Assembly (NCBI GenBank): GCA_025056255.1
Contig: JANWVT010000009.1
Location: 62,001-126,000, forward strand
From: Bernardetiaceae bacterium
GTDB lineage: Bacteria; Bacteroidota; Bacteroidia; Cytophagales; Thermoflexibacteraceae
Length of the DNA: 64,000 nt
Reading direction: 5' to 3'
Under the pieces are notes generated by a model. That model saw nothing but the letters and a program-made list of their open reading frames with translations. It did no database searches and had not been told where the DNA came from. The position numbers and the translations under genes were made by a program. Position 1 is the stretch's first letter. The number at the start of each line of letters is the position of its first letter. This document shows positions 1-64,000 of the stretch, in pieces.

Positions 1-1
1 T

Positions 2-820
2 ATTGAGGCAGTTCTCACGTTAACTCCTTTCAAGCAGGAAGCCCTCCGTTGGGATATGACTTTTAACTTTACCCGCAACCGCAACATTGTAGAATCACTT
101 CCCGAGGGGCTTGCTTTTATCAACTTGCCCGGCTTTGGCACTATTTTCACGCCGCGCTTGGTACCCGGGCAAGAATTTGGTGTTTTTTACGGCACTGGCT
201 GGTTGCGCGACGAGCAAGGGCGGCGCATTATTGGCGACAATGGCTTTCCCATTCGCCAAGACAATATCCTAATTGGCAACCCCAACCCACGTTATTTGCT
301 TGGCATCCGAAACACGGTTGCTTGGAAAGGACTTAGCTTATCGTTCCTGTTCGATATTCGCAAAGGGGGCGATGTATGGAATGGAACAGAAGCAGTGCTG
401 ACTAACATTGGCGCTACTATGCGCACACTGCAGCGCGGTCAGCAGGTTGTGTTTGAAGGCGTGCGCCGCGACGGTACCCCCAATACGCAAGCTGTAACGC
501 TTACGCAACAAAACTGGTTCCAACAAGACGGGCGGGCAACAGGTGCTGCTGGTGTGCATGAGCAATTTGTAGAAGATGCCAGTTGGGTACGTCTCCGCGA
601 CCTCACTCTGAGCTATACCTTGCCAAAAGCATTTGCACAAAAGCTAAAAATGAAATCGTTAGACGTAGCTCTTTTTGGTAGAAACCTGTGGTTGCTCACC
701 AATTACAGCGGCGTTGACCCAGAAAATAACTTGTATGGTGTAAGCCCAGCACAGGGATTAGACTATTTCGGCAACCCCAATACGCGCAGCATGGGTATTA
801 GCCTGAACGCCTCTTTCTAA
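2..820 (+). CDS. SusC/RagA-family TonB-linked outer membrane receptor (C-terminal part)
   Basis: Only the last 272 or so codons are in the window; the frame is open to the left edge, so the gene starts outside. The visible part is the end of a TonB-dependent beta-barrel: alternating aromatic and polar strands, the stretch VRLRDLTLSYTLP typical of SusC C-termini, and a final strand ending in phenylalanine (SMGISLNASF). A SusD-type lipoprotein follows about 30 bp downstream, which is the standard SusC-SusD arrangement. In this family SusC forms the outer membrane channel that takes up an oligosaccharide or peptide captured by SusD. The substrate cannot be told, because no hydrolase gene is attached on the right side and the left side is not visible. 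Confidence 0.93.
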   Translation: MEAVLTLTPFKQEALRWDMTFNFTRNRNIVESLPEGLAFINLPGFGTIFTPRLVPGQEFGVFYGTGWLRDEQGRRIIGDNGFPIRQDNILIGNPNPRYLLGIRNTVAWKGLSLSFLFDIRKGGDVWNGTEAVLTNIGATMRTLQRGQQVVFEGVRRDGTPNTQAVTLTQQNWFQQDGRATGAAGVHEQFVEDASWVRLRDLTLSYTLPKAFAQKLKMKSLDVALFGRNLWLLTNYSGVDPENNLYGVSPAQGLDYFGNPNTRSMGISLNASF

Positions 821-852
821 CCTTCTTGTTAACTAAAAACCTGAAAATCAGT

Positions 853-2313
853 ATGAAACGCAATATATGCTGTTTTATTGCCACTATAACACTGGCTATT
901 AGTGCCTGCGATTTTGGCAATACCAATGTAAACCCCAATGCCGCCACCGATGCACCCATGAATGTATTGCTGCCAGCTGCACAAGCTAACTTGGTGTACG
1001 GTTTACATGGCGATATTTCACAGTTTAACAGCTTGTTGGTGCAGCATCTTGCTGGCGTAGAAAACATCTACATCAGCATTGGGCAATACGATTTAAACGC
1101 CAACGTAGCGGCTCGTGTATGGAATGGCAACCTTTATCCGGGAGCTATGCAAGACCTGAGCATCGTTATCCGCAAATCTTTTCAGAACAACTCACCGCAC
1201 TACCGTGGTGTGAGCCGCATCTTGATGGCAAATGCCTTAGGACAAATCGTAGATTTGTGGAACAATGCTCCTTACGATGAAGCCTTTCGTGGCAACGACC
1301 CTACAAATCCGATATTTACGCCGCGCTATCAGCCCGGGGCAGTATTATACGACTCGGTGAATGCGTTGCTCAACAATGCCATTAATGATTTGAACAGCCC
1401 CACCAGTTTCCAATCGCCCGGGCGCGACGATTTGGTGTACGGAGGCAATCGCGCTAACTGGATACGGGCTGCACGCTCTTTGCAAGCTCGCTACGCCAAC
1501 CACCTGAGCAAGATAGACCCACAAGGTTCTGCACAACGGGCACTGGCGGCTATTGACGCTGGTGCTATCACTTCCAATGCTCAAGATGCCCGAATTGTGT
1601 TTGGAACAGCTGTTAATACGCCTACTCCTTGGTTTGCAGCACTTAACAGCAGTTTTGGCAATGCTTTTCGCCTTTCTACCTTTATGGTGAACCTGATGCA
1701 AAGCCGCCAAGACCCACGCTTGCCTTTTTACGCTCGCACTACTGCAGCGGGTACTTTTGTAGGCTCGCCGGCAGGCGGTCCGCAAAACTTGAATGCCTCT
1801 TTGCCCGGACCGTATTTCAACCGCCCCGAGTCGCCAGCTAATTTGATTACTTATGTAGAAGTGAAATTTATTGAAGCCGAAGCAGCCTTGCGACTGGGCA
1901 ATCGTGAACGGGCGGCAGCAGCCTACAACGAAGCAGTACGTGCCTCTATCGCTAAAATTACGGCTCCTATTCCTACCGTTGGGCTCACCACTAACACTGC
2001 TGCCAACAATGCCTACATTGCTACATATGCAAGCGAAACAGCTGCCACCATTACACTGGAAAAAATCATGACCGAAAAGTACATCGCTATGTTTTTAGAC
2101 CCAGAGGCATGGACAGACTGGCGGCGCATGATTACCCCGCAAACTCCCAATGGCATACCTGCCCTTGCTATTGCTAACAATTCCCAAACTTTTACGCAAG
2201 GTAGGTTCCCCCGTCGTTGGCCTTATCCTATCACTGAGGTACAAACCAATGGAGCCTCAGTAGCAGCTGCCGGTCCGGCATCTATCACCGATTTAGTGTT
2301 CTGGGATAGATAG
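853..2313 (+). CDS. SusD/RagB-family surface lipoprotein
   Basis: 486 residues from the ATG at 853; the frame also opens at a TTG at 826, but the ATG gives a clean lipoprotein signal (MKRNICCFIATITLAISAC, lipid-anchored Cys about residue 19). The body resembles the SusD-like family 2 group: an N-terminal helical part with LMANALGQIVDLWNNAPYDEAF, a central variable part, and a C-terminal block with YVEVKFIEAEAALRLGNRERAAAAYNEAV and the closing FPRRWPYPITE segment. The protein would sit on the cell surface as the lid of the SusC channel encoded just upstream and bind its nutrient. The gene pair ends at a strong hairpin at 2341, so the transcription unit is closed here. Confidence 0.93.
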   Translation: MKRNICCFIATITLAISACDFGNTNVNPNAATDAPMNVLLPAAQANLVYGLHGDISQFNSLLVQHLAGVENIYISIGQYDLNANVAARVWNGNLYPGAMQDLSIVIRKSFQNNSPHYRGVSRILMANALGQIVDLWNNAPYDEAFRGNDPTNPIFTPRYQPGAVLYDSVNALLNNAINDLNSPTSFQSPGRDDLVYGGNRANWIRAARSLQARYANHLSKIDPQGSAQRALAAIDAGAITSNAQDARIVFGTAVNTPTPWFAALNSSFGNAFRLSTFMVNLMQSRQDPRLPFYARTTAAGTFVGSPAGGPQNLNASLPGPYFNRPESPANLITYVEVKFIEAEAALRLGNRERAAAAYNEAVRASIAKITAPIPTVGLTTNTAANNAYIATYASETAATITLEKIMTEKYIAMFLDPEAWTDWRRMITPQTPNGIPALAIANNSQTFTQGRFPRRWPYPITEVQTNGASVAAAGPASITDLVFWDR

Positions 2314-2340
2314 TTATTGCTGGGTAGCATTTTTAGATAG

Positions 2341-2367
2341 CCTCCTGAAATTTCAGGAGGTTTTTTT
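2341..2367 (+). terminator. Rho-independent terminator of the SusC/SusD unit
   Basis: A perfect 20-base palindrome (cctcctgaaatttcaggagg, 2341-2360) is followed at once by seven T residues. It starts 28 bp after the SusD stop codon. Stem and T-tract fit an intrinsic terminator on the plus strand. Confidence 0.9.
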
Positions 2368-2468
2368 ATTGTGGTTACAAGCTACTACTTAGGGCTTTGG
2401 CTATTCGATGATACCAATTTTGACCTTGCAATAATTTTTTGGTAGCTTAGAAAAGCAATTGAGAAGGC

Positions 2469-4034
2469 ATGCAATCGTTTCTACTAACAATGGCTTCTAC
2501 TAACTCCCAACAAGCATCGCGGCAAACTCTTAGGTTTGCTGTGCTGACAATTAACGTCATTGCATTTTTCATGTTGTCTTGCGAGTTGTGGTATGACTTG
2601 CAATCCATAGACCGTTTTATTATTGTATGTAGCGTAGCAGCTGTTTTCTTGTTAGATGTACTATTTCTGCTCAAAGTACCCAGTTGGCTTATTAGCAACG
2701 GCTTGATTCTGATTGTGTATGGAACAGCTGAGGCTCATTTGTTTTTAAGTCCCAAAGTGTATTCTTCAGCCATATACTGGTTGCCTTTCGCTCCTTTGTT
2801 AGCTTTGGTAACCCATGGCTGGAAATATGCACAAATTTGGATTTTAGTTATGCTGGGGTCGCATGCGTTGAATACATGGCATTTGTACCGTATCTATGGC
2901 AAATATTACAATTTAACAGTTCAAGTGTTTTCTTATGCCATAGGAGGGGTATTGTTTTTTGTTGCTTTTTTTGCAGGGGTCTTGTTAGTCTATAAATTGC
3001 TTGAAAATGCCTATGCGGCTACCGAAGCTAAAAATCAGGAACTTGAAGCACTAAAAAACACGCTAATAGAAAACCAAAAGCGACTAGAACACTACCAAAC
3101 ACAGCTGATTAACATTACGCGCCACCCTGATATTTTTGATTGGGAGCGAGATAGGTTTTATTCCTATTTGTGTCAAATAGTTAGCCATACTCTACAAATC
3201 AGTAGGGTAAGCCTGTGGCATTATGATACAGCACAAGAAAGTCTGGTGCGGAAATATCTTTTTCAACAAAATAGCTTGCCAGATAACATTCACATCATCT
3301 GTCGGAAAGATTTTCCTGCTTATTTTGAAGAGCTTTTTAATACTCCTTACATAGCTGCAGATGATGCACGTCAACACAAAATTACCCATTGCTTTACAGC
3401 CACTTACCTTGCCCCACTCAATATCATGTCTATGTTAGACTGTCCTATTTTGTCGGAAGGGAAGCTCATTGGTGTTATTTGTTGTGAAAATCAATATGAG
3501 CATCGGGCTTGGCAAACACAGGATATTTTATTCATTCAATCCTTGGCAGATATTATTTCGCTGTATCACAAAAATCAGCATAACAAGCAATTGGCAGAAG
3601 AAATTAGGCAGCAAAACCGCCAACTTGTTGCCAAAGCCAACGAGGTAGAAACTATGAATGAAGAATTGAACGCGCTGAACGAAGAACTGCAAACTATTAA
3701 CGATACATTAGAAGCACGCGTAGAAGAGCGAACTCGCCAATTAGAAATCCAAAATCAGCAGTTGCGTGAGTACGCGTTTATCAATGCCCACCTGCTGCGA
3801 GCACCCTTAGCACGTATCAGAGGCTTGTTATATCTGATGACCCATGACCCTAATGCCACCAACGACTGGGAACTCATCGATAGGTTGATTAAAGAAGCCA
3901 ATGAGTTAGACGTCATCACCACCAAAATTAGCGATATTCTCTACGATGGCAGCAACCTAACCCGTGAAGACATTCAGCGCTTGTTAGATGCCAAAGAAAA
4001 AAGGATTAATGCTATTGCCAAGGGGCTAATGTAG
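2469..4034 (+). CDS. Membrane GAF sensor protein with DHp-like end but no ATPase domain
   Basis: 521 residues from 2469; an ATG at 2490 is an equally good start. Residues about 20-180 hold some six hydrophobic segments, followed by a coiled coil (about 180-210), a GAF-like domain (about 215-375, with the ISRVSLWHYD and MLDCPILSEGKLIGVICCEN blocks), a second coiled coil (about 380-430) and a histidine-kinase dimerisation-like block, YAFINAHLLRAPLARI, with a candidate phospho-acceptor His near 441. The protein stops about 80 residues after that His. No N, G1 or G2 box of a HATPase domain exists in it or in the following 330 bp, so it cannot phosphorylate itself. It may be phosphorylated in trans, act as a dimerising sensor, or be a truncated kinase. 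The signal sensed is unknown. Confidence 0.75.
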   Translation: MQSFLLTMASTNSQQASRQTLRFAVLTINVIAFFMLSCELWYDLQSIDRFIIVCSVAAVFLLDVLFLLKVPSWLISNGLILIVYGTAEAHLFLSPKVYSSAIYWLPFAPLLALVTHGWKYAQIWILVMLGSHALNTWHLYRIYGKYYNLTVQVFSYAIGGVLFFVAFFAGVLLVYKLLENAYAATEAKNQELEALKNTLIENQKRLEHYQTQLINITRHPDIFDWERDRFYSYLCQIVSHTLQISRVSLWHYDTAQESLVRKYLFQQNSLPDNIHIICRKDFPAYFEELFNTPYIAADDARQHKITHCFTATYLAPLNIMSMLDCPILSEGKLIGVICCENQYEHRAWQTQDILFIQSLADIISLYHKNQHNKQLAEEIRQQNRQLVAKANEVETMNEELNALNEELQTINDTLEARVEERTRQLEIQNQQLREYAFINAHLLRAPLARIRGLLYLMTHDPNATNDWELIDRLIKEANELDVITTKISDILYDGSNLTREDIQRLLDAKEKRINAIAKGLM

Positions 4035-4368
4035 CCAATAGCCGTGCAATCAGGAATTTGAAAAATCGAACTGTTCTTGCTTTTTTATGATTATGCCTAT
4101 TGTTTCACGCATTACAGCATAAAGTTGGGTACCAACCCATCTTCTTAGTGCTCCAAAAAAAACAATGGAGTGTTGTAGCATGCCTTGCGCCATTGAACCG
4201 ATAGCATGTAGGAAGTAAATGTTTGAAAATGCAATATAGAATATGCCTGCATCTTGGTTGACTATCAAGCAATACTGTTTCTTTACGTTCATTAACAGCT
4301 GCCTGCCATATAAATTAAATTGCAAAACCCTACCAGCCACTCTGGTAATGCTTAAAATTGATTGAGCT
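4035..4368. other. Intergenic gap without a supported gene
   Basis: 334 bp between the convergent ends of the GAF sensor gene and apbE. A 96-codon minus-strand frame (4050-4340) has no recognisable family, no convincing signal or domain, and an ordinary intergenic base mix; I do not call it. I see no clear terminator, tRNA or copy of the dispersed repeat here. Confidence 0.5.
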
Positions 4369-5346
4369 TTACTTTGCTATGCTGTGGTCTGTATCATGCC
4401 AGAGCATTGTGAAGTGCTGTTTGCGCTGCCAACGGCAAGCATATCGCTGACTTTTCCTTCTTCCCATTACTGAAAAAGCTGAGGAAAGTGCATCGGCAAG
4501 CACAGCATCAGGGCAAATGACAGATACTTTTGTGCGGTGGGTTACGCCTATGCCTGTACGTGGGTTGATAATGTGCGAATAGCGTTTGCCATATATTTCC
4601 ACAAATCGGAAGTCGTCGCCTGAGGTAGCAAGGGCAGCATTTTTTAGATGAATCGTATCGCTGCCGAGCAAAATGCGCCAGCCGCTTGTGCCTTGGGGGG
4701 CTTGGTCAGCGAGTAGGTCGCCTCCGCCCTCAATGAGCGTTTGGTGCAACCCATATTGGCGTAGAATCTGTTGCATTTTTGCATTAGCATAGCCTTTGGC
4801 AATGCCGCCGAGGTCTAACTTCATGCCTTTTCGGGTCAGTTTTACCTTCTGTTCTTTGGAGTGCAGTCGGATATATCGGTAGTGGGTTACTTTTCGGGCA
4901 GCTTGCAGACGTTTTTTGTCGGGTAGCTGTTGTTGGCGCACAGCACGTCGCCACAGTTGTGTCAGCGCGCCAATGCTTACATCAAATGCGCCGGCAGTGT
5001 GCTTTGCTACTTTTTGTGCTTGCTCCAACACCTCCCACAAAGCGGGACTAACCGCTATCCACTCTCCGCTACCAGCAGTGGCAGACAGTTGGTTGAGCTC
5101 ACTGTCAGCACGATAATCGCTCATAATCAGATTAAGCGAATCCAGTGCGTAAAAGGCTGCTTGTGCTGCTATTGCTGCCTGAGCACTGTCGTAGCTTGCT
5201 ATTTGGATGCGGAACAGGGTACCCATCTGGACATGTTCAAATGCCCACTTCGGAGGCTGTGCATGTGCTTGCAGCAGACAAAATACAGCAGTCAAAAATT
5301 GACCAACTAAAAAAATCACTATTTTTGTTTCATACCGAATACTCAT
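4369..5346 (-). CDS. apbE: FAD:protein FMN transferase (ApbE family)
   Basis: About 325 residues from the ATG whose complement lies at 5344-5346. This start gives a normal signal peptide (hydrophobic KIVIFLVGQFLTAVFCLL, then AHAQ); the frame extends further upstream but would then run 100 bp into the divergent gene. Family hallmarks: MGTLFRIQIAS near the N-terminus, KLDLGGIAKGYA for flavin/metal binding, LIEGGGDLLA, and SHIINPRTG followed by ADALSSAFSVMG. ApbE proteins move FMN onto Thr/Ser of partner proteins such as NqrB/NqrC or RnfG at the outer face of the inner membrane, using Mg and FAD. No such partner is in the window. The last 40 residues are unusually basic compared with the family. 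The start codon overlaps that of the divergent gene. Confidence 0.92.
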   Translation of the reverse strand: MSIRYETKIVIFLVGQFLTAVFCLLQAHAQPPKWAFEHVQMGTLFRIQIASYDSAQAAIAAQAAFYALDSLNLIMSDYRADSELNQLSATAGSGEWIAVSPALWEVLEQAQKVAKHTAGAFDVSIGALTQLWRRAVRQQQLPDKKRLQAARKVTHYRYIRLHSKEQKVKLTRKGMKLDLGGIAKGYANAKMQQILRQYGLHQTLIEGGGDLLADQAPQGTSGWRILLGSDTIHLKNAALATSGDDFRFVEIYGKRYSHIINPRTGIGVTHRTKVSVICPDAVLADALSSAFSVMGRRKSQRYACRWQRKQHFTMLWHDTDHSIAK

Positions 5347-6247
5347 GAAACGTCGTACCTTTATTGTTAAAACTGCTTTTGCCGGAACCACTCTTTCTAC
5401 CTTGGCAAATACTCCATTGAGAGCGATTGCTAAGCAAAAATTCAATTTAAATTACGCTCCTCATTTTGGCATGTTTGAAAGCCATGCAGGGAAAGACTTA
5501 ATAGACCAACTCAAATTTATGGCAGATGAGGGTTTTCGGGCACTGGAAGACAATGGCTTGTTGCTACGACCCGCCTCTGAACAAGCCAAGATAGGCGAAG
5601 CACTTGCCAAATTAGACATCCAAATGGGGGTTTTTGTAATTGACGGCGGAGACAACTGGAAACCTTCACTCACTACGGGCAAGCCCGAATTTCGGGACAA
5701 CTTTCTGAAAACCTGTCAGGCAGCTGTGGCAGCTGCCAAGCGCGTGAATGCTAAGTGGATGACTGTAGTGCCGGGTTATTTTGAGCGTCGGCTACCAATT
5801 GGCATCCAAACTGCCAACGTAATTGATGTGCTTCGCAGAGCAGCAGATATTTTTGAGCCACACGGCTTAGTAATGGTGATAGAGCCCCTTAGCGACACGC
5901 CAGACCTTTTTTTGCGCACCTCTGACCAAGCCTATATGATTTGCAAGGCAGTCAGAAGTCCAGCTTGTAAGATTTTGTACGACATTTACCACATGCAGCG
6001 CAACGAAGGACAGCTAATTAGCAACATGGAACTTTGCTGGGACGAAATAGCCTACATTCAAATTGGTGACAACCCCGGACGTAAAGAACCTACTACTGGC
6101 GAAATTAACTATCTGAATGTTTTCAAGTACATCTACGACAAAGGCTACAAAGGTATTTTGGGTATGGAGCATGGTAATGCCAAACCCGGCAGAGAAGGCG
6201 AGCGTGCCCTGATAGAGGCTTATCGAAAAGTAGATAATTTCAGGTGA
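5345..6247 (+). CDS. Exported TIM-barrel sugar isomerase/epimerase (hydroxypyruvate isomerase-like)
   Basis: 300 residues. The N-terminus KRRTFIVKTAFAGTTLSTLA has a twin Arg followed by a hydrophobic stretch, so Tat-type export is plausible. The body is an AP-endonuclease-2-type TIM barrel: MVIEPLSD, LYDIYHMQ, YIQIGDNPGRKEPTTGEINY and GMEHG are the metal- and substrate-binding strand ends seen in hydroxypyruvate isomerase and related enzymes. The exact substrate is not determined by these motifs; many exported Bacteroidota paralogues have no assigned reaction. It is divergent from apbE with start codons sharing CATG, so its promoter must lie inside the apbE coding sequence or be shared in reverse. 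Confidence 0.85.
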   Translation: MKRRTFIVKTAFAGTTLSTLANTPLRAIAKQKFNLNYAPHFGMFESHAGKDLIDQLKFMADEGFRALEDNGLLLRPASEQAKIGEALAKLDIQMGVFVIDGGDNWKPSLTTGKPEFRDNFLKTCQAAVAAAKRVNAKWMTVVPGYFERRLPIGIQTANVIDVLRRAADIFEPHGLVMVIEPLSDTPDLFLRTSDQAYMICKAVRSPACKILYDIYHMQRNEGQLISNMELCWDEIAYIQIGDNPGRKEPTTGEINYLNVFKYIYDKGYKGILGMEHGNAKPGREGERALIEAYRKVDNFR

Positions 6248-6463
6248 GGTATTTTTTAGGAAACGACAAAGCAAGCAATTGATTATCAGTAATTTAGCTT
6301 CAAAAAAAGTTACTGTTTTTGGGTCTGCATATTTTGCACTTGCTATTAACTTTTTTCAAGTAGCGGCTTCTGACAAGTGTTATACAAACTTATATGGCGC
6401 ACCCAACTGGTCGTTTTTCAAAAAACGGGGCAAAATTAGAGCAATATTGCCGAGATTTGTTGC

Positions 6464-6871
6464 ATGTCTGTTGTATGGGTAGCTTGTGCCATTATTGAGC
6501 ACCAAGGGCAAGTGTTGGCAGCTCGCCGCAAAAAACACCATTCACAAGGGGGCTTGTGGGAGTTTCCCGGCGGCAAACTTAACCAAGGTGAAACACCAGA
6601 GCAATGCCTTATACGAGAAATTATGGAAGAACTGGGGGCAAACATCCGTATCGTTGCTCGCTTACCCGACTGTCTGTATCACTATCCTGCCTTGTCAGTT
6701 TGTCTGATGCCTTTTGTTTGCCAAGCCGAGCAGGCAGCTATTTTTCAAGCCATTGAGCATGACGCCATTCAATGGTGTACAAAAGAGGAGCTACTCGGCT
6801 TAGACTGGTGCCCTGCCGATGTGCCAGTGCTACAACAATACCTTGCGTGGAAATCGGCGAAAAAGATATGA
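6464..6871 (+). CDS. Nudix hydrolase, MutT-like
   Basis: 135 residues. A complete Nudix box is present at about residues 38-60 (GGKLNQGETPEQCLIREI, then MEELG), fitting G-x5-E-x7-RE-x2-EE-x-G, which binds the metal for cleaving nucleoside diphosphates linked to another group. The short length, the N-terminal VVWVACAIIEHQGQVLAARR strand and the C-terminal EHDAIQWCTKEELLGLDWCPAD segment match MutT/NudG-type 8-oxo-dGTP or CTP pyrophosphohydrolases, which clean the nucleotide pool. It stands about 70 bp before alaS on the same strand and seems to be transcribed separately from it, since a TAnnTTTG element sits between them. Confidence 0.92.
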   Translation: MSVVWVACAIIEHQGQVLAARRKKHHSQGGLWEFPGGKLNQGETPEQCLIREIMEELGANIRIVARLPDCLYHYPALSVCLMPFVCQAEQAAIFQAIEHDAIQWCTKEELLGLDWCPADVPVLQQYLAWKSAKKI

Positions 6872-6879
6872 TTAACTAC

Positions 6880-6888
6880 TATCTTTGC
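6880..6888 (+). promoter_or_regulatory. Candidate -7 element of the alaS promoter
   Basis: TATCTTTGC fits the Bacteroidota primary sigma factor -7 consensus TAnnTTTG exactly and lies 53 bp before the alaS ATG. No clear TTG is seen at the usual 19-21 bp upstream, so this is only a partial promoter match. Confidence 0.45.
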
Positions 6889-6941
6889 GCCCTACCACCT
6901 TTTGGATAGCCATATTTTGCGACAAGAAAAAAGTCTGTTTC

Positions 6942-9611
6942 ATGATGACCGCCAACGAAATACGCCAACAGTTTTTAGACTTTTTCATTAAAAAATGCGG
7001 ACATGCCTATGTGCATTCAGCGCCTATGGTGCTTAAAAACGACCCTACGCTGATGTTTTCCAACTCGGGCATGGTACAATTCAAGGATTATTTCTTAGGC
7101 AACCGCACGGCTGAACACAAGCGCGTAGCCAACTCGCAAAAATGCTTGCGCGTATCGGGCAAGCACAACGACTTGGAAGACGTGGGGCTGGATACCTACC
7201 ACCATACCATGTTTGAAATGTTAGGCAACTGGTCTTTTGGCGATTATTTCAAAAAGGAAGCTATCCAATGGGCATGGGAGTTGCTAACCGAAGTCTATCG
7301 CCTGCCCAAAGACCGGCTGTATGTAACAGTTTTTGGAGGCGACCAGAAAGAAGGGCTCGCTCGCGACGAGGAAGCCTATCAACTGTGGCAACAACATATC
7401 GACCCCAGTCGCATTTTGTATGGCAGCAAAAAAGACAATTTCTGGGAAATGGGCGACCAAGGTCCTTGTGGTCCGTGTTCGGAAATTCACATAGACTTGC
7501 GCCCCGATGCAGAACGCGCACAAATAACCGGCTATGATTTGGTAAATCAAGACCATCCGCAGGTGATTGAAATCTGGAACTTAGTATTCATGCAATTCAA
7601 TCGCAAAGCAGATGGCAGCCTTGAACCCCTACCCGACCGTCACGTGGACACCGGCATGGGTTTTGAGCGATTAGTGCGTGCCATTCAAGGAAAAGTTTCT
7701 AATTACGACACCGACATTTTCCAGCCCATTATCCGCCAATTAGAACAAGACTCCGGTAAAAACTATCATCAGGCAGAAAAGGAAAACAGCAAAGTAGCTG
7801 TTGCAATGCGCGTAGTAGCAGACCACTTGCGCGCAGTAACTTTTGCTATTGCCGATGGGCAACTTCCTTCCAACAACAAGGCAGGCTATGTTATTCGCCG
7901 CATTTTGCGACGTGCCGTGCGCTATGGATATACTTTTTTGGGTTTTCGCAAACCTTTCATATGCCATTTAGTACCGCTGCTGGCAGAACAGTTTGCCAGC
8001 ATTTTTCCAGAAGTAAAGGCGCAATCTGACTTTATCATCAATGTCATCCGAGAAGAAGAAGCAGCCTTTCTACGCACTTTGGAAAACGGACTGCGCATGC
8101 TGGATAGTATTATCGCACAATCTGCCAATGCAAAAATTATTGACGGGAAAATTGCCTTTGAACTGTATGATACATATGGTTTTCCCCTAGATTTAACTGC
8201 CTTAATAGCCCGCGAACACGGCTTACTGGTAGATGAGGCAGGGTTCGACAAGGCTATGCAAGAGCAAAAAGAACGCTCACGCAATGCGGCAGCCTCCGAA
8301 AAAAGCGACTGGGTAGTGCTAGAAGCCTCCGAAGAGCCTACCGAATTTGTTGGCTATGAAACAGATGAAGCCCAAGCGCGTCTGTTGCGCTATCGTGCTA
8401 TTAGTGACAAAAAAGGAACCCAGTACCAAATTGTATTAGACCGCACGCCTTTTTATGCCGAAAGCGGTGGACAGGTAGGTGATACAGGCTTGCTTATTGT
8501 ACATGGCGAGCATCCGCGTAAAATTCGCATTACCGATACTAAAAAAGAAATTGACCAAATCATTCATTTTACTTACGACAATTTGCCAGAAATATTGGCA
8601 AACACTGCCCACGCACCTACAGTCACTGCTATGATTGACAGCTCACGCCGACGCTTGATTGAATGTAATCACTCGGCTACCCACCTGATGCACGCTGCTT
8701 TAAGAGAAGTACTCGGTAAGCATGTGGTACAAAAGGGCTCATTGGTAAACGATGAAATGCTGCGCTTCGACTTCTCGCACTTTGCTAAAATGACCGATGC
8801 AGAAATAGAGCAAGTAGAAAAAATAGTCAATGCTAAAATTCGTGCTAATATTGCTTTGGAAGAACAGCGCAATGTGCCTATTGAAAAGGCAAAAGCTATG
8901 GGTGCCATGGCACTGTTTGGCGAAAAATATGGCGACTTTGTACGAGTGATTACCTTCGACAAAAACTTTAGCGTAGAACTTTGCGGCGGCACACACGTTC
9001 CACAAACAGGCGTCATTGGGCAGTTTAAAATTGTATCAGAAAGCTCTTCAGCAGCAGGAGTGCGCAGAATTGAAGCTATTACAGCTGCAAAAGCTGAGGA
9101 AAAAATCAACCAAGAGTTAGCTTTGCTCAACAGTGTACGCAACTTGCTCAAAAATCCGAAAGATTTGCTTAAAGCTGTGGAAAATTTGATGGAAGAAAAA
9201 CAAGCTTTGCAGAAAGAACTTGAGCACTTGCACAACCAAGCACTGCAAAGTGTAAAACAACAGCTGTTAAAGCAAGTTGCAGACAAAAATGGTATCCAAT
9301 TTATAGCCACACGCGTAGAAGTAACCAAACCTGAAGCTCTGAAAACACTCGCTTTCCAGTTGAAACAAGCAATTGATAATTTATTTGCTGTGCTGACCGC
9401 TGAAATAGACGGCAAAGTACATATTGCGGTTATGATAGCCGAAACGCTAGTGAAAGAGCGCAACTGGAATGCTTCACAAATAGTAAAAGAACTAGCCAAA
9501 TTAGTAGAAGGCGGTGGTGGCGGTCAGCCTTTCTTTGCAACGGCTGCTGGGAAGAATACTGCTAACCTATCAGCAGTGCTATCGGCTGCCGAACAGTTGG
9601 TAAACCAGTAA
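6942..9611 (+). CDS. alaS: Alanine--tRNA ligase
   Basis: 889 residues from the ATG at 6942 (a second ATG follows directly). The protein opens with TANEIRQQFLDFFIKKCGH and SAPMVLKNDPTLMFSNSGM, the class II aminoacyl-tRNA synthetase catalytic start of AlaRS. The editing domain has HSATH (near residue 580) and CGGTH (near 685), which hold the zinc for hydrolysing mischarged Ser/Gly-tRNA. A coiled coil and the C-Ala domain follow, ending in VEGGGGGQPFF. Length and domain order are those of a full bacterial AlaRS. It charges tRNA-Ala with alanine in the cytoplasm. A frame extends 19 codons upstream but has no similarity to the family. Confidence 0.98.
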   Translation: MMTANEIRQQFLDFFIKKCGHAYVHSAPMVLKNDPTLMFSNSGMVQFKDYFLGNRTAEHKRVANSQKCLRVSGKHNDLEDVGLDTYHHTMFEMLGNWSFGDYFKKEAIQWAWELLTEVYRLPKDRLYVTVFGGDQKEGLARDEEAYQLWQQHIDPSRILYGSKKDNFWEMGDQGPCGPCSEIHIDLRPDAERAQITGYDLVNQDHPQVIEIWNLVFMQFNRKADGSLEPLPDRHVDTGMGFERLVRAIQGKVSNYDTDIFQPIIRQLEQDSGKNYHQAEKENSKVAVAMRVVADHLRAVTFAIADGQLPSNNKAGYVIRRILRRAVRYGYTFLGFRKPFICHLVPLLAEQFASIFPEVKAQSDFIINVIREEEAAFLRTLENGLRMLDSIIAQSANAKIIDGKIAFELYDTYGFPLDLTALIAREHGLLVDEAGFDKAMQEQKERSRNAAASEKSDWVVLEASEEPTEFVGYETDEAQARLLRYRAISDKKGTQYQIVLDRTPFYAESGGQVGDTGLLIVHGEHPRKIRITDTKKEIDQIIHFTYDNLPEILANTAHAPTVTAMIDSSRRRLIECNHSATHLMHAALREVLGKHVVQKGSLVNDEMLRFDFSHFAKMTDAEIEQVEKIVNAKIRANIALEEQRNVPIEKAKAMGAMALFGEKYGDFVRVITFDKNFSVELCGGTHVPQTGVIGQFKIVSESSSAAGVRRIEAITAAKAEEKINQELALLNSVRNLLKNPKDLLKAVENLMEEKQALQKELEHLHNQALQSVKQQLLKQVADKNGIQFIATRVEVTKPEALKTLAFQLKQAIDNLFAVLTAEIDGKVHIAVMIAETLVKERNWNASQIVKELAKLVEGGGGGQPFFATAAGKNTANLSAVLSAAEQLVNQ

Positions 9612-9740
9612 GTAATTGCGCAAATCTACCGCAGCGTGTGCCCAAGAAGCATTTGAGGACAACAGTTAAGTAATGTTACAAAATACTATGCCGTAGTGTA
9701 TGTCCACACACAGCAAGTGGTTTCTTGTGAGCACGAACAG

Positions 9741-9776
9741 CGGCGCGTGCAACGGCGCGTGCAACGGCGCGTGCAA
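9741..9776 (+). repeat. Three perfect tandem copies of a 12-base unit
   Basis: cggcgcgtgcaa is repeated three times without change (9741-9752, 9753-9764, 9765-9776) in the 237 bp gap between the convergent ends of alaS and the LOG-family gene. The unit is far more GC-rich than its surroundings and contains gcgc. A single similar string, gcgcgtgcaa, occurs inside the dispersed repeat copy near 12.0 kb, so this may be a relic of that family. Confidence 0.9.
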
Positions 9777-9848
9777 ATTGCATTTTTCAAGTGTCTCATT
9801 TACAGCACTTCCGTGAATTTGAAGAGCTGCCTCACGAATTTTTTACAT

Positions 9849-10604
9849 TCAGAGTTCTAGCTTGGTGCGAACCTTAGCAATCTGTTCACCTAACCAAGGC
9901 ATAGGTTTGATTCGGCGATAGGTGAGGTTGAAACGTTCAATGGCGTATTTTCTAATGTGTGCCATAGCCTCTTCCACCGAATCGGTCAGGCAAATCAGGT
10001 TCATGTCCTCTGGGCTAAGAGTTCCTTGTTCTACCATCATTTGCATAAAATCAATAAGGCGCTTCCAATATTCACGCCCTATCAACACAATAGGGAAACT
10101 GTCAATTTTTTTGGTTTGAATAAGGGTGAGGGTTTCAAAAAACTCATCCATTGTGCCTGCTCCACCCGGCATTACTACAAACGCATAGGAATATTTTAAA
10201 AGCAGTACTTTCCGCACAAAAAAGTACTCAATTGTTACCCATCGGTCCATATACTGATTGTGTGCTTGCTCATGAGGCAGTTTGATGTTACAGCCCACAG
10301 AGTAGCCTCCGGCTTCTTTGGCACCGCGGTTGGCAGCTTCCATGATGCCCGGTCCGCCGCCTGTCATTACTGTAAACCCCATTTTAGCAAGTTGCCTACC
10401 TACTTCACGGGCTTGGATATAGTAAGGGTGGTTTTCGTCGAAACGCGCCGAGCCAAAAACGGTTACACACGGTCCTACAAAATGCAATTTGCGAAATCCA
10501 CGAATAAAATCTGCCAGTACTTTGAGTGTAAAGATAAATTCTGCTTGCCTGCTGCGAGGACCTTCCAAAAATTTTTTATCGTCGCTGTTATTTTGCTCTG
10601 CCAT
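9849..10604 (-). CDS. LOG-family nucleotide phosphoribohydrolase (TIGR00730)
   Basis: 251 residues. The Rossmann-like fold starts at GPCVTVFGSARF (about residue 45) and carries the two family signatures: MTGGGPGIMEAANRGAKEAGG, and PGGAGTMDEFFETLTLIQT near 145, the substrate-binding and catalytic PGGxGTxxE motif. Members cleave nucleoside 5'-monophosphates to base and ribose 5-phosphate; in plants and some bacteria this activates cytokinins, elsewhere the role is nucleotide salvage. The charged N-terminal 35 residues are longer than in the minimal LOG protein but usual for the Bacteroidota branch. It is cytoplasmic, with no signal peptide. Confidence 0.9.
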   Translation of the reverse strand: MAEQNNSDDKKFLEGPRSRQAEFIFTLKVLADFIRGFRKLHFVGPCVTVFGSARFDENHPYYIQAREVGRQLAKMGFTVMTGGGPGIMEAANRGAKEAGGYSVGCNIKLPHEQAHNQYMDRWVTIEYFFVRKVLLLKYSYAFVVMPGGAGTMDEFFETLTLIQTKKIDSFPIVLIGREYWKRLIDFMQMMVEQGTLSPEDMNLICLTDSVEEAMAHIRKYAIERFNLTYRRIKPMPWLGEQIAKVRTKLEL

Positions 10605-10691
10605 TTACCTCAAATTGACGGTGGAAAAACACAATACCCACTGCAACAGTGAATCTTTTGGTAACTGCATCCAACCAAAAGTAAACAAAAA

Positions 10692-11774
10692 TTACCGGAT
10701 TACTTTGTTTAGTTGTTCCCACAGTTCGCTGTCGAAACTGGAAGCAGCTAATTGCACATTACCCGCCGACTCGCCCATGCGCACTATTACAATGTTCTTA
10801 GAGGGAACGATGTAAATTTTTTGGTCATTTTTTCCTAAGGCAGCATACATATCGGCAGGTGCATTAGGAACCAGTGCGCCGTTGAAAACCATGCGTACTG
10901 TTGGCAGCATATGCGTGCTCTTTCCGTTTAGCCAAGTCAGGTAGCCGTAAGAGGGATTGAGCTGTTGTGAACTGTTTATCATGTCGTTAAAATAATTGTC
11001 ATCGTCCAAAATAGGCGTGCTACCCCATTTGCCGCGGTTGAGCAGCAACAAGCCAAAGCGCGCCATGCTGCGGGCATTGCTGAGGTAAACGTTGTTAAAA
11101 CCGACTTTTATCCACAAGCCAGTCATACCAATTTGGTTGCGAATGGTGCGCTGAAAGTAGGTGTTGTAGTCGGTGCGAGCTGCTGCTTCTACTACTTTTT
11201 CTAACAAGGTATAGGGTGCATTGTGATATGCCCAGCGCGTTCCAGCATCGGCTGCATATTGCAAACAAGAACGCAACGTACAGTCGTCATCTGGCACTGC
11301 ATCATTCAGCCCGGTAGTCATGGTGAGTTGATGGCGTATAGTGATGAGGTTTTCCTTTTCTAACGGTAGTGAAGTCCAGCCATTGCCAAGATATTGAGAA
11401 GTACGGTCGCTAATGCGCAAAAGCCCCTCTTTCTGTGCAATACCCACTAGCAAAGCAGTGATGGTTTTGCCAGCTGATGCCCAGTACCAGATGCTATCTG
11501 CCGTAAAACGCCCGAAATAGCGCTCTACTGCTATTTTTCCGTCTTTTAAGATAATGAATGCTTTCGTATTTTTTTGTTGCAGGTAAGTGTAGAGGCGGTT
11601 CAACTCTGCCTCGTTCCAACCCAAAGCAGTAGGAGAAACAGTTTCCCATGTATTACCGCTTACAGGCGGAAAGTAGAGCGAAGCAGCAGCAGGAGCTAGC
11701 AAGGGAGTATTTTTTTGGCAAGCTGTTAGCAGATAATAACAAAATGCAATGGCAACAAAAAAGGTCTTCTTCAT
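10692..11774 (-). CDS. Serine hydrolase lipoprotein of the beta-lactamase class C fold
   Basis: 360 residues with a lipoprotein signal (MKKTFFVAIAFCYYLLTAC). The penicillin-binding/beta-lactamase fold is shown by the SxxK motif in WASAGKTITALLVG (about residue 130) and the YxN motif in WAYHNAPYTLLEKV (about residue 220). The QLTMTTGLND block between them is typical of the AmpC/esterase EstB-like group (Beta-lactamase family Pfam PF00144). Such periplasmic or surface proteins are D-aminopeptidases, esterases or of unknown activity; true beta-lactamase function cannot be concluded. It lies about 90 bp upstream of the LOG-family gene on the same strand and may be co-transcribed with it. Confidence 0.88.
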   Translation of the reverse strand: MKKTFFVAIAFCYYLLTACQKNTPLLAPAAASLYFPPVSGNTWETVSPTALGWNEAELNRLYTYLQQKNTKAFIILKDGKIAVERYFGRFTADSIWYWASAGKTITALLVGIAQKEGLLRISDRTSQYLGNGWTSLPLEKENLITIRHQLTMTTGLNDAVPDDDCTLRSCLQYAADAGTRWAYHNAPYTLLEKVVEAAARTDYNTYFQRTIRNQIGMTGLWIKVGFNNVYLSNARSMARFGLLLLNRGKWGSTPILDDDNYFNDMINSSQQLNPSYGYLTWLNGKSTHMLPTVRMVFNGALVPNAPADMYAALGKNDQKIYIVPSKNIVIVRMGESAGNVQLAASSFDSELWEQLNKVIR

Positions 11775-11928
11775 AAAAATTTTTTCAAGTTAGACAAACG
11801 CTCAGTTAATGGGTTTAACACCTGAACATTTATAAAAAGTATTACGAGCAAAAAACAGTTGGCAAAAGGTAGGGAGCAATCGAGTTTTCTCCTTACGAAG
11901 GAACAACGGCTGTTTTGATGTTTAGCTT

Positions 11929-12173
11929 TAGTGGTTGTTTAGGTTTTTTCTACGGTCAATTTTGCCAAATTCTTGTTCATGCAGGCAAATTTGTCGTTGT
12001 TTGCGTCCACACCCTTACTGCGCGTGCAAAGGCATGCAACAGCAAAAAAATTTTGGCGTATAGCAGGGAAAATTCCGAAATCCAAACTCTCATAGCGAGG
12101 CTGTTTTTCTGCTACAAAATCCTGTCCATCCTGTCTAAATTAACGTTTGCCCCTGTAAAGTCTAAACATGCTC
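11929..12173 (+). repeat. Dispersed intergenic repeat, copy A (blocks 1, 2, 3, 5)
   Basis: This fills much of the 606 bp gap between the serine hydrolase start and the atpG end. Block 1 starts with tagtggttgtttaggttttt and contains tcaattttgccaaatt and ttcatgcaggcaaa. Block 2 has gcgcgtgcaaaggcatgcaa and gggaaaattccgaaatcc. Block 3 has gcgaggctgtttttctgcta followed by aaaatcctgtccatcctgtc. Block 5 is cctgtaaagtctaaacatgc. The same blocks in the same order are found near 59.1 kb on the other strand, and subsets at 27.3, 29.2, 35.3 and 56.2 kb. A 95-codon frame over this copy (11915-12202) is not called as a gene, because the other copies have no matching frame. The rest of the gap shows nothing else except the atp terminator. 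Confidence 0.8.
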
Positions 12174-12308
12174 TTACAAGCACATGTTGTTTGCTTGGGT
12201 GAAATGTTATAAGCACCTCTTACAGCTTTAATCTATAAATTGCGAGCAGCCTATCTGTTGCTCTGGGAGTAGTACATGAAGCTGGTCAATAGCGATTGGT
12301 TACTCATT

Positions 12309-12348
12309 AAAAAACTACCGACGGCAAGAACATTTCTCACCGTCGGTA
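12309..12348 (-). terminator. Terminator of the ATP synthase operon
   Basis: A 9-base perfect stem (taccgacgg at 12316-12324 with ccgtcggta at 12340-12348, 15-base loop) lies 33 bp beyond the atpG stop. On the minus strand it is followed within two bases by six T residues (the A-run at 12309-12314), as in an intrinsic terminator. Confidence 0.88.
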
Positions 12349-12380
12349 TGGTATAGCGGCAATAACAACGCTGTTTATGT

Positions 12381-13262
12381 TTATCCTTTAGCAAGAGCTT
12401 CGGCACCGCCCACAATTTCAAGAATTTCTTTGGTAATAGCAGCCTGACGCGAGCGGTTATATACCAAACGAAGCTCTTTGAGCAATTCGCCTGCATTTTC
12501 AGTAGCTTTATCCATAGCTGTCATTCGGGCGCCGTGTTCAGAGGCATTAGACTCGAGCAAGGCTTTGTAAAATTGTACTTTTAAGGTTTTGGGCAGCAAT
12601 TCTGCTACAATAGCCGCTTTATCGGGTTCGTAAATAAAATCGGAAGCAATAGTAGTGGCATGAGCACGTACCTGCTGCAAGGGCAGATAGGGCACAGTAC
12701 GCACAATTTGCGTAGCCACATTTTTGAACTCGTTGTATACAAGCTCTACTGCATCGTATTTTTTACTAACAAACCCTTCCATTACAAACTCAGCAGCCCG
12801 GCGCACGTTATCGAATGATAGCTTATTGAACAGCTCAGCAAAATCAGTTATTAAAGGGACATTTTTGCGAGCAAAAAAATCGCGTCCCTTTTTACCGATT
12901 GCCAAGACAGTAACGCGTCCTGCTTGGTGTTGTGTAGCATACTTACCGTTGAGCAATGCGCTGCAGGCTTTAATCACGTTAGTATTAAAGCTTCCACACA
13001 GACCGCGGTCAGAAGTAATGCAAACAATAAGTACGTTTTGAACAGGGCGATTCTCGGAGAAAGCATTCACCGATTGCTCTTCCATAGTAGCAATAATGTT
13101 GCTCAGAATACCTTGCAAGCGCTGCGAATAGGGACGCATTTGGATGATGGCATCCTGAGCACGGCGCAGCTTAGCAGCAGCCACCATTTTCATGGCTTTG
13201 GTAATTTGCTGCGTAGAACGCACCGAATTAATTCTGTTTCTTACTTCTTTTAAACTTGGCAT
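12381..13262 (-). CDS. atpG: ATP synthase F1 subunit gamma
   Basis: 293 residues. The N-terminal helix MPSLKEVRNRINSVRSTQQITKAMKMVAAAKLRRAQ and the C-terminal helix with SEHGARMTAMDKATENA and YNRSRQAAITKEILEIVGGAEAL are the two coiled-coil arms of the rotor stalk; the central TSDRGLCGSFN block is the usual gamma signature. It turns inside the alpha3-beta3 head and couples proton flow to ATP synthesis. It is the last gene of the operon, 33 bp after atpA, and is followed by a terminator. The beta and epsilon genes that follow gamma in many other bacteria are absent here. Confidence 0.98.
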   Translation of the reverse strand: MPSLKEVRNRINSVRSTQQITKAMKMVAAAKLRRAQDAIIQMRPYSQRLQGILSNIIATMEEQSVNAFSENRPVQNVLIVCITSDRGLCGSFNTNVIKACSALLNGKYATQHQAGRVTVLAIGKKGRDFFARKNVPLITDFAELFNKLSFDNVRRAAEFVMEGFVSKKYDAVELVYNEFKNVATQIVRTVPYLPLQQVRAHATTIASDFIYEPDKAAIVAELLPKTLKVQFYKALLESNASEHGARMTAMDKATENAGELLKELRLVYNRSRQAAITKEILEIVGGAEALAKG

Positions 13263-13295
13263 TGCTGAAAAGCTTGAATACGGAGTGAGTTTAAA

Positions 13296-14876
13296 TTATT
13301 TTGTAAAACCCTTCGCCAGCTCTATGGCCACTTTTCTTAGTACGGCAGTTATGTCATCATCTAACTTTCCTTGCGCCAAACCTTTCAGCACATCAGGATG
13401 ATGCGTTTCTAAATAAGTTGTGTACTGCTGTTCAAATTCGCGAACGCGATTGACAGGCACGTTGTCCAACAGTCCATTAGTAGAGGCATAAATAATAGCT
13501 ACTTGTTTTTCTACCGGCACCGGCGAGAACTGACCTTGTTTGAGTATTTCTTGGTTACGACGCCCGCGCTCAATAGTCAGCTTAGTAGCAGCATCTAAGT
13601 CTGAACCAAACTTAGCAAATGCCTCCAACTCGCGGAACTGCGCTTGGTCTAATTTCAACGTACCAGCTACCTTTTTCATAGACTTAATTTGAGCAGCTCC
13701 TCCTACACGCGATACAGAAATACCTACGTTGATAGCTGGACGAATACCTGCATTGAACAAATTAGACTCAAGGAATATCTGTCCGTCGGTGATAGAAATC
13801 ACATTTGTAGGGATATAAGCAGAAACGTCGCCTGCTTGTGTTTCAATAATAGGCAGTGCTGTTAAAGAACCTCCTCCTTTTACTTTTCCTTGTAATGAAG
13901 GTGGTAGGTCATTCATTTGTTGTGCAATGGCATCTTGCTGGTTGAGTTTAGCAGCACGTTCTAACAGGCGAGAGTGTAGGTAGAAAATGTCGCCCGGATA
14001 GGCTTCGCGACCGGGTGGACGGCGCAATAGCAGCGATACTTCCCGATAGGCAACTGCTTGCTTAGACAGGTCGTCGTACACTACCAAAGCAGGACGTCCC
14101 GTATCGCGGAAGTATTCTCCAATGGCTGCCCCGGCAAAAGGCGCATAAAACTGCATAGGAGCTGGGTCTGAAGCAGATGCTGCTACTACAATAGAGTAAG
14201 GCAGCGCGCCACCTCTTTCCAAAGCTGCCACTACCTGAGCGATAGTAGAGGCTTTCTGACCCACTGCTACATAGATGCAGTAAACGGGTTGCCCTTTTTC
14301 GTAAAATTCTCTTTGGTTCAAGATAGTATCAACAGCAACAGCTGTTTTACCGGTTTGCCGGTCGCCAATAATAAGTTCGCGCTGTCCGCGACCTATCGGA
14401 ATCATGGAATCGATGGCTTTGATGCCAGTTTGTAGCGGCTCGTTTACAGGCTGACGGTAGATAACACCCGGTGCTTTACGCTCCAAAGGCATTTCAAACA
14501 ACTCGCCAGTGATGGGTCCTTTGCCGTCTATGGGTTGTCCTAAGGTGTTTACTACGCGTCCTAACATGCCTTCTCCTACAAGGATAGAGGCAATCTTACG
14601 CGTGCGCTTCACAGTATCGCCTTCTTTGATGCCGGCAGAATCGCCTAAGATTACCGCCCCTACATTGTCTTCTTCTAAGTTGAGCACCAAGCCTTTTGAG
14701 CCATTAGCAAACTCTAACAATTCACCTGCTTGTGCCTTAGTAAGTCCATAAATGCGGGCAACACCGTCGCCTACTTGCAATACCGTACCGACTTCTTCGA
14801 GTTCGGCTTCGGTTTTAAAATTGGAGAGTTGTTCTCTCAATATCGCTGAAACCTCGTCCGGTCTAATCTGAACCAT
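13296..14876 (-). CDS. atpA: ATP synthase F1 subunit alpha
   Basis: 526 residues, the normal full length. The N-terminal [17 protein letters not shown] segment docks subunit delta; the nucleotide-binding P-loop is [11 protein letters not shown] (about residue 172), and the [10 protein letters not shown] block carries the arginine that reaches into the catalytic site of beta. Alpha forms the regulatory half of the F1 head at the cytoplasmic face of the inner membrane. It follows atpH after a 28 bp spacer and precedes atpG. Confidence 0.98.
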
Positions 14877-14904
14877 GATTGTATGTGCTTAAATGTTTGT
14901 TTTT

Positions 14905-15462
14905 TTACAATTCCTTTATATAGGGGTTGTAGGTGAGTGCCTTGTGCAGGTTATTCAGTTGCGTGCGCACCGAATTGTCTATTTGCTTGTCGCCAACAGT
15001 AAGTATAAAACCGCCTATCAGCTCAGGATTAATTTTCACTTGTAGTTCCACTTCTTTACCGCCTATGTGGCGAGCTTGCTCTCTTAGTTGGTTAAGTAAA
15101 TCGTCGCTCAACGGAACGGCAGTAGTGAGTTGTGCTTGCTCGATATTGTGGAGTTGGTTGTAAAGTTTATGAAACTCTATGGCTATTTGTTCAAGCAGGT
15201 CTTCGCGACTTTTGCGCACACTAATTTCAAAAAAACTGATGGTAAGTGGGTGCATATGTGGCGTGAAAATCCTGCGCAAGGTATTCAATTTAATATCGCG
15301 ATTCACAATAGGATTGCGAAGCAATAAACGCAAATTTCTGTTTGCTTTACATACTTCGGCAAAAAGTACTATGTCGCGGTGTACTTCTTCGAGTACTCCT
15401 TTTTCTTGTGCCAGACCTGCCAGTGACTTGGCGTATCGAGATGCTACTTTAAATTCTGACAT
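14905..15462 (-). CDS. atpH: ATP synthase F1 subunit delta
   Basis: 185 residues. VASRYAKSLAGLAQEKG at the start and the C-terminal INPELIGGFILTVGDKQIDNSVRTQL block are the delta/OSCP signatures. This subunit holds the top of the F1 head to the peripheral stalk made by subunit b. It starts 4 bp after the atpF stop, so the two are probably translationally coupled. Confidence 0.97.
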   Translation of the reverse strand: MSEFKVASRYAKSLAGLAQEKGVLEEVHRDIVLFAEVCKANRNLRLLLRNPIVNRDIKLNTLRRIFTPHMHPLTISFFEISVRKSREDLLEQIAIEFHKLYNQLHNIEQAQLTTAVPLSDDLLNQLREQARHIGGKEVELQVKINPELIGGFILTVGDKQIDNSVRTQLNNLHKALTYNPYIKEL

Positions 15463-15466
15463 TGCA

Positions 15467-15961
15467 TTAATTTACTTTCAGGTCTTTCATGTATGCTTTT
15501 ACGAGTTCTTCTTGTGCGCTGCGGTCGTTGAGCTTATTCCGCAACACTTTTTCAGCCAGTTCAAGCGCGAGAGCCGCAATTTGGTTTTTCACCTCTGTCA
15601 GTGCGGCATTCTTCTCATTTTGGATGGTTTCTTGCGCTTGTTTGATAATCCGTTGTGCTTCGGCTGTAGCTTTTTCCTGGGCTTCGCTAATCAGCCTATC
15701 AGCAGTGGCTTTGGCATCGCGCAGCATTTTTTCGCGTTCAGCACGCGCTTGTTGCAGTAGTGCTTCGTTCTCATTTTTGAGTTGTGCCATTTCGGCGCGT
15801 GCGCGCTCAGCAGCTTTTAGTGCCTCTTCAATAGACTTGTTGCGTGCATCAACGCTGTCTAAAATGACTTTCCAGGCAAACTTTCTAAGCAGGAAAAGTA
15901 CTATGAGGAAAAATAAGCTTGTCCAAACAATCAGACCTAAGCCGGGAGTAACTAATTCCAT
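15467..15961 (-). CDS. atpF: ATP synthase Fo subunit b
   Basis: 164 residues. A single membrane span (GLIVWTSLFFLIVLFLLRKF, about residues 8-27) is followed by a long, charged, Ala/Glu/Lys-rich coiled coil to the end of the protein. This is the peripheral stalk that keeps the F1 head from turning. The start codon is preceded by a 100 bp spacer after atpE, the longest gap in the Fo part of the operon. Confidence 0.97.
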   Translation of the reverse strand: MELVTPGLGLIVWTSLFFLIVLFLLRKFAWKVILDSVDARNKSIEEALKAAERARAEMAQLKNENEALLQQARAEREKMLRDAKATADRLISEAQEKATAEAQRIIKQAQETIQNEKNAALTEVKNQIAALALELAEKVLRNKLNDRSAQEELVKAYMKDLKVN

Positions 15962-16064
15962 TGGGCGTATGTTGTTTTTAATGGTTCAGCTACGGGTTTT
16001 TCTAACATTGTAATTTGGAAAAAGAGCCGCCTGCACCATTTGCTGGCGGCTTTCTGGCAGGAAA

Positions 16065-16313
16065 TTAGGCGTTGCCTACAATGAAGCACACAGCAATAGC
16101 AAACAGTGCCGCACCTTCAATCAGACCTGCTGAAATCAGCATAGCGGTCTGAATGCGACCAGCCATTTCAGGTTGACGCGCCATAGACTCTACTGCACTG
16201 CCACCAATGCGACCAATACCTAAACCTGCACCTAAAACTGCAATACCAGCACCAATGCCGGCACCCAGTGCGCCGGTTGTGCCTGTCATTTCCAAAAGAA
16301 TGTTAGACAACAT
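16065..16313 (-). CDS. atpE: ATP synthase Fo subunit c
   Basis: 82 residues forming two hydrophobic helices joined by the polar loop ESMARQPEMAGRIQ. The Gly-rich first helix (GALGAGIGAGIAVLGAGLGIG) packs the ring; the ion-carrying Glu lies in LIEGAALFAI of the second helix. The residues after this Glu are Gly-Ala, without the Ser/Thr expected for sodium coordination, so I infer a proton-driven ring. Confidence 0.97.
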   Translation of the reverse strand: MLSNILLEMTGTTGALGAGIGAGIAVLGAGLGIGRIGGSAVESMARQPEMAGRIQTAMLISAGLIEGAALFAIAVCFIVGNA

Positions 16314-16364
16314 GTTTAATAAAGTTTGAAATATGTGAATAAAATTGAGTGAATCAATCCAACA

Positions 16365-17414
16365 TCAATGGTGAGCTGCCTCGTGATGATGCTCATGTTC
16401 TTCAACAGCCAAGCCAATAAACAAGGCAGAGAGTAGCGTAAAAATATATGCTTGTAAAGCAGCCACGAATAGCTCCAAAAAGGTAATGGCTACCACTACA
16501 AAACCCACAGGCAAGCCCAGTAAAGCATTTTTGAAAATAAAAATGAAACTTACCAAGCAAAGAATCACAATGTGCCCAGCTGTGATATTAGCAAAAAGAC
16601 GTATCATAAGGGCAAATGGCTTGGTCAAAATGCCTATGAGCTCTACGGGAATCATAATAATGAGCATGAGCTTGGGAACACCCGGCATGGCAAAAATATG
16701 CTTCCAGTAGTCTTTGTTACCTGAAACATTGGTGATAATAGCTGTAAAAGCTGCTAATGTAAGGGTGAAAGCAATATTGCCTGATGCATTGGCACCAGTG
16801 GGAATCAGCCCCAATAAATTATTGACCCAAATGAAAAAGAACAGCGTCATTAAGTAGGGCAAATAGGTCTTGTACTTTTTCTCTCCAATATTGGGAATAA
16901 TCACATCGTCGCGAACAAAAAGGACAATTGGTTCTATAAAAGCCTGCAAACCGCTTGGTGCTTGCCCAGGACGCTTCTCATAGGCTTTGGCTACCGAAAT
17001 AAAAATGCTCACCAAAATGATGCAAGCAACAAACATAGAAGCCACGTTTTTAGTAAACGATAGGTCGATTACTTTTTTGCCATTTGCTTCTCGGATATGT
17101 CCATGTTCGAGGCGATAGACGCGGTCGCCGCGAACAACTTGCTGCTCGCCATGATGAAATTCGCTGGAAAGAAAAACATCGACATGTCCTTCGGTTATCA
17201 GAATCACTGGCAAAGGAAGCGATACATGCACTACCGTCCCATCGCTTTTTTTGTAATCAAAAAAATGCCAGTCATATGCATCTCCAATGTGGTGAAGAAT
17301 CATGTCTTTGGGCGAAAAGGCATCGGTATCTTGATGCTCGCCCTTGGCAAAAACAGTGCTGGTATAAGCTATTAAGCAGCTGGCTATCAGTAGGTTACGT
17401 AAAGTTTTACACAT
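16365..17414 (-). CDS. atpB: ATP synthase Fo subunit a
   Basis: 349 residues. A signal-like N-terminus and a soluble region of about 110 residues rich in His and charged residues come before the membrane part, as is usual in Bacteroidota subunit a. The conserved proton-channel Arg is in MIRLFANITAGH (near residue 270). The protein ends in a His-rich tail (EEHEHHHEAAHH). It forms the two half-channels next to the c ring. Its start overlaps the stop of the preceding small membrane protein by 8 bp. Confidence 0.97.
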   Translation of the reverse strand: MCKTLRNLLIASCLIAYTSTVFAKGEHQDTDAFSPKDMILHHIGDAYDWHFFDYKKSDGTVVHVSLPLPVILITEGHVDVFLSSEFHHGEQQVVRGDRVYRLEHGHIREANGKKVIDLSFTKNVASMFVACIILVSIFISVAKAYEKRPGQAPSGLQAFIEPIVLFVRDDVIIPNIGEKKYKTYLPYLMTLFFFIWVNNLLGLIPTGANASGNIAFTLTLAAFTAIITNVSGNKDYWKHIFAMPGVPKLMLIIMIPVELIGILTKPFALMIRLFANITAGHIVILCLVSFIFIFKNALLGLPVGFVVVAITFLELFVAALQAYIFTLLSALFIGLAVEEHEHHHEAAHH

Positions 17415-17805
17415 CTTTTTTATCCGCCTTTCCGGAATTTTGGCGCAAGTTAGATATCAATGATTTAATTTCAAAAGCAGTAAAGAGGAAATACATAACA
17501 AAGAAAGTAACAGTAAAGTGCCAACGCATGGTAGGTTCTTTCTCATACCAAAAAAATATGCCTAAAATGACTGCCGACACAAACAAGCGCACCGCTGTTG
17601 CACCCAGTGTATAATTAGGAAAGTCTAAGGGAGCATGCTTGCTCTGGTATAGCAGGTAGTAGGTGAGCAGTGTGATAACAAAAAAGTAGCCCAACAAATA
17701 CCACGAATAGGCAACAATCCACTGTGCTTGCCACAAGCCCAAAAGCACCATGGTGCCGGCACACAATAGGGTAAGCAACAAAAGACTTTTAATGAAAGAT
17801 TTCAT
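17407..17805 (-). CDS. Small membrane protein of the ATP synthase operon (AtpI-like position)
   Basis: 132 residues with about four hydrophobic segments (about 7-27, 30-52, 68-85, 95-115) and a charged C-terminal tail. No catalytic motif is seen. It stands between AtpZ and subunit a, the place where AtpI-type assembly factors are encoded; these help build the c ring in other bacteria. I assign it by position and topology only. It overlaps atpB by 8 bp, so translational coupling is likely. Confidence 0.75.
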   Translation of the reverse strand: MKSFIKSLLLLTLLCAGTMVLLGLWQAQWIVAYSWYLLGYFFVITLLTYYLLYQSKHAPLDFPNYTLGATAVRLFVSAVILGIFFWYEKEPTMRWHFTVTFFVMYFLFTAFEIKSLISNLRQNSGKADKKDV

Positions 17806-17820
17806 TGAGCAAATCGAGTT

Positions 17821-18042
17821 CTAAGATTGGCTTTTCATCAGGTTGCGCAAAATGTGGAACAGAGCAGCAAACAAGCAGATCATCATACTTACCATTGTGC
17901 CCAACGACTTTGGCAAAAGCCACTCGCGGTCTATCCAGCGCCCTACCCAGTAGCCCAGCAAGAGCGCACCTGCCAACTCAAAAGCCATACTTGAATATCG
18001 GAGGTACGGATTAAGCTGTTTTTGTGGTTTGCTTGAGCCCAT
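17821..18042 (-). CDS. AtpZ/AtpI-family protein
   Basis: 73 residues with two membrane spans (about 17-36 and 47-66). NPYLRYSSMAFELAGALLLG and GYWVGRWID, with a Gly-rich first helix, are the family hallmark of the gene 1 product of F-type ATPase operons (PF09527). Members are thought to help ATP synthase assembly or carry Mg/Ca. The chosen start overlaps the end of the bactofilin gene by 32 bp; a later Met would lose the conserved NPYLRYS segment. Confidence 0.85.
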   Translation of the reverse strand: MGSSKPQKQLNPYLRYSSMAFELAGALLLGYWVGRWIDREWLLPKSLGTMVSMMICLFAALFHILRNLMKSQS

Positions 18043-18433
18043 CTTCTATTTTGGGTGTTTTGTTGCTTTCGCCCATTTTACAGGTGCCGTTGAATTTAGC
18101 GCCGTTCTCTATTACTAACTTAGCAGTGTAAATTTCCCCTGTCACTACAGCAGTGGCTTTTAGAATTAGCACCTCGCTAATTTCCAAAGTGCCTTTTATT
18201 TCGCCTTCTATTTCTGCATTCTGCGCGTAGATGTTTCCTTCTAAAAAAGAGCCTTGCCCAGTGGCTAATTTTTGTTTGCATTTGATATTGCCTTTTATCG
18301 AACCGTCTATGCGGATATTGCCCAGTGTTTCTATGTCACCAGTAATGTGGGTACCCTTGCCAATAATGTTAGCTATGGTGCTAATGTTTTCTTGTACCTT
18401 GCGCTCTTCTTTAGGTGTGTTGAATATTGCCAT
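18011..18433 (-). CDS. Bactofilin
   Basis: 140 residues from the ATG ending at 18433 (MAIFNTPKEER); the longer frame reaches back into the M23 gene and has no family match there. The core (about 25-115) is a right-handed beta-helix of repeated short strands: GKGTHITGDIETLGNIRIDG, SIKGNIKCKQKL, EGNIYAQNAEIEGEIKGTLE, VTGEIYTAKLVIENGAKFNG. Bactofilins (PF04519) polymerise into filaments at the inner membrane and often place cell-wall enzymes. Here the gene starts 16 bp after an M23 peptidase gene, a common pairing that suggests the two work together on cell shape. Confidence 0.93.
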   Translation of the reverse strand: MAIFNTPKEERKVQENISTIANIIGKGTHITGDIETLGNIRIDGSIKGNIKCKQKLATGQGSFLEGNIYAQNAEIEGEIKGTLEISEVLILKATAVVTGEIYTAKLVIENGAKFNGTCKMGESNKTPKIEDGLKQTTKTA

Positions 18434-18449
18434 AGGTTTCAATTTTTTG

Positions 18450-19307
18450 TTAAAAAGAGATATATTCTTCTGGATTAACTGGTTTGCCATTGTGCCATAG
18501 CTCAAAGTGCAGATGCGGACCGTCGGTGAGCTCGCCGGTATTGCCAATGATGGCGATGATGTCACCGGCGCGCACTCGGTCGCCTACCTTCCGCAACAAC
18601 ACTGAGTTGTGTTTGTAGAAAGAAACTAATTGGTTAGCGTGTTGAATACCAATGGTATAGCCCGAATCTTGCGTCCAAGAAGCAATCAGCACTGTTCCGT
18701 CGGCAATGGCTTTAATGGGCTCGTTCTTTCGGGCAACGATATCTACGCCATAATGACGCCTGTCGGGTTCAAATTTGCCCAAAAGCACTCCTTTAAGCGG
18801 CGTAAAAAAAACGATATTTTTTAGTGCCACAGCCGTGCTGTTGCGAGCTGGCTGGTCGGCAACGGCTTCTTGTTCAAACTGGCTGCGAAACGCCGAGTCT
18901 ACTGCTGTTATTTTGGCTACCTCTTCAATGTTGACCTTGTTTTTGTTAGAAGATGCACTCCCTTTTTTGTCTACCTCATAGGGCGACTCGCCCTGCAACA
19001 CCAGCTTGAGGTCGTTAATGTACCGGTCGCGTATTTGCAGCGCTTCTGCAAGGGAGTCTATGCTCATGGAAAGTTGCACTACTTGGCGGTCAATTTCCGA
19101 TTCGCTTTGCCGAAAAGAGGTAACATAGCTAATAAGCTGATAACTTATCCAACTCATCAGAAAACAAACCAACATCATCACCACAACACCCACCAATACA
19201 TAAGAGCCTGTGAACCGCATGCTAAATCGGGGGGCAAGCGTTTCTTCGTCGCGGATAATGAGCAACAACCGATGCGAGAGTCGGTCGTATATAGTTTTTC
19301 TATTCAA
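18450..19307 (-). CDS. Membrane-anchored M23 peptidase
   Basis: 285 residues. One membrane span at about 30-52 is followed by a coiled-coil-like linker (about 55-95), then the lysostaphin-type domain (about 165-285). Zinc ligands fit HYGVDI (H and D of the first motif) and HLHFELW (the HxH motif), with the first-domain block KNEPIKAIADGTVLIASW. Such enzymes cut peptide cross-links of peptidoglycan in the periplasm. The gene is the first of the ten-gene minus-strand unit that runs through bactofilin into the ATP synthase genes. Confidence 0.93.
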   Translation of the reverse strand: MNRKTIYDRLSHRLLLIIRDEETLAPRFSMRFTGSYVLVGVVVMMLVCFLMSWISYQLISYVTSFRQSESEIDRQVVQLSMSIDSLAEALQIRDRYINDLKLVLQGESPYEVDKKGSASSNKNKVNIEEVAKITAVDSAFRSQFEQEAVADQPARNSTAVALKNIVFFTPLKGVLLGKFEPDRRHYGVDIVARKNEPIKAIADGTVLIASWTQDSGYTIGIQHANQLVSFYKHNSVLLRKVGDRVRAGDIIAIIGNTGELTDGPHLHFELWHNGKPVNPEEYISF

Positions 19308-19327
19308 CTATATGGCTTCGTTTTTCT

Positions 19328-19336
19328 GCAAAGGTA
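19328..19336 (-). promoter_or_regulatory. Candidate -7 element for the M23-bactofilin-ATP synthase operon
   Basis: On the minus strand TACCTTTGC matches the TAnnTTTG consensus and lies 20 bp before the M23 start codon. The upstream TTG is not found at the expected spacing, so support is partial. Confidence 0.4.
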
Positions 19337-19462
19337 GGGTTTTTATTTTGGTTTACGTCGAGTTCTGATACCATCGTTTTTGCTATTTTTGCTGAGCACA
19401 TTGCCGAAAAATATTATTCAAACACGCCTACTTTGCATTTTGCTTATAGTTAGCTCTTTTCC

Positions 19463-21670
19463 ATGTATTATCATCGTTTTCAGTATTTATTCTTTCTAAG
19501 TGGAGTAGCGCTATTGTTTTTGCTGAGCGCATGTCAGGTATATCATGACACTACGGCGCGGTTCAATGCTTATTTTCTTGCCAAAGAAAAGATGCTGGAA
19601 GTAGAAGCAGCCCTGTTGGCAGCTGCCCCACAAGATTATAATGATGTGCTCATGGTACTTCCGCGAATTGACTCGGCATCGGGCGCCTCGCAAAAAGCTG
19701 AGCTCGAGTACGTGATTGAAAAAGCTTCGCTACCTATTAAACTACACGAGCGAAGTAAATGGGTAGACGATTGCTACTTGCTGATAGGCAAAGCACGTTT
19801 GTACATGGGCGATTTTCGCAATGCGGCTACCACATTCCGGTATGTTAATACCAAAAGCCCTGACCCCGATGCGCGGCATACAGCATTGGTTTGGCTGCAA
19901 AGACTTTTCATAGAACAAAACAATAGCAAGGACGCGCTCTACACCGCCGAATACCTTAGCAAAGACGAGAACCCGATTAATAACGACAACGCACGCGATT
20001 TTTACCTGAATATGGCGCATTACTACCGACTGGCGCAAGACCTTCCTCGAACCGCCGCCTATTTGGAAAAAGCACTTCCTTACATCACTAATAAAGAAAT
20101 GCGCATCAAAGCGTTGTTTATTATTGCCCAAATCAGCCAAAAACTCAACAAGCCCGAAAAGGCATACCAATACTACAGCCAACTGACACGCAGCAATCCG
20201 CCCTACGAAATTTTATTTTTGTCGCAACTCTACACCACCAGTGCGGTTGATATGACCGATGCAGCCGCTGTTAGTAAAGCCGACAAGACCCTGCGCTCGC
20301 TGCTGAAAGACCCTAAAAATGCAGAGTACAAAGACCGCATTTGGTTTGAAATTGGCAACTTCGAATCCCGACGCGGACATTTGCCTCAAGCCTTGAAAGC
20401 ATACCAAGAATCGCTTGCAGCAGCCTCCCAACCTCAGCAAAAAGCTAATACCTATTTGCAACTGGGCAAGTTATACTACGAGGCACTGCAAGACTATGCC
20501 AAAGCAGCTCTTTATTACGACAGCGCCTCACAAACTTTACCTCCTACTGCCTCAGAGTTGGAGGCTGTCAAAAATCGGGCAGCTATTTTACAAGAATTTG
20601 CCGAACAGCAAGCTAAAGTAAAAAATGCCGAACGACTGCTACAATTGTTTGTAATGAACGAGGAAGAGCGTCGAAAATTCCTTGAAAAAGAAATAGCAGC
20701 TGAAAAAACAGTCATTGACCAACAGCAAGCAGCCATGCAGCAGAGTGCTAATCACACGGGCGGAGGAGTTCCACCCGCCGGCAACAATTTGTTGGCGCCT
20801 GTAACAACAGCGGCTACATGGTATTTCTACAACGTGCAAGCTGTTGCCAACGGTAGAACCGCATTTGCACGTACATGGGGAAACATCCCGTTGGCTGACA
20901 ACTGGCGAGTTTCTGACAAAGTGCGCGAAGCTCAACCCGATGAAATAGTGCGGTCAGCTAACCAAGAAGGCAAAGCCGGCAGAACAACTTCCGAATCCCC
21001 TCCCGACCGCTACGCCTCAGTAAAATCTTTGGAAAGCCGCTTAGCAGAAATCCCTACTACCGAAGAACAAGTCGAACAACTGCGTTTGCAATTAGCCGAA
21101 GCGCTTTACCAAACTGGAAAACTTTATTTTCAAGTATTGGGTGAGCCTGATAAGGCACATGCAGACTTAGCACGCTTCCTACAACTTGCGCCGCGCCATC
21201 CGAAAGTACCAGAGGTGCTCTATACCATCGTTCGCTTGTGTAATGACCAAGCCAACTGTCAGGCAGCGGCATACAAGCAACAATTATTGGAGCAATACCC
21301 TGAGTCTTCGTATGCACAACTGCTTAGCAAGTCAGCTGAAAACAACACCGACAAAACTACTGGCAATACTTTGCCAATAGTTGCTGATGAGGCAGTTAGC
21401 CAAGCATATGCCCAAGCCTACGAATCGTACAGAAACGGGCAATATGCGCAAGCATTAGAACAACTCAGGCAATTTGAAGCTCGCTATCCGGGTAATGCGT
21501 TGAGTGAGCAAACTACTATGCTGAAAATTTTGTCGCAATTAGCCTTAACTCCTACCTCTTTACAAGTTGAAAACGAATTGAAAAACTTTATTGCTGTTGC
21601 CCGCCAACCCGAATTAGTGCAAATGGCAAAAGTAGTACTCCAAAAAATAGCAGAACGCAAACAACCATGA
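19463..21670 (+). CDS. sprE: Type IX secretion system lipoprotein SprE/PorW
   Basis: 735 residues with a lipoprotein signal ending at LLSAC. The family start TTARFNAYFLAKEKMLEVE, the block ERSKWVDDCYLLIGKARLYMGDF, and the later WYFYNVQAVANGRTAFARTWGNIPLADNWR segment (near 450) are what I know from SprE (gliding motility) and PorW (gingipain secretion). TPR repeats fill about 100-380 and 560-720. PorW/SprE sits under the outer membrane and is needed for type IX secretion and, in gliding species, motility. The last four bases (ATGA) overlap the start of the next gene, so the two are translationally coupled. Confidence 0.88.
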   Translation: MYYHRFQYLFFLSGVALLFLLSACQVYHDTTARFNAYFLAKEKMLEVEAALLAAAPQDYNDVLMVLPRIDSASGASQKAELEYVIEKASLPIKLHERSKWVDDCYLLIGKARLYMGDFRNAATTFRYVNTKSPDPDARHTALVWLQRLFIEQNNSKDALYTAEYLSKDENPINNDNARDFYLNMAHYYRLAQDLPRTAAYLEKALPYITNKEMRIKALFIIAQISQKLNKPEKAYQYYSQLTRSNPPYEILFLSQLYTTSAVDMTDAAAVSKADKTLRSLLKDPKNAEYKDRIWFEIGNFESRRGHLPQALKAYQESLAAASQPQQKANTYLQLGKLYYEALQDYAKAALYYDSASQTLPPTASELEAVKNRAAILQEFAEQQAKVKNAERLLQLFVMNEEERRKFLEKEIAAEKTVIDQQQAAMQQSANHTGGGVPPAGNNLLAPVTTAATWYFYNVQAVANGRTAFARTWGNIPLADNWRVSDKVREAQPDEIVRSANQEGKAGRTTSESPPDRYASVKSLESRLAEIPTTEEQVEQLRLQLAEALYQTGKLYFQVLGEPDKAHADLARFLQLAPRHPKVPEVLYTIVRLCNDQANCQAAAYKQQLLEQYPESSYAQLLSKSAENNTDKTTGNTLPIVADEAVSQAYAQAYESYRNGQYAQALEQLRQFEARYPGNALSEQTTMLKILSQLALTPTSLQVENELKNFIAVARQPELVQMAKVVLQKIAERKQP

Positions 21671-22350
21671 ACCGCACCATTGTAGCTATTGTTCCCATGC
21701 GCCACCACAGCGAGCGCGTGCCGGGAAAAAACTATCGCTCCTTTAACGGAAAACCGCTGTTTCACTACATAACAGCCAATCTGCTGCAAGTGCCAGCTAT
21801 CACAAAAGTAGTGATTGATACCGACAGCCCCGTGATTATGGACTACGCACGCCGACACTTTCCGCAAGTGCTGCTCTTAGAAAGACCCGCACACTTGCGC
21901 GACGGCTCTATTCCTATGAATGATGTGCTGCTGCACGTAGTAAGCCAAGTGCACGCCGATTTTTATTTGCAAACACACAGCACAAATCCCTTGTTAAGCG
22001 CCTCCACTATCCAAAAAGCAGTAGATATATTTCTCAGGCAGTTTCCCATTTACGATTCTTTATTTTCCGTAACTCGCCTGCAAACGCGCTTGTGGGATGG
22101 ATTGGCTCGGGCTATTAATCACAATCCGAACATATTGCTGCGCACACAAGACCTGCCGCCGGTTTACGAAGAGAATTCTTGTTTGTATCTGTTCGACAAA
22201 AAAATACTCACTGAACGACACAACCGAATTGGCAATCGCCCTTATTTACTGGAAATCCCTAAACACGAAGCATTAGATATTGATGAAGAAATTGACTTTA
22301 CAGTGGCTGAAATGGTTTATCGCGCAGTCTACGGTACAAATGAAACGTGA
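21667..22350 (+). CDS. Acylneuraminate cytidylyltransferase-family protein
   Basis: 227 residues. IVPMRHHSERVPGKNYRSFNGKPLF near the N-terminus is the nucleotide-binding signature of CMP-sugar synthetases (NeuA/KdsB fold), and the later YLQTHSTNPLL and EALDIDEEIDF blocks bind metal and close the site. Related enzymes activate sialic, pseudaminic or legionaminic acids with CTP for surface glycans; the exact sugar is not clear and no synthesis genes are beside it. The gene overlaps sprE by four bases, which hints at a link between the secretion system and a surface sugar. Confidence 0.85.
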   Translation: MNRTIVAIVPMRHHSERVPGKNYRSFNGKPLFHYITANLLQVPAITKVVIDTDSPVIMDYARRHFPQVLLLERPAHLRDGSIPMNDVLLHVVSQVHADFYLQTHSTNPLLSASTIQKAVDIFLRQFPIYDSLFSVTRLQTRLWDGLARAINHNPNILLRTQDLPPVYEENSCLYLFDKKILTERHNRIGNRPYLLEIPKHEALDIDEEIDFTVAEMVYRAVYGTNET

Positions 22351-22355
22351 AGTCA

Positions 22356-24230
22356 TTAAGCCCATTCTGCCAGCTCCAGCCAGCGCATGGTTTTTTCTTC
22401 TATCAGCAAGGTAAGTTCTTGCAGGCGCTTGCCCCAGCGGGCAAAGTCTTCTGCCGTACCTTTGCCCGCGCTAAGCAGGTTTTCAATGTCGGTTTTTTCC
22501 TGCTCCAAAGCAGCTATTTCACCTTCTAATTGTTCGTATTCTTGCTTTTCCTTGAAACTTAGGCGACGTTTGTCGCCTGTTGATTTGCCGGCAGTAGCGG
22601 CAAGGGGAGCTTTGAGGTTTTTTTCTTGCAAAAGAGCTTTTTCTGCTTGTTCCTCAGCCAATCGGTTGCGGTAGTCGGTATAATTGCCGGGGAAGTCGCG
22701 CACAATGCCGTTGCCTTCGAATACGAACAGATGTTCTACCAAGCGGTCTAAAAAGTAGCGGTCGTGGGAAACAACCAGCAAACAACCGCCAAAATTTGCC
22801 AGAAAGTCTTCCAAAATATTGAGCGTCAAGATGTCCAAATCGTTGGTGGGTTCGTCCAATATCAGGAAGTTGGGGTTTTTCATTAGCACGTGCAGTAGTT
22901 GCAGGCGGCGTTTTTCCCCACCGCTCAGCCGCGAAACGGGTGTGTATTGTACCGAAGGCGGAAATCGGAACAGGCTCAGCAGTTGTGAGGCTGTGATGGT
23001 TTCGCCTGTGCCGGTGGTAATCACTTCGGCAACAGCTTTTACCGAGTCAATAATTCGCAAATCGGGCGGAGCGATGAGTTCTTGTTGGGTGTAGTAGCCG
23101 ATAACGGTATTCTGCCCCATTTCCACCGTGCCTCGGTCGGGTGGTATTTCGCCGGTAAGCAGTTTGAGGAAGGTGGTTTTGCCAACACCGTTTGCGCCGA
23201 CAATGCCTATTTTGTCGCTGCGTCGGAAAGTATAGCTAAAATCTTTTAGGATGATGTTATCGCCAAAAACTTTATCTATATGTGCTACTTCTATGATTTT
23301 TTTACCCTGCCGTGCCATTCCCGCATTGATTTCCACCTTTTTCTCGGGCGCTTTTCCGGCGGCGCGCTCTTTGAGTTCTTCAAAGGCATCTATGCGAAAT
23401 TTTGCTTTGGTTGTACGTGCTTTGGGCTGCCTGCGAATCCATTCCAGTTCGGTGCGCATCAGGTTGCGGGCTTTGTCCACTGCTGCGGCTTCTATTTGCA
23501 TCCGCTCCTCTTTTTTCTCCAAAAAGTAACCGTAGTTACCCGCATAGCGATAGATTTTGCCACCGTCTAATTCCAGCACTGCATTAGCGACGCGGTCTAA
23601 GAAGTAGCGGTCGTGAGTAACTAATAAAATTGTGCGGTTGGCAGTTGCCAGCACACTTTCCAGCCACTCAATTGTATCTACATCTAAGTGGTTGGTTGGT
23701 TCGTCCAATATGATTAGGTCGGCTTCCGACATAAGCAGTTGCGCCAGCGCCAAGCGTTTGCGCTGCCCGCCAGATAGTTGCCAAACGGGTTGCTCTACAT
23801 CGTGCAAACCCAATTTGCCCAAAATTTCTTTGACTTTGTACTCCAACTCCCATGCACCGGGCGTTTCCATTCCTTCCAAGGCTTTTTGCAGTGCAGCATC
23901 ATCACCCTTGCGCATGGCGCGCTCGTATGCCTGCAGGGCAGCCAGTGCTGGATGTTCTGACTGAAATACGGCTTGCCAAACGGTCGCCTGCTCATCAAAA
24001 ACAGGATTTTGGGTCAAATAGCCCATGCGCACCTCTTTTCGGACCGATACAGAGCCTTCGTCGGGCGGAATCAAGCCTGCCAGTATGTTCATCAGAGTGG
24101 TTTTACCCGAACCGTTGACACCTACCAAAGCTACTTTTTCGCCTTGTGAAAGTCCAAAGGTCAGGTTGCGGAACAGCCAGCGCTCGCCGTCAAAGGTTTT
24201 GCCGATGTTATCAGCCGAAATAATATTCAT
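22356..24230 (-). CDS. ABC-F family ATPase (Uup-like)
   Basis: 624 residues with two ATPase domains and no membrane part. First domain: Walker A GVNGSGKTT (about 37-45), signature LSGGQRKRLALAQ, Walker B LIILDEPTNHLD. Second domain: GANGVGKTT (about 345), LSGGEKRRLQLLH, LILDEPTNDLD. The linker between them is Arg/Lys-rich (about 240-310). A C-terminal coiled coil (about 545-620), as in Uup, comes last. ABC-F proteins bind the ribosomal E site and free stalled ribosomes; Uup-type members also affect ribosome assembly and transposon excision. It converges on the cytidylyltransferase gene with 5 bp between them and follows the QueD-like gene. Confidence 0.92.
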   Translation of the reverse strand: MNIISADNIGKTFDGERWLFRNLTFGLSQGEKVALVGVNGSGKTTLMNILAGLIPPDEGSVSVRKEVRMGYLTQNPVFDEQATVWQAVFQSEHPALAALQAYERAMRKGDDAALQKALEGMETPGAWELEYKVKEILGKLGLHDVEQPVWQLSGGQRKRLALAQLLMSEADLIILDEPTNHLDVDTIEWLESVLATANRTILLVTHDRYFLDRVANAVLELDGGKIYRYAGNYGYFLEKKEERMQIEAAAVDKARNLMRTELEWIRRQPKARTTKAKFRIDAFEELKERAAGKAPEKKVEINAGMARQGKKIIEVAHIDKVFGDNIILKDFSYTFRRSDKIGIVGANGVGKTTFLKLLTGEIPPDRGTVEMGQNTVIGYYTQQELIAPPDLRIIDSVKAVAEVITTGTGETITASQLLSLFRFPPSVQYTPVSRLSGGEKRRLQLLHVLMKNPNFLILDEPTNDLDILTLNILEDFLANFGGCLLVVSHDRYFLDRLVEHLFVFEGNGIVRDFPGNYTDYRNRLAEEQAEKALLQEKNLKAPLAATAGKSTGDKRRLSFKEKQEYEQLEGEIAALEQEKTDIENLLSAGKGTAEDFARWGKRLQELTLLIEEKTMRWLELAEWA

Positions 24231-24249
24231 AAAAAGATGATTTTATTGA

Positions 24250-24669
24250 CTATTCGCCCATGTACTCTACAAAGTTTTGATGCGTTTCGTAGAGGGTGAG
24301 CTTGTGCAAGTCGGCGTTGGGGGCTTTTTCTTTGATTTTAGGCGCTAAAATTTTCCAAATTTCCTGCACCAGAATTTCGCAACTGGTCATTTTGCCCTGC
24401 ATGAAGTCCACATCTAAGTTGAGGTTTTTATGGTCTAATTTGTCCACCACTTCGCGCTTGATGAGGTTGCTCAAAGCCTTCAAATCCATGACAAAGCCCG
24501 TTTCAGGGTCGGGTTTGCCCTTTACCGTAACAATCAGCTCAAAATTGTGCCCGTGCCAGTTGGCATTGGCGCAAGGTCCGAACACCTCCGCATTTTTCTC
24601 GGGCGACCAGTTCGGATTGTATAATTTATGTGCAGCATTAAAATGCTCTTTGCGGCAGATGTACACCAT
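24250..24669 (-). CDS. queD: 6-carboxytetrahydropterin synthase (QueD/PTPS family)
   Basis: 139 residues. Zinc ligands are seen in FNAAHKL and HGHNFEL; the catalytic Cys lies in FGPCANANWHGHN, and the Asp-His pair in KLDHKNLN. The final YETHQNFVEY carries the conserved Glu that binds the pterin ring. QueD turns 7,8-dihydroneopterin triphosphate into 6-carboxytetrahydropterin for the tRNA base queuosine; closely related proteins make pyruvoyltetrahydropterin, and the sequence alone does not fully separate them. It stands 19 bp upstream of the ABC-F gene on the same strand. Confidence 0.9.
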   Translation of the reverse strand: MVYICRKEHFNAAHKLYNPNWSPEKNAEVFGPCANANWHGHNFELIVTVKGKPDPETGFVMDLKALSNLIKREVVDKLDHKNLNLDVDFMQGKMTSCEILVQEIWKILAPKIKEKAPNADLHKLTLYETHQNFVEYMGE

Positions 24670-24696
24670 TTCGCTACCTCATTTGAATTTTGCACC

Positions 24697-24705
24697 GCAA
24701 AGTTA
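24697..24705 (-). promoter_or_regulatory. Candidate -7 element upstream of queD
   Basis: On the minus strand TAACTTTGC matches TAnnTTTG, 27 bp before the queD start. At the 19 bp spacing upstream stands CTG in place of TTG, so the promoter match is good but not complete. Confidence 0.5.
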
Positions 24706-24840
24706 GCAGATTGTCAGCAGAATCAGTGGGTTTGCTGCTTACCGACCTCTGCCAAGGCAATTTGCTCATCGGATACAAACAACGCTAAAGGATACCCGCA
24801 GCACCAGCAACTGCCATGTGCAGCTGTTGCGTTGCTTGAT

Positions 24841-26904
24841 TTAATTCTCAACAGGAATGAAGAAGAACTCTCCTTCGGGGTCGCCACTACTATGGTCAAA
24901 GGTTTCGCAGTGCGGTTGAGGAACAAGATTTTGCATGCCAATGCGGATGTCTTGAATGGTGAGCATGCCCCCTCTGAACCTTCCTTTGCTTTTGAGTAAA
25001 TCTAACAAAGTGGCGGCAAAAGGCGAATGCTTACCCGGCTCGCCGTCAGGTACGTATTCTTTACCCCCAGAGGTGAGGTATTTACGCGTTTTCAATTGCA
25101 TTTTGCTTGCCACCATTTCATACATCGAAAGCGTGTTTTCATCGCCGCGCCATGCTATTTTTGAAGAGATAGTGCCACTAAAACAAGCATCGATTATCAG
25201 TAATATATGGCGGCACGTAGAAAGATCTAAGGTAGTTCTGATAAATTCGTGAGACACCCATGTGTTGCCTTGCAAGTCTGCTCGCGAGGGCAACCCATTA
25301 GCAGGAATGATAAACCCTTTTTTGAGGTGTTCATGAAAGTAGCCATGCCCAGCAATAAATACCAGCAACTGGTCATTATAATTGTAAGACCGACTGGCGC
25401 ATTGTTTGAGCTTGTATTCAATATCGGCTTTACTGGCAGGATTGAGCAACATTTCTACCTTGAAGCCATAGTTTTTTTCCAATATTTCGGCAAGCGCTTT
25501 GGCATCGTACACAGGGTTGCTAAGATTAGACCAATATCCGTATTGGTCGGTAGCAATAATCAGTGCATAGTTATTGCCAAGTAGGCGGCGGGCATTGTAT
25601 TTATCTGCTATTGGCGAGGGCAATCCACCAGTGGCAAAATAGCTGTAAGAACGTTCCGTAGTATTATTGGCAGCATCTTTAGCAATCAGCTGTATCACGT
25701 TTTTGCCGTATTCTTTTACAGGAATAGTTGCCGTAAACCACAATCGCCTACCAGTAGAATCTATGGAAGTCAGCTTGGCAAAAATGGTGTTTATCTGTAC
25801 TTCGCGAACACCACTAGGGTCTTCTACTATGCCCACAATAGTAACCGTATTGTTGTAAGCATATACATTACTCAACCCTCTGCTGTTTTCTTCGGTCAGT
25901 TGCGGACTAATAATAGTTACTACTGGTCCTTGAAAATCGTTAGCAGATATAAACCTTTTTCTGCGAACGTTTAGCAGATTCAAGTTTTCTTTAGCAGGAG
26001 AGTTTAAATCTATCTGAATAGCTGTTTTGAAATCTTGCTCGGCTTCATCGAAAAGTCCTGTCTCTGTTTTGGCGATACCGCGCTGATTGAGCGTCCAAGC
26101 ATCTTTGGTATTGATTTTGAGCGATTGGTCAAAATCTTGTATGGCGCCTGCATAATCTTTCATGCGAATGCGCGCCGTGCCGCGCAAATCATAGGCTTCC
26201 TTGAGTAGATTTTTTTCGACATGATTGAGCTGTATTACCTGAGTGCATTTTTGTTCGCACTCGGCGTATTTGGACTGCTCAGCCAGTGCACGCGCCTCGC
26301 TCAGCATTCGTTGCGCATCTGAAATACCATATTCTCGCTGCTGATGACCATTTGGGCCATTACCCAACGGGAAAGGAGAAGTTGGCAGGTTGTTAGGGTT
26401 GGATTTCTTAATGGCTACCTCTAATGCAACTGCTTCTTCGGCACATTCCTTAGCTTTTTCATGGTTACCCATGGAACGGTAACAGTCACTAATGCGTTTC
26501 AAGGGCTCTATCCTGAGGCTATCGCTGTTTTTTCGCTGTTGTACTTGTGCAAGCTCTTTGTAAAAGTCTCGGATAGCCATTTCATAGTATCCCAAAGATT
26601 GATGTGCTAATCCACGATAATAATGTGCCTTCTCATAGGTGGGGCTAATGCTTATTAAGCGGTTAAAATCATTAATAGCCTCTTTAAATTTTCCTAATTT
26701 TAAGAATGCATCGCCACGCCTGAAAAGCAGAAGAGGCACCTCTTGCTTGGATTGGTTCAAGTATTTGTTATAATAACCAATAGCAGAGTGGTAATCTCTA
26801 TTCCGATACGCCTCGTTGCCTTTTTCAAAATCGTTTCTTTGGGCGGTGGTTAAGCGTGCAAAAAGACATAGGCTGACAGCAAGTATAATGCAAATGAACT
26901 TCAT
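24841..26904 (-). CDS. Exported TPR protein with C-terminal caspase-like (C14) domain
   Basis: 687 residues. A signal peptide (MKFICIILAVSLCLFARLTTAQ) is followed by TPR units (about 25-140 and 215-310), an Ig-like segment (about 325-430, PVVTIISPQLTEE ... GIVEDPSGVREVQIN) and a caspase-fold domain (about 440-680). The catalytic His is in FIAGHGYFHE and the Cys in LLIIDACFSG, both intact. Caspase-like proteases of bacteria cut after basic or acidic residues in signalling, stress or defence. The signal peptide places this one outside the cytoplasm, unlike most defence caspases. No partner gene is evident beside it. Confidence 0.88.
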   Translation of the reverse strand: MKFICIILAVSLCLFARLTTAQRNDFEKGNEAYRNRDYHSAIGYYNKYLNQSKQEVPLLLFRRGDAFLKLGKFKEAINDFNRLISISPTYEKAHYYRGLAHQSLGYYEMAIRDFYKELAQVQQRKNSDSLRIEPLKRISDCYRSMGNHEKAKECAEEAVALEVAIKKSNPNNLPTSPFPLGNGPNGHQQREYGISDAQRMLSEARALAEQSKYAECEQKCTQVIQLNHVEKNLLKEAYDLRGTARIRMKDYAGAIQDFDQSLKINTKDAWTLNQRGIAKTETGLFDEAEQDFKTAIQIDLNSPAKENLNLLNVRRKRFISANDFQGPVVTIISPQLTEENSRGLSNVYAYNNTVTIVGIVEDPSGVREVQINTIFAKLTSIDSTGRRLWFTATIPVKEYGKNVIQLIAKDAANNTTERSYSYFATGGLPSPIADKYNARRLLGNNYALIIATDQYGYWSNLSNPVYDAKALAEILEKNYGFKVEMLLNPASKADIEYKLKQCASRSYNYNDQLLVFIAGHGYFHEHLKKGFIIPANGLPSRADLQGNTWVSHEFIRTTLDLSTCRHILLIIDACFSGTISSKIAWRGDENTLSMYEMVASKMQLKTRKYLTSGGKEYVPDGEPGKHSPFAATLLDLLKSKGRFRGGMLTIQDIRIGMQNLVPQPHCETFDHSSGDPEGEFFFIPVEN

Positions 26905-27190
26905 AGGGGTAAATTGGTTAGTTGTTAAGAACTACAAAGAGTTGATTAAGAGCAAAGCATTTGTTACCACTTTAAGCTAACATACATAGCTTACTCGCTC
27001 TTTGTAAGAAGCAGCCGCTAATTTGCAATAATAACAGTTGTCTGACAAAATTTTTAGTCCATTTACTTGCAAGAACAGAGCGATAAGAATATGCTCCTCT
27101 ATACACTGCTACTGTTATAACTAAGCAAGTTATGAACCATATGTGTGCAAATGCCAAAAATTAAATGATGCCTTGCTATTTATGGACTCT

Positions 27191-27408
27191 TACGCGCGTA
27201 GAGAGGCATGCAACGGCAAAAAGATTTGGGACTGTAGAAGGTAGAAAAATTCCAAAATTCAAAATCTTCAAATACAAACTTCTATACAATACAATGTAGC
27301 AAGGTTGTTTTTTTAGCTACACAATACTGAACCCTGTCCATCCTGCTATCATGTATAAGTAGTTGTTTAGGCTTTTATCCACCATGTTTGCACAACCTAA
27401 ACATGCTC
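27191..27408 (+). repeat. Dispersed intergenic repeat, copy B (blocks 2-5)
   Basis: Within the 828 bp gap between the caspase start and the Fur-type gene. Block 2 is seen as gcgcgtagagaggcatgcaa and gaaaaattccaaaattc; block 3 as gtagcaaggttgttttttta, with gctac closing the short inverted repeat, then ccctgtccatcctg. Block 4 is agtagttgtttaggctttta followed by tccacc, and block 5 is cctaaacatgct. Order and orientation match copy A. The rest of the gap (26905-27190 and 27409-27732) shows only short frames without recognisable products; a 68-codon frame at 27499-27705 is not called. Confidence 0.75.
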
Positions 27409-27732
27409 GAAATATCTTGTAGTGGGTGCTTGGCAGATAAAATACACAAGTGCAACTGTAAAGTTAGGACGATAGCAGCCTTCCAGCTGGTTAGTAGTTC
27501 ACAAGATTTTTTCTCTTACGCAAATTGATGTGACTGATGCAAGGAGATTTGTAGGAAAAGACAAAACAGAAGACCATCTTTTCTTGCTTGGTGTTTCACT
27601 TTCGCCTATAAGTAGCTGACTACCAAGCCAATCTTTTACAACTTGCCTTTCATTAAGAACATGCGAACAAAACGCATTTTTCAAAAATTCAAAGAGTAGA
27701 AACAAGCTGCATACTTAGCAATAGCACTTTTT

Positions 27733-28158
27733 CTATTGCTTACTGCTGCAGGTTTGGCAAGTACCTTGTGCCAGCCATTCAAAGTTTTCAGCCTTAAAGC
27801 CAGCAGGCAAAGCCGGTTCAGACACGTGCACATGTAAACAATAAGTATGCCCACAACGACGACAAAAGAAGTGCAGATGGCTATCCGTATGCTGGCGATG
27901 CGTACAGCTTTCAGGGCAGAGGGCAAAGCGCATAACACCTCTGTCATCAGGTACTTTGTGAATCAATCCTTGCTCTTCAAACGATTTGAGCGTTCGGTAA
28001 ATAGTTACACGGTCGAACTCATCGGGCAGCAAAGTTTCCACATCAGCATGAGAAAGGGCATAGCCTTTGTCAAAAAACAATGCTAACATAGCCTCTCTAA
28101 TTCTGGTTTTGCGGACTCCCTTTTGGGCGAGTAATTTTCTGATGTGTTCTGTATGCAT
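27733..28158 (-). CDS. Fur-family transcriptional regulator
   Basis: 141 residues. A winged helix (about 8-80) with TIYRTLKSFEEQGLIHKV, the DNA-recognition signature of the family, is followed by the metal-binding dimer domain: HRQHTDSHLHFFCRRCG gives the His cluster and the CxxC structural zinc site, and the last residues hold a second CQTC pair. Fur-like proteins control iron, zinc or peroxide genes. The first and second metal sites do not tell by eye whether this is Fur, Zur or PerR. Two TonB receptors lie 8-10 kb away, but no link is shown. Confidence 0.9.
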   Translation of the reverse strand: MHTEHIRKLLAQKGVRKTRIREAMLALFFDKGYALSHADVETLLPDEFDRVTIYRTLKSFEEQGLIHKVPDDRGVMRFALCPESCTHRQHTDSHLHFFCRRCGHTYCLHVHVSEPALPAGFKAENFEWLAQGTCQTCSSKQ

Positions 28159-28267
28159 TTTCTCTGCCGATTTACCCTGTCTCCGTTCTGTCAGTATTCA
28201 AAAATGCTTATCTCATGCTTCGTTGGCACATGTGCTTGTGCAAAAATAAGCAAAATTTAGCAGACTG

Positions 28268-28975
28268 CTATTGCCTGCGTTGATGTGAAATATTATCTAA
28301 AATCTGCTCGAGCATTGCTATTTGTTCTTGTTGGATAGATAGTAGGTGTTGCTGCTGTTTCATCATCAGATGGTCTAGTTTTTCGTGCAACATCCTGATT
28401 TCCAGTTCTGCTTTTAAGTTAATCATGTAATCTTTACGCGAGCGGTCGCGGTCTTTTTCGTCTTGTCTGTTTTGGCTCATCATGATAACAGGTGCTTGAA
28501 TAGCCGCTAAGCAGGAAAGAAGTAAATTGAGCAAAATAAACGGATAGGGGTCGAATGCAGGAGATAACAGATAGAAGTTAGCTGTAATCCATAATAAGAT
28601 AAAAAAACCAAAAGAAATAATAAAATGCCAACTGCCGCCAAACTTAGCTACGCGGTCTGCGAGTCGCTGTCCTATAGTTAGCGAAACCTCAGCCTTCTCT
28701 GCTATTTGTTCAGATAGCAGGGTTTGGTTATGTAAAGATGCTAATACGGTTTGGCTCAATTCATTTAAGTCGCCTTGTTGTTGTTGCAAAATTTCTGCTA
28801 AGTAGGCTGTTCGGAATTGATTGAGTTCTGTTAATGAGAGACAATGGTTTTCGCCAAAATCTGGATAGGATTTGCGAATGTATGCCAACAAAGAGGTTTT
28901 AATAGCATTGCCCTGTATCCGTTCTATGGCAGGGTACTCTTTACCTGAAATATCGCTTCGAAAGGTTTTTGTCAT
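28268..28975 (-). CDS. DUF1003 membrane protein
   Basis: 235 residues from MTKTFRSDISGKEYP; the frame extends 23 codons further but the extra residues look untranslated. The N-terminal 90 residues hold a small domain starting with SGKEYP, also seen in this family. The DUF1003 core (about 115-195) has KAEVSLTIGQRLADRVAKFGGSWHFI, two membrane spans and the conserved LLNLLLSCLAAIQAPVIMMSQNRQ. A coiled coil ends the protein (about 195-232). The function of DUF1003 is not known. It lies 109 bp upstream of the Fur-type gene on the same strand. Confidence 0.85.
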   Translation of the reverse strand: MTKTFRSDISGKEYPAIERIQGNAIKTSLLAYIRKSYPDFGENHCLSLTELNQFRTAYLAEILQQQQGDLNELSQTVLASLHNQTLLSEQIAEKAEVSLTIGQRLADRVAKFGGSWHFIISFGFFILLWITANFYLLSPAFDPYPFILLNLLLSCLAAIQAPVIMMSQNRQDEKDRDRSRKDYMINLKAELEIRMLHEKLDHLMMKQQQHLLSIQQEQIAMLEQILDNISHQRRQ

Positions 28976-29062
28976 AGTATTTCGTATTTCAAACTTCTCA
29001 ACCATACAAGCTCTGATATGCCAGCTATTCAGCAATACCAACAAGGTATTTTTTAATATTTT

Positions 29063-29290
29063 GTATGTTTAGGCTTCACAGAGGCGAAAATGATGGATAA
29101 AAACCTAAATAACCACTTAGATAGGATAGCAAGACTAACAGGATTTCAGTATTGAGTAGCTGAAAAATAGCCTTGCTACACAGTAGTGCCTCATTGCCTT
29201 ACAACATAAACACCCACTAACACAAGTTATGCGGTTAAACATTTGAAAATTGGCACGCTGCTGTTGCACCTCACTATTGTTCGTGTTTTG
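29063..29290 (-). repeat. Dispersed intergenic repeat, copy E (partial block 2, blocks 3-5)
   Basis: In the 458 bp gap between the DUF1003 start and the histidine kinase end. Read on the minus strand: gtgcaacagcagcgtgcc (remnant of block 2), gtagcaaggctatttttcag then ctac (block 3 with the inverted repeat intact), aaatcctgttagtcttg, aagtggttatttaggttttt and atccatc (block 4), and gtgaagcctaaacatac (block 5). It is closest to copy B, but inverted with respect to it. No gene is supported in the gap. Confidence 0.72.
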
Positions 29291-29433
29291 CGCATATCTA
29301 CCTGTTGTATGAAAGGCACACGCTATGCATAAGCAAATCTTACATTGGCTCGGGCAACTCAACAGAGCTTTTACAGTAAAACAACAGGTTGCTTCAAGCC
29401 AAACTATTCCATTTGCACAAATATGCTATGCCA

Positions 29434-31209
29434 TTAGCTTTTTTTATCGGTCATTTTTATGTGTATTCGCCAAGTTGTTCCTTTTGCAAGGGTACTCTCC
29501 ACTGTCAATTCGGCGTGGTTTCGTATACACAAATCTTTGCACAACTGAATGCCTAGCCCGGTGCCTATCTCGCCGGCTGTGCCGCGATTGCTTATTCCAC
29601 CTTGTAAAATAGAGGTAAGTTTTTCAGGAGGGATACCCACGCCCGTATCTTGTACCGATAGTATGCAATAGGTACCTTGTATTTCTGAACTGATTGTAAC
29701 CTTGCCACCTGAGGGAGTGAATTTAATAGCGTTGTTAATCAGATTGCGGAGTACTGTTTGCAATTCGAGTCGATTGAAGCAAACCTCTATCTCAGGGGAC
29801 ACATGGTTGCATATTTGAATGCGTTTTTGTTGTGCAAACAGTACCAGTAAATCAATTGTAGTTTGTACTTCTTCAAAAAGAGCTACGTGGCAAACAGGAA
29901 CATCTTGTTTGTAGTCATTGGTTTTACTCCAAAGTAGCAAGTTATCCAAAGTTACCAGCAACTGAGTAACATTGTTGTGGATAGCTGGCAACAAGGTATA
30001 AAACTCTTCACCACTAATGTTACCGTTAAGCAGTAAATCTAGGAGGCTTTTGAGCGAGGTTACAGGGGCGCGCAAGTCGTGTCCAATAATGGCAAAAAGT
30101 TGCCTAAGGCGTTGGTTGAGTTGGTTGAGTTGCTCAGCTTGTTGCGCAATTTCAGTTTTCTGCTCCAATAGTTGTGCGTTTTTTGCTCGTAGCACAAGGG
30201 CTTCTCGTACCTTGTTTTCTTTTAGGCGATATAAGAATGCAATGGTGGTAAACGCTATTGACAAAACAGCAATGCCAATAAGCAAATAAAAATGGTAACG
30301 CGTTTCGCGGTAGCGTTGTTCATAGCGCAGTCGCTCTATTTCAAAGGTTTTAATGACGCTATCTTGCCGTAAGATTTCCAGTGCCATTTGGTTTTTGGTG
30401 AAGCGTTCATTCAAGTTGGCAATGGCTGAGTCTTGGGCAGTAAGTCGGCGAGTCGCACGGCTGAGCGCCTCCTCTTGCAGGCGCGCTTCCATCTGGGCAA
30501 TTTGCCTTTGTTCTTCTGCTCTGCGCAGTCGCTCTTGTTCACTTTCCAGTTCTTCACTTATTGCTTTGATTTGCAGGCTATTGAGCGTTTCTACGGCTTC
30601 TTTGTAGCGCTCAAAGTATTCTTGGGTTTTGTTCAGGTCGCCCATTTTTTCGTAGGTCTCTGCCAGCAGCCCGTAGCAGGTGCGCATCCGCTCTAAGTTG
30701 TTCTGGCTGCGGGCAAGCTCTAAGGCTTCCTGCAACACCTTCACCGACTCCTCGTAGCGTTTGAGCTTGTTGGTGACTACCGAAAGATTAATCAATGCCG
30801 AAATAACGGGCTCGCTGACTTGCTGCCGACGGCGCCCCTCTAACACTTTATTGAAGTAGTACACAGAAGAGTCGTACTGTTGCAAGTCGGCATGCAAAAA
30901 TGCCAAGTTGTTGTTTATCCCAAAAATGCCGCTCTGGTTGTCTACCAGCCGATTGAGCGCCAATGATTGGTGAAACAGGTCGATGGCTTTTTGAAACTCG
31001 CGGGCATCCCAGTAAATCAATGCAGACTTGTTGAGCAGGTCGCTTGCGCCGCGCCAGTCTTTGGCAGCCTTGCGCTGAGCAGATTCTTGCAAGTAAGCAG
31101 CAATTTTTGCCGAGTCGCGGGCAGTAAGATAATTTTGAGCATACAATTTACTTGGCAGCAAAAAAATAACACTGCTCACAATTAGTACCAACAGGCAAAA
31201 ACGATGCAT
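29434..31209 (-). CDS. TPR sensor histidine kinase
   Basis: 591 residues. Signal peptide, then TPR repeats (about 30-205, including EFQKAIDLFHQSLALNRL and RTCYGLLAETYEKMGDLNKT), a coiled coil (about 210-300), one membrane span (about 305-328), a second coil, a HisKA domain with the phospho-acceptor in AIIGHDLRAPVTS, and a HATPase domain with NLINNAIKF (N box), DTGVGIPPE (G1) and GTGLGIQLCKDL (G2). All catalytic boxes are intact. The TPR part probably lies in the periplasm. It is the last of three tandem minus-strand genes, 59 bp after the phosphatase gene, whose N-terminal half is almost the same. No response regulator is adjacent. Confidence 0.93.
   Translation of the reverse strand: MHRFCLLVLIVSSVIFLLPSKLYAQNYLTARDSAKIAAYLQESAQRKAAKDWRGASDLLNKSALIYWDAREFQKAIDLFHQSLALNRLVDNQSGIFGINNNLAFLHADLQQYDSSVYYFNKVLEGRRRQQVSEPVISALINLSVVTNKLKRYEESVKVLQEALELARSQNNLERMRTCYGLLAETYEKMGDLNKTQEYFERYKEAVETLNSLQIKAISEELESEQERLRRAEEQRQIAQMEARLQEEALSRATRRLTAQDSAIANLNERFTKNQMALEILRQDSVIKTFEIERLRYEQRYRETRYHFYLLIGIAVLSIAFTTIAFLYRLKENKVREALVLRAKNAQLLEQKTEIAQQAEQLNQLNQRLRQLFAIIGHDLRAPVTSLKSLLDLLLNGNISGEEFYTLLPAIHNNVTQLLVTLDNLLLWSKTNDYKQDVPVCHVALFEEVQTTIDLLVLFAQQKRIQICNHVSPEIEVCFNRLELQTVLRNLINNAIKFTPSGGKVTISSEIQGTYCILSVQDTGVGIPPEKLTSILQGGISNRGTAGEIGTGLGIQLCKDLCIRNHAELTVESTLAKGTTWRIHIKMTDKKS
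30604..31122 (-). repeat. Near-identical segment shared with 32601-33119 (left copy)
   Basis: The TPR-coding DNA of the kinase gene matches that of the phosphatase gene (offset 1997) over about 519 bp; I count about seven base differences by eye, mostly C/T. After a diverged stretch of about 100 bp, a second similar tract follows, 30345-30500 against about 32345-32498. Outside these tracts the two genes differ strongly. Confidence 0.9.
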
Positions 31210-31268
31210 GCATTAAAATACAAAAATATCGCGTACCACAGCAACTGATAAGTAGAAAACGATATGAT

Positions 31269-33194
31269 TCAGCCACAGGCAAATCCTACTACCATTACAT
31301 CATCTATTTGTGGGAAGTCGCCCTTCCACTGGCTAAAATGTTTTTGCAAAAACTCTTTTTGAGCTTCTATGGGTAAAGTATGTGCCTGCTGTAACAACGC
31401 TTTAAAATTCCCTGTGGAGAACTTCCGGTCTGTTAAACCTCCGAATTGGTCAGCAAATCCATCAGAGGCGAGATAAAAGTGAGTCTTTTTCGTCAAATGT
31501 AGGGAAAAGGTATTAAACTGATGTTTTATTTTAGGGTCATATCCACCGATAGGCCAGCGGTCTCCTTTGTAAATTTGCAGCATATCGCCTTGCTGAATGT
31601 AAATGAGACTCATTTTTGCTCCTGCGAATTCTATGCGTTGGTAGTGTCCGTTGCTACCGTAAAGTACACAAATACCAATATCCATACCATCGTGGTTGCC
31701 AAACTGCTGCTGATGTAAGGAATCGTTCAAACCTTCGTGCATTTTTTGTAAAATATCAGCAGGGTTGGTAACTTGTTGTTGGTTAATGATTTGATTAAGC
31801 AGTGCACTACCCAACATGCTCATAAAAGCACCGGGCACGCCGTGCCCCGTACAGTCTGCTGCCACAATAAAACACAAGGTTTCATGTTCTTGCCTGCGAA
31901 CGTTGAACCAGTAGAAATCACCGCCTACTACATCTCTGGGCTGATAAAAAACAAAATGTGGCGGCAATACTTCTATCACTTCTGGGGCAAACGATAGCAT
32001 TGCTCGTTGAATACCAGCCGCGTAGTTAATACTTTCGGAAATATCCTTGTTGCGTTTTTCTATTATTTGTTTTTGCAAATTGACTTGTTCAAGAGCTGCC
32101 GCTAACTCTTGGTTAGCTGCTTCCAAATCGGCACTGCGCTGACGAAGTTGTGCCCCCAGTACAGCGAGTTCTTCGTTTTTAGCTTGCAACAGGCGGTTTT
32201 CTCGCTCTTTGTTTTTTTCAATTCGATATAGGAAAGCAATTATCACTACAGCCATCAGCAGAACTGCTATGCTTATTGCTAACCAGAGATACAAACGATT
32301 TCGCTGTTCTTCCTTCTCGTAGTTTAACCGGTCTATTTCAAGTATTTTAATGACGCTATCTTGCCGTAAGATTTCCAGTGCCATTTGGTTTTTGGTGTAG
32401 CGTTCGTTCAAGTTGGCAATGGCTGAGTCTTGGGCAGTAAGGCGGTGGGTTGCACGGCTGAGCGCCTCCTCTCGCAGGCGCGCTTCCATCTGGGCAAGGC
32501 GACGAGCTTCTTCTATCTTCCGACGGGCTTCTTGCTCTTTGCTTAATTCCTCGCTCAAAGCAGAAAGCTGTGTTCTGTTAAGCATGTCTACTATTGACTT
32601 GTAGCGCTCAAAGTATTCTTGGGTTTTGTTCAGGTCGCCCATTTTTTCGTAGGTCTCTGCCAGCAGCCCGTAGCAGGTGCGCATCCGCTCTAAGTTGTTC
32701 TGGCTGCGGGCAAGCTCTAAGGCTTCCTGCAACACCTTTACCGACTCCTCGTAGCGTTTGAGCTTGTTAGTGACTACCGAAAGATTAATCAATGCCGAAA
32801 TAATAGGCTCGCTGACCTGCTGCCGACGGCGCCCCTCTAACACTTTATTGAAGTAGTACACAGAAGAGTCGTACTGTTGCAAGTCGGCATGCAAAAATGC
32901 CAAGTTGTTGTTTATCCCAAAAATGCCGCTCTGGTTATCTACCAGCCGATTGAGCGCCAATGATTGGTGAAACAGGTCGATGGCTTTTTGAAACTCGCGG
33001 GCATCCCAGTAAACCAATGCAGACTTGTTGAGCAGGTCGCTTGCGCCGCGCCAGTCTTTGGCAGCCTTGCGCTGAGCAGATTCTTGCAAGTAAGCAGCAA
33101 TTTTTGCCGAGTCGCGGGCAACCAAGTAACCTTGTGCCTGCAACGATGCACTGACAACAGAAGCGATGAAAAAAACTAACAGTAATCGCAACAC
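31269..33194 (-). CDS. TPR protein with SpoIIE-type PP2C phosphatase domain
   Basis: 641 residues. Signal peptide, TPR repeats and coiled coil as in the downstream kinase (residues about 25-205 almost identical), a membrane span at about 300-322, a coiled coil (about 330-390), then the SpoIIE/PP2C domain (about 400-640). Metal-binding motifs are DVVGGDFYWF, AADCTGHGVPGAFMSMLG and YLASDGFADQFGG. This domain removes phosphate from serine or threonine, classically on anti-sigma-factor antagonists. Input domain and topology are shared with the kinase, which suggests that one signal type drives two outputs. The stop of the upstream gene is 2 bp before its start. Confidence 0.93.
   Translation of the reverse strand: MLRLLLVFFIASVVSASLQAQGYLVARDSAKIAAYLQESAQRKAAKDWRGASDLLNKSALVYWDAREFQKAIDLFHQSLALNRLVDNQSGIFGINNNLAFLHADLQQYDSSVYYFNKVLEGRRRQQVSEPIISALINLSVVTNKLKRYEESVKVLQEALELARSQNNLERMRTCYGLLAETYEKMGDLNKTQEYFERYKSIVDMLNRTQLSALSEELSKEQEARRKIEEARRLAQMEARLREEALSRATHRLTAQDSAIANLNERYTKNQMALEILRQDSVIKILEIDRLNYEKEEQRNRLYLWLAISIAVLLMAVVIIAFLYRIEKNKERENRLLQAKNEELAVLGAQLRQRSADLEAANQELAAALEQVNLQKQIIEKRNKDISESINYAAGIQRAMLSFAPEVIEVLPPHFVFYQPRDVVGGDFYWFNVRRQEHETLCFIVAADCTGHGVPGAFMSMLGSALLNQIINQQQVTNPADILQKMHEGLNDSLHQQQFGNHDGMDIGICVLYGSNGHYQRIEFAGAKMSLIYIQQGDMLQIYKGDRWPIGGYDPKIKHQFNTFSLHLTKKTHFYLASDGFADQFGGLTDRKFSTGNFKALLQQAHTLPIEAQKEFLQKHFSQWKGDFPQIDDVMVVGFACG
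32601..33119 (-). repeat. Near-identical segment shared with 30604-31122 (right copy)
   Basis: Counterpart of the segment in the kinase gene. It covers the TPR region of the phosphatase gene, from just after the signal peptide to residue about 200. The sharp loss of similarity on both sides fits a recent duplication of the input part or gene conversion between neighbours. Confidence 0.9.
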
Positions 33195-33196
33195 TT

Positions 33197-34924
33197 TTAG
33201 AAATCGGCTGTTTGGAAACGAATTATTTCTTCGGTGCGGTTACCTACCACGTCCTCCACAAAAACCCTGATTTCGTAGGCTGTATTCTTTTTGAAGCCAC
33301 TAATAGGAGATTGATAAGGCACAGGCGGGGCACCATTGATAGAATAAAAAATATTCTGTGGCGAGGTGTCCTCGTCTTGCACGCTGAGGAAGAGTTTGGC
33401 ATAGGTAGGATATGTATTTTCGGCTATGGGTGCTACGCTAAAGCGATGTGCTATTTGTGGGCGGGTGCCATCTATCCAAAACTCGATGAAAACAGCATTA
33501 CGGTTGTTCACGTTGTCGTAGGCAATCAGCTCGAGGCGCTGTTTACCAATGCGCTCGGTAAGAGGTATCAATCCTGAGTAGGGCTGTTCTTCCGATTGGT
33601 CTTCAAAACGGTAAGCAATGCGCTGCAAACCCGACTCAGTGTCTACAGCGGTGATTTCCACGCTTGTTTGCTGACCGGTAAAGGTTTGTCGTGCTCGTTG
33701 GAAAGTTTTTCCTACGTACCTACTCCTAATAACCGGTCCGGTTAAGTCCACATAAACAGCACTGATGTTTTGGCGCACCTCGTCGAAGGCTTTGGTTTTA
33801 GAATCGGTCAGATACACGCCTGCGTTACCTATGTTGTCTTCGGCAAAATAGCGGACAATGTGCAAACCGGGCTTTTCAGGCATGTAAAATGGTTCTTCGT
33901 ATTTTTTTTGCTCGCCGTTATCAATAGAATAAAATACATTTTTCACGCCAGCTTTATTGTCCAAGGCAGTGAGTTTTAATTTGGTTCTACCCGAAAAATA
34001 CACTTGATTGCCTACAATGAATTTGTCGCCTAAAATATCTGCTGACATAATAGGCGCTGTACGGTCCATAAAAAAGCTAAAAGTTTGCTCCTCCTCCTGG
34101 TTGTTAACTTTATCAACAGAATAAAATGTGATGGTGTGTTCTCCTTCCGAAAGCTTTTCAATAGGCAACATTTGTCCGGGCTTATATATTTCCCATGCAT
34201 CATTGTCTATTTTATAAAGCGTTTTAGCTACCCCTACAATATTGTCCTCCATGAAAAAGTAAAAGCGCGTAGAAACGGAAACCACTTTGGTTTCAGAAAT
34301 ACCTGTTACTTGTAAACGAGTTTGCGGCGGGGTTACATCTACAACAAACTTTTCAGTAGTCACAGCAGAGCGATTGCCAACACGGTCTATGGCATAGTAA
34401 CTTATTTGGCGCTCTCCTTCTTGGTTAATAGCTACTGAGGCTGTATATACATTTTCTTGTCCTCCGTCCTGAGCAAGAAATACCTTTTCTACCCCCGACA
34501 TGTCGTCATTGCTTTGTAGCTCTACTATCAAATCTTTGCCATAGAAATGCGTTTTACCATCAAAAAATCGGTTGGGGGTGATATAGACTGATTTATTTTG
34601 AGGTGCTTTTCCATCGGCATGGATTATGTAAAAAAAAGTATTTTGAGGGTCTGTTGCATCTAAGTGCCGCAGATAATGAGTGCCGTGCCCATCGAGTTGG
34701 ATAGGAATGGTTTGCACCTGATTTTCATTGTTTTTTTTGCCAGAAAGTAATACGCCCGCGTCATCAGGTGAACTAGCAATACGGATGTACACTGGCAAGT
34801 TTAAACGGTGATAGTAGTTACCTGCTCCGTCTATATAAAATCCCTTTTCTGAACCACCATTTTGGGCAGCAACCAGATAGGGAAATATCAACAAAAATGC
34901 AAAGCCTATGTAAGAGCTTCTCAT
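33197..34924 (-). CDS. Secreted protein with OmpL47/Ig-like repeats
   Basis: 575 residues from the ATG ending at 34924, which gives a signal peptide (MRSSYIGFAFLLIFPYLVAAQ); the frame runs 49 codons further upstream without a signal. The body is a chain of about five similar units, each opening with a form of VDxTxP: VDVTPPQTR, MDRTAPIMS, VDLTGPVIR, IDGTRPQIA, with inner YYAIDRVGNRS, FYSVDKVNNQE, YFAEDNIGNAG and AYDNVNNRN motifs. This is the OmpL47-type beta-sandwich repeat found on surfaces and in the periplasm. It ends 2 bp before the phosphatase start, so the three genes form one unit; it could be the ligand-binding or surface part of the sensor pair (inference). Confidence 0.85.
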   Translation of the reverse strand: MRSSYIGFAFLLIFPYLVAAQNGGSEKGFYIDGAGNYYHRLNLPVYIRIASSPDDAGVLLSGKKNNENQVQTIPIQLDGHGTHYLRHLDATDPQNTFFYIIHADGKAPQNKSVYITPNRFFDGKTHFYGKDLIVELQSNDDMSGVEKVFLAQDGGQENVYTASVAINQEGERQISYYAIDRVGNRSAVTTEKFVVDVTPPQTRLQVTGISETKVVSVSTRFYFFMEDNIVGVAKTLYKIDNDAWEIYKPGQMLPIEKLSEGEHTITFYSVDKVNNQEEEQTFSFFMDRTAPIMSADILGDKFIVGNQVYFSGRTKLKLTALDNKAGVKNVFYSIDNGEQKKYEEPFYMPEKPGLHIVRYFAEDNIGNAGVYLTDSKTKAFDEVRQNISAVYVDLTGPVIRSRYVGKTFQRARQTFTGQQTSVEITAVDTESGLQRIAYRFEDQSEEQPYSGLIPLTERIGKQRLELIAYDNVNNRNAVFIEFWIDGTRPQIAHRFSVAPIAENTYPTYAKLFLSVQDEDTSPQNIFYSINGAPPVPYQSPISGFKKNTAYEIRVFVEDVVGNRTEEIIRFQTADF

Positions 34925-35238
34925 AATTAAAGTATTAGCTACTTCCCAAATATAAGTAAACACAATAATCGGTGACAAATTTTGACTGATAGAAAAAGCA
35001 AAATATGCGTATGTAGGCGTATAGCTACGCAAGTTAGCTTTGCTCGGACTAAGGTAATATTGGAGGTTCATTCTAACTTTTTTTCTTCAAACATCAACTA
35101 AACATAACTGCAATTGCAAAGTAAGTAAAAAAACAAGTTAAGAAGTTTTGATATTTTGCAACTTGGATGTTTGTTTAGGTGCACGTTCACTCCGATACAG
35201 CCATCCAAATAAATTTTTGATGCGCCAGTCAATTTTGG

Positions 35239-35440
35239 TAGCTGTTTGGGGTTTTGTAAGGTTCATTTTACCAAACTCATATTCATGAAGTCAACCCCGT
35301 CATTGTTCATGTTTTTACAATCAGCCCTAGCAAGTAAGGAAAAGGTTGTTTTTCAGCTAATAAACACTGTAATCCTTTTCATCCTTACATCTTACCTAAG
35401 TAGTGATTTGGTTTTTATCCATCCTTTTTGCCCGTAAAAT
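35239..35440 (+). repeat. Dispersed intergenic repeat, copy C (blocks 1, 3, 4, partial 5)
   Basis: Inside the 694 bp gap between the repeat-protein start (34924) and the TonB receptor end. Block 1: tagctgtttggggttttgta, gttcattttaccaaactc and attcatgaagtcaa. Block 2 is missing. Block 3: aaggttgtttttcagcta and taatccttttcatcctta. Block 4: agtagtgatttggtttttat and ccatcc. Block 5 is cut after cccgtaaaat. No gene is supported in the remainder of the gap. Confidence 0.72.
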
Positions 35441-35553
35441 ATTCACATAAGGGGCAAATAACAGAGCGAGAAATTGAATTTTACCAGCATGGAGTTGCAT
35501 TTTTCTGGTTTGTGGCACAAATGTAATTTACACGACCAACTTAGGTAATTAAT

Positions 35554-35589
35554 AAAAAAAGCTGCTGGCAGCACTCAACTGTCAGCAGC
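35554..35589 (-). terminator. Terminator of the minus-strand TonB receptor gene
   Basis: An 11-base stem with one mismatch (gctgctggcag at 35561-35571 against ctgtcagcagc at 35579-35589), 7-base loop, followed on the minus strand by seven T residues. It lies 29 bp beyond the stop codon of the receptor gene. Confidence 0.85.
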
Positions 35590-35618
35590 CATTTTCGAGA
35601 ATAAATGGAACAATATTG

Positions 35619-38390
35619 TTAGAAACTATATGCTACTGTAAAGAAAGTACGACGCGGCAAGAACGGAATGCCCGGAATTACGCTGGCATTGGTAGGAGCT
35701 GAGGTAGCTACAATAGGGTTAGTAATATCTAATAACCACAAAATTTCTTGCGTATCGGTCAGGTTGCTAATGCGTACAGACACGCGAATATCGTTGCCAT
35801 TTTTCAGGCTGGCTTTTGCGAACACGTTGCCATTGAGCAGCATCACATCTGCTAACTTGAAGCGATTGAGTTCATCGCCGTAGCGGTTTGCCATGTAGTT
35901 GCCGTCTATACCCAAGCCGGCAGCAAACGATTTGCTGAACTTGCGGTCATACTGCACGTTAAAGTTCCAAATAGTGCCGGGCACATTCTTGATTTTTTTG
36001 CCTTTCAGCTCTGCTTCTGGCAAAGTGAAAACAGAGGTAAGGCGCAAACCATTAGGAATAGAGAGAAACTCGCTACTTTGCAAGGTAAGTGAGGTGCGCA
36101 TTAGCAAGCCTTTCGCCCAAGAAGGGGTGTAGGTGAGCGAGCCTTCAAAGCCGCGGATAGCTACTGAACCCTCACTGATGGAAGTGGATTGGGGTGGAAA
36201 GCCGGGTGCTACGTCGCGGAAACCAGAGATAATCCGGTCATTGATTTGGGTATAGTAACCCGCTAGGTCTATGCTCAAATCATCGTTGAGGGCAGAAGTA
36301 CGGAATCCGATTTCGGCATTGTAAACTGTTTCTGGGCGGTCAATTTGAGTCAGAAAAGGGCGGTTGTTGGTATCAATCGGGCGATAGTTCACCAAACCCG
36401 GACCTAACTGCTCAGGTGGCGGTTGCTGTCCGGGCACACCGCGTAGCATATTCACAAATATTTGTTCGTCGGGTGCACGAAACGCACGCACAAAGTTGCC
36501 ATAAACAGCCGTATTGGGTGTAATCAGATAGTTAATACCCAAAGTAGCACTAAATGCGCCAATGCTCACTTCGCGGCGGTCGGTGAAGTTGGAAACAAAC
36601 AGCGGTCCAGTGATTTGCCCGTTGGCAGATTTGGGAAGGAAGTGCAAAATTTTGATGTTACTATTGTCGAAACGAAAGCCAAAGTTGAGTTTTAATTTGT
36701 CAGCGGCAAACGCAGCTTCATCGCCTACAAAAGCCGAAGTGTTGGTTACCTCTGCAAAGGTATCAGAGCCACGCAATAAGTTGGTAGTGAGAATGCCTGG
36801 GATAGCTCCGGGGAAGGCTGTGCGCAATCTTACTGTTCCATCGCTGAGGTCGGAGGCTAAGAACACACCGCTTGCCAATGCTCGCTGCTCATAGTAGCCT
36901 AAATAGCCACCGGCAGTAAAGACATGTTTGCTGCTGCCAATAGTAGCTTCTTTTTTGAGAATTAACTCGTCAATAATATCAAACATAACCCGCTTGCCAG
37001 TAGAGTTGAATACGTTGGCAAACAATTGGCTCGGGTTATTTGCCGGAACGGTGTAAGCCGTTGCGGTGATAAACTTCGTTCCTAATTCGGCACGCTGATA
37101 GCGCAGGTTGTTTTGGATAGAGAATCCTTTGCCGAAGTCGTAATTAAAACGCAACCCAATAGAGTGCACGTCGCCAAAGTTGCCGCGTCGGTTAGCTTCT
37201 CCCACATTCACCTGTTCAATATTATTGGGGTTGCCGCTGATGGTTTCAGTACTACCTTGGAATAGTGGCACGGTAGGAGCTGTAATGCCTGTAGGGCGGG
37301 TAAAGTTTACGCTGTTCCATATATCGCTCCAATCGGTGAAGCGGTTAGTAAAGCGGCTGTCTATCTTTAAGTCGCTAACCCGCACTGGTACAGCTACGTT
37401 GTTGAACAAGTCTATGCTGCGCAAAGTGCCATATAATCGGATGCTTCCTCTACCGAGCAAATAGTCAAAATTAGCGCGGAACTGATAACCTTTGTCTGGT
37501 CCGGCTTGTGTGCGAAACCCGGGGTCATTTAAATAGAAGCCGCCTACATTGTAGCGCAATTTTTGTGCAATAGCACCATTTACGTTAACACCTGTTTGCG
37601 TCATCATGCCTCCCTTAGCAGAAGGAGAGGGAGATAGAATTTGCTCGATAATGCCGTGTGTTTTTTCCCCTCCTACTTTGCTAACAATATTGTAAACCCC
37701 CGCTGCAGCCGAACGTCCGAAAAGCGTAGCTGCTGCACCACGCACCACTTCAATGCGTTCCACGTTTAAATCCTGCTGAAAATACACATCGTAGGGGTTG
37801 CCGCTACCAGCGTAGGCAGGTAAGCCATCAATCAGCATGGTGGTATATTTATCTTCTGTACCAAGATTTTCAGGGAAGCCGCGCATGATGATGTTCGCTC
37901 TCACACGCCCCCGTTGGGAAGCTACGAAAACACCCGGCGTAAAACGGAGAGCATCGCCTATTGTAGGGGCTACTTGCCGCAACAGCTCGTCGGCATTCAG
38001 TACGCTTACTGCTGTTGTCGCTTCAATTTTGCGCACGGGTTGGCGAGTAGCAGAAATAACTACGTCGTTCAATACACTGGTGCCCGTGTTGATAGTAACA
38101 TCCAAGGTTAGCGTTTCGCCGTCTTTCACGCTGACACTTTGTACAACTGTTTTGTAACCGACACCCGAAAACTGCAGTTGCAAAGTACCGGCGGGCACTG
38201 AAAGCGAGTAAGTTCCGTCTGCCTTCACAGCAGTGCCAATACTGCTGCCCACTACTACAACATTTACACCCGGGGTGGGTTCTCCGGTTTCATCATTAAC
38301 TTTGCCTTGCACCGTACCGCGCTGGGCAACAATTGCATGGGAGACTAAAAAAGCTCCTGCAAACAAAAAAAGGGTGAAAAGTTTTCTCAT
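35619..38390 (-). CDS. TonB-dependent outer membrane receptor with carboxypeptidase-like N-terminal domain
   Basis: 923 residues. Signal peptide (to AIVAQ), then a carboxypeptidase D regulatory-like domain (about 23-105, VQGKVNDETGEPTPGVNVVV), a plug domain (about 110-240, ISATRQPVRKIEATTAVSVLNADELL, RIEVVRGAAATLFGRSAAAGVYNIVSK) and a barrel to the C-terminal YSF. The plug resembles siderophore/vitamin receptors more than SusC, and no SusD gene is beside it. It would import an unknown ligand using TonB. It is divergent from a second receptor, with two palindromes in the shared upstream region. Confidence 0.93.
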   Translation of the reverse strand: MRKLFTLFLFAGAFLVSHAIVAQRGTVQGKVNDETGEPTPGVNVVVVGSSIGTAVKADGTYSLSVPAGTLQLQFSGVGYKTVVQSVSVKDGETLTLDVTINTGTSVLNDVVISATRQPVRKIEATTAVSVLNADELLRQVAPTIGDALRFTPGVFVASQRGRVRANIIMRGFPENLGTEDKYTTMLIDGLPAYAGSGNPYDVYFQQDLNVERIEVVRGAAATLFGRSAAAGVYNIVSKVGGEKTHGIIEQILSPSPSAKGGMMTQTGVNVNGAIAQKLRYNVGGFYLNDPGFRTQAGPDKGYQFRANFDYLLGRGSIRLYGTLRSIDLFNNVAVPVRVSDLKIDSRFTNRFTDWSDIWNSVNFTRPTGITAPTVPLFQGSTETISGNPNNIEQVNVGEANRRGNFGDVHSIGLRFNYDFGKGFSIQNNLRYQRAELGTKFITATAYTVPANNPSQLFANVFNSTGKRVMFDIIDELILKKEATIGSSKHVFTAGGYLGYYEQRALASGVFLASDLSDGTVRLRTAFPGAIPGILTTNLLRGSDTFAEVTNTSAFVGDEAAFAADKLKLNFGFRFDNSNIKILHFLPKSANGQITGPLFVSNFTDRREVSIGAFSATLGINYLITPNTAVYGNFVRAFRAPDEQIFVNMLRGVPGQQPPPEQLGPGLVNYRPIDTNNRPFLTQIDRPETVYNAEIGFRTSALNDDLSIDLAGYYTQINDRIISGFRDVAPGFPPQSTSISEGSVAIRGFEGSLTYTPSWAKGLLMRTSLTLQSSEFLSIPNGLRLTSVFTLPEAELKGKKIKNVPGTIWNFNVQYDRKFSKSFAAGLGIDGNYMANRYGDELNRFKLADVMLLNGNVFAKASLKNGNDIRVSVRISNLTDTQEILWLLDITNPIVATSAPTNASVIPGIPFLPRRTFFTVAYSF

Positions 38391-38435
38391 CGCTGATTAC
38401 GCTTAGGTAAATAAAAGATTGAATGTTGGTGAAAA

Positions 38436-38475
38436 GTTAATAATGATTAATCAAATTAACTATTGTGTGCACACA
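38436..38475. promoter_or_regulatory. Two palindromes between divergent receptor genes
   Basis: tgattaatca (38444-38453) is a perfect 10-base palindrome, flanked by gttaat and attaac in inverted order. tgtgtgcacaca (38464-38475) is a perfect 12-base palindrome. They lie 46-85 bp before the minus-strand receptor start, in the 251 bp divergent spacer. They look like binding sites for dimeric regulators; which one is unknown. Confidence 0.45.
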
Positions 38476-38641
38476 TAATTTTCGCAAAAAACAGAAGTAA
38501 TGCGTTGCACGTGTTTACAAAATGCAGTAGTTTACTGTTAGCAGGTTTTGCTCAGAAGAGATAAAATAAAAAATTTGATAACTGATATTTGATTGAAGAA
38601 TGTTTGAAAAAGTTTGCCAATATAACTCATAAAACGCTGAA

Positions 38642-40912
38642 ATGTTTGCCATTTTTCCACCATATCTGTTTTTGTTTCTCTCTCTGATAGCATTTTCATT
38701 GCCTGCTCTTGCACAAATCAAAGGGCGTGTAATTGACCTTGCCACTAACCTGCCTCTGCCACAAGTTTCGGTGCAACACAAACAAAAGCAAACAGCAACA
38801 GACAACAACGGCATTTTTATCATTACAGCAGTAAACGAGGGCGATACGCTGCGGCTTTCGCATGTCGGTTATGAAACATTGTATTGGCGCGTGCCTGCTG
38901 CCACAGGAAATTTTACTTTTGCTATGCAGGCAACCTACACACTACTCAACGAAGTGCTGATTGCAGGTATGGAAGCCGAGGCACCACTGCTGCGCGTACC
39001 GGCAGCGGTAGCTGCGCTCAGCCTCCGCGATTTGCAGCGCGACAACAACCTAATCATTGCACCTGCGCTGAACCGCATCCCAGGTGTGCTGATGCAAAGC
39101 GGAACACTGAATACCAACAAATTGATAATCAGAGGAATCGGCTCGCGCTCGCTGTTTTCTACTAATAAAATTCGCGCCTATTTCAACGAAATTCCACTTA
39201 CTACCGGTGATGGGGAAACAACCATAGAAGACATTGACCTAAGTGCAGTAGAACGCGTAGAGGTCATCAAAGGTCCCTCCTCCTCTATCTACGGTGCCGG
39301 ACTAGGCGGCACACTGTTGCTTAGCGCCTCGCGGTCGGCTTTTAAGCAGTCGCAAGCAGGTACGGAATACCTGATAGGTAGTTTTGGGCTGCAGCGCATG
39401 GTCAGCCACGTGCAGTCGGGCAACGAACGCGCCAATATCCGGCTGGTGCACAGCTATCAGCAAGCCGATGGTTTCCGTGAAAACAATGCCTACTTCCGCA
39501 ACTTGCTTTCTGTGCACGGACAGTTTTATGCAGGCGAAAATACAACTGTCAGCCTGCTGGCAAACAGCATAGCAGTAAAAGCCTATATCCCAAGTTCTAT
39601 TGATGAGGCGACGTTTCGCAACAATCCGCGGGCTGCCGCTGCCAACTGGCTCGCGCTACGCGGCTATGAAGCCTACCAAAAAACACTGGCAGGCACTTCG
39701 GTAGAACATCGTTTCGGTAGGCGCTGGGAACTGACGGGCAGTCTGTTCATGCAACAGCGCAACAACGATGAACCGCGCCCCTTCAATTTCCTGCGCGAAT
39801 CGGCACAGGCAACAGGGGGAAGAGGCAAGTTGCAATACAAAACCGACAATAGCAAAAGGCTGATTTTCAAAGCCTTACTGGGAACAGAGCTGTACAGCGA
39901 ATTTTACAAATGGCAAACCTACCGCAATGCAAGCGGCAGGCAGGGTGCCATTATCAGCGACAACGAGGAACAACGCCGTTACCTGAATCTGTTCACGCAG
40001 GCGGAAGTTATTTGGAAAGAACGCACTACGCTGGTGGCAGGGCTGAACTTTAACCAGACCAACTACACCTATACCGACCTGTTCCGTTCTGGCAACCGCG
40101 ACCTTTCGGGCAGTCGCAACTTTGGTGCAGTGTTTTCTCCGCGCCTTGCCCTCAATTATGCATGTGCTGACAAGCAGGCAGTTTTCCTCAGCGTCAGCCA
40201 CGGATTTTCGCCGCCGACGCTGGCAGAGACGCTGACACCCAACGGGCAAATCAATCCTGACATACGTCCCGAAACAGGCATGAACTACGAAATCGGTTGG
40301 CGCGGACAGCGGCAAAACTTGCAATATGACCTTTCGGTGTATGCAATGGATATCCGCAACCTGTTGGTGGCACGCCGCACCGGCGATGACGCTTTTGTAG
40401 GAGTAAATGCAGGGCGAACGCTACATGCGGGTGCAGAGGCGGCGCTGCAATATGTGTTGCTCAAAAATCGCAGGCAGCAGCCTGTTTTACAGGCATTTGC
40501 CAATTACACCTATTCACCTTACCGCTTTGTGAATTTCAAGGATTTAGATGCCGACTACTCGGGCAATCCGCTAACGGGCGTACCTCGCCACGTACTTGCC
40601 ACAGGCTTAGACCTGCAAACCGATGTAGGTTTATATGCTTCGCTCAACTTACAGGCAGTAGGTGCTATGCCCATGCGCGATGACAACACGCTGCAATCGG
40701 ATGCCTACCGCATACTAAACAGCCGCGTAGGCTACCGACACACATTCTTGGGGCATTTGGCAATGCACCTGTACGGTGGCTGCCTGAATCTGACTGATGA
40801 GCGCTATGCCAGTATGATTCTGGTCAATGCTACGGGCAATCCGCCGCGTTATTACTACCCGGGCGCGCCGCGCAATTTCTTCGGCGGGCTGAGTGTGAGC
40901 TGGGTGTGGTGA
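38642..40912 (+). CDS. TonB-dependent receptor with carboxypeptidase-like N-terminal domain
   Basis: 756 residues. Signal peptide ending in ALAQ, a short regulatory-like domain (about 25-105, IKGRVIDLATNLPLPQVSV), plug (about 110-235, with RVEVIKGPSSSIYGAGLGGTLLL) and barrel ending in WVW. The plug motif and the KPETG-like IRPETGMNYEIGWRG block are typical of siderophore and heme receptors (FecA/CirA class); the ligand is unknown. The codons are visibly richer in GC (gcg, cgc, ctg) than in the divergent receptor or the following gene, which may reflect transfer or high expression. No terminator or partner gene is clear. Confidence 0.92.
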   Translation: MFAIFPPYLFLFLSLIAFSLPALAQIKGRVIDLATNLPLPQVSVQHKQKQTATDNNGIFIITAVNEGDTLRLSHVGYETLYWRVPAATGNFTFAMQATYTLLNEVLIAGMEAEAPLLRVPAAVAALSLRDLQRDNNLIIAPALNRIPGVLMQSGTLNTNKLIIRGIGSRSLFSTNKIRAYFNEIPLTTGDGETTIEDIDLSAVERVEVIKGPSSSIYGAGLGGTLLLSASRSAFKQSQAGTEYLIGSFGLQRMVSHVQSGNERANIRLVHSYQQADGFRENNAYFRNLLSVHGQFYAGENTTVSLLANSIAVKAYIPSSIDEATFRNNPRAAAANWLALRGYEAYQKTLAGTSVEHRFGRRWELTGSLFMQQRNNDEPRPFNFLRESAQATGGRGKLQYKTDNSKRLIFKALLGTELYSEFYKWQTYRNASGRQGAIISDNEEQRRYLNLFTQAEVIWKERTTLVAGLNFNQTNYTYTDLFRSGNRDLSGSRNFGAVFSPRLALNYACADKQAVFLSVSHGFSPPTLAETLTPNGQINPDIRPETGMNYEIGWRGQRQNLQYDLSVYAMDIRNLLVARRTGDDAFVGVNAGRTLHAGAEAALQYVLLKNRRQQPVLQAFANYTYSPYRFVNFKDLDADYSGNPLTGVPRHVLATGLDLQTDVGLYASLNLQAVGAMPMRDDNTLQSDAYRILNSRVGYRHTFLGHLAMHLYGGCLNLTDERYASMILVNATGNPPRYYYPGAPRNFFGGLSVSWVW

Positions 40913-41057
40913 GCCTCCATACATCTGTATCTTGTTTTGAAACCAAGCTGCCTAATCTGGCAAACAATAAAAACTTTTAAGCCAGCAACAATTCTTGAAG
41001 ACTATCAACTTAAACGCTTTCTTATTATCTTAGCACCAATACGTTTTTACGTTCACC

Positions 41058-44000
41058 ATGAACCGAATTCAAATTTTGCTGAGAATCACCTATATAACCT
41101 TATGTCTGGTATGTTTCGCTGAGGAATTTACCTATGCACAATACAGCACTGGCATGTTTGGCAAAAACCGCATTCAATACAAAAATTTTGACTGGCAATA
41201 TATTGCCACCCAAAATTTTAACATCTTTTTTTACGGAGGCAACGAAGAATTAGCCCGCTTAACGGCTACCATAGCCGAACAAGAATTTCCACTGATTACT
41301 GACCTAATAGGCTATGCACCATTTACCAAGGTTAAAATTTTCGTCTATCCGTCAGTAAAGGATATTCACCAAAGCAACATCGGCGTAGATAGGCAGGGGT
41401 TTGCCGCTACTGGGCAAACCCGCTTTGCCAAGTCAGAAATAGAAATAGCCTTCACAGGGCTACAAAGTAATTATCGAGCAGAACTTAGGCTACACATTGC
41501 CGAAATGCTGATTTCAGAAATGATGTATGGCGGCAATCTGAAAGACGTACTGCAAAGTTCTTACCTATTGCACCTACCCGACTGGTTTTTAGCGGGAGCC
41601 GCACGATATATTGCCTACGGATGGAATAGCGACTTGGACGACTATATACGTGATGCTTTGGAAAATCGAAAACTAAAAAAAATTGCCAATATGGAGGGGC
41701 AAGAAGCGCATATTGTTGGGCAGTCTATCTGGAACTTTATTGTGGAAAAATATGGCAAAAACAACGTTGCTAATATTCTCAACCTCACTCGCTTGGTGCG
41801 CAACGAAGAAAGCAGCATAGAAAATACACTTGGCATTGCCTACCAACGATTTCTAAATAATTGGCGCAATTTTTATTTAGAACAAGCCAAAACTTTAAGA
41901 GAAAATCACCAGTATGTGTGGGCAGAGTCGCAACTTTTTCCTAATGAGAAAGGTGTTTACTACAATCGCATCAAAATCAATCCGCAAAACAGCCAACTGA
42001 TTGCCTATGCCCAAAACAATCGCGGACGTTATCATATTCGCTTGCACGATTTATCTAACAAGAAAGACTGGGTTGTGATGCGAGGAGGTAATCGCGTTCT
42101 CAATCAGGAAATAGACCACACTTTACCCCTCTTTGTGTGGAAAGATGCCTACACCCTATTAGTGATTCATGCCTTTGAAGATAGCTACCAACTTAGCCAA
42201 ATTAGTGTGGGCAAGCGCAGAAAAATCACCAGTCGCCCGCTTCCTTCTTTTAGCAGTATCCGAGATATGGATATTTCACAAGATGGCAGGCGATTAGTTA
42301 TGAGTGCTACACAAGGTATCCGCAATGATATTTATACCTACGACCTTGAAAAAGAACAAATTACCCGCATCACTAACGACGATGCCGACGACATCAACCC
42401 CGTTTTTCTGAAAGGTAAAGGCTATGCCATCGCATTCAGTTCTAACCGAATCAACGACACCTTGGCAAATGGCAACACCACAGACGAAGACAACCGCGAA
42501 CGTTTCAACATATTTATTTACTCCCCTCAACAAAAAAACGTACTCAAGCGCCTCACCAATACACTTAGCTACGACAGCCATCCTTTGTCTATTTCAGAAA
42601 ACACGTTGCTATTTCTCAGCGACCAACGCGGTATCCGCCATTTGTTTCGCTATGATTTAAAAGAAGAAGTCAGCACGCAAATATCTGCCTTTCCTCATAA
42701 CATAAAGTATTATGACCTTGCTGGCAATCAACTAGCTTTTATCAGCCTTTTTCAAGGCAACGAAGGCATCTTTCATATTGCCGACTTTAATGTGCGCAAC
42801 TCGCTGTTCACTTCCAAAACATACCGCCAGCAGTTGCTCGATCTGAGGCGCTTTAATCAGATGCGTCAAAAGAGCGAGCGCGAACAACTGCCCACTACAG
42901 GCAACACATCACCTACTGCCGCCCCCAAAGAAGAAAAAACAGTAGCAGCAACCGACAGCATCCGACAAACAGATGAAGTAGATACCGAAAACTATCGCTT
43001 CGATACCTTTACGAAGACTGAAAAGAAAAAACTACTTAAAAATTATCGCCCCGTTACGCCATTTGAGCAAATGATGAACAAAAACATCAGCGTAACCAAG
43101 CCACAAAGTTACGAAAGCAGGTTTAGCGCTGATAACCTTATTACTTCTATTGTGACAGACCCACTGCGCGGACTAGGTATTGTGTTGGAAGCAAGCATGA
43201 GCGACGCGCTAGAAAATCATAAATTTAATGCAGGACTATTTGGGCTTACTACCTTGCGCAGTGCTATGTATTATGCAGAATACCGCTACTTGAAACAACG
43301 CATCGACTATAAAATCCGCTTCGACAGGCAATCGCTCACAGTATCTCCTCTTGATTTTTTACAAAAATACACACTCAACAAGCTGCAAGGTGCTGCCTCT
43401 TATCCTTTCAGCGTAACTACTCGCCTTTCAGCAAGCCCATTTTTTGCCAATACGGTATTCACTCCTACCAGCGACATTAATCCTGTAGTACAACAAATAC
43501 CTGACCGCGTATTTACCTACGGCGGCATCGGGTTTGAATTCGTGTTCGACAACAGCCTCACGTTGGGTCCAAACCTGATGGAAGGCACCCGCGCGATGGC
43601 ACGCTATGAAACATGGGTGGGGCTTTCAGCTCGCGGTAGAAATTTCAGCAACCTAACCATAGATGCACGTACCTATCGCAAGCTCAATACGTCTCTCATT
43701 TTTGCGGGACGATTTAGCTACGGGCAATTTTTCGGTCCCGGTAGAAAAAGCTATCGCTTAGGCGGAATGGCAAATTGGATAGGCAACCAAAGCGATCCTG
43801 TTCCCAATACAGACCCACTGTTTGTAGACCCGACACAGCCCGGCAAAGATTTAAGCGACCTGCTATTTGTACAGTACGTCGGCAATTTGCGCGGCTTTAA
43901 CTGGAACAAATTGCGCGGCAGCAGTTACATTCTGTTTAATGCAGAGTTGCGCCTACCGCTTTTGAAATATTTTTATAAAAGCGCTGTTACCTCCAATTTC

Positions 44001-44282
44001 TTCCGCAACTTACAGCTTGTTGCATTTACCGACATTGGAGCTTCTTGGAGTGGCATTAGCCCCTTCAATCGGGAAAACTCACTCAATACCATCGAAATTA
44101 TTCGCGAACCTTTTGCCGCCCGCGTATCTAACTTCAAAAATCCATTCCTCATAGGAATAGGAAGTGGCGTACGTACCATGCTGCTGGGCAGCTACTACAC
44201 CAAGTTCGATGTAGCTTGGGGCATAGAAAACGAACAAATTCAAAAACCGATTATGTATTTTACACTCGGCTACGATTTCTGA
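41058..44282 (+). CDS. Large exported protein: peptidase-like domain, beta-propeller and BamA-like barrel
   Basis: 1074 residues with a signal peptide (to TYAQ). Residues about 30-275 resemble the peptidase-MA/gluzincin fold (FFYGGNEELARLTATIAEQ, LPDWFLAGAARYIAYGW), but the place of the HExxH zinc motif reads LRLHIAEML, so the catalytic Glu is missing. Residues about 290-600 form TolB/WD40-like propeller blades (SRPLPSFSSIRDMDISQDGRRLVMSA, AFSSNRINDTL). After a low-complexity linker (about 605-690), the last 350 residues look like an outer membrane barrel of the Omp85/surface-antigen type, ending FTLGYDF. Homologues are common in Cytophagales; their role is unknown. It may be a surface-anchored protein-binding device. 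Confidence 0.8.
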   Translation: MNRIQILLRITYITLCLVCFAEEFTYAQYSTGMFGKNRIQYKNFDWQYIATQNFNIFFYGGNEELARLTATIAEQEFPLITDLIGYAPFTKVKIFVYPSVKDIHQSNIGVDRQGFAATGQTRFAKSEIEIAFTGLQSNYRAELRLHIAEMLISEMMYGGNLKDVLQSSYLLHLPDWFLAGAARYIAYGWNSDLDDYIRDALENRKLKKIANMEGQEAHIVGQSIWNFIVEKYGKNNVANILNLTRLVRNEESSIENTLGIAYQRFLNNWRNFYLEQAKTLRENHQYVWAESQLFPNEKGVYYNRIKINPQNSQLIAYAQNNRGRYHIRLHDLSNKKDWVVMRGGNRVLNQEIDHTLPLFVWKDAYTLLVIHAFEDSYQLSQISVGKRRKITSRPLPSFSSIRDMDISQDGRRLVMSATQGIRNDIYTYDLEKEQITRITNDDADDINPVFLKGKGYAIAFSSNRINDTLANGNTTDEDNRERFNIFIYSPQQKNVLKRLTNTLSYDSHPLSISENTLLFLSDQRGIRHLFRYDLKEEVSTQISAFPHNIKYYDLAGNQLAFISLFQGNEGIFHIADFNVRNSLFTSKTYRQQLLDLRRFNQMRQKSEREQLPTTGNTSPTAAPKEEKTVAATDSIRQTDEVDTENYRFDTFTKTEKKKLLKNYRPVTPFEQMMNKNISVTKPQSYESRFSADNLITSIVTDPLRGLGIVLEASMSDALENHKFNAGLFGLTTLRSAMYYAEYRYLKQRIDYKIRFDRQSLTVSPLDFLQKYTLNKLQGAASYPFSVTTRLSASPFFANTVFTPTSDINPVVQQIPDRVFTYGGIGFEFVFDNSLTLGPNLMEGTRAMARYETWVGLSARGRNFSNLTIDARTYRKLNTSLIFAGRFSYGQFFGPGRKSYRLGGMANWIGNQSDPVPNTDPLFVDPTQPGKDLSDLLFVQYVGNLRGFNWNKLRGSSYILFNAELRLPLLKYFYKSAVTSNFFRNLQLVAFTDIGASWSGISPFNRENSLNTIEIIREPFAARVSNFKNPFLIGIGSGVRTMLLGSYYTKFDVAWGIENEQIQKPIMYFTLGYDF

Positions 44283-44358
44283 TTTTTATACTAACAGCCT
44301 AGTCGGATTCGATGAACTTTTGTTAAATTCGCACACTATTTTTATTAAGAAAGGCAAG

Positions 44359-44976
44359 GTGGAAAAAATTAAACTCGAAATACTCGGGCTTTCCTCAAGT
44401 CAGTCGCAATCGGGGTCTTTTGCATTGGTACTTGGAGAAGTAGGTAAGAAGAGGCGTTTGCCTATCATCATCGGCATGTTTGAGGCACAAGCAATTGCTA
44501 TTGAGATAGAAAAAATCACCTCAGCGCGCCCTATGACCCACGACTTGTTCAAGTCTTTTGCCAAAGCATTTCATTACGATATTCACGAGATTATTATTTC
44601 TGAGTTGCGGGAAGGGGTATTTTATGCCAAAATTGTTTGCTCTTCTAACAACTCTTACGAGCGCGTTGAAATAGATGCCCGCCCCTCGGATGCCATTGCC
44701 ATTGGGTTGCGCTTCAACGTCCCTATTTACACTTACGAAGATGTACTCTCCGAAGCAGGCATTACTATTTCAGATATGGAAGAAGAAGACGATGAAATGC
44801 AGGCAACTTCTTCCCGCAGCTCGCGAGAACGCAGCAGCGAGCGCCGCTCCCCTATGGCAGGTGGATTTGCAAGTATGACCACCGAGCAATTAGAAAACGA
44901 ACTGCAACGCGCTATTGAAGAAGAAGACTACGAAAGAGCTGCCAAAATTAGAGACGAACTCAATAAGCGTAAGTAA
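44359..44976 (+). CDS. Bifunctional nuclease-family protein (DUF151) with UVR motif
   Basis: 206 residues from a GTG at 44359; a TTG 39 bp earlier is in frame, but the family starts directly with KIKLEILGLSSSQSQSGSFALVLGE. The DUF151 core covers about 1-130 (RRLPIIIGMFEAQAIAIE, DARPSDAIAIGLR). A low-complexity acidic and Ser/Arg linker follows, and a UvrB/UvrC motif ends the protein (LQRAIEEEDYERAAKIRDEL). Some members cleave DNA and RNA in plants and algae; the bacterial role is not settled. It begins a tight three-gene run with maf and an aminotransferase. Confidence 0.9.
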   Translation: MEKIKLEILGLSSSQSQSGSFALVLGEVGKKRRLPIIIGMFEAQAIAIEIEKITSARPMTHDLFKSFAKAFHYDIHEIIISELREGVFYAKIVCSSNNSYERVEIDARPSDAIAIGLRFNVPIYTYEDVLSEAGITISDMEEEDDEMQATSSRSSRERSSERRSPMAGGFASMTTEQLENELQRAIEEEDYERAAKIRDELNKRK

Positions 44977-44978
44977 AA

Positions 44979-45572
44979 TTGTTGTCACTTCGTTTCCAAC
45001 TCATTTTAGCTTCCGGCTCTCCACGTCGCAAGCAATTGCTTGAAGCACTTGGCTGTAACTTTAAGGTACAAACTAAACATACCGACGAAATAATTCCAAG
45101 CCATATAAAGGCAACACAAGCAGCTGCTTATTTGGCTGAAAAGAAGGCACTCGCCTTCCAAGCAGATATTGAGGCACATCAAGCTGTGCTGGCGGCGGAT
45201 ACCATTGTGCTGGCTAATGAAAAAATACTCAATAAACCTGCTGATGCACAACAGGCAGCTGTTATGTTGCAAATGCTTTCGGGCAATGTACATCAGGTAG
45301 TTACTGGCGTATGCCTAATGACCAAACAACATATCATTACCCACAGCGATATTGCCCAAGTACATTTTCGCCCACTTACTGCTCAGGAAATAGACTACTA
45401 CATTACCCACTACCGCCCTTTTGACAAAGCCGGTGCCTATGGTATCCAAGAATGGATTGGCATGATTGGTATCACTAAAATTGAAGGTTCATTTTTTACC
45501 GTTATGGGGCTCCCGACACACTTAGTGTATGCAATGCTTCAACAGCTCAACGACCAGCTCCCTGCAAACTGA
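44979..45572 (+). CDS. maf: Maf-family nucleotide pyrophosphatase
   Basis: 197 residues with a TTG start 2 bp after the preceding stop; no ATG is available before the conserved start LILASGSPRRKQLLEALG. The catalytic Asp is in AADTIVLANEKILNKP, and FDKAGAYGIQEW and ITKIEGSFFTVMGLP are further signatures. Maf proteins hydrolyse dTTP, UTP or modified pyrimidine nucleotides to monophosphates and keep them out of nucleic acids; the motifs fit the YhdE (dTTP/UTP) branch. Confidence 0.94.
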   Translation: MLSLRFQLILASGSPRRKQLLEALGCNFKVQTKHTDEIIPSHIKATQAAAYLAEKKALAFQADIEAHQAVLAADTIVLANEKILNKPADAQQAAVMLQMLSGNVHQVVTGVCLMTKQHIITHSDIAQVHFRPLTAQEIDYYITHYRPFDKAGAYGIQEWIGMIGITKIEGSFFTVMGLPTHLVYAMLQQLNDQLPAN

Positions 45573-45586
45573 AATTTCAAACAGCT

Positions 45587-46672
45587 ATGGCACATACCCA
45601 CTTTCTCACACCCGGACCTTCCGAATTATTTTACACAGTAGCAGACCATATGAAAACTGCTCTTAAAGAAAATATTTGTGAAATTTCGCATAGAAGCAAG
45701 CAATTTCAACAAATTGTTCACCATACAATTGCACAACTGCGCGAATTATTCCAACTGCCCGACCATTATTACATCACTTTTACTGCATCGGCTACCGAAG
45801 TGTGGGAACGCGCCATTCAAAACCTAAGCGAAGAAAGCACCCTGCATTTGGTAAATGGTAGCTTTTCTAAAAAATTCTACGATTTTAGCAAACAATTGCA
45901 CCGACAAGCCGACAAGTGGGAAGTGCCGCTTGGTTGCGGTTTCGATATCACCCAAATGCCTACTTTTCAATCTCCTGAGCTCCTTTGCATCACTCATAAC
46001 GAAACCAGTACGGGCGTTTCGATGCCTTTGGCAGATATTTATGCACTTCGCCAACAATTTCCCGATGCTTTGCTAATTGTAGATGCTGTTTCCTCTGCTC
46101 CCTATCCTGCCATTGACTTTACACAAATAGACAGCTTATTTTTTTCCGTGCAAAAGTGTTTCGGGCTGCCTGCTGGATTAGGGGTTTGGATTTTCAATGA
46201 GCGTTGTGTTGCCAAAGCCGAATCCTTGCTGCAAAAAGGAAAAAGTATTGGCACTTACCACAGCATTCCCTCATTGGTTAATGCTATTCGCAAAAATGAG
46301 ACGCCAGAAACCCCCAATATGCTGGGTATCTATCTACTCGGCAAAGTAGCTGAGGATATGAACCGACGCGGCATTAAAACCATTAGACAAGAAACCGACG
46401 GAAAAGCAGCCATTGCCTATCACAGCCTGCAGCAGTATCCTGACAAGTTTTCTTTATTTGTGTCCAATCCTAACCACAGGTCGCCTACAGTGATTGTAGC
46501 TAATGTGCTCAACCGTCCGGCTGCTAATTTCATTGCATTTTGCAAACAATATCACATTGTAGTAGGGAGTGGTTACGGCAACCTAAAAGAAACACAAATA
46601 CGCATTGCCAACTTTCCTACTCATTCAAAAGAAACTTTCAGACATCTGGCAGACTTGATGGAAAAATGGTAA
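45587..46672 (+). CDS. Class V aminotransferase (SerC-like)
   Basis: 361 residues of the PLP fold type I family. N-terminal FLTPGPSELFYTVADHM and the ISHRSKQF block match phosphoserine and alanine-glyoxylate aminotransferases. The PLP-binding Lys is in FFSVQKCFGLP (near residue 195), and the preceding VDAVSSAPY holds the Asp that contacts the pyridine nitrogen. A likely role is phosphoserine aminotransferase in serine synthesis, but no serA or serB is nearby, so another amino donor enzyme is possible. It follows maf after 14 bp and probably shares its transcript. Confidence 0.85.
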   Translation: MAHTHFLTPGPSELFYTVADHMKTALKENICEISHRSKQFQQIVHHTIAQLRELFQLPDHYYITFTASATEVWERAIQNLSEESTLHLVNGSFSKKFYDFSKQLHRQADKWEVPLGCGFDITQMPTFQSPELLCITHNETSTGVSMPLADIYALRQQFPDALLIVDAVSSAPYPAIDFTQIDSLFFSVQKCFGLPAGLGVWIFNERCVAKAESLLQKGKSIGTYHSIPSLVNAIRKNETPETPNMLGIYLLGKVAEDMNRRGIKTIRQETDGKAAIAYHSLQQYPDKFSLFVSNPNHRSPTVIVANVLNRPAANFIAFCKQYHIVVGSGYGNLKETQIRIANFPTHSKETFRHLADLMEKW

Positions 46673-46675
46673 CTG

Positions 46676-47800
46676 TTAGGGAATAAAAGGCACACCTGCA
46701 ACAATGGAAGCTAATGCACGTTGGTATTTATCAATAACGATGTTTTGATCGAAGCGCTCTACTGCCAACTTGCGACTGTTGTAACCCATTTGGCGGAGTG
46801 TAGCTTCGTCTGTTTGCATTATCTGCTCCATCTTAGCTGCTAAGTCGGCTGGGTCTTTCACTTTGCACAAAAGGCCGTTAATTCCATGTTGTACCGTTTC
46901 CCGACAACCGGGCACGTCTGTGGCAATAATAGGCTTTCCTAAGCTGGCGGCTTCCAATAAGGTGCGAGGAGTACCCTCTCGGTAGGAAGGTAACAGCACG
47001 CAATCTGCCCTGCGAATCACCGAAATTACGTCGTCGGTAGTACCCAGATACTCGATTAAGCCCTCAGCCTGCCAGTTGGCTACCTCCTCTGGCGGAATGC
47101 CCAAGCCAGCGTCTGTATCAATTTTACCCAAAAGCCAAAATTTTGCCCGGATACCTTTTCTGCGCAATATGCGGATAGCTTCTACATATTCTAAGATGCC
47201 TTTGTCGTATAATATGCGGGCAATAAGCAAGAAGGTGAAAACTTCGTTTTTGCGACTGGGAAGCGGAACAAACTTCTTTACATCGATACCTGAACCGGGC
47301 AAAACATCGGTGATTTTCTCATCGACTAATTTTAAATCAATGAAAAGTTGGCGGTCTTCCTGATTTTGAAAAAATACGGTCTGCGGAAATCGGAACGACC
47401 AGCGATATAGCCAACGGGCAATGCGGGCAGTAAGGTTCTGATGCAGAAAAACTGTTCCCAAACCTGTTACATTGTTAATGGCAGGAATGCGCAACAGCGC
47501 AGCCGCAAATGAACCATAGATATTGGGCTTGATGGTATAGTGTAAAACTACGTCGGGCTTTTCTACCCAATATATGTGCAAAAGTTGCAAGAAAAACCAG
47601 ATGTCTTTTAAGGGATTAGAGCCTTTGCTGTCTATTTCAATAATATGATGGCGGCATCCTAAACGCTCAATTAATGGGATATAACCGTCGTTAGGAGCAA
47701 TAGTTACAATCTCGTGACCGCCTTTTTTCAACGATTTGATAAGCCCACTGCGAAAATTATAGATGTTCCACGACGAGTTAACAACAATGCAAATCTTCAT
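46676..47800 (-). CDS. GT4-family glycosyltransferase
   Basis: 374 residues with the GT-B fold. The N-terminal acceptor domain has ICIVVNSSWNIYNFRSGLIKSL and HYTIKPNIYGSFAA; the C-terminal donor domain has LLIARILYDKGILEYVEAI and the EX7E-type motif LPSYREGTPRTLLEAASLGKPIIAT. This resembles PglA/WbpH-type transferases that add N-acetylhexosamine to undecaprenyl-linked sugars for O-antigen, capsule or protein glycosylation. No other glycan genes are beside it. It converges with the aminotransferase gene, with 3 bp between them. Confidence 0.9.
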   Translation of the reverse strand: MKICIVVNSSWNIYNFRSGLIKSLKKGGHEIVTIAPNDGYIPLIERLGCRHHIIEIDSKGSNPLKDIWFFLQLLHIYWVEKPDVVLHYTIKPNIYGSFAAALLRIPAINNVTGLGTVFLHQNLTARIARWLYRWSFRFPQTVFFQNQEDRQLFIDLKLVDEKITDVLPGSGIDVKKFVPLPSRKNEVFTFLLIARILYDKGILEYVEAIRILRRKGIRAKFWLLGKIDTDAGLGIPPEEVANWQAEGLIEYLGTTDDVISVIRRADCVLLPSYREGTPRTLLEAASLGKPIIATDVPGCRETVQHGINGLLCKVKDPADLAAKMEQIMQTDEATLRQMGYNSRKLAVERFDQNIVIDKYQRALASIVAGVPFIP

Positions 47801-47943
47801 CGTTTTGTAATAGGTTTAAGGCTACGGCTGCTCTGCTTGTTTGCAACCCAATTTGCTTTCAGCTCAATTAACACTTTTTAAAACTTACAAAACTCTTACC
47901 AATTTCTTCCAACAGAGGCGTTTTCTGTAAAAAAAAGTAAACT

Positions 47944-48723
47944 TTATATTAGATTAACCACATTGTAAAGCCAAACTTCGGCAGGATATTCTACGCCACA
48001 CAAAAACAAACCTTGCGGGGGAACAGCTCTGCCTGCCCGCTTGCGGTCGCCAGACTCAATGATGTGCTGAAAGTCGGTAATGGTTTGCTTCCCTAAACCT
48101 ACTTCCAATAAAGAGCCCACAATGGTGCGCACCATGCCGCGTAAAAATCGGTCTGCTTTAATATAAAAAACATATCCTTTCGCGGTTGCTTCCCAGTAGG
48201 CATAAAAAATTCTACAGCGGAAGGTTTTAACATCGGTCTTTACTTTGCTAAAAGCTTGAAAATCGTTGTATTGTAAAAGCAACGCAGCAGCTGCATTCAT
48301 AGTATCCACATCTAATACATAGCCAAACTGATAAGACAAATCTTTGCTAAAAGGGTCTTTCTCGCGCGTGATGTGGTACTCGTAAGAGCGGCTTAATGCG
48401 CTAAATCGGGCATTGGCATGCGAGTGTACTGGTAAACAATTTTTCACTAAGATGTCGGCAGGCAAACAGCGATTGAGCGAGTAAATAAATTTTGAAATAT
48501 TGTCAATAGGTTTTGCTGCATCGAAGTGTACATACTGACTTTTACAGTGCACACCTGCATCGGTTCTGCCGCTGCCAACTGTTTCTACCGACTGCTGCCT
48601 GAGAATAAAACCTAATGCACGATTGAGCTCGCCTTGTATAGTCAAAGTGGCATTTTCTTGTGCCTGCCAACCATGATAATTTGTACCTTTATAGGCTATT
48701 TCTAAGAAATAACGCTGTGCCAT
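47944..48723 (-). CDS. truA: tRNA pseudouridine synthase A
   Basis: 259 residues. The catalytic Asp is in SVETVGSGRTDAGVHCKSQ (near residue 53), inside the family motif GRTDxGVH. KGTNYHGWQAQ at the N-terminus and FLRGMVRTIVGSLLEVG near the C-terminus are further signatures. TruA makes pseudouridine at positions 38-40 of the anticodon stem. The start codon lies 64 bp from the divergent GH16 start. Confidence 0.96.
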   Translation of the reverse strand: MAQRYFLEIAYKGTNYHGWQAQENATLTIQGELNRALGFILRQQSVETVGSGRTDAGVHCKSQYVHFDAAKPIDNISKFIYSLNRCLPADILVKNCLPVHSHANARFSALSRSYEYHITREKDPFSKDLSYQFGYVLDVDTMNAAAALLLQYNDFQAFSKVKTDVKTFRCRIFYAYWEATAKGYVFYIKADRFLRGMVRTIVGSLLEVGLGKQTITDFQHIIESGDRKRAGRAVPPQGLFLCGVEYPAEVWLYNVVNLI

Positions 48724-48787
48724 GTTTACAATGCAAAATTACACAAATAGCACTGAATGTAAACAAAACCAAACGCTTGTTATTGTC

Positions 48788-49591
48788 ATGAAATTTTTAC
48801 TTATCGTGGGAATTATTGTTTACTTAGTTGCCTGCCAATCTCCTACAAAACAACACTCTGTTGACAACAACGGTCAACTTATTTGGCAAGATGAATTTGA
48901 AGGCAATGGTATGCCCGACACTACTAAGTGGAGCTACGACGTAGGTGGGCACGGGTGGGGCAATCAGGAATTGCAATATTACACCCGAGCCCAACCCAAA
49001 AACGTACGCATTGAAAATGGTAGGCTCATTATTGAAGCTCACAAAGAAAACATCGGTAATAATGCGTACACTTCTGCTAAACTCATTAGCAAGGGCAAAG
49101 GAGATTTCACCTATGGGCAAGTAGAAGTGCGTGCTAAGCTACCCAAGGGAAGAGGCACTTGGCCTGCTATTTGGATGCTGGCTTCTAAAACCCCACTGCA
49201 ATGGCCAGATGATGGCGAAATTGACATCATGGAGCATGTAGGATATAGACAAGGATTTATACACGGAACAGTACATACCCAAGCCTACAATCATATTAAA
49301 GGAACTCAACGCGGCGATACCATATACATTCCAGACTGTTCGGAAAATTTTCACGTTTATAAAATCAACTGGACACCTGAAAAAATTGACTGGTTTGTAG
49401 ACGACAAAAAATATTTTACCTTTTACAATGAAAAGAAAAGCAATCAAGAGTGGCCATTTGACAAACCCTTTTACTTGATTCTCAACGTTGCTATTGGCGG
49501 CAGCTGGGGCGGTGCTCAGGGAGTAGACGATTCTATCTTTCCTCAACGCATGGAAATTGACTGGGTTCGCGTATATGCACATCGGAAATAA
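48788..49591 (+). CDS. Glycoside hydrolase family 16 lipoprotein (beta-glucanase)
   Basis: 267 residues from the ATG at 48788, which gives a lipoprotein signal (MKFLLIVGIIVYLVAC); the longer frame overlaps truA. The jelly-roll has LIWQDEFEGNGMPDTTKW at the start, GTWPAIWMLASK, and the catalytic ExDxxE motif in GEIDIMEHVG (near residue 152, nucleophile and acid/base). The family cuts beta-1,3 and beta-1,3-1,4 glucans such as laminarin; this branch looks like laminarinase. It would act at the cell surface or in the periplasm. Confidence 0.94.
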   Translation: MKFLLIVGIIVYLVACQSPTKQHSVDNNGQLIWQDEFEGNGMPDTTKWSYDVGGHGWGNQELQYYTRAQPKNVRIENGRLIIEAHKENIGNNAYTSAKLISKGKGDFTYGQVEVRAKLPKGRGTWPAIWMLASKTPLQWPDDGEIDIMEHVGYRQGFIHGTVHTQAYNHIKGTQRGDTIYIPDCSENFHVYKINWTPEKIDWFVDDKKYFTFYNEKKSNQEWPFDKPFYLILNVAIGGSWGGAQGVDDSIFPQRMEIDWVRVYAHRK

Positions 49592-49770
49592 GTAATGCAA
49601 GTAATTTAACATCTTGCCTGTTGCTGTTGTTCGCGTTTTTTCCCTTGCTGTTTCTTACTCCGTTTTCCGTTGTTCATGTCTATAACGAACAATACTTCTT
49701 TGCAGCATGCGCATTCATTTAAACCTTGGGGCAACGAGTTTGTCCAATACACAAAATCATCAGATTGTTC

Positions 49771-51171
49771 ATGCCAACTCATCAACACCAGTTGCAGCAC
49801 CTATACCTGCGCGCTGGCTTTGGAATAGCACCACAAGACCTAGTAGCCGGCTTAAAGATGCCACTACAAGAACATGTAGAACGCCTGTTTGCTGAAAGCC
49901 AGGTAATATCACCTCTTAGTTTGTTGAAAGACAACGAGTTAAAACTTATAAAAATTTTGCTTGCCGGTCAGGAAGGACGCAGCGAAATGGTAGCCGAAGC
50001 GTTGAATCGCGGACGTGAGCTCAACTTATTGTGGCTCAATCGCATGGCAACAAATACAGCTACTTTGCGCGAAAAAATGACACTATTTTGGCACGGACAT
50101 TTTGCTACCCGCACTTTCAACGCTTTTTTCGCCCAATTGCAAAACAATCTTATCCGAGAGAAAGCACTAAGCAAGTTTGGCGACTTGCTGCTCAGTGTTT
50201 CCAAAGATGCTGCTATGCTACAATTTCTCAACAACCAACAAAATCGCAAAGGCAGTCCTAATGAAAATTTTGCTCGTGAACTGATGGAATTATTTACATT
50301 AGGACGTGGCAACTATACCGAGTCAGATGTGAAAGAGGCAGCAAGAGCTTTTACTGGCTGGGGCTTTAACCAACAAGGCGAGTTTGTGTTTCGCCGATTT
50401 TTTCACGATGCCGACGAAAAAATTTTCATGGGCAAATCAGGCAATTGGGGAGGCGAAGATATTATCCGCATGATTTTAGAAAAACGCGAAACAGCATGGT
50501 TTATAACGCAAAAAATTTATCGGCATTTTGTAAACGAGAAGATAGACACGGAAATTATTAGCGAACTAGCTAAGCATTTTTATGAAAGCGAATATGATAT
50601 TGCCAAGCTCATGAAAAAAATGTTCACTGCAGATTGGTTTTATGCCCCGCACAATATTGGATGCCGCATCAAAGCACCCGTAGAATACATTACGATGTTT
50701 CGCCGCCAATTTGGAATGCAGTTTGAGCCTGAGCATGCTTTATTGTTTCTTCAAAAGCTATTAGGGCAAATATTATTCTACCCCCCTAACGTGGCAGGTT
50801 GGGCTGAAGGACAAAACTGGATTGACAGCTCTACCCTCATGATACGCACTTTGATGCCTTTCGCTACCTGGCGCGAAATAGAACTACCCGTAGAGCCTAA
50901 GGAGGAAGGCGACGTGAACACGGCATTTTTAGCTCAACGGGGCTTCCGCAAGTTGAAAGCTACTGCCAACTGGCAGCCACTGCTAACCCTTGCCGGAAAC
51001 GGCTCAGAAAGAGATATGCTGGAAAAATTAGCAAGCTACCTGTTGCAAACCGAGCTTTCAGACGCCAACCAACGGCTGATTTTGCAAAATACGCCACGCC
51101 ACAGTAGGGAAGCAGCCGTGCAATTTATCAGCCTTGCACTCGCTTCGCTGCCCGAATATCAACTTTGTTAA
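49771..51171 (+). CDS. DUF1800 family protein
   Basis: 466 residues from the ATG at 49771; the frame is open from a TTG at 49726. QHLYLRAGFGIAPQDL at the start and FARELMELFTLGRGNYTESDVKEAARAFTGW are the family hallmarks (PF08811), followed by FHDADEKIFMGKSGNWGGEDII and the conserved PPNVAGWAEGQNWI. No signal peptide is seen. The function is unknown. DUF1800 genes are regularly followed by a DUF1501 gene, as here after 180 bp, so the two are thought to act together. Confidence 0.9.
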   Translation: MPTHQHQLQHLYLRAGFGIAPQDLVAGLKMPLQEHVERLFAESQVISPLSLLKDNELKLIKILLAGQEGRSEMVAEALNRGRELNLLWLNRMATNTATLREKMTLFWHGHFATRTFNAFFAQLQNNLIREKALSKFGDLLLSVSKDAAMLQFLNNQQNRKGSPNENFARELMELFTLGRGNYTESDVKEAARAFTGWGFNQQGEFVFRRFFHDADEKIFMGKSGNWGGEDIIRMILEKRETAWFITQKIYRHFVNEKIDTEIISELAKHFYESEYDIAKLMKKMFTADWFYAPHNIGCRIKAPVEYITMFRRQFGMQFEPEHALLFLQKLLGQILFYPPNVAGWAEGQNWIDSSTLMIRTLMPFATWREIELPVEPKEEGDVNTAFLAQRGFRKLKATANWQPLLTLAGNGSERDMLEKLASYLLQTELSDANQRLILQNTPRHSREAAVQFISLALASLPEYQLC

Positions 51172-51351
51172 CAAAATCACTATGCCACCCAATGCCCTCC
51201 ATATGTATTTGTGCCAATCAATCGCAATACGATGTAAGTAGCTTGGGCTGTAAATTAGAAAGACGCTACAAAAAGCATCCTAATTGTTGGCAAGCAAATG
51301 CTCCATTACTTATTTGTGCTATCGGTTCATACATCAATTTAAACAAACGCT

Positions 51352-52551
51352 ATGGCTTCTCGCAGAGAATTCATTCACCAGTCTTCATTGGCAGTTGTTG
51401 GCACAATGCTAGCGCCAGCATTTTTAAAAGTATTTGAGAAAAACCTACTTCAACCAGACGATAAAATATTAGTAGTGATTCAACTTTCGGGTGGGAACGA
51501 CGGGCTAAATACAGTGGTTCCTTTCCGCAACGATATCTACTACAGCAAACGGCAAAACATTGCTATTGCCGCTGGTGAAGCATTGAAAATTAGCGACGAG
51601 TTAGCGCTGAATCCAGCGATGGAAAAATTTCGCCGCCTTTACGATGAAGGATGGGTGAGCATTGTCAATAGCGTAGGATACCCTAACCCAGACCGTTCGC
51701 ATTTTCGCTCTATGGACATTTGGCATACGGCAAGCCACGCCAACGAATACCTCAATACGGGATGGTTGGGGCGGTATCTGGATGCTCAATGTACAGACAC
51801 CTGCCACGCGTATCGAGCAATAGAGATAGACGATACTCTGAGCCTTGTCTTGAAAGGTGCCAAATTGAAAGGACTTGCTTTACAAGACCCGCAAAAATTT
51901 TATCAAGCCGTGCACAGCCCTATTTATGAAAGTATTGCGCGGTTTGGGAAACCTGCCGACCCTACCAATGAGCATATTGCTTACTTATACAAAACAATAG
52001 CCGAAACAAGCTCATCTGCCGACTACATTTATCAAAAAACAAAAGTGAGTAGTAGTTATGCCGAATATCCTAATAGTCAGTTAGCTCGCCGACTGAAAAC
52101 CGTAGCAGAACTCATTCAAAGTGGTGTGCAAACTCGCGTTTATTATCTTTCACTCAGCGGATTTGATACACATGTGCGCCAAATCCCCCAGCAAAATCGC
52201 TTGCTAAGCGAATACAGCGAGGCAATTTATGCTTTTGTACAACATTTAAGAACAATAGGCAAACACCAACAGGTAGCTATCTTAACCTTCTCGGAATTTG
52301 GCAGGCGCGTAGCACAAAATGCAAGCAATGGCACCGACCATGGTGCTGCCAATTGTGTTTTTCTGATAGGCACACAGCTGAAAAAGTCAGGTATTGTAAA
52401 TGCTGCACCCGACCTGAGCGACTTAGACGATGGCGACCTAAAGCACCGTATTGATTTTCGCAGCATATATGCCAACTTGGTAGAGAACTGGCTGCAAGCA
52501 GACCCAACTGCTGTATTAGGACGGCGATTTGAACCTTTATCTCTGCTCTAA
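51352..52551 (+). CDS. DUF1501 family protein with Tat-like signal
   Basis: 399 residues. The N-terminus ASRREFIHQSSLAVVGTMLAP has a twin-Arg signal. LVVIQLSGGNDGLNTVVPF and the later VAILTFSEFGRRVAQNASNGTDHGAAN are the hallmarks of DUF1501 (PF07394), a relative of the alkaline-phosphatase/sulfatase fold; the Asp/His residues in these blocks may bind metal. The reaction is not known. It pairs with the DUF1800 gene before it; the last 15 bp overlap the convergent lipoprotein gene. Confidence 0.9.
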   Translation: MASRREFIHQSSLAVVGTMLAPAFLKVFEKNLLQPDDKILVVIQLSGGNDGLNTVVPFRNDIYYSKRQNIAIAAGEALKISDELALNPAMEKFRRLYDEGWVSIVNSVGYPNPDRSHFRSMDIWHTASHANEYLNTGWLGRYLDAQCTDTCHAYRAIEIDDTLSLVLKGAKLKGLALQDPQKFYQAVHSPIYESIARFGKPADPTNEHIAYLYKTIAETSSSADYIYQKTKVSSSYAEYPNSQLARRLKTVAELIQSGVQTRVYYLSLSGFDTHVRQIPQQNRLLSEYSEAIYAFVQHLRTIGKHQQVAILTFSEFGRRVAQNASNGTDHGAANCVFLIGTQLKKSGIVNAAPDLSDLDDGDLKHRIDFRSIYANLVENWLQADPTAVLGRRFEPLSLL

Positions 52552-53382
52552 ATTAGCTTGCTTGCTAATTTTTCTCCACACACCATCGGGTTCTAATATG
52601 GGCTCTAAAACAGCATAGGGTATTTTAACCTCCTGTGAACCAGAGGCATAAGGCGCAACCTGATACGGTGTAAAATACAATTTTAAGCCTTGTGAAGTAA
52701 GTTCAAAATTTTCAAAATTTCTAAGCTCTGGTTCCGTGCCCGACAAAACCATTGAAGAGTCTGAACCAATTTCATCAAGACGACTGAGCAAATCCTTTCG
52801 GCAGTACTGAGAAATTTGGTTTAAATAGTCGGCATCTGGTTTAAACAGGTCGGAAAGCGTCAATATTTTCTTTGAAGAAACATCAAAGTTGAGTTGTTGA
52901 AAATATTGCATGCCATGAGCTCCTCCATAGTAGGCATCAAAAGCAAAATGAATGGCAATAAAATCTTGGTTGACAATACCCGGCTGATAGTTGATATACA
53001 ATGAAGAACTCTTACCAGTGTATGCATACTCTTTGGCTGCCAGCGAATCAAGCCACACTTTTTCCTGATAGTCGTCGGGCACCATTTCTTTATTAAACAT
53101 GGCAATATTTTCATTTACCAAATTGTTCACCCATGTGTTGAAAATTTGCTGTGCTTCCCGGTTCTCCCAGTCGCTAATCAGAGGATAGTCAATAGATAAG
53201 GTATGATGAGCCGTGTCTATCACTGAGCTATCTGCTTGATTGAAATAAATGGTCATCAAGTCGCGCCTAATCTGATGATTTTGCAATGTAAAAGGCACAT
53301 CGGTGTTGTGAGACCTCCCCCTGCTACACCCCCACCCTAACAGGCAAGCCAATACGAACAGGCATAAAGCGCTTCTTTGCAT
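52537..53382 (-). CDS. DUF3298/RsiV-like lipoprotein
   Basis: 281 residues with a lipoprotein signal (CLFVLACLLGWGC). The middle part (about 65-150) resembles DUF4163 and the C-terminal part (about 165-265) DUF3298, with the conserved AIHFAFDAYYGGAHGMQYFQQLNFDVSSKKILTLSDLF block split over both. This pair of domains is known from the outer part of the lysozyme-binding anti-sigma factor RsiV and from many lipoproteins of unknown function. No sigma-factor gene is adjacent, so an anti-sigma role is not supported. It converges with the DUF1501 gene. Confidence 0.82.
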   Translation of the reverse strand: MQRSALCLFVLACLLGWGCSRGRSHNTDVPFTLQNHQIRRDLMTIYFNQADSSVIDTAHHTLSIDYPLISDWENREAQQIFNTWVNNLVNENIAMFNKEMVPDDYQEKVWLDSLAAKEYAYTGKSSSLYINYQPGIVNQDFIAIHFAFDAYYGGAHGMQYFQQLNFDVSSKKILTLSDLFKPDADYLNQISQYCRKDLLSRLDEIGSDSSMVLSGTEPELRNFENFELTSQGLKLYFTPYQVAPYASGSQEVKIPYAVLEPILEPDGVWRKISKQANLEQR

Positions 53383-53483
53383 ACGTTTGGTTGGCTAAAT
53401 CTAATGCTAATATAGAGATAGTTTTGCATTGATAGCGACACATTATCTACAACTACTTAATTTCGCTTCCACAGAATTGGTAT

Positions 53484-56003
53484 ATGAAAATGCAACCCAA
53501 AATCTATCGGCTTTCGGCGTTGTTAGGAGGCATGTTACTACTTTCCTATATTGTACATGCACAGGCATTGAAACCTGTAAAAACAGACGAACTCCAACTG
53601 GCACTCAAAAAATTGCGCGTACTTGGTTCGGTGCTCTACATTGCAGCTCACCCCGACGATGAAAATACGCGGCTGATTGCCTACTTAGCCAAGCACAAGC
53701 ACTATGAAACTGCCTATCTTTCGCTCACCAGAGGCGACGGTGGGCAAAACCTCATTGGTAGCGAACAAGGCTACTTACTTGGTGTCATCCGCACACAAGA
53801 ACTACTTGCCGCCCGACGCATAGATGGTGGCAAACAGTTTTTTACTACTGCCAACGACTTTGGCTTTTCCCGCAATCCAACCGAAACCATGCTCTTGTGG
53901 GACAGCACTCGCGTGTTGGCAGATATGGTGTGGGTAATTCGCAGATTTCGCCCCGATGTACTTATTACTCGCTTTCCTACTGATGGTAGCGGTGGACACG
54001 GACACCATACTGCCTCTGCTTTACTTGCCGAAGTGGCTTTCCAAGCGGCTGCTAACCCTAATCTATTCCCAGAACAACTCCAATATGTTACGGTTTGGCA
54101 ACCCAAGCGACTGCTCTGGAACAAATGGCGTGGCGTAAATGATACAGCCAAAGTTGATGAGCGCGAATTGTTAGCTATGGATGTAGGCACGTACAATCCA
54201 TTACTGGGTGAAAGCTACTACGACATTGCCATGGATAGCCGCAGCCAGCACAAAAGCCAAGGCTTCGGGGCAGCCAAAGAACGTGGCACCCGTATGGAAT
54301 ATGTGCAGCACATCATAGGTGAGCGGGCACAACAAGATTTGTTCGACAACATCAATACTTCTTGGACGCGCATTAGAGGCGGCGAAAAAATCGGACGACT
54401 GATTGACCAAGCTATTGCCCAGTTTCATCCCGAAAATCCCTCGGCAATTGTGCCGCTGTTATTACAAGCCTACCGCCTACTGGATACATGGCAGCCTACC
54501 AATGCCGACGAGCGCCACTGGGTTGGTATCAAAAAAGAAGAAGTAAAGGAAGTAATTCGCCAATGTGCAGGTCTTTGGTTCGAAATAGTAGCAGAAGACT
54601 ACTCTGCCGTAGCTGGCGATAGCATTCACACTACTACCACAGTAATTAATCGCAGTCCGTTGCCTTTTCAATGGCGCATTTACGACGTAGAATTTGCCCA
54701 AGCATTCGACCCCTCCCAAGCTGGAAAACCTAACCAGAGCATACTGCTTGCCAACAACATTCCGCAAATTGTCAAAGCTAAGTATCGGCTATCAGAAAAA
54801 TTAGCTATTTCACAACCCTATTGGCTCACAAAACCGCTCTACAAAGGCATGTATCGGGTGGAAGACTGGCAACTGGTCGGCTTGCCAGAGACTCCCCCAC
54901 AACACACAGTACTTTTTGGCGTAGAGCTCAACGGCGTGCTGCTTACCTACCGAATCCCGATGATGTATAAGTGGACGCATCGCGTAGATGGCGAACGCTA
55001 TCGTCCTTTTGCTATTGTTCCAGCAGTTACTGCCAACATTCAGGACAAAGTGTATGTGTTTTCCGACCGCACCCCCAAAGAAGTAAAGCTAATATTGAAA
55101 GCAGGACGCAACCACGCATCGGGCAATGTATCGCTGATGCTGCCTCCGGGCTGGAGCAGCGAGCCTCAGTCAATCAATTTTACACTTGCCATGAAAGAAG
55201 AAGAAAAAACGGTCAGTTTCCAACTGCTCCCCCCTCAGGAAAGTTGCACAGCCGAAATTGGTGTTCTTGTCAACGGCGAGCGCGCATATAGCTACGAAGA
55301 GATTAACTATCCGCACATTCCCATTCAAATGTTGTTCCCACAGGCATCTGCCAAAGTGGTAAAGTTAGATATTCAGACCAAAGGCAAACTGATTGGCTAC
55401 TACGAAGGGGCTGGCGACGAAATTCCCGCCAGTTTGCGCCAAATCGGCTATCAAGTTATACCCTTAACCGACGACAATTTTGACAACACGAATCTCTCGC
55501 AATTCGATGCCATTATTACAGGCGTACGTGCCTACAACGCGCGTCCGCGGATTAAGTTTCACAGCCCTAAGCTGTTGGAATACGTAGAAAAAGGTGGAAC
55601 GTTGATTGTACAATACAACGTGAGCTTCGGACTGGGCACACAACAAATTGGACCTTATCCGTTCCGCATCTCTCGCGAGCGCGTTACGTTAGAAGATGCA
55701 CCTGTCACTTTTCTTGCCCCACATCATCCGCTGCTCAACAGCCCTAACAAAATTACACAGGAAGATTTCAAGGACTGGATACAAGAGCGCGGGCTGTATT
55801 TTGCCGACCGCTGGGATGAAAAATACCAAACCGTTATTTCTTGTGCCGACCCAGGCTCAGAACAGTTGCAAGGCGGTCTGTTGTTTGCCCAATATGGCAA
55901 GGGTGCTTTTATCTACACTGGCTATGCTTTCTTTCGCCAACTGCCCGCAGGCGTCCCGGGCGCTTATCGCTTGTTCACCAACCTAATTTCTTATGGAAAA
56001 TAA
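53484..56003 (+). CDS. Exported PIG-L/LmbE-family deacetylase, long form
   Basis: 839 residues with a signal peptide (to VHAQ). The PIG-L domain (about 45-240) has the zinc motif YIAAHPDDENTR, followed by YLSLTRGDGGQNLIG and the distal GGHGHHTASALLAE. LmbE proteins remove acetyl groups from N-acetylglucosamine-linked substrates. Residues about 370-600 are beta-rich; about 625-839 resemble a class I glutamine amidotransferase/ThuA-like fold (LRQIGYQVIPLTDDNF, FDAIITGVRAYN). The short family members that make bacillithiol have only the first domain, so this exported long form probably works on a surface glycan. A 43-residue membrane protein overlaps its 3' end. Confidence 0.88.
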   Translation: MKMQPKIYRLSALLGGMLLLSYIVHAQALKPVKTDELQLALKKLRVLGSVLYIAAHPDDENTRLIAYLAKHKHYETAYLSLTRGDGGQNLIGSEQGYLLGVIRTQELLAARRIDGGKQFFTTANDFGFSRNPTETMLLWDSTRVLADMVWVIRRFRPDVLITRFPTDGSGGHGHHTASALLAEVAFQAAANPNLFPEQLQYVTVWQPKRLLWNKWRGVNDTAKVDERELLAMDVGTYNPLLGESYYDIAMDSRSQHKSQGFGAAKERGTRMEYVQHIIGERAQQDLFDNINTSWTRIRGGEKIGRLIDQAIAQFHPENPSAIVPLLLQAYRLLDTWQPTNADERHWVGIKKEEVKEVIRQCAGLWFEIVAEDYSAVAGDSIHTTTTVINRSPLPFQWRIYDVEFAQAFDPSQAGKPNQSILLANNIPQIVKAKYRLSEKLAISQPYWLTKPLYKGMYRVEDWQLVGLPETPPQHTVLFGVELNGVLLTYRIPMMYKWTHRVDGERYRPFAIVPAVTANIQDKVYVFSDRTPKEVKLILKAGRNHASGNVSLMLPPGWSSEPQSINFTLAMKEEEKTVSFQLLPPQESCTAEIGVLVNGERAYSYEEINYPHIPIQMLFPQASAKVVKLDIQTKGKLIGYYEGAGDEIPASLRQIGYQVIPLTDDNFDNTNLSQFDAIITGVRAYNARPRIKFHSPKLLEYVEKGGTLIVQYNVSFGLGTQQIGPYPFRISRERVTLEDAPVTFLAPHHPLLNSPNKITQEDFKDWIQERGLYFADRWDEKYQTVISCADPGSEQLQGGLLFAQYGKGAFIYTGYAFFRQLPAGVPGAYRLFTNLISYGK

Positions 56004-56124
56004 CAACGAAACAGGAGGACTACCGCCATTTTTTAAATCGTGGCGGCAAATGTACATTGCCTTAGCTATTTATCTGGTATTGCTCATTGCAGCCTTACAC
56101 ATGTTCTCGGTATGGATGCGGTAA
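55993..56124 (+). CDS. 43-residue single-span membrane protein
   Basis: An ATG at 55993 in the +1 frame relative to the deacetylase gene opens a 43-codon frame that overlaps the deacetylase end by 11 bp and ends at TAA 56122-56124. The product begins MENNNETGGLPPFFKSWRQM, continues with one strongly hydrophobic segment (YIALAIYLVLLIAALHMF) and ends SVWMR. The FFKSW(R/K)QxY start plus one helix recalls small proteins I have seen beside exported PIG-L and sodium:solute symporter genes in Bacteroidota; this is from memory and needs a search. The overlap suggests translational coupling. Confidence 0.65.
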   Translation: MENNNETGGLPPFFKSWRQMYIALAIYLVLLIAALHMFSVWMR

Positions 56125-56175
56125 ATGTGGTCAGCTTGTAAGATATAACAAAAGGAGTTTGAGGTGCTATCTATG

Positions 56176-56260
56176 GTGATGTGAAACGCCAACAACAGCG
56201 CTTGGCTTCATTAACATAAATTTGACAAAATTGACAGTACAACAGCCCAAACAACTACTC
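56176..56260 (-). repeat. Dispersed intergenic repeat, copy F (block 1 only)
   Basis: Read on the minus strand: gtagttgtttgggctgttgt, gtcaattttgtcaaattta, gttaatgaagccaagc and gttgttggcgtttcaca line up with block 1 of copies A, C and D (for example gtcaattttgccaaatt and ttcatgcaggcaaa in A). Blocks 2-5 are missing. It lies between the 43-residue gene and the rpsA terminator. Confidence 0.6.
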
Positions 56261-56267
56261 AATAAGA

Positions 56268-56297
56268 AAGCCATTCTACTAATGAGCAGAATGGCTT
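56268..56297 (-). terminator. Probable rpsA terminator
   Basis: A perfect 10-base stem (aagccattct at 56268-56277, agaatggctt at 56288-56297) with a 10-base loop lies 24 bp beyond the rpsA stop. On the minus strand it is followed by tcttatt, a weak T-tract, so termination may be partial. Confidence 0.6.
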
Positions 56298-56320
56298 ATA
56301 GACTTAATTTACACAAACAA

Positions 56321-58114
56321 TCAAGATTGGTTTTTTTCTTCGCTGCGCGCTAAGTCCTCTTTGAGTTGCGAAAGTGCCTCTAAGTCGCCTAATGTTGCCC
56401 GACCGGAGTCTTCTTGCTTAGGCACATATTCTCCTTCGCTCTCTTTTTTAGACTTCTTCGCTGAGGTTTTAGCCTCTTCTTTATCTTTATACACATTAGT
56501 ATGCGAAAGCACGATTCGCTTTTCGTCTTTGGAGAATTCTAATACTTTGAAATCCAAGGTTTCTCCTACTTCGGCTTTGGTTCCGTCTTCTTTGGTTAAG
56601 TTTTTCAAAGCGCAAGTACCTTCCAATCCGTAAGGCAATTCGAGCACAGCATTTTTATCATTTTTGCTGATAATGGTGCAGCGGTGAATAGAGCCCGGCA
56701 CAAAAATGGTTTCAAAGGTATCCCACGGATTTTCTTCAAGTTGCTTGTGTCCTAAGGCTAAGCGACGCTGCTCTACATCTAACTCCAGCACCTGTACATC
56801 GAGCTTTTCACCTACTTTAATAAATTCAGAAGGATGCTTGATTTTCTTTGTCCAAGACAAGTCAGAAACGTGTACAAGTCCGTCTATACCTTCCTCTAAT
56901 TCAAGGAACAAGCCGAAGTTAGTCAAATTGCGCACAATACCGGTATGGCGCGTACCAACCGCATATTTAGTGGTGATGTCGGCTTTGGTCCATGGGTCTT
57001 CGGTGAGTTGTTTTACACCCAGCGACATTTTGCGTTCCTCACGGTCGAGTGTAAGCACCACTGCTTCAAGCTCGTCGCCAATTTTGATGAAGTCCTGAGG
57101 ATTGCGCAGGTGCTGCGACCAAGACATTTCTGATACGTGAATGAGTCCTTCTACACCCGGCATAATTTCGAGGAACGCACCGTAGTCGGCCACATTGACA
57201 ATCTTGCCTTTTACACGCGAACCCACTTGAATATCAGCAGGCAAGCTCTCCCACGGATGCGGGATGAGTTGCTTCATGCCCAAAGAAATGCGTTTTTTGT
57301 CTTCGTCGAAGTCCAGCACTACTACATTTACCTTTTGGTCTAAGCTGAGCACTTCTTCGGGATGGTTGATTCGTCCCCATGAAATATCGGTGATATGTAG
57401 CAAGCCATCCACGCCTCCCAAATCAATGAATACGCCAAAGTTGGTCATATTCTTGATAACACCTTCGAGTACTTGTCCTTTTTCGAGGTTGTTGAGAATT
57501 TCAGCGCGTTGCGATTCGAGGTCTTTTTCAATCAGCACTTTGTGAGAAACCACTACGTTGTCGTTGGCGTAGTTGATTTTCACCACCTTCACCTCCATTT
57601 TCTTGCCTACATAGATATCGAAGTCGCGAATAGGTTTTACGTCAATCTGTGAGCCGGGCAAGAATGCTTCTACGCCAAAAATATCTACAATCAGACCGCC
57701 TTTGGTACGCCGCTTTACAAGTCCTTCAATAACTAAGTCGTTTTGCAAGGCGTTTTCGATATTCTCCCATGCTTTTACAATCTTGGCTTTTTTGCGGGAG
57801 AGAATCAGTTGTCCATTCGTGTCTTCGGGGTTTTCCACGTACACATCCACGGTGTCGCCAATTTTCAAGTCAGGCATGTCGCGGAATTCAGACAAGGGTA
57901 CTAAGCCATCGGATTTGAAACCAATGTTCAATACCACATCGCGGTCAGTAATGCTTACTACCGTACCAGTAACTACTTCATTTTGTTTTATTTCGGAAAG
58001 CGTACCGGCATAAAGCTGTTCTAAGCGGCTCTTTTCTTCTTGTGAGTAGCCGCTGCCTAATTTGTTGGACGAGAAGCTGTCCCAGTCAAATTCTGTTACT
58101 TGTTCTTTGCTCAT
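56321..58114 (-). CDS. rpsA: 30S ribosomal protein S1
   Basis: 597 residues with six S1 (OB-fold) repeats from about residue 45 to 555. Clear repeats carry the blocks GVIKNMTNFGVFIDLGGVDG, GKIVNVADYGAFLEIMPGVEG and GIVRNLTNFGLFLELEEGIDG, each followed by a form of GLxHVSDLSW. The N-terminal part (FDWDSFSSNKLGSGYS) and the Lys/Glu-rich tail are usual for Bacteroidota S1. It brings mRNA to the 30S subunit, which matters in this phylum because Shine-Dalgarno sites are rare. A full promoter is seen upstream. Confidence 0.96.
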   Translation of the reverse strand: MSKEQVTEFDWDSFSSNKLGSGYSQEEKSRLEQLYAGTLSEIKQNEVVTGTVVSITDRDVVLNIGFKSDGLVPLSEFRDMPDLKIGDTVDVYVENPEDTNGQLILSRKKAKIVKAWENIENALQNDLVIEGLVKRRTKGGLIVDIFGVEAFLPGSQIDVKPIRDFDIYVGKKMEVKVVKINYANDNVVVSHKVLIEKDLESQRAEILNNLEKGQVLEGVIKNMTNFGVFIDLGGVDGLLHITDISWGRINHPEEVLSLDQKVNVVVLDFDEDKKRISLGMKQLIPHPWESLPADIQVGSRVKGKIVNVADYGAFLEIMPGVEGLIHVSEMSWSQHLRNPQDFIKIGDELEAVVLTLDREERKMSLGVKQLTEDPWTKADITTKYAVGTRHTGIVRNLTNFGLFLELEEGIDGLVHVSDLSWTKKIKHPSEFIKVGEKLDVQVLELDVEQRRLALGHKQLEENPWDTFETIFVPGSIHRCTIISKNDKNAVLELPYGLEGTCALKNLTKEDGTKAEVGETLDFKVLEFSKDEKRIVLSHTNVYKDKEEAKTSAKKSKKESEGEYVPKQEDSGRATLGDLEALSQLKEDLARSEEKNQS

Positions 58115-58216
58115 TGAATTTTGATAGCGCCATTAGTACACTTGCACGAGGGCGCACTCTTGCAAGCATTTTAGTTAAACCATCCAGCAAAAGCTGCCTT
58201 TCACCCGAAAGGACTG

Positions 58217-58246
58217 CAAATATAGAAGTTTTGCCGCTAACCACAA
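58217..58246 (-). promoter_or_regulatory. rpsA: rpsA promoter (TTG-N19-TATATTTG)
   Basis: On the minus strand TTG (58246-58244) and TATATTTG (58224-58217) are separated by exactly 19 bases, the complete Bacteroidota sigma-A promoter pattern TTG-N19-TAnnTTTG. The start codon of rpsA lies about 100 bp downstream, leaving a leader of roughly 95 bases. Confidence 0.75.
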
Positions 58247-58287
58247 CAAAATCTTGTAATTATGATAACATAGTTGTAATTTTAAGC

Positions 58288-58935
58288 ATGAAGAAAAATG
58301 CAGTTGTTCCGTTTCTGGTGGCATGTGTGTGCTATGTTTTACCATTGCAAGCCCAAATACCAGACAATCACCCCATACATTTATTTCAGTCTTACATCAC
58401 TGGCGACTTTGACAACAGTCGCCAAATAGCGCAAGAGCTACAAGCGGGCAAGCAGGTGCATCCGTATGCCAAACATGTAAACCGAGTAGCCAATGAAAAA
58501 ATAGACCACTTACCTAACCCGTTAAATGGTTTTTTCTTGTTAGAAGAAAGCTATTATAAGTACGCCGAGGGAGATACTATCGTTAAACCTTATCTGTTTT
58601 TCTTTGAAGCGCTGCCCGAAGGCAAGGTGAAGCTCTACTCTATGCAATTACCGAAAGAAATTGCTCCCAAAGATATTCGCAACGATAATCCTCTCCTTCG
58701 CTTCGACTATAGGACTTTACAGCCATCTCCCACTTTTCGCCCGGCAGTGTATACCCAAACCGAGCGCGGTTTTTATTTGAAAGCTCCTAACGAGTTTCCC
58801 GGCGGCGTGTTTACCTTAGAAGAAACCATTGGCAAAGACCGCTTGGAAGTAATGGAATTACTCATTCGCGAAGGTAGGCAAATAACCCCCTACAATATGC
58901 CTATTATTTATGAGCGAATCAACATGACTAAATAA
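58288..58935 (+). CDS. Secreted protein, possibly CpeT-like
   Basis: 215 residues from the ATG at 58288 (MKKNAVVPFLVACVCYVLPLQAQ, signal peptide); the longer frame runs back into rpsA. IHLFQSYITGDFDNSRQIAQEL at the start, the middle LNGFFLLEESYYKYAEGDTIVKPYLFFFEAL, and a mixed beta-rich body recall the CpeT/CpcT barrel, which attaches bilins in cyanobacteria but has many relatives in other bacteria with no known ligand. I hold this as a weak fold guess. It diverges from rpsA. Confidence 0.6.
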   Translation: MKKNAVVPFLVACVCYVLPLQAQIPDNHPIHLFQSYITGDFDNSRQIAQELQAGKQVHPYAKHVNRVANEKIDHLPNPLNGFFLLEESYYKYAEGDTIVKPYLFFFEALPEGKVKLYSMQLPKEIAPKDIRNDNPLLRFDYRTLQPSPTFRPAVYTQTERGFYLKAPNEFPGGVFTLEETIGKDRLEVMELLIREGRQITPYNMPIIYERINMTK

Positions 58936-58981
58936 AGGCATGTAGGGCATAGTTGAATTTCCACAGTAGTAATGGTGCCTT

Positions 58982-59246
58982 TAGCGCTTTACAGGGGCAA
59001 ACGTTATAACCTAAACAATGCGCGACGGCAGGATTGACAGGATTTGTAGCTGAAAAACAGCCTCGCTACATGAGTTTGGATTGGGGATTGCGGATTTTGG
59101 AATTTTCCTACTGCTACACCCGAAATTGTTTCGCTGTTGCACGCCTCTCCACGCGCGGTAAGGGCAAGATACGCACAACAGCAAGTTTGCTTTCATGAAT
59201 TATAAATTTGGCAAAACGAACCTTACAAAAAACCAAATAGCCACTA
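58982..59246 (-). repeat. Dispersed intergenic repeat, copy D (blocks 1, 2, 3, 5)
   Basis: It fills almost the whole 308 bp gap between the converging ends of the CpeT-like and NosL-like genes. Read on the minus strand: tagtggctatttggtttttt and gttttgccaaatttataatt (block 1), gcgcgtggagaggcgtgcaa and aggaaaattccaaaatcc (block 2), gtagcgaggctgtttttcag then ctac, and aaatcctgtcaatcctg (block 3), gcattgtttaggtt (remnant of block 4), cctgtaaagcgctaaa (block 5). It is the best counterpart of copy A and lies in the opposite orientation. Its first bases include the TAG stop of the NosL-like gene. Confidence 0.8.
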
Positions 59247-59705
59247 ATGTTGCGAGTGTATGCTCAAATGCTTAATAACAGTTTCATTAACCTGTTGGAA
59301 TGTAAGTATTCTTTTGCCCTGATGTTCTTGCATAAACTCCTCAGCAGCTTGTGGAGTAGCAACAGGCACTAGGTCATGTCCCATTGGTCCAATCACGTCA
59401 CTCCCGATAATGTAGAATGCTTGCCTGCCATCAATCCACTGTTGTTCGTAGTAGTCAGTAACCAATACGCTGTCTGTAGCTGCCAATCCCTGTGCTTGGC
59501 TGTTAATAAACAAGCATCGCGGAGAACAAAAATGTTTTACCGCATTGCTACTGATAATTTTACTGCGCCATGCTTGAAACTCTTCGGTAGGCATTCCACA
59601 TTGTGCACAGCGAGTATTGGTGTTGCTATTGTCGCTGTTTGGGTTGCTACATGCAACCACTCCTGAAAAGGTAAGTATCAAGAAAAGGCGAAAACAGGCT
59701 TTCAT
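59244..59705 (-). CDS. NosL-like lipoprotein
   Basis: 153 residues with a lipoprotein signal (LILTFSGVVAC). TRCAQCGMPTEEFQAWRSKI and HFCSPRCLFINSQ give the CxxCGM and CxxxC sites of NosL-type copper proteins (PF05573); the YEQQWIDGRQAFYIIGSDVIGPMGHDLVP block also fits. NosL delivers copper to nitrous oxide reductase, but relatives occur outside nos operons, as here. The gene starts 4 bp inside the end of the thioredoxin gene. Together they suggest a copper or thiol-handling pair in the periplasm. Confidence 0.88.
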   Translation of the reverse strand: MKACFRLFLILTFSGVVACSNPNSDNSNTNTRCAQCGMPTEEFQAWRSKIISSNAVKHFCSPRCLFINSQAQGLAATDSVLVTDYYEQQWIDGRQAFYIIGSDVIGPMGHDLVPVATPQAAEEFMQEHQGKRILTFQQVNETVIKHLSIHSQH

Positions 59706-60202
59706 TTATTTTTTGCTAATTGATTGATCATAACACGTACCTGCGGCTCGCCTATCCAGCCTACTATTCTGCGAGCTACCTTACCTTCTGGGTCTATGAA
59801 ATAATTAGTAGGCAGTTCTTCAACACCATACTGTTTTGAAATACTACCAGTTGTGTCAAGCAACATAGGAAAAGTTGCTTTGTACTTACGGTAAAATTCC
59901 TCAGAAGCTTGGCGAGGCTGGGCTACGTTGATAGCAAGCAGTTCAAATTGGTCGCTTTTGAGCTTTTGATAGTAGGCTTGTGTTTCAGGAAATTCTTTTC
60001 TGCAAGCAGGACACCAGTCTGCCCAAAAATATAACATTACCACTTTTCCCTTATAATTGCTGAGTTTGTAGGCGACTCCTTGTAGGTCGGTCGTTTCAAA
60101 GTCCGGCGCTGTGACTCCTCTGGAAATGCCCCCTTGGTTGTTTTGGCAGCCATTGAGCAACAACAAAGTTGTCAGTAGACTTATCAAACGAATAGCGTTC
60201 AT
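59702..60202 (-). CDS. TlpA-like thioredoxin lipoprotein
   Basis: 166 residues with a lipoprotein signal (LLTTLLLLNGC). The thioredoxin fold holds the active site WADWCPACRKEF (CPAC) near residue 63 and the cis-Pro region GVEELPTNYFIDPEGKVARR. It is a TlpA/ResA-type protein that reduces disulfides in the periplasm, often for cytochrome c or copper-site assembly. It overlaps the NosL-like gene by 4 bp and is therefore likely to be its reductase partner (inference). Confidence 0.92.
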   Translation of the reverse strand: MNAIRLISLLTTLLLLNGCQNNQGGISRGVTAPDFETTDLQGVAYKLSNYKGKVVMLYFWADWCPACRKEFPETQAYYQKLKSDQFELLAINVAQPRQASEEFYRKYKATFPMLLDTTGSISKQYGVEELPTNYFIDPEGKVARRIVGWIGEPQVRVMINQLAKNK

Positions 60203-60269
60203 GTTGCAAAAATAAACCGTAGGCAGTTATATTTGTTTAACTTTTGTTACAATTTTATTGTCTATTGTT

Positions 60270-61928
60270 ATGAAAAACCTACTGTTGCGGTTAGTTGGCT
60301 GTTTGTTTGCTTGGGTGTGTGTATTGTCGGCATTGGGGCAGTCAGTTCAGTTAGCTACCCCTCGGGAAGCTGTTGAAACTCATTTAAGAAACTTAGGGTT
60401 TGGAGAAACACATTGGGCAAAAAGTTTTCCCAAGTCAGCTGCCGCGCCATTCAATCACCCCGATTTGCGCAACGAAATCAACGAGAAAGAGCGCATCAGA
60501 CGCGCTCGTATGTTAAAAGAAATTTACGAAGGATTAGGTAAATATATTGACTTTGCGGCTATTCCTGACGACCCTAACTATCGCGATTCTACGATGAGTA
60601 ATCCCAATGCATATTTATTGTTTACTCATCTGGGTTATCCGATATATTTAGAAAAAGTCAGAAATAATTGGTACTACTCACCAGAAACCATTCGCTTAAT
60701 TCCCGAACTGTATGAAATAGTTTTCATTATTGATACTGAAAAACTATTTGGCATTGATTTATTTAACCCACCGCAAACTTTTTTACTGTTAACGGCGTGG
60801 CAATGGGCAGGACTTGCCGCTATGCTACTACTTACGCTGTTAATGTACAGATTAGCAGTTGTGTTGTTAATTCGCGTACCGGTAGCCATGCTCAAGCGGG
60901 CTGACCAAGCCGACTTTGCCGATAATTATATCGTTCCTGTAGCCAGCCCTCTGGTAATGGCAACGGCTTTGTTTGCACTCAACACTTTTTTACCTGCCTT
61001 GCACTTACCTATTGCTTACATGCGCTATGTCTATCCTACTTTGACGGTGATTTGGGTAGTACAATTTGCCACTGTCATCTACAAATCTGTTAACTTAATT
61101 GGTTATTATGTAGAAAAAATATACAAAAAAAATAACTGGAACTACAATGAGCAACTTGCTTTGTTGTTTAAGCGCATCTTGCGCGTGCTGATTGTGTTTG
61201 TAACAGTTGTTTATTTGCTACAATATATTTTCAACTTAAATGTAGCAGGCGTCATTGCCGGTCTTTCTATTGGTGGTTTGGCAGTAGCACTAGCAGCTCA
61301 AGATACACTCAAAAACCTGTTTGGCTCGGTAATGATATTTTTAGATAAGCCCTTCAAAATAGGAGATTGGATTATTGGCGACAGGGTAGATGGCCGGGTG
61401 GAGTATATTGGTTTCAGAAGTACCCAAATCAGAACTTTTGCCAATTCGGTAACAGTGATTCCCAACGGCAGATTAGCCGACCTTACGCTGGAAAACATGG
61501 GCATGCGTCAAAAGCACCGCTTCCGTACCATGATCAGCATCGTGTACAGCACCCCTCCCGACCTGATATTTGCCTATGTAGAAGGGTTGCGTACAATGGC
61601 TACTGCTCACCCACATATTGAACCAGACGATGTTCTGATTACTCTTTTTGATTTTACCGACTCTGCTATTCAAATTCGCTTTCAGGTATTTATTAACGTA
61701 ACTGACATTAAGCAAGAACTCATGATTCGCGAAGAGTTGATTTTACACATCATTCGGCTGGCTGCTGCTTTGGGCGTACAGTTTGCCTTCCCAAGCACCA
61801 GTTTGTACGTAGAGAAAATGCCAGAAAGTAAAAATACCTTACCGCATAAAATTAACCCCGAAGAATACCAAAAAATTACTGCAAATTATGTCAATAATTA
61901 CGTTGTAAAGAAAGAAGAAGGGGTATAA
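60270..61928 (+). CDS. MscS-family mechanosensitive channel
   Basis: 552 residues from the ATG at 60270 (a TTG 12 bp earlier is in frame). Signal peptide (to ALGQ), a periplasmic N-terminal part of about 150 residues (PREAVETHLRNLGFGETHWAKSFP), four to five membrane spans (about 175-345), and the MscS pore and beta domain: LNVAGVIAGLSIGGLAVALAAQDTLKNLFGS is the pore helix, then MIFLDKPFKIGDWI and VEYIGFRSTQIRTFANSVTVIPNGRLAD. It opens under membrane tension to release solutes. The N-terminal extension marks a larger MscS-like type. Confidence 0.93.
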   Translation: MKNLLLRLVGCLFAWVCVLSALGQSVQLATPREAVETHLRNLGFGETHWAKSFPKSAAAPFNHPDLRNEINEKERIRRARMLKEIYEGLGKYIDFAAIPDDPNYRDSTMSNPNAYLLFTHLGYPIYLEKVRNNWYYSPETIRLIPELYEIVFIIDTEKLFGIDLFNPPQTFLLLTAWQWAGLAAMLLLTLLMYRLAVVLLIRVPVAMLKRADQADFADNYIVPVASPLVMATALFALNTFLPALHLPIAYMRYVYPTLTVIWVVQFATVIYKSVNLIGYYVEKIYKKNNWNYNEQLALLFKRILRVLIVFVTVVYLLQYIFNLNVAGVIAGLSIGGLAVALAAQDTLKNLFGSVMIFLDKPFKIGDWIIGDRVDGRVEYIGFRSTQIRTFANSVTVIPNGRLADLTLENMGMRQKHRFRTMISIVYSTPPDLIFAYVEGLRTMATAHPHIEPDDVLITLFDFTDSAIQIRFQVFINVTDIKQELMIREELILHIIRLAAALGVQFAFPSTSLYVEKMPESKNTLPHKINPEEYQKITANYVNNYVVKKEEGV

Positions 61929-62146
61929 TTCATTAAAAACCGTGCCATGTAATATTTATCTGATTTTTCCATTAAATCGGTTATGTTATTGAGAAAGTGA
62001 GGCTCTTTTATGGGGTTCACTTTTTTATTGTACTTTTTTGAAGGCATTTGGGTGCGATTGGGACGGAATAAAGTTCAAATACATTATAAATCTTTTAGTG
62101 TATTCTAAAGTCGATTTTTCTGTGAAATATTTTCTTACACATATGT

Positions 62147-62154
62147 TACATTTG
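62147..62154 (+). promoter_or_regulatory. Candidate -7 element upstream of the barrel protein gene
   Basis: TACATTTG matches TAnnTTTG and lies 34 bp before the ATG at 62189. No TTG is found at the usual upstream spacing. The other part of the 260 bp spacer shows no gene. Confidence 0.4.
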
Positions 62155-62188
62155 TGGAAATCGCTCGCTAACGCTGCAAAGAATTTGT

Positions 62189-63892
62189 ATGAAAAAAATT
62201 TACTACATATTGTTTTTTGCTGTAATTTCTTTGCAAAATCGGGCATTTGGGCAAGATTTAGCGAATCTGAAAAATGAAAAACCTGTCAGTGTAAGCGGTT
62301 CGTTGGGTGGTTCATTTTTGGGGTATAGTGCAAGCGGTATTGCAGCACGCCGCGACCCTTTCTTCTGGCAACTGAACGGCACGCTCAACATCAGCCTTTA
62401 CGGGGTGGATATTCCCCTTTCTGCCACTTTCAGCCAACTTAACCGACGTTTTACCCAGCCTTTTAACCAGTTTGGATTAAGCCCGCGCTACAAGTCCGTA
62501 ACGGCGCATTTGGGATATCGCAATCTGGAATTTTCGCCCTATACACTTTCGGGAAATGTATTTTTAGGCGCAGGCATTCAAGTTGCGCCCGAAGATTCGC
62601 CCGTGAAGGTTACGGCACTGTACGGGCGCTTTGTGCGTGCCATTGCGCAGGGTGGGGTAGAAGGCATTGTGCGCGGCGTTCCTGCCTACGAACGGTGGGG
62701 GCAGGGCGTAAAACTCACGCTCGGCAAACAGGAAAACCGCTCGGCAGATTTGATTTACTTTCAGGCAAAAGACAACGTCAATTCCGTGCCGTTGGCTACT
62801 ACCGAAGGGCTGACACCCGTAGAAAACGGCATTTTGGGGTTGCAGGTGAGGCAACAACTCACCAAGCGGCTCAACTTTCGGGCTGAATACGCGCTTAGTG
62901 CATTTACTAACGACATCCGACTTGAAAACGACGGTACTAATTTTTCGGGTTTGAAGGGTATGGCTGCCGCGCTGCTTTCGCAAAGGAATTTGAGCACGCA
63001 GGTAAACGCCGCCCTCAACGCCGAAACGACCTATGCGGCAGACAAATATCAATTGCGGTTGCTCTACCGCCGCATAGACCCCGACTACAAAACAACGGGT
63101 TCGGTTTTTCTCAACAACGATTTGGAAGACGTGCAGGCTTCGGTTGGTTGGCGAATGCTGGACAATAAAATCAACATTTCCGCAGGGGGCGGCTTTCAGC
63201 GCAACAATTTGGGTCGTCGGCTTGCCAACGAAATGATGCGCCTTTCGGGTTCGTTTAACATCAGCTATGCGCCTAACGAAAAGCTGAATGTTTCGGCAAA
63301 TTATTCCAATTTCAGTTCGGCAACCAAGGTTTTGCTGACTGCCACAGACTTCAACAATACGCAAATCAACCCCGATTCGTTGAGTTTGTTACAAATCACC
63401 AACAGCGCGGGCATGAGTGCCAACTACAACACGGGCAACGAACGCACCCGCCACGTGCTGATGAGCAACTTCAACTTTCAGGGTGCTAACGATAACGATA
63501 ATTCCAAAACCACCTTCTGGAACTGGTTGAGTTCGTATCAGTACACGCTGGTTCCTACCGATTTAAGTTTGGCTCTCTCTTTTAATATCAGTCGCAACAT
63601 CAGCACGGGTTTTGAAAATTTAGTGGCAGGTCCTACGCTGACCGCCACCAAGGGCTTGCTCAAACGCAAAATGCGCCTGAATGCCTCGGGCAGCCTGCTG
63701 AACTCTTATGCAGCGGGCGAACTTTTGAGCGGCAATTTCAACCTGCGTGCCATGATGAACTATCGCGTAGCAACTTCGCACAATCTGGGGCTGAACGTGA
63801 TGTATTTGAGCCGTGCCTCTAAGCAAGCCAATGCACCCTCTTTCACCGAACTGCGTGCCGGGTTGAATTACAACTATACTTTCGGCTTTTAA
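62189..63892 (+). CDS. Outer membrane beta-barrel protein of unknown role
   Basis: 567 residues with a signal peptide (MKKIYYILFFAVISLQNRAFGQ). The rest alternates short polar turns with amphipathic strands (LNGTLNISLYGVDIPLSATFSQL, YKSVTAHLGYRNLEFSPYTLSGNVFLGAGI, LSGSFNISYAPNEKLNVSANYSNFSS) to a C-terminal NYNYTFGF with terminal Phe, the usual signal for barrel assembly. No plug or TonB box is present. I recognise the type from Cytophagales but no assigned function. The codons are richer in GC than average for the window. The next gene begins 19 bp downstream and also has a signal peptide, so the two may form an export or surface unit. Confidence 0.8.
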   Translation: MKKIYYILFFAVISLQNRAFGQDLANLKNEKPVSVSGSLGGSFLGYSASGIAARRDPFFWQLNGTLNISLYGVDIPLSATFSQLNRRFTQPFNQFGLSPRYKSVTAHLGYRNLEFSPYTLSGNVFLGAGIQVAPEDSPVKVTALYGRFVRAIAQGGVEGIVRGVPAYERWGQGVKLTLGKQENRSADLIYFQAKDNVNSVPLATTEGLTPVENGILGLQVRQQLTKRLNFRAEYALSAFTNDIRLENDGTNFSGLKGMAAALLSQRNLSTQVNAALNAETTYAADKYQLRLLYRRIDPDYKTTGSVFLNNDLEDVQASVGWRMLDNKINISAGGGFQRNNLGRRLANEMMRLSGSFNISYAPNEKLNVSANYSNFSSATKVLLTATDFNNTQINPDSLSLLQITNSAGMSANYNTGNERTRHVLMSNFNFQGANDNDNSKTTFWNWLSSYQYTLVPTDLSLALSFNISRNISTGFENLVAGPTLTATKGLLKRKMRLNASGSLLNSYAAGELLSGNFNLRAMMNYRVATSHNLGLNVMYLSRASKQANAPSFTELRAGLNYNYTFGF

Positions 63893-63911
63893 ACTATTAC
63901 CGTTATACACT

Positions 63912-64000
63912 ATGAGTCGGTTTGTACGGCACAAATTGCTGCAACTTTTGTGCATGGTATTTCTGGCAGGGGCAGGGCAACAAGCGGCACAGGCGCAAAC
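63912..64000 (+). CDS. Secreted protein, N-terminal part only
   Basis: A frame opens at ATG 63912 and runs off the window edge. The 29 visible residues form a signal peptide: a basic start (MSRFVRHKLL), a hydrophobic core (QLLCMVFLAGAG) and a cleavage-like end QQAAQAQ. Nothing more can be said about the product. Confidence 0.75.
   Translation, partial: MSRFVRHKLLQLLCMVFLAGAGQQAAQAQ

Follow-up and report, generated by a model that had tools for sequence, protein, structure and literature searches.

Prokaryotic MITEs are typically shorter than 500 bp and mostly derived from an IS. They carry a terminal inverted repeat (TIR), have target duplications that fade with age and prefer intergenic positions (PMC10969869). 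Families with 40-90 copies, many of them truncated, are known (PMC10969869), and a MITE family of Coxiella was found mainly in 3' untranslated regions (PMC5896051). In the IS1031 group of IS5, a three-nucleotide target was described as common (PMC2516522). The PIF/Harbinger elements of eukaryotes, which are related to IS5, as a rule duplicate TWA (PMC4482050).

The degenerate intergenic repeats of a Bernardetiaceae genome described here are, with a probability of about 0.93, a new MITE family that descends from IS5 and appears to be inactive. The family shares with Chunjie (Geobacter), QMITE1/2 (Coxiella), BrickBuilt (Porphyromonas) and MITEAba12 a size below 500 bp, the TIR, fading duplications, the intergenic location and tens of copies, a large share of them truncated (PMC10969869). 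It differs from them in sequence, in the IS5-type source and in that no parent was detected in the home genome. The IS982-derived MITE of Cardinium, also a member of the Bacteroidota, likewise represents a miniature IS derivative that expanded in one lineage. Cardinium has intact parental IS982 copies, whereas the present family is of IS5 type and old (PMC9769881). The 3-bp target fits the three-nucleotide site reported for IS1031-like IS5 members (PMC2516522). The TWA duplication is also found in Tourist/PIF-Harbinger MITEs (PMC4482050). The transposases of the latter are distant kin of IS5, but these MITEs are eukaryotic and no direct relation is claimed. A limited word search of the literature found no report of such a family in Bernardetiaceae, which is weak evidence of absence.

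Copies in the window and across genomes

Complete copies have the layout LEFT - (MID2 and/or MID1) - RIGHT. Six related sites had been reported by the initial annotation in the window, which is the whole analysed stretch of 64,000 nucleotides. They were aligned to a consensus built from genome-wide copies, and all six match one element in the orientations reported. Real copies score 40-160. After shuffling of the window, right-module scores peaked at 33 and all left-module matches stayed below 32. The first copy is complete and of the MID2 type (11931-12173, +). It extends from the G of GTGGTTGTTTAGG to the final base of CTAAACATGCTC, and the model match at 11930-12176 covers model positions 2-308. 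It has the best-kept target duplication of the window, with TTA on the left (11928-11930) and TTA on the right (12174-12176). A nearly complete MID2-type copy is located at 58981-59244 (-), with the model match at 58981-59245 covering model positions 2-298. The short MID1-type copy at 35238-35439 (+, model 3-292) has a decayed right terminus. Left parts are missing from the copy at 27185-27408 (+, model match 27185-27409, model 88-306), which has an intact right end CCTAAACATGCTC, and the left block is missing from the copy at 29064-29300 (-, model 103-302). A fragment consisting of the LEFT block only (56186-56259, -, model 2-77) adjoins the 3' end of rpsA (56321-58114, -). A probable seventh fragment, with a weak match (model 62-133, E=2e-4), lies at 9679-9746 (-). 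The copies had been described as block-structured, each keeping different blocks. They do differ in this way, but not through free shuffling of blocks: both true ends are kept in most copies, and internal deletions and decay account for the differences.

The most conserved stretch, GTAGCNRGGCTGTTTTTC, matched the genome 40 times with up to two mismatches, versus 2 matches with the pattern reversed. As proposed with the initial annotation, the genome and its relatives were searched with a model. The covariance model R1 represents the right module and was built from 23 copies. At a threshold of E<=0.01, it matched 83 places on many contigs of the 3.39-Mb genome (best 9e-28). Further copies without the right module were found in other searches, therefore the total is about 90. 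When a whole-element profile HMM was run on the fetched stretches, it detected 87 elements, versus 0 after reversal of the sequence. Right-end-only matches on five contigs (C18, C23, C14, C20 and C63) were resolved into three further copies with a left end and two isolated ends. The family thus withstood the refutation put forward at the outset, that is, a search without further copies or scores no better than those of shuffled DNA. The repeats explain about 0.6% of the genome sequence, which is otherwise blank in the annotation, and the MITE model can be used for masking and annotation.

Full-length copies have a mean pairwise identity of about 70% and a maximum of 94%. For 12 of 40 copies, the most similar partner was located on the same contig, versus 2.9 expected (p=0.0002). 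This points to local spread; local duplication or gene conversion would give the same picture.

The search covered 38 other genomes from the genus, the family and the order, and 36 were free of the element at E<=0.01. R1-type matches in the remaining two comprised five weak ones in the same-genus genome G001 and one doubtful match in G005. The latter (L062) was dropped due to unconvincing element ends. The same-genus genomes G002 and G003 had no element match. The gene order around the copy at 58981-59245 is kept in G001 and G003; in G002, these genes are apart. The orthologous spacer measures about 120 bp in G001; in G003, it is about 330 bp long and holds an additional small open frame. Both are element-free and too diverged for an exact-site alignment. 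Around the copies at 24.8-38.5 kb, the relatives show no synteny of the neighbouring genes, so the other window copies were not comparable.

Element ends and IS5 transposase remnants

The element starts with GTRGTTGTTTAGG (GTRGTTGTTTAGGTTTTTGTAAGG) and ends with CCTAAACATGCTC (CCTGTAAAACCTAAACATGCTC). These ends are sharp, and the left end was mapped in 57 copies and the right end in 63. Both the TIR and the target duplications that the initial annotation had suggested looking for were found. Read from the aligned ends, the TIR is imperfect, GTRGTTGTTTAGGTTTT / GAGCATGTTTAGGTTTT, around TGTTTAGGTTTT read inwards. T-A/T-A triplets border the element on both outer sides. Both triplets have A or T as their central base in 36 end-mapped copies; this base is the same on the two sides in 26 of them and not in the other 10 (Fisher p=0.008), as expected from a decayed 3-bp TWA target duplication. 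The duplications are eroded in many copies.

The interior is present in a MID2 version or a MID1 version, and few copies score for both. A short CGTTGTTCGTGTCC-like direct repeat was seen by eye at the point where the versions part. It suggests that both versions arose from a longer ancestor by internal deletion. No known sequence accounts for the interior, meaning MID1, MID2 and most of RIGHT.

G001 is a sister Bernardetiaceae genome (MAG SKYG34). Its weak matches have only the right ~45 bp in common with the element and adjoin stop-containing frames similar to DDE transposases. A consensus was made by hand from these remnant frames and served as transposase query. It matched DDE_Tnp_1 of Pfam (1.4e-8) and had 26 matches in G001, mostly broken. 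The MITE model was run on 20 of the remnant loci, including their surroundings. Of these loci, 14 have MITE ends next to the remnant, 12 of them at E<0.05. The geometry is fixed, with the MITE right end (264-308) located 5' of the remnant and/or the left end (1-64) located 3' of it, on the opposite strand in every case. The same scan of the reversed G001 loci yielded zero matches. MITE and relics have about 60 bp in common at one end and about 45 bp at the other. The ends of the family are therefore the ends of an IS5-type element. In G001 (loci L158-L177), the roughly 26 matches are to a shortened IS5 transposase with many stops, and the N-terminal part seems to be absent throughout. A transposase-bearing MITE (type I) may itself have proliferated in this genome.

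Intact IS5 loci are present in G004 (L130) and G015 (L128). Each encodes an uninterrupted transposase of about 263 aa that exceeds the NCBIfam cut-off for the IS5 family (NF033580). The elements of G004, a member of another genus of the family, end in TTAGAGCGTGTTTAG / TAAGAGTATGTTTAG, and the MITE right end is TAAGAGCATGTTTAG. The terminal GAGCGTGTTTAG of the intact G004 element is one base off that of the MITE, a near-identical 12-mer, and its targets are TWA. The likeness to IS5-family IS thus comprises the GAGCRTGTTTAG-type terminal repeat of G004, the short AT-rich TWA target and both ends shared with the G001 relics. Unlike these IS, the MITE has an interior unrelated to IS5 and carries no transposase gene: the 36 strictly end-complete copies, 196-340 bp long with a median of 262 bp, are too short to hold one.

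An intact IS5 transposase of the kind that fits the MITE was not detected in its own genome. The element is therefore a derivative and not an IS, and its mobility is historical, given that the genome yielded no functional transposase. Two weak DDE_Tnp_1 matches in the genome (L114 and L115) were below the cut-off. Neither is bordered by MITE ends, and both were rejected as source transposase. L115 overlaps a long ORF that presumably encodes an RNA methyltransferase.

The initial annotation had considered a non-autonomous element, and this proposal gained support from the fixed ends with their imperfect TIR, the TWA duplications, the dispersed copies and the IS5 relics flanked by the same ends in the sister genome. 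The repeats are shorter than 500 bp, numerous and without a transposase gene, and have TIR and target duplications like a MITE; their ends are those found around the IS5 transposase relics of G001 and nearly match those of the intact G004 element. Evidence against the MITE reading is the identity of only about 70% and the many duplications that are decayed or, in 10 of 36 copies, discordant, as well as the missing transposase and the unexplained interior. An IS5-type transposase, once present in the lineage and now lost or undetectable, would have recognised the ends in trans. In a cut-and-paste reaction, the element would have been excised and joined to TWA sites. A 3-bp staggered cut at TWA followed by repair would leave the duplications. 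Copies would later have decayed through point mutation and internal deletion, and the survivors would be mostly intergenic or at gene 3' ends after selection had purged insertions in coding regions and promoters. The family is a MITE expansion with a parent transposase that is undetectable in the host and traceable in a sister genome. Non-autonomous elements can outlive their source.

Genomic context and alternative explanations

The counts of gene context refer to the fetched stretches, in which genes were called by a custom program that misses some short ones. A gene was called on each side of 86 copies, and their spacers were convergent in 39, tandem in 40 and divergent in 7 cases. The convergent excess over divergent spacers (binomial p=1.8e-6) is a strong bias because chromosomes have roughly equal numbers of both pairs. 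Copies had been described as never located in a purely divergent spacer; this is true within the window and does not extend to the genome, where the seven divergent cases occur. An overlap with a called gene of more than 60 bp was observed for one copy only. Within tandem spacers, there was no orientation preference relative to the genes (21 same, 19 opposite).

At 8 of the 57 mapped left ends and at three or four of the 63 mapped right ends, the junction coincides with the stop codon of a neighbouring gene. The stop is a TAA taken whole from the target, or else a TAG composed of the target TA and the terminal G of the element. The first base of the copy at 58981-59245 is the G of the TAG stop of gene 59244-59705 (-), and this gene has a length near that of its relatives. 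The coincidence of stop codons and junctions is an observation rather than a proven preference. The convergent excess is most simply explained by selection against insertions in coding regions and promoters, together with TWA targeting. Selection as the cause of the 3' bias is our inference.

MITE copies may since have been adopted by the host as two-way terminators or as mRNA 3'-end elements in convergent spacers. Such a take-over would agree with the 39:7 ratio, with the stop codons at about a dozen junctions and with the existence of 3'-UTR MITEs, for example QMITE2 of Coxiella (PMC5896051). We consider it unlikely: selection against promoter disruption yields an identical bias, any block may be lost, copies differ by about 30%, an orientation bias is absent, and the alignments show no conserved hairpin plus U-tract. 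Given the absent orientation bias, the 3' regulatory element of the initial annotation is not needed as a reading of the family; a role for single copies may exist. A variant makes the 3' placement intrinsic. The IS5-type machinery might have preferred TWA at stop codons and in convergent spacers, the ends might supply in-frame stops, and some copies might now act as 3'-end or termination signals. Its chances appear similarly low.

A structured RNA family conserved for its fold, such as a 3'-UTR RNA or a small RNA, is less probable still. Short stems are present, with GGYTG/CAGCT in RIGHT and a MID1 hairpin possible by eye, and the folding z-scores lie a little below zero (-1.0 and -1.4). These z-scores are weak, about one standard deviation below shuffles, and similar on both strands. 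RNAalifold predicted a 5-bp hairpin in RIGHT without compensatory changes and no structure in the left part; covarying base pairs changed on both sides were found in neither. Rfam gave no match. The element is missing from G002 and G003 of the same genus and from nearly all other relatives, and there is no strand preference relative to genes. The widespread structured RNA proposed initially was therefore abandoned. As a caution, degenerate block-structured intergenic repeats may mimic structured RNAs. REP/BIME-like palindromes spread by a RAYT (TnpA-REP), or single-strand IS200/IS605 derivatives, would also produce many intergenic copies with imperfect palindromic segments. This origin has next to no probability, as the units are 200-340 bp long, have transposon-type ends that match the IS5 relics and are flanked by a 3-bp duplication. 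Single-strand transposition is not known to make such a duplication. An origin from tRNA was dismissed, with no tRNA genes within the window.

Further observations in the window and genomes

A GCACGCTGCCGTTGCACGCTGCCGTTG-like short motif recurs intergenically in G001 (L172, 373-868) and in the own genome (L025 on contig C30, from 1611). It resembles part of the LEFT/MID1 blocks of the element and is possibly a second small repeat family. In the window, blocks of 186 and 300 nt are repeated within 30332-32874 with 90-95% identity and a spacing of 1997 nt. They are located in the neighbour genes 29434-31209, coding for a sensor histidine kinase, and 31269-33194 (-). They may stem from gene conversion or from a gene that was duplicated in tandem recently. 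The TPR protein encoded at 24841-26904 has a C-terminal match to a caspase-like domain (EACC1-associated type), which is below the curated cut-off. The protein encoded at 33197-35071 has four matches to OmpL47-type beta-barrel domains, far above the NCBIfam cut-off.
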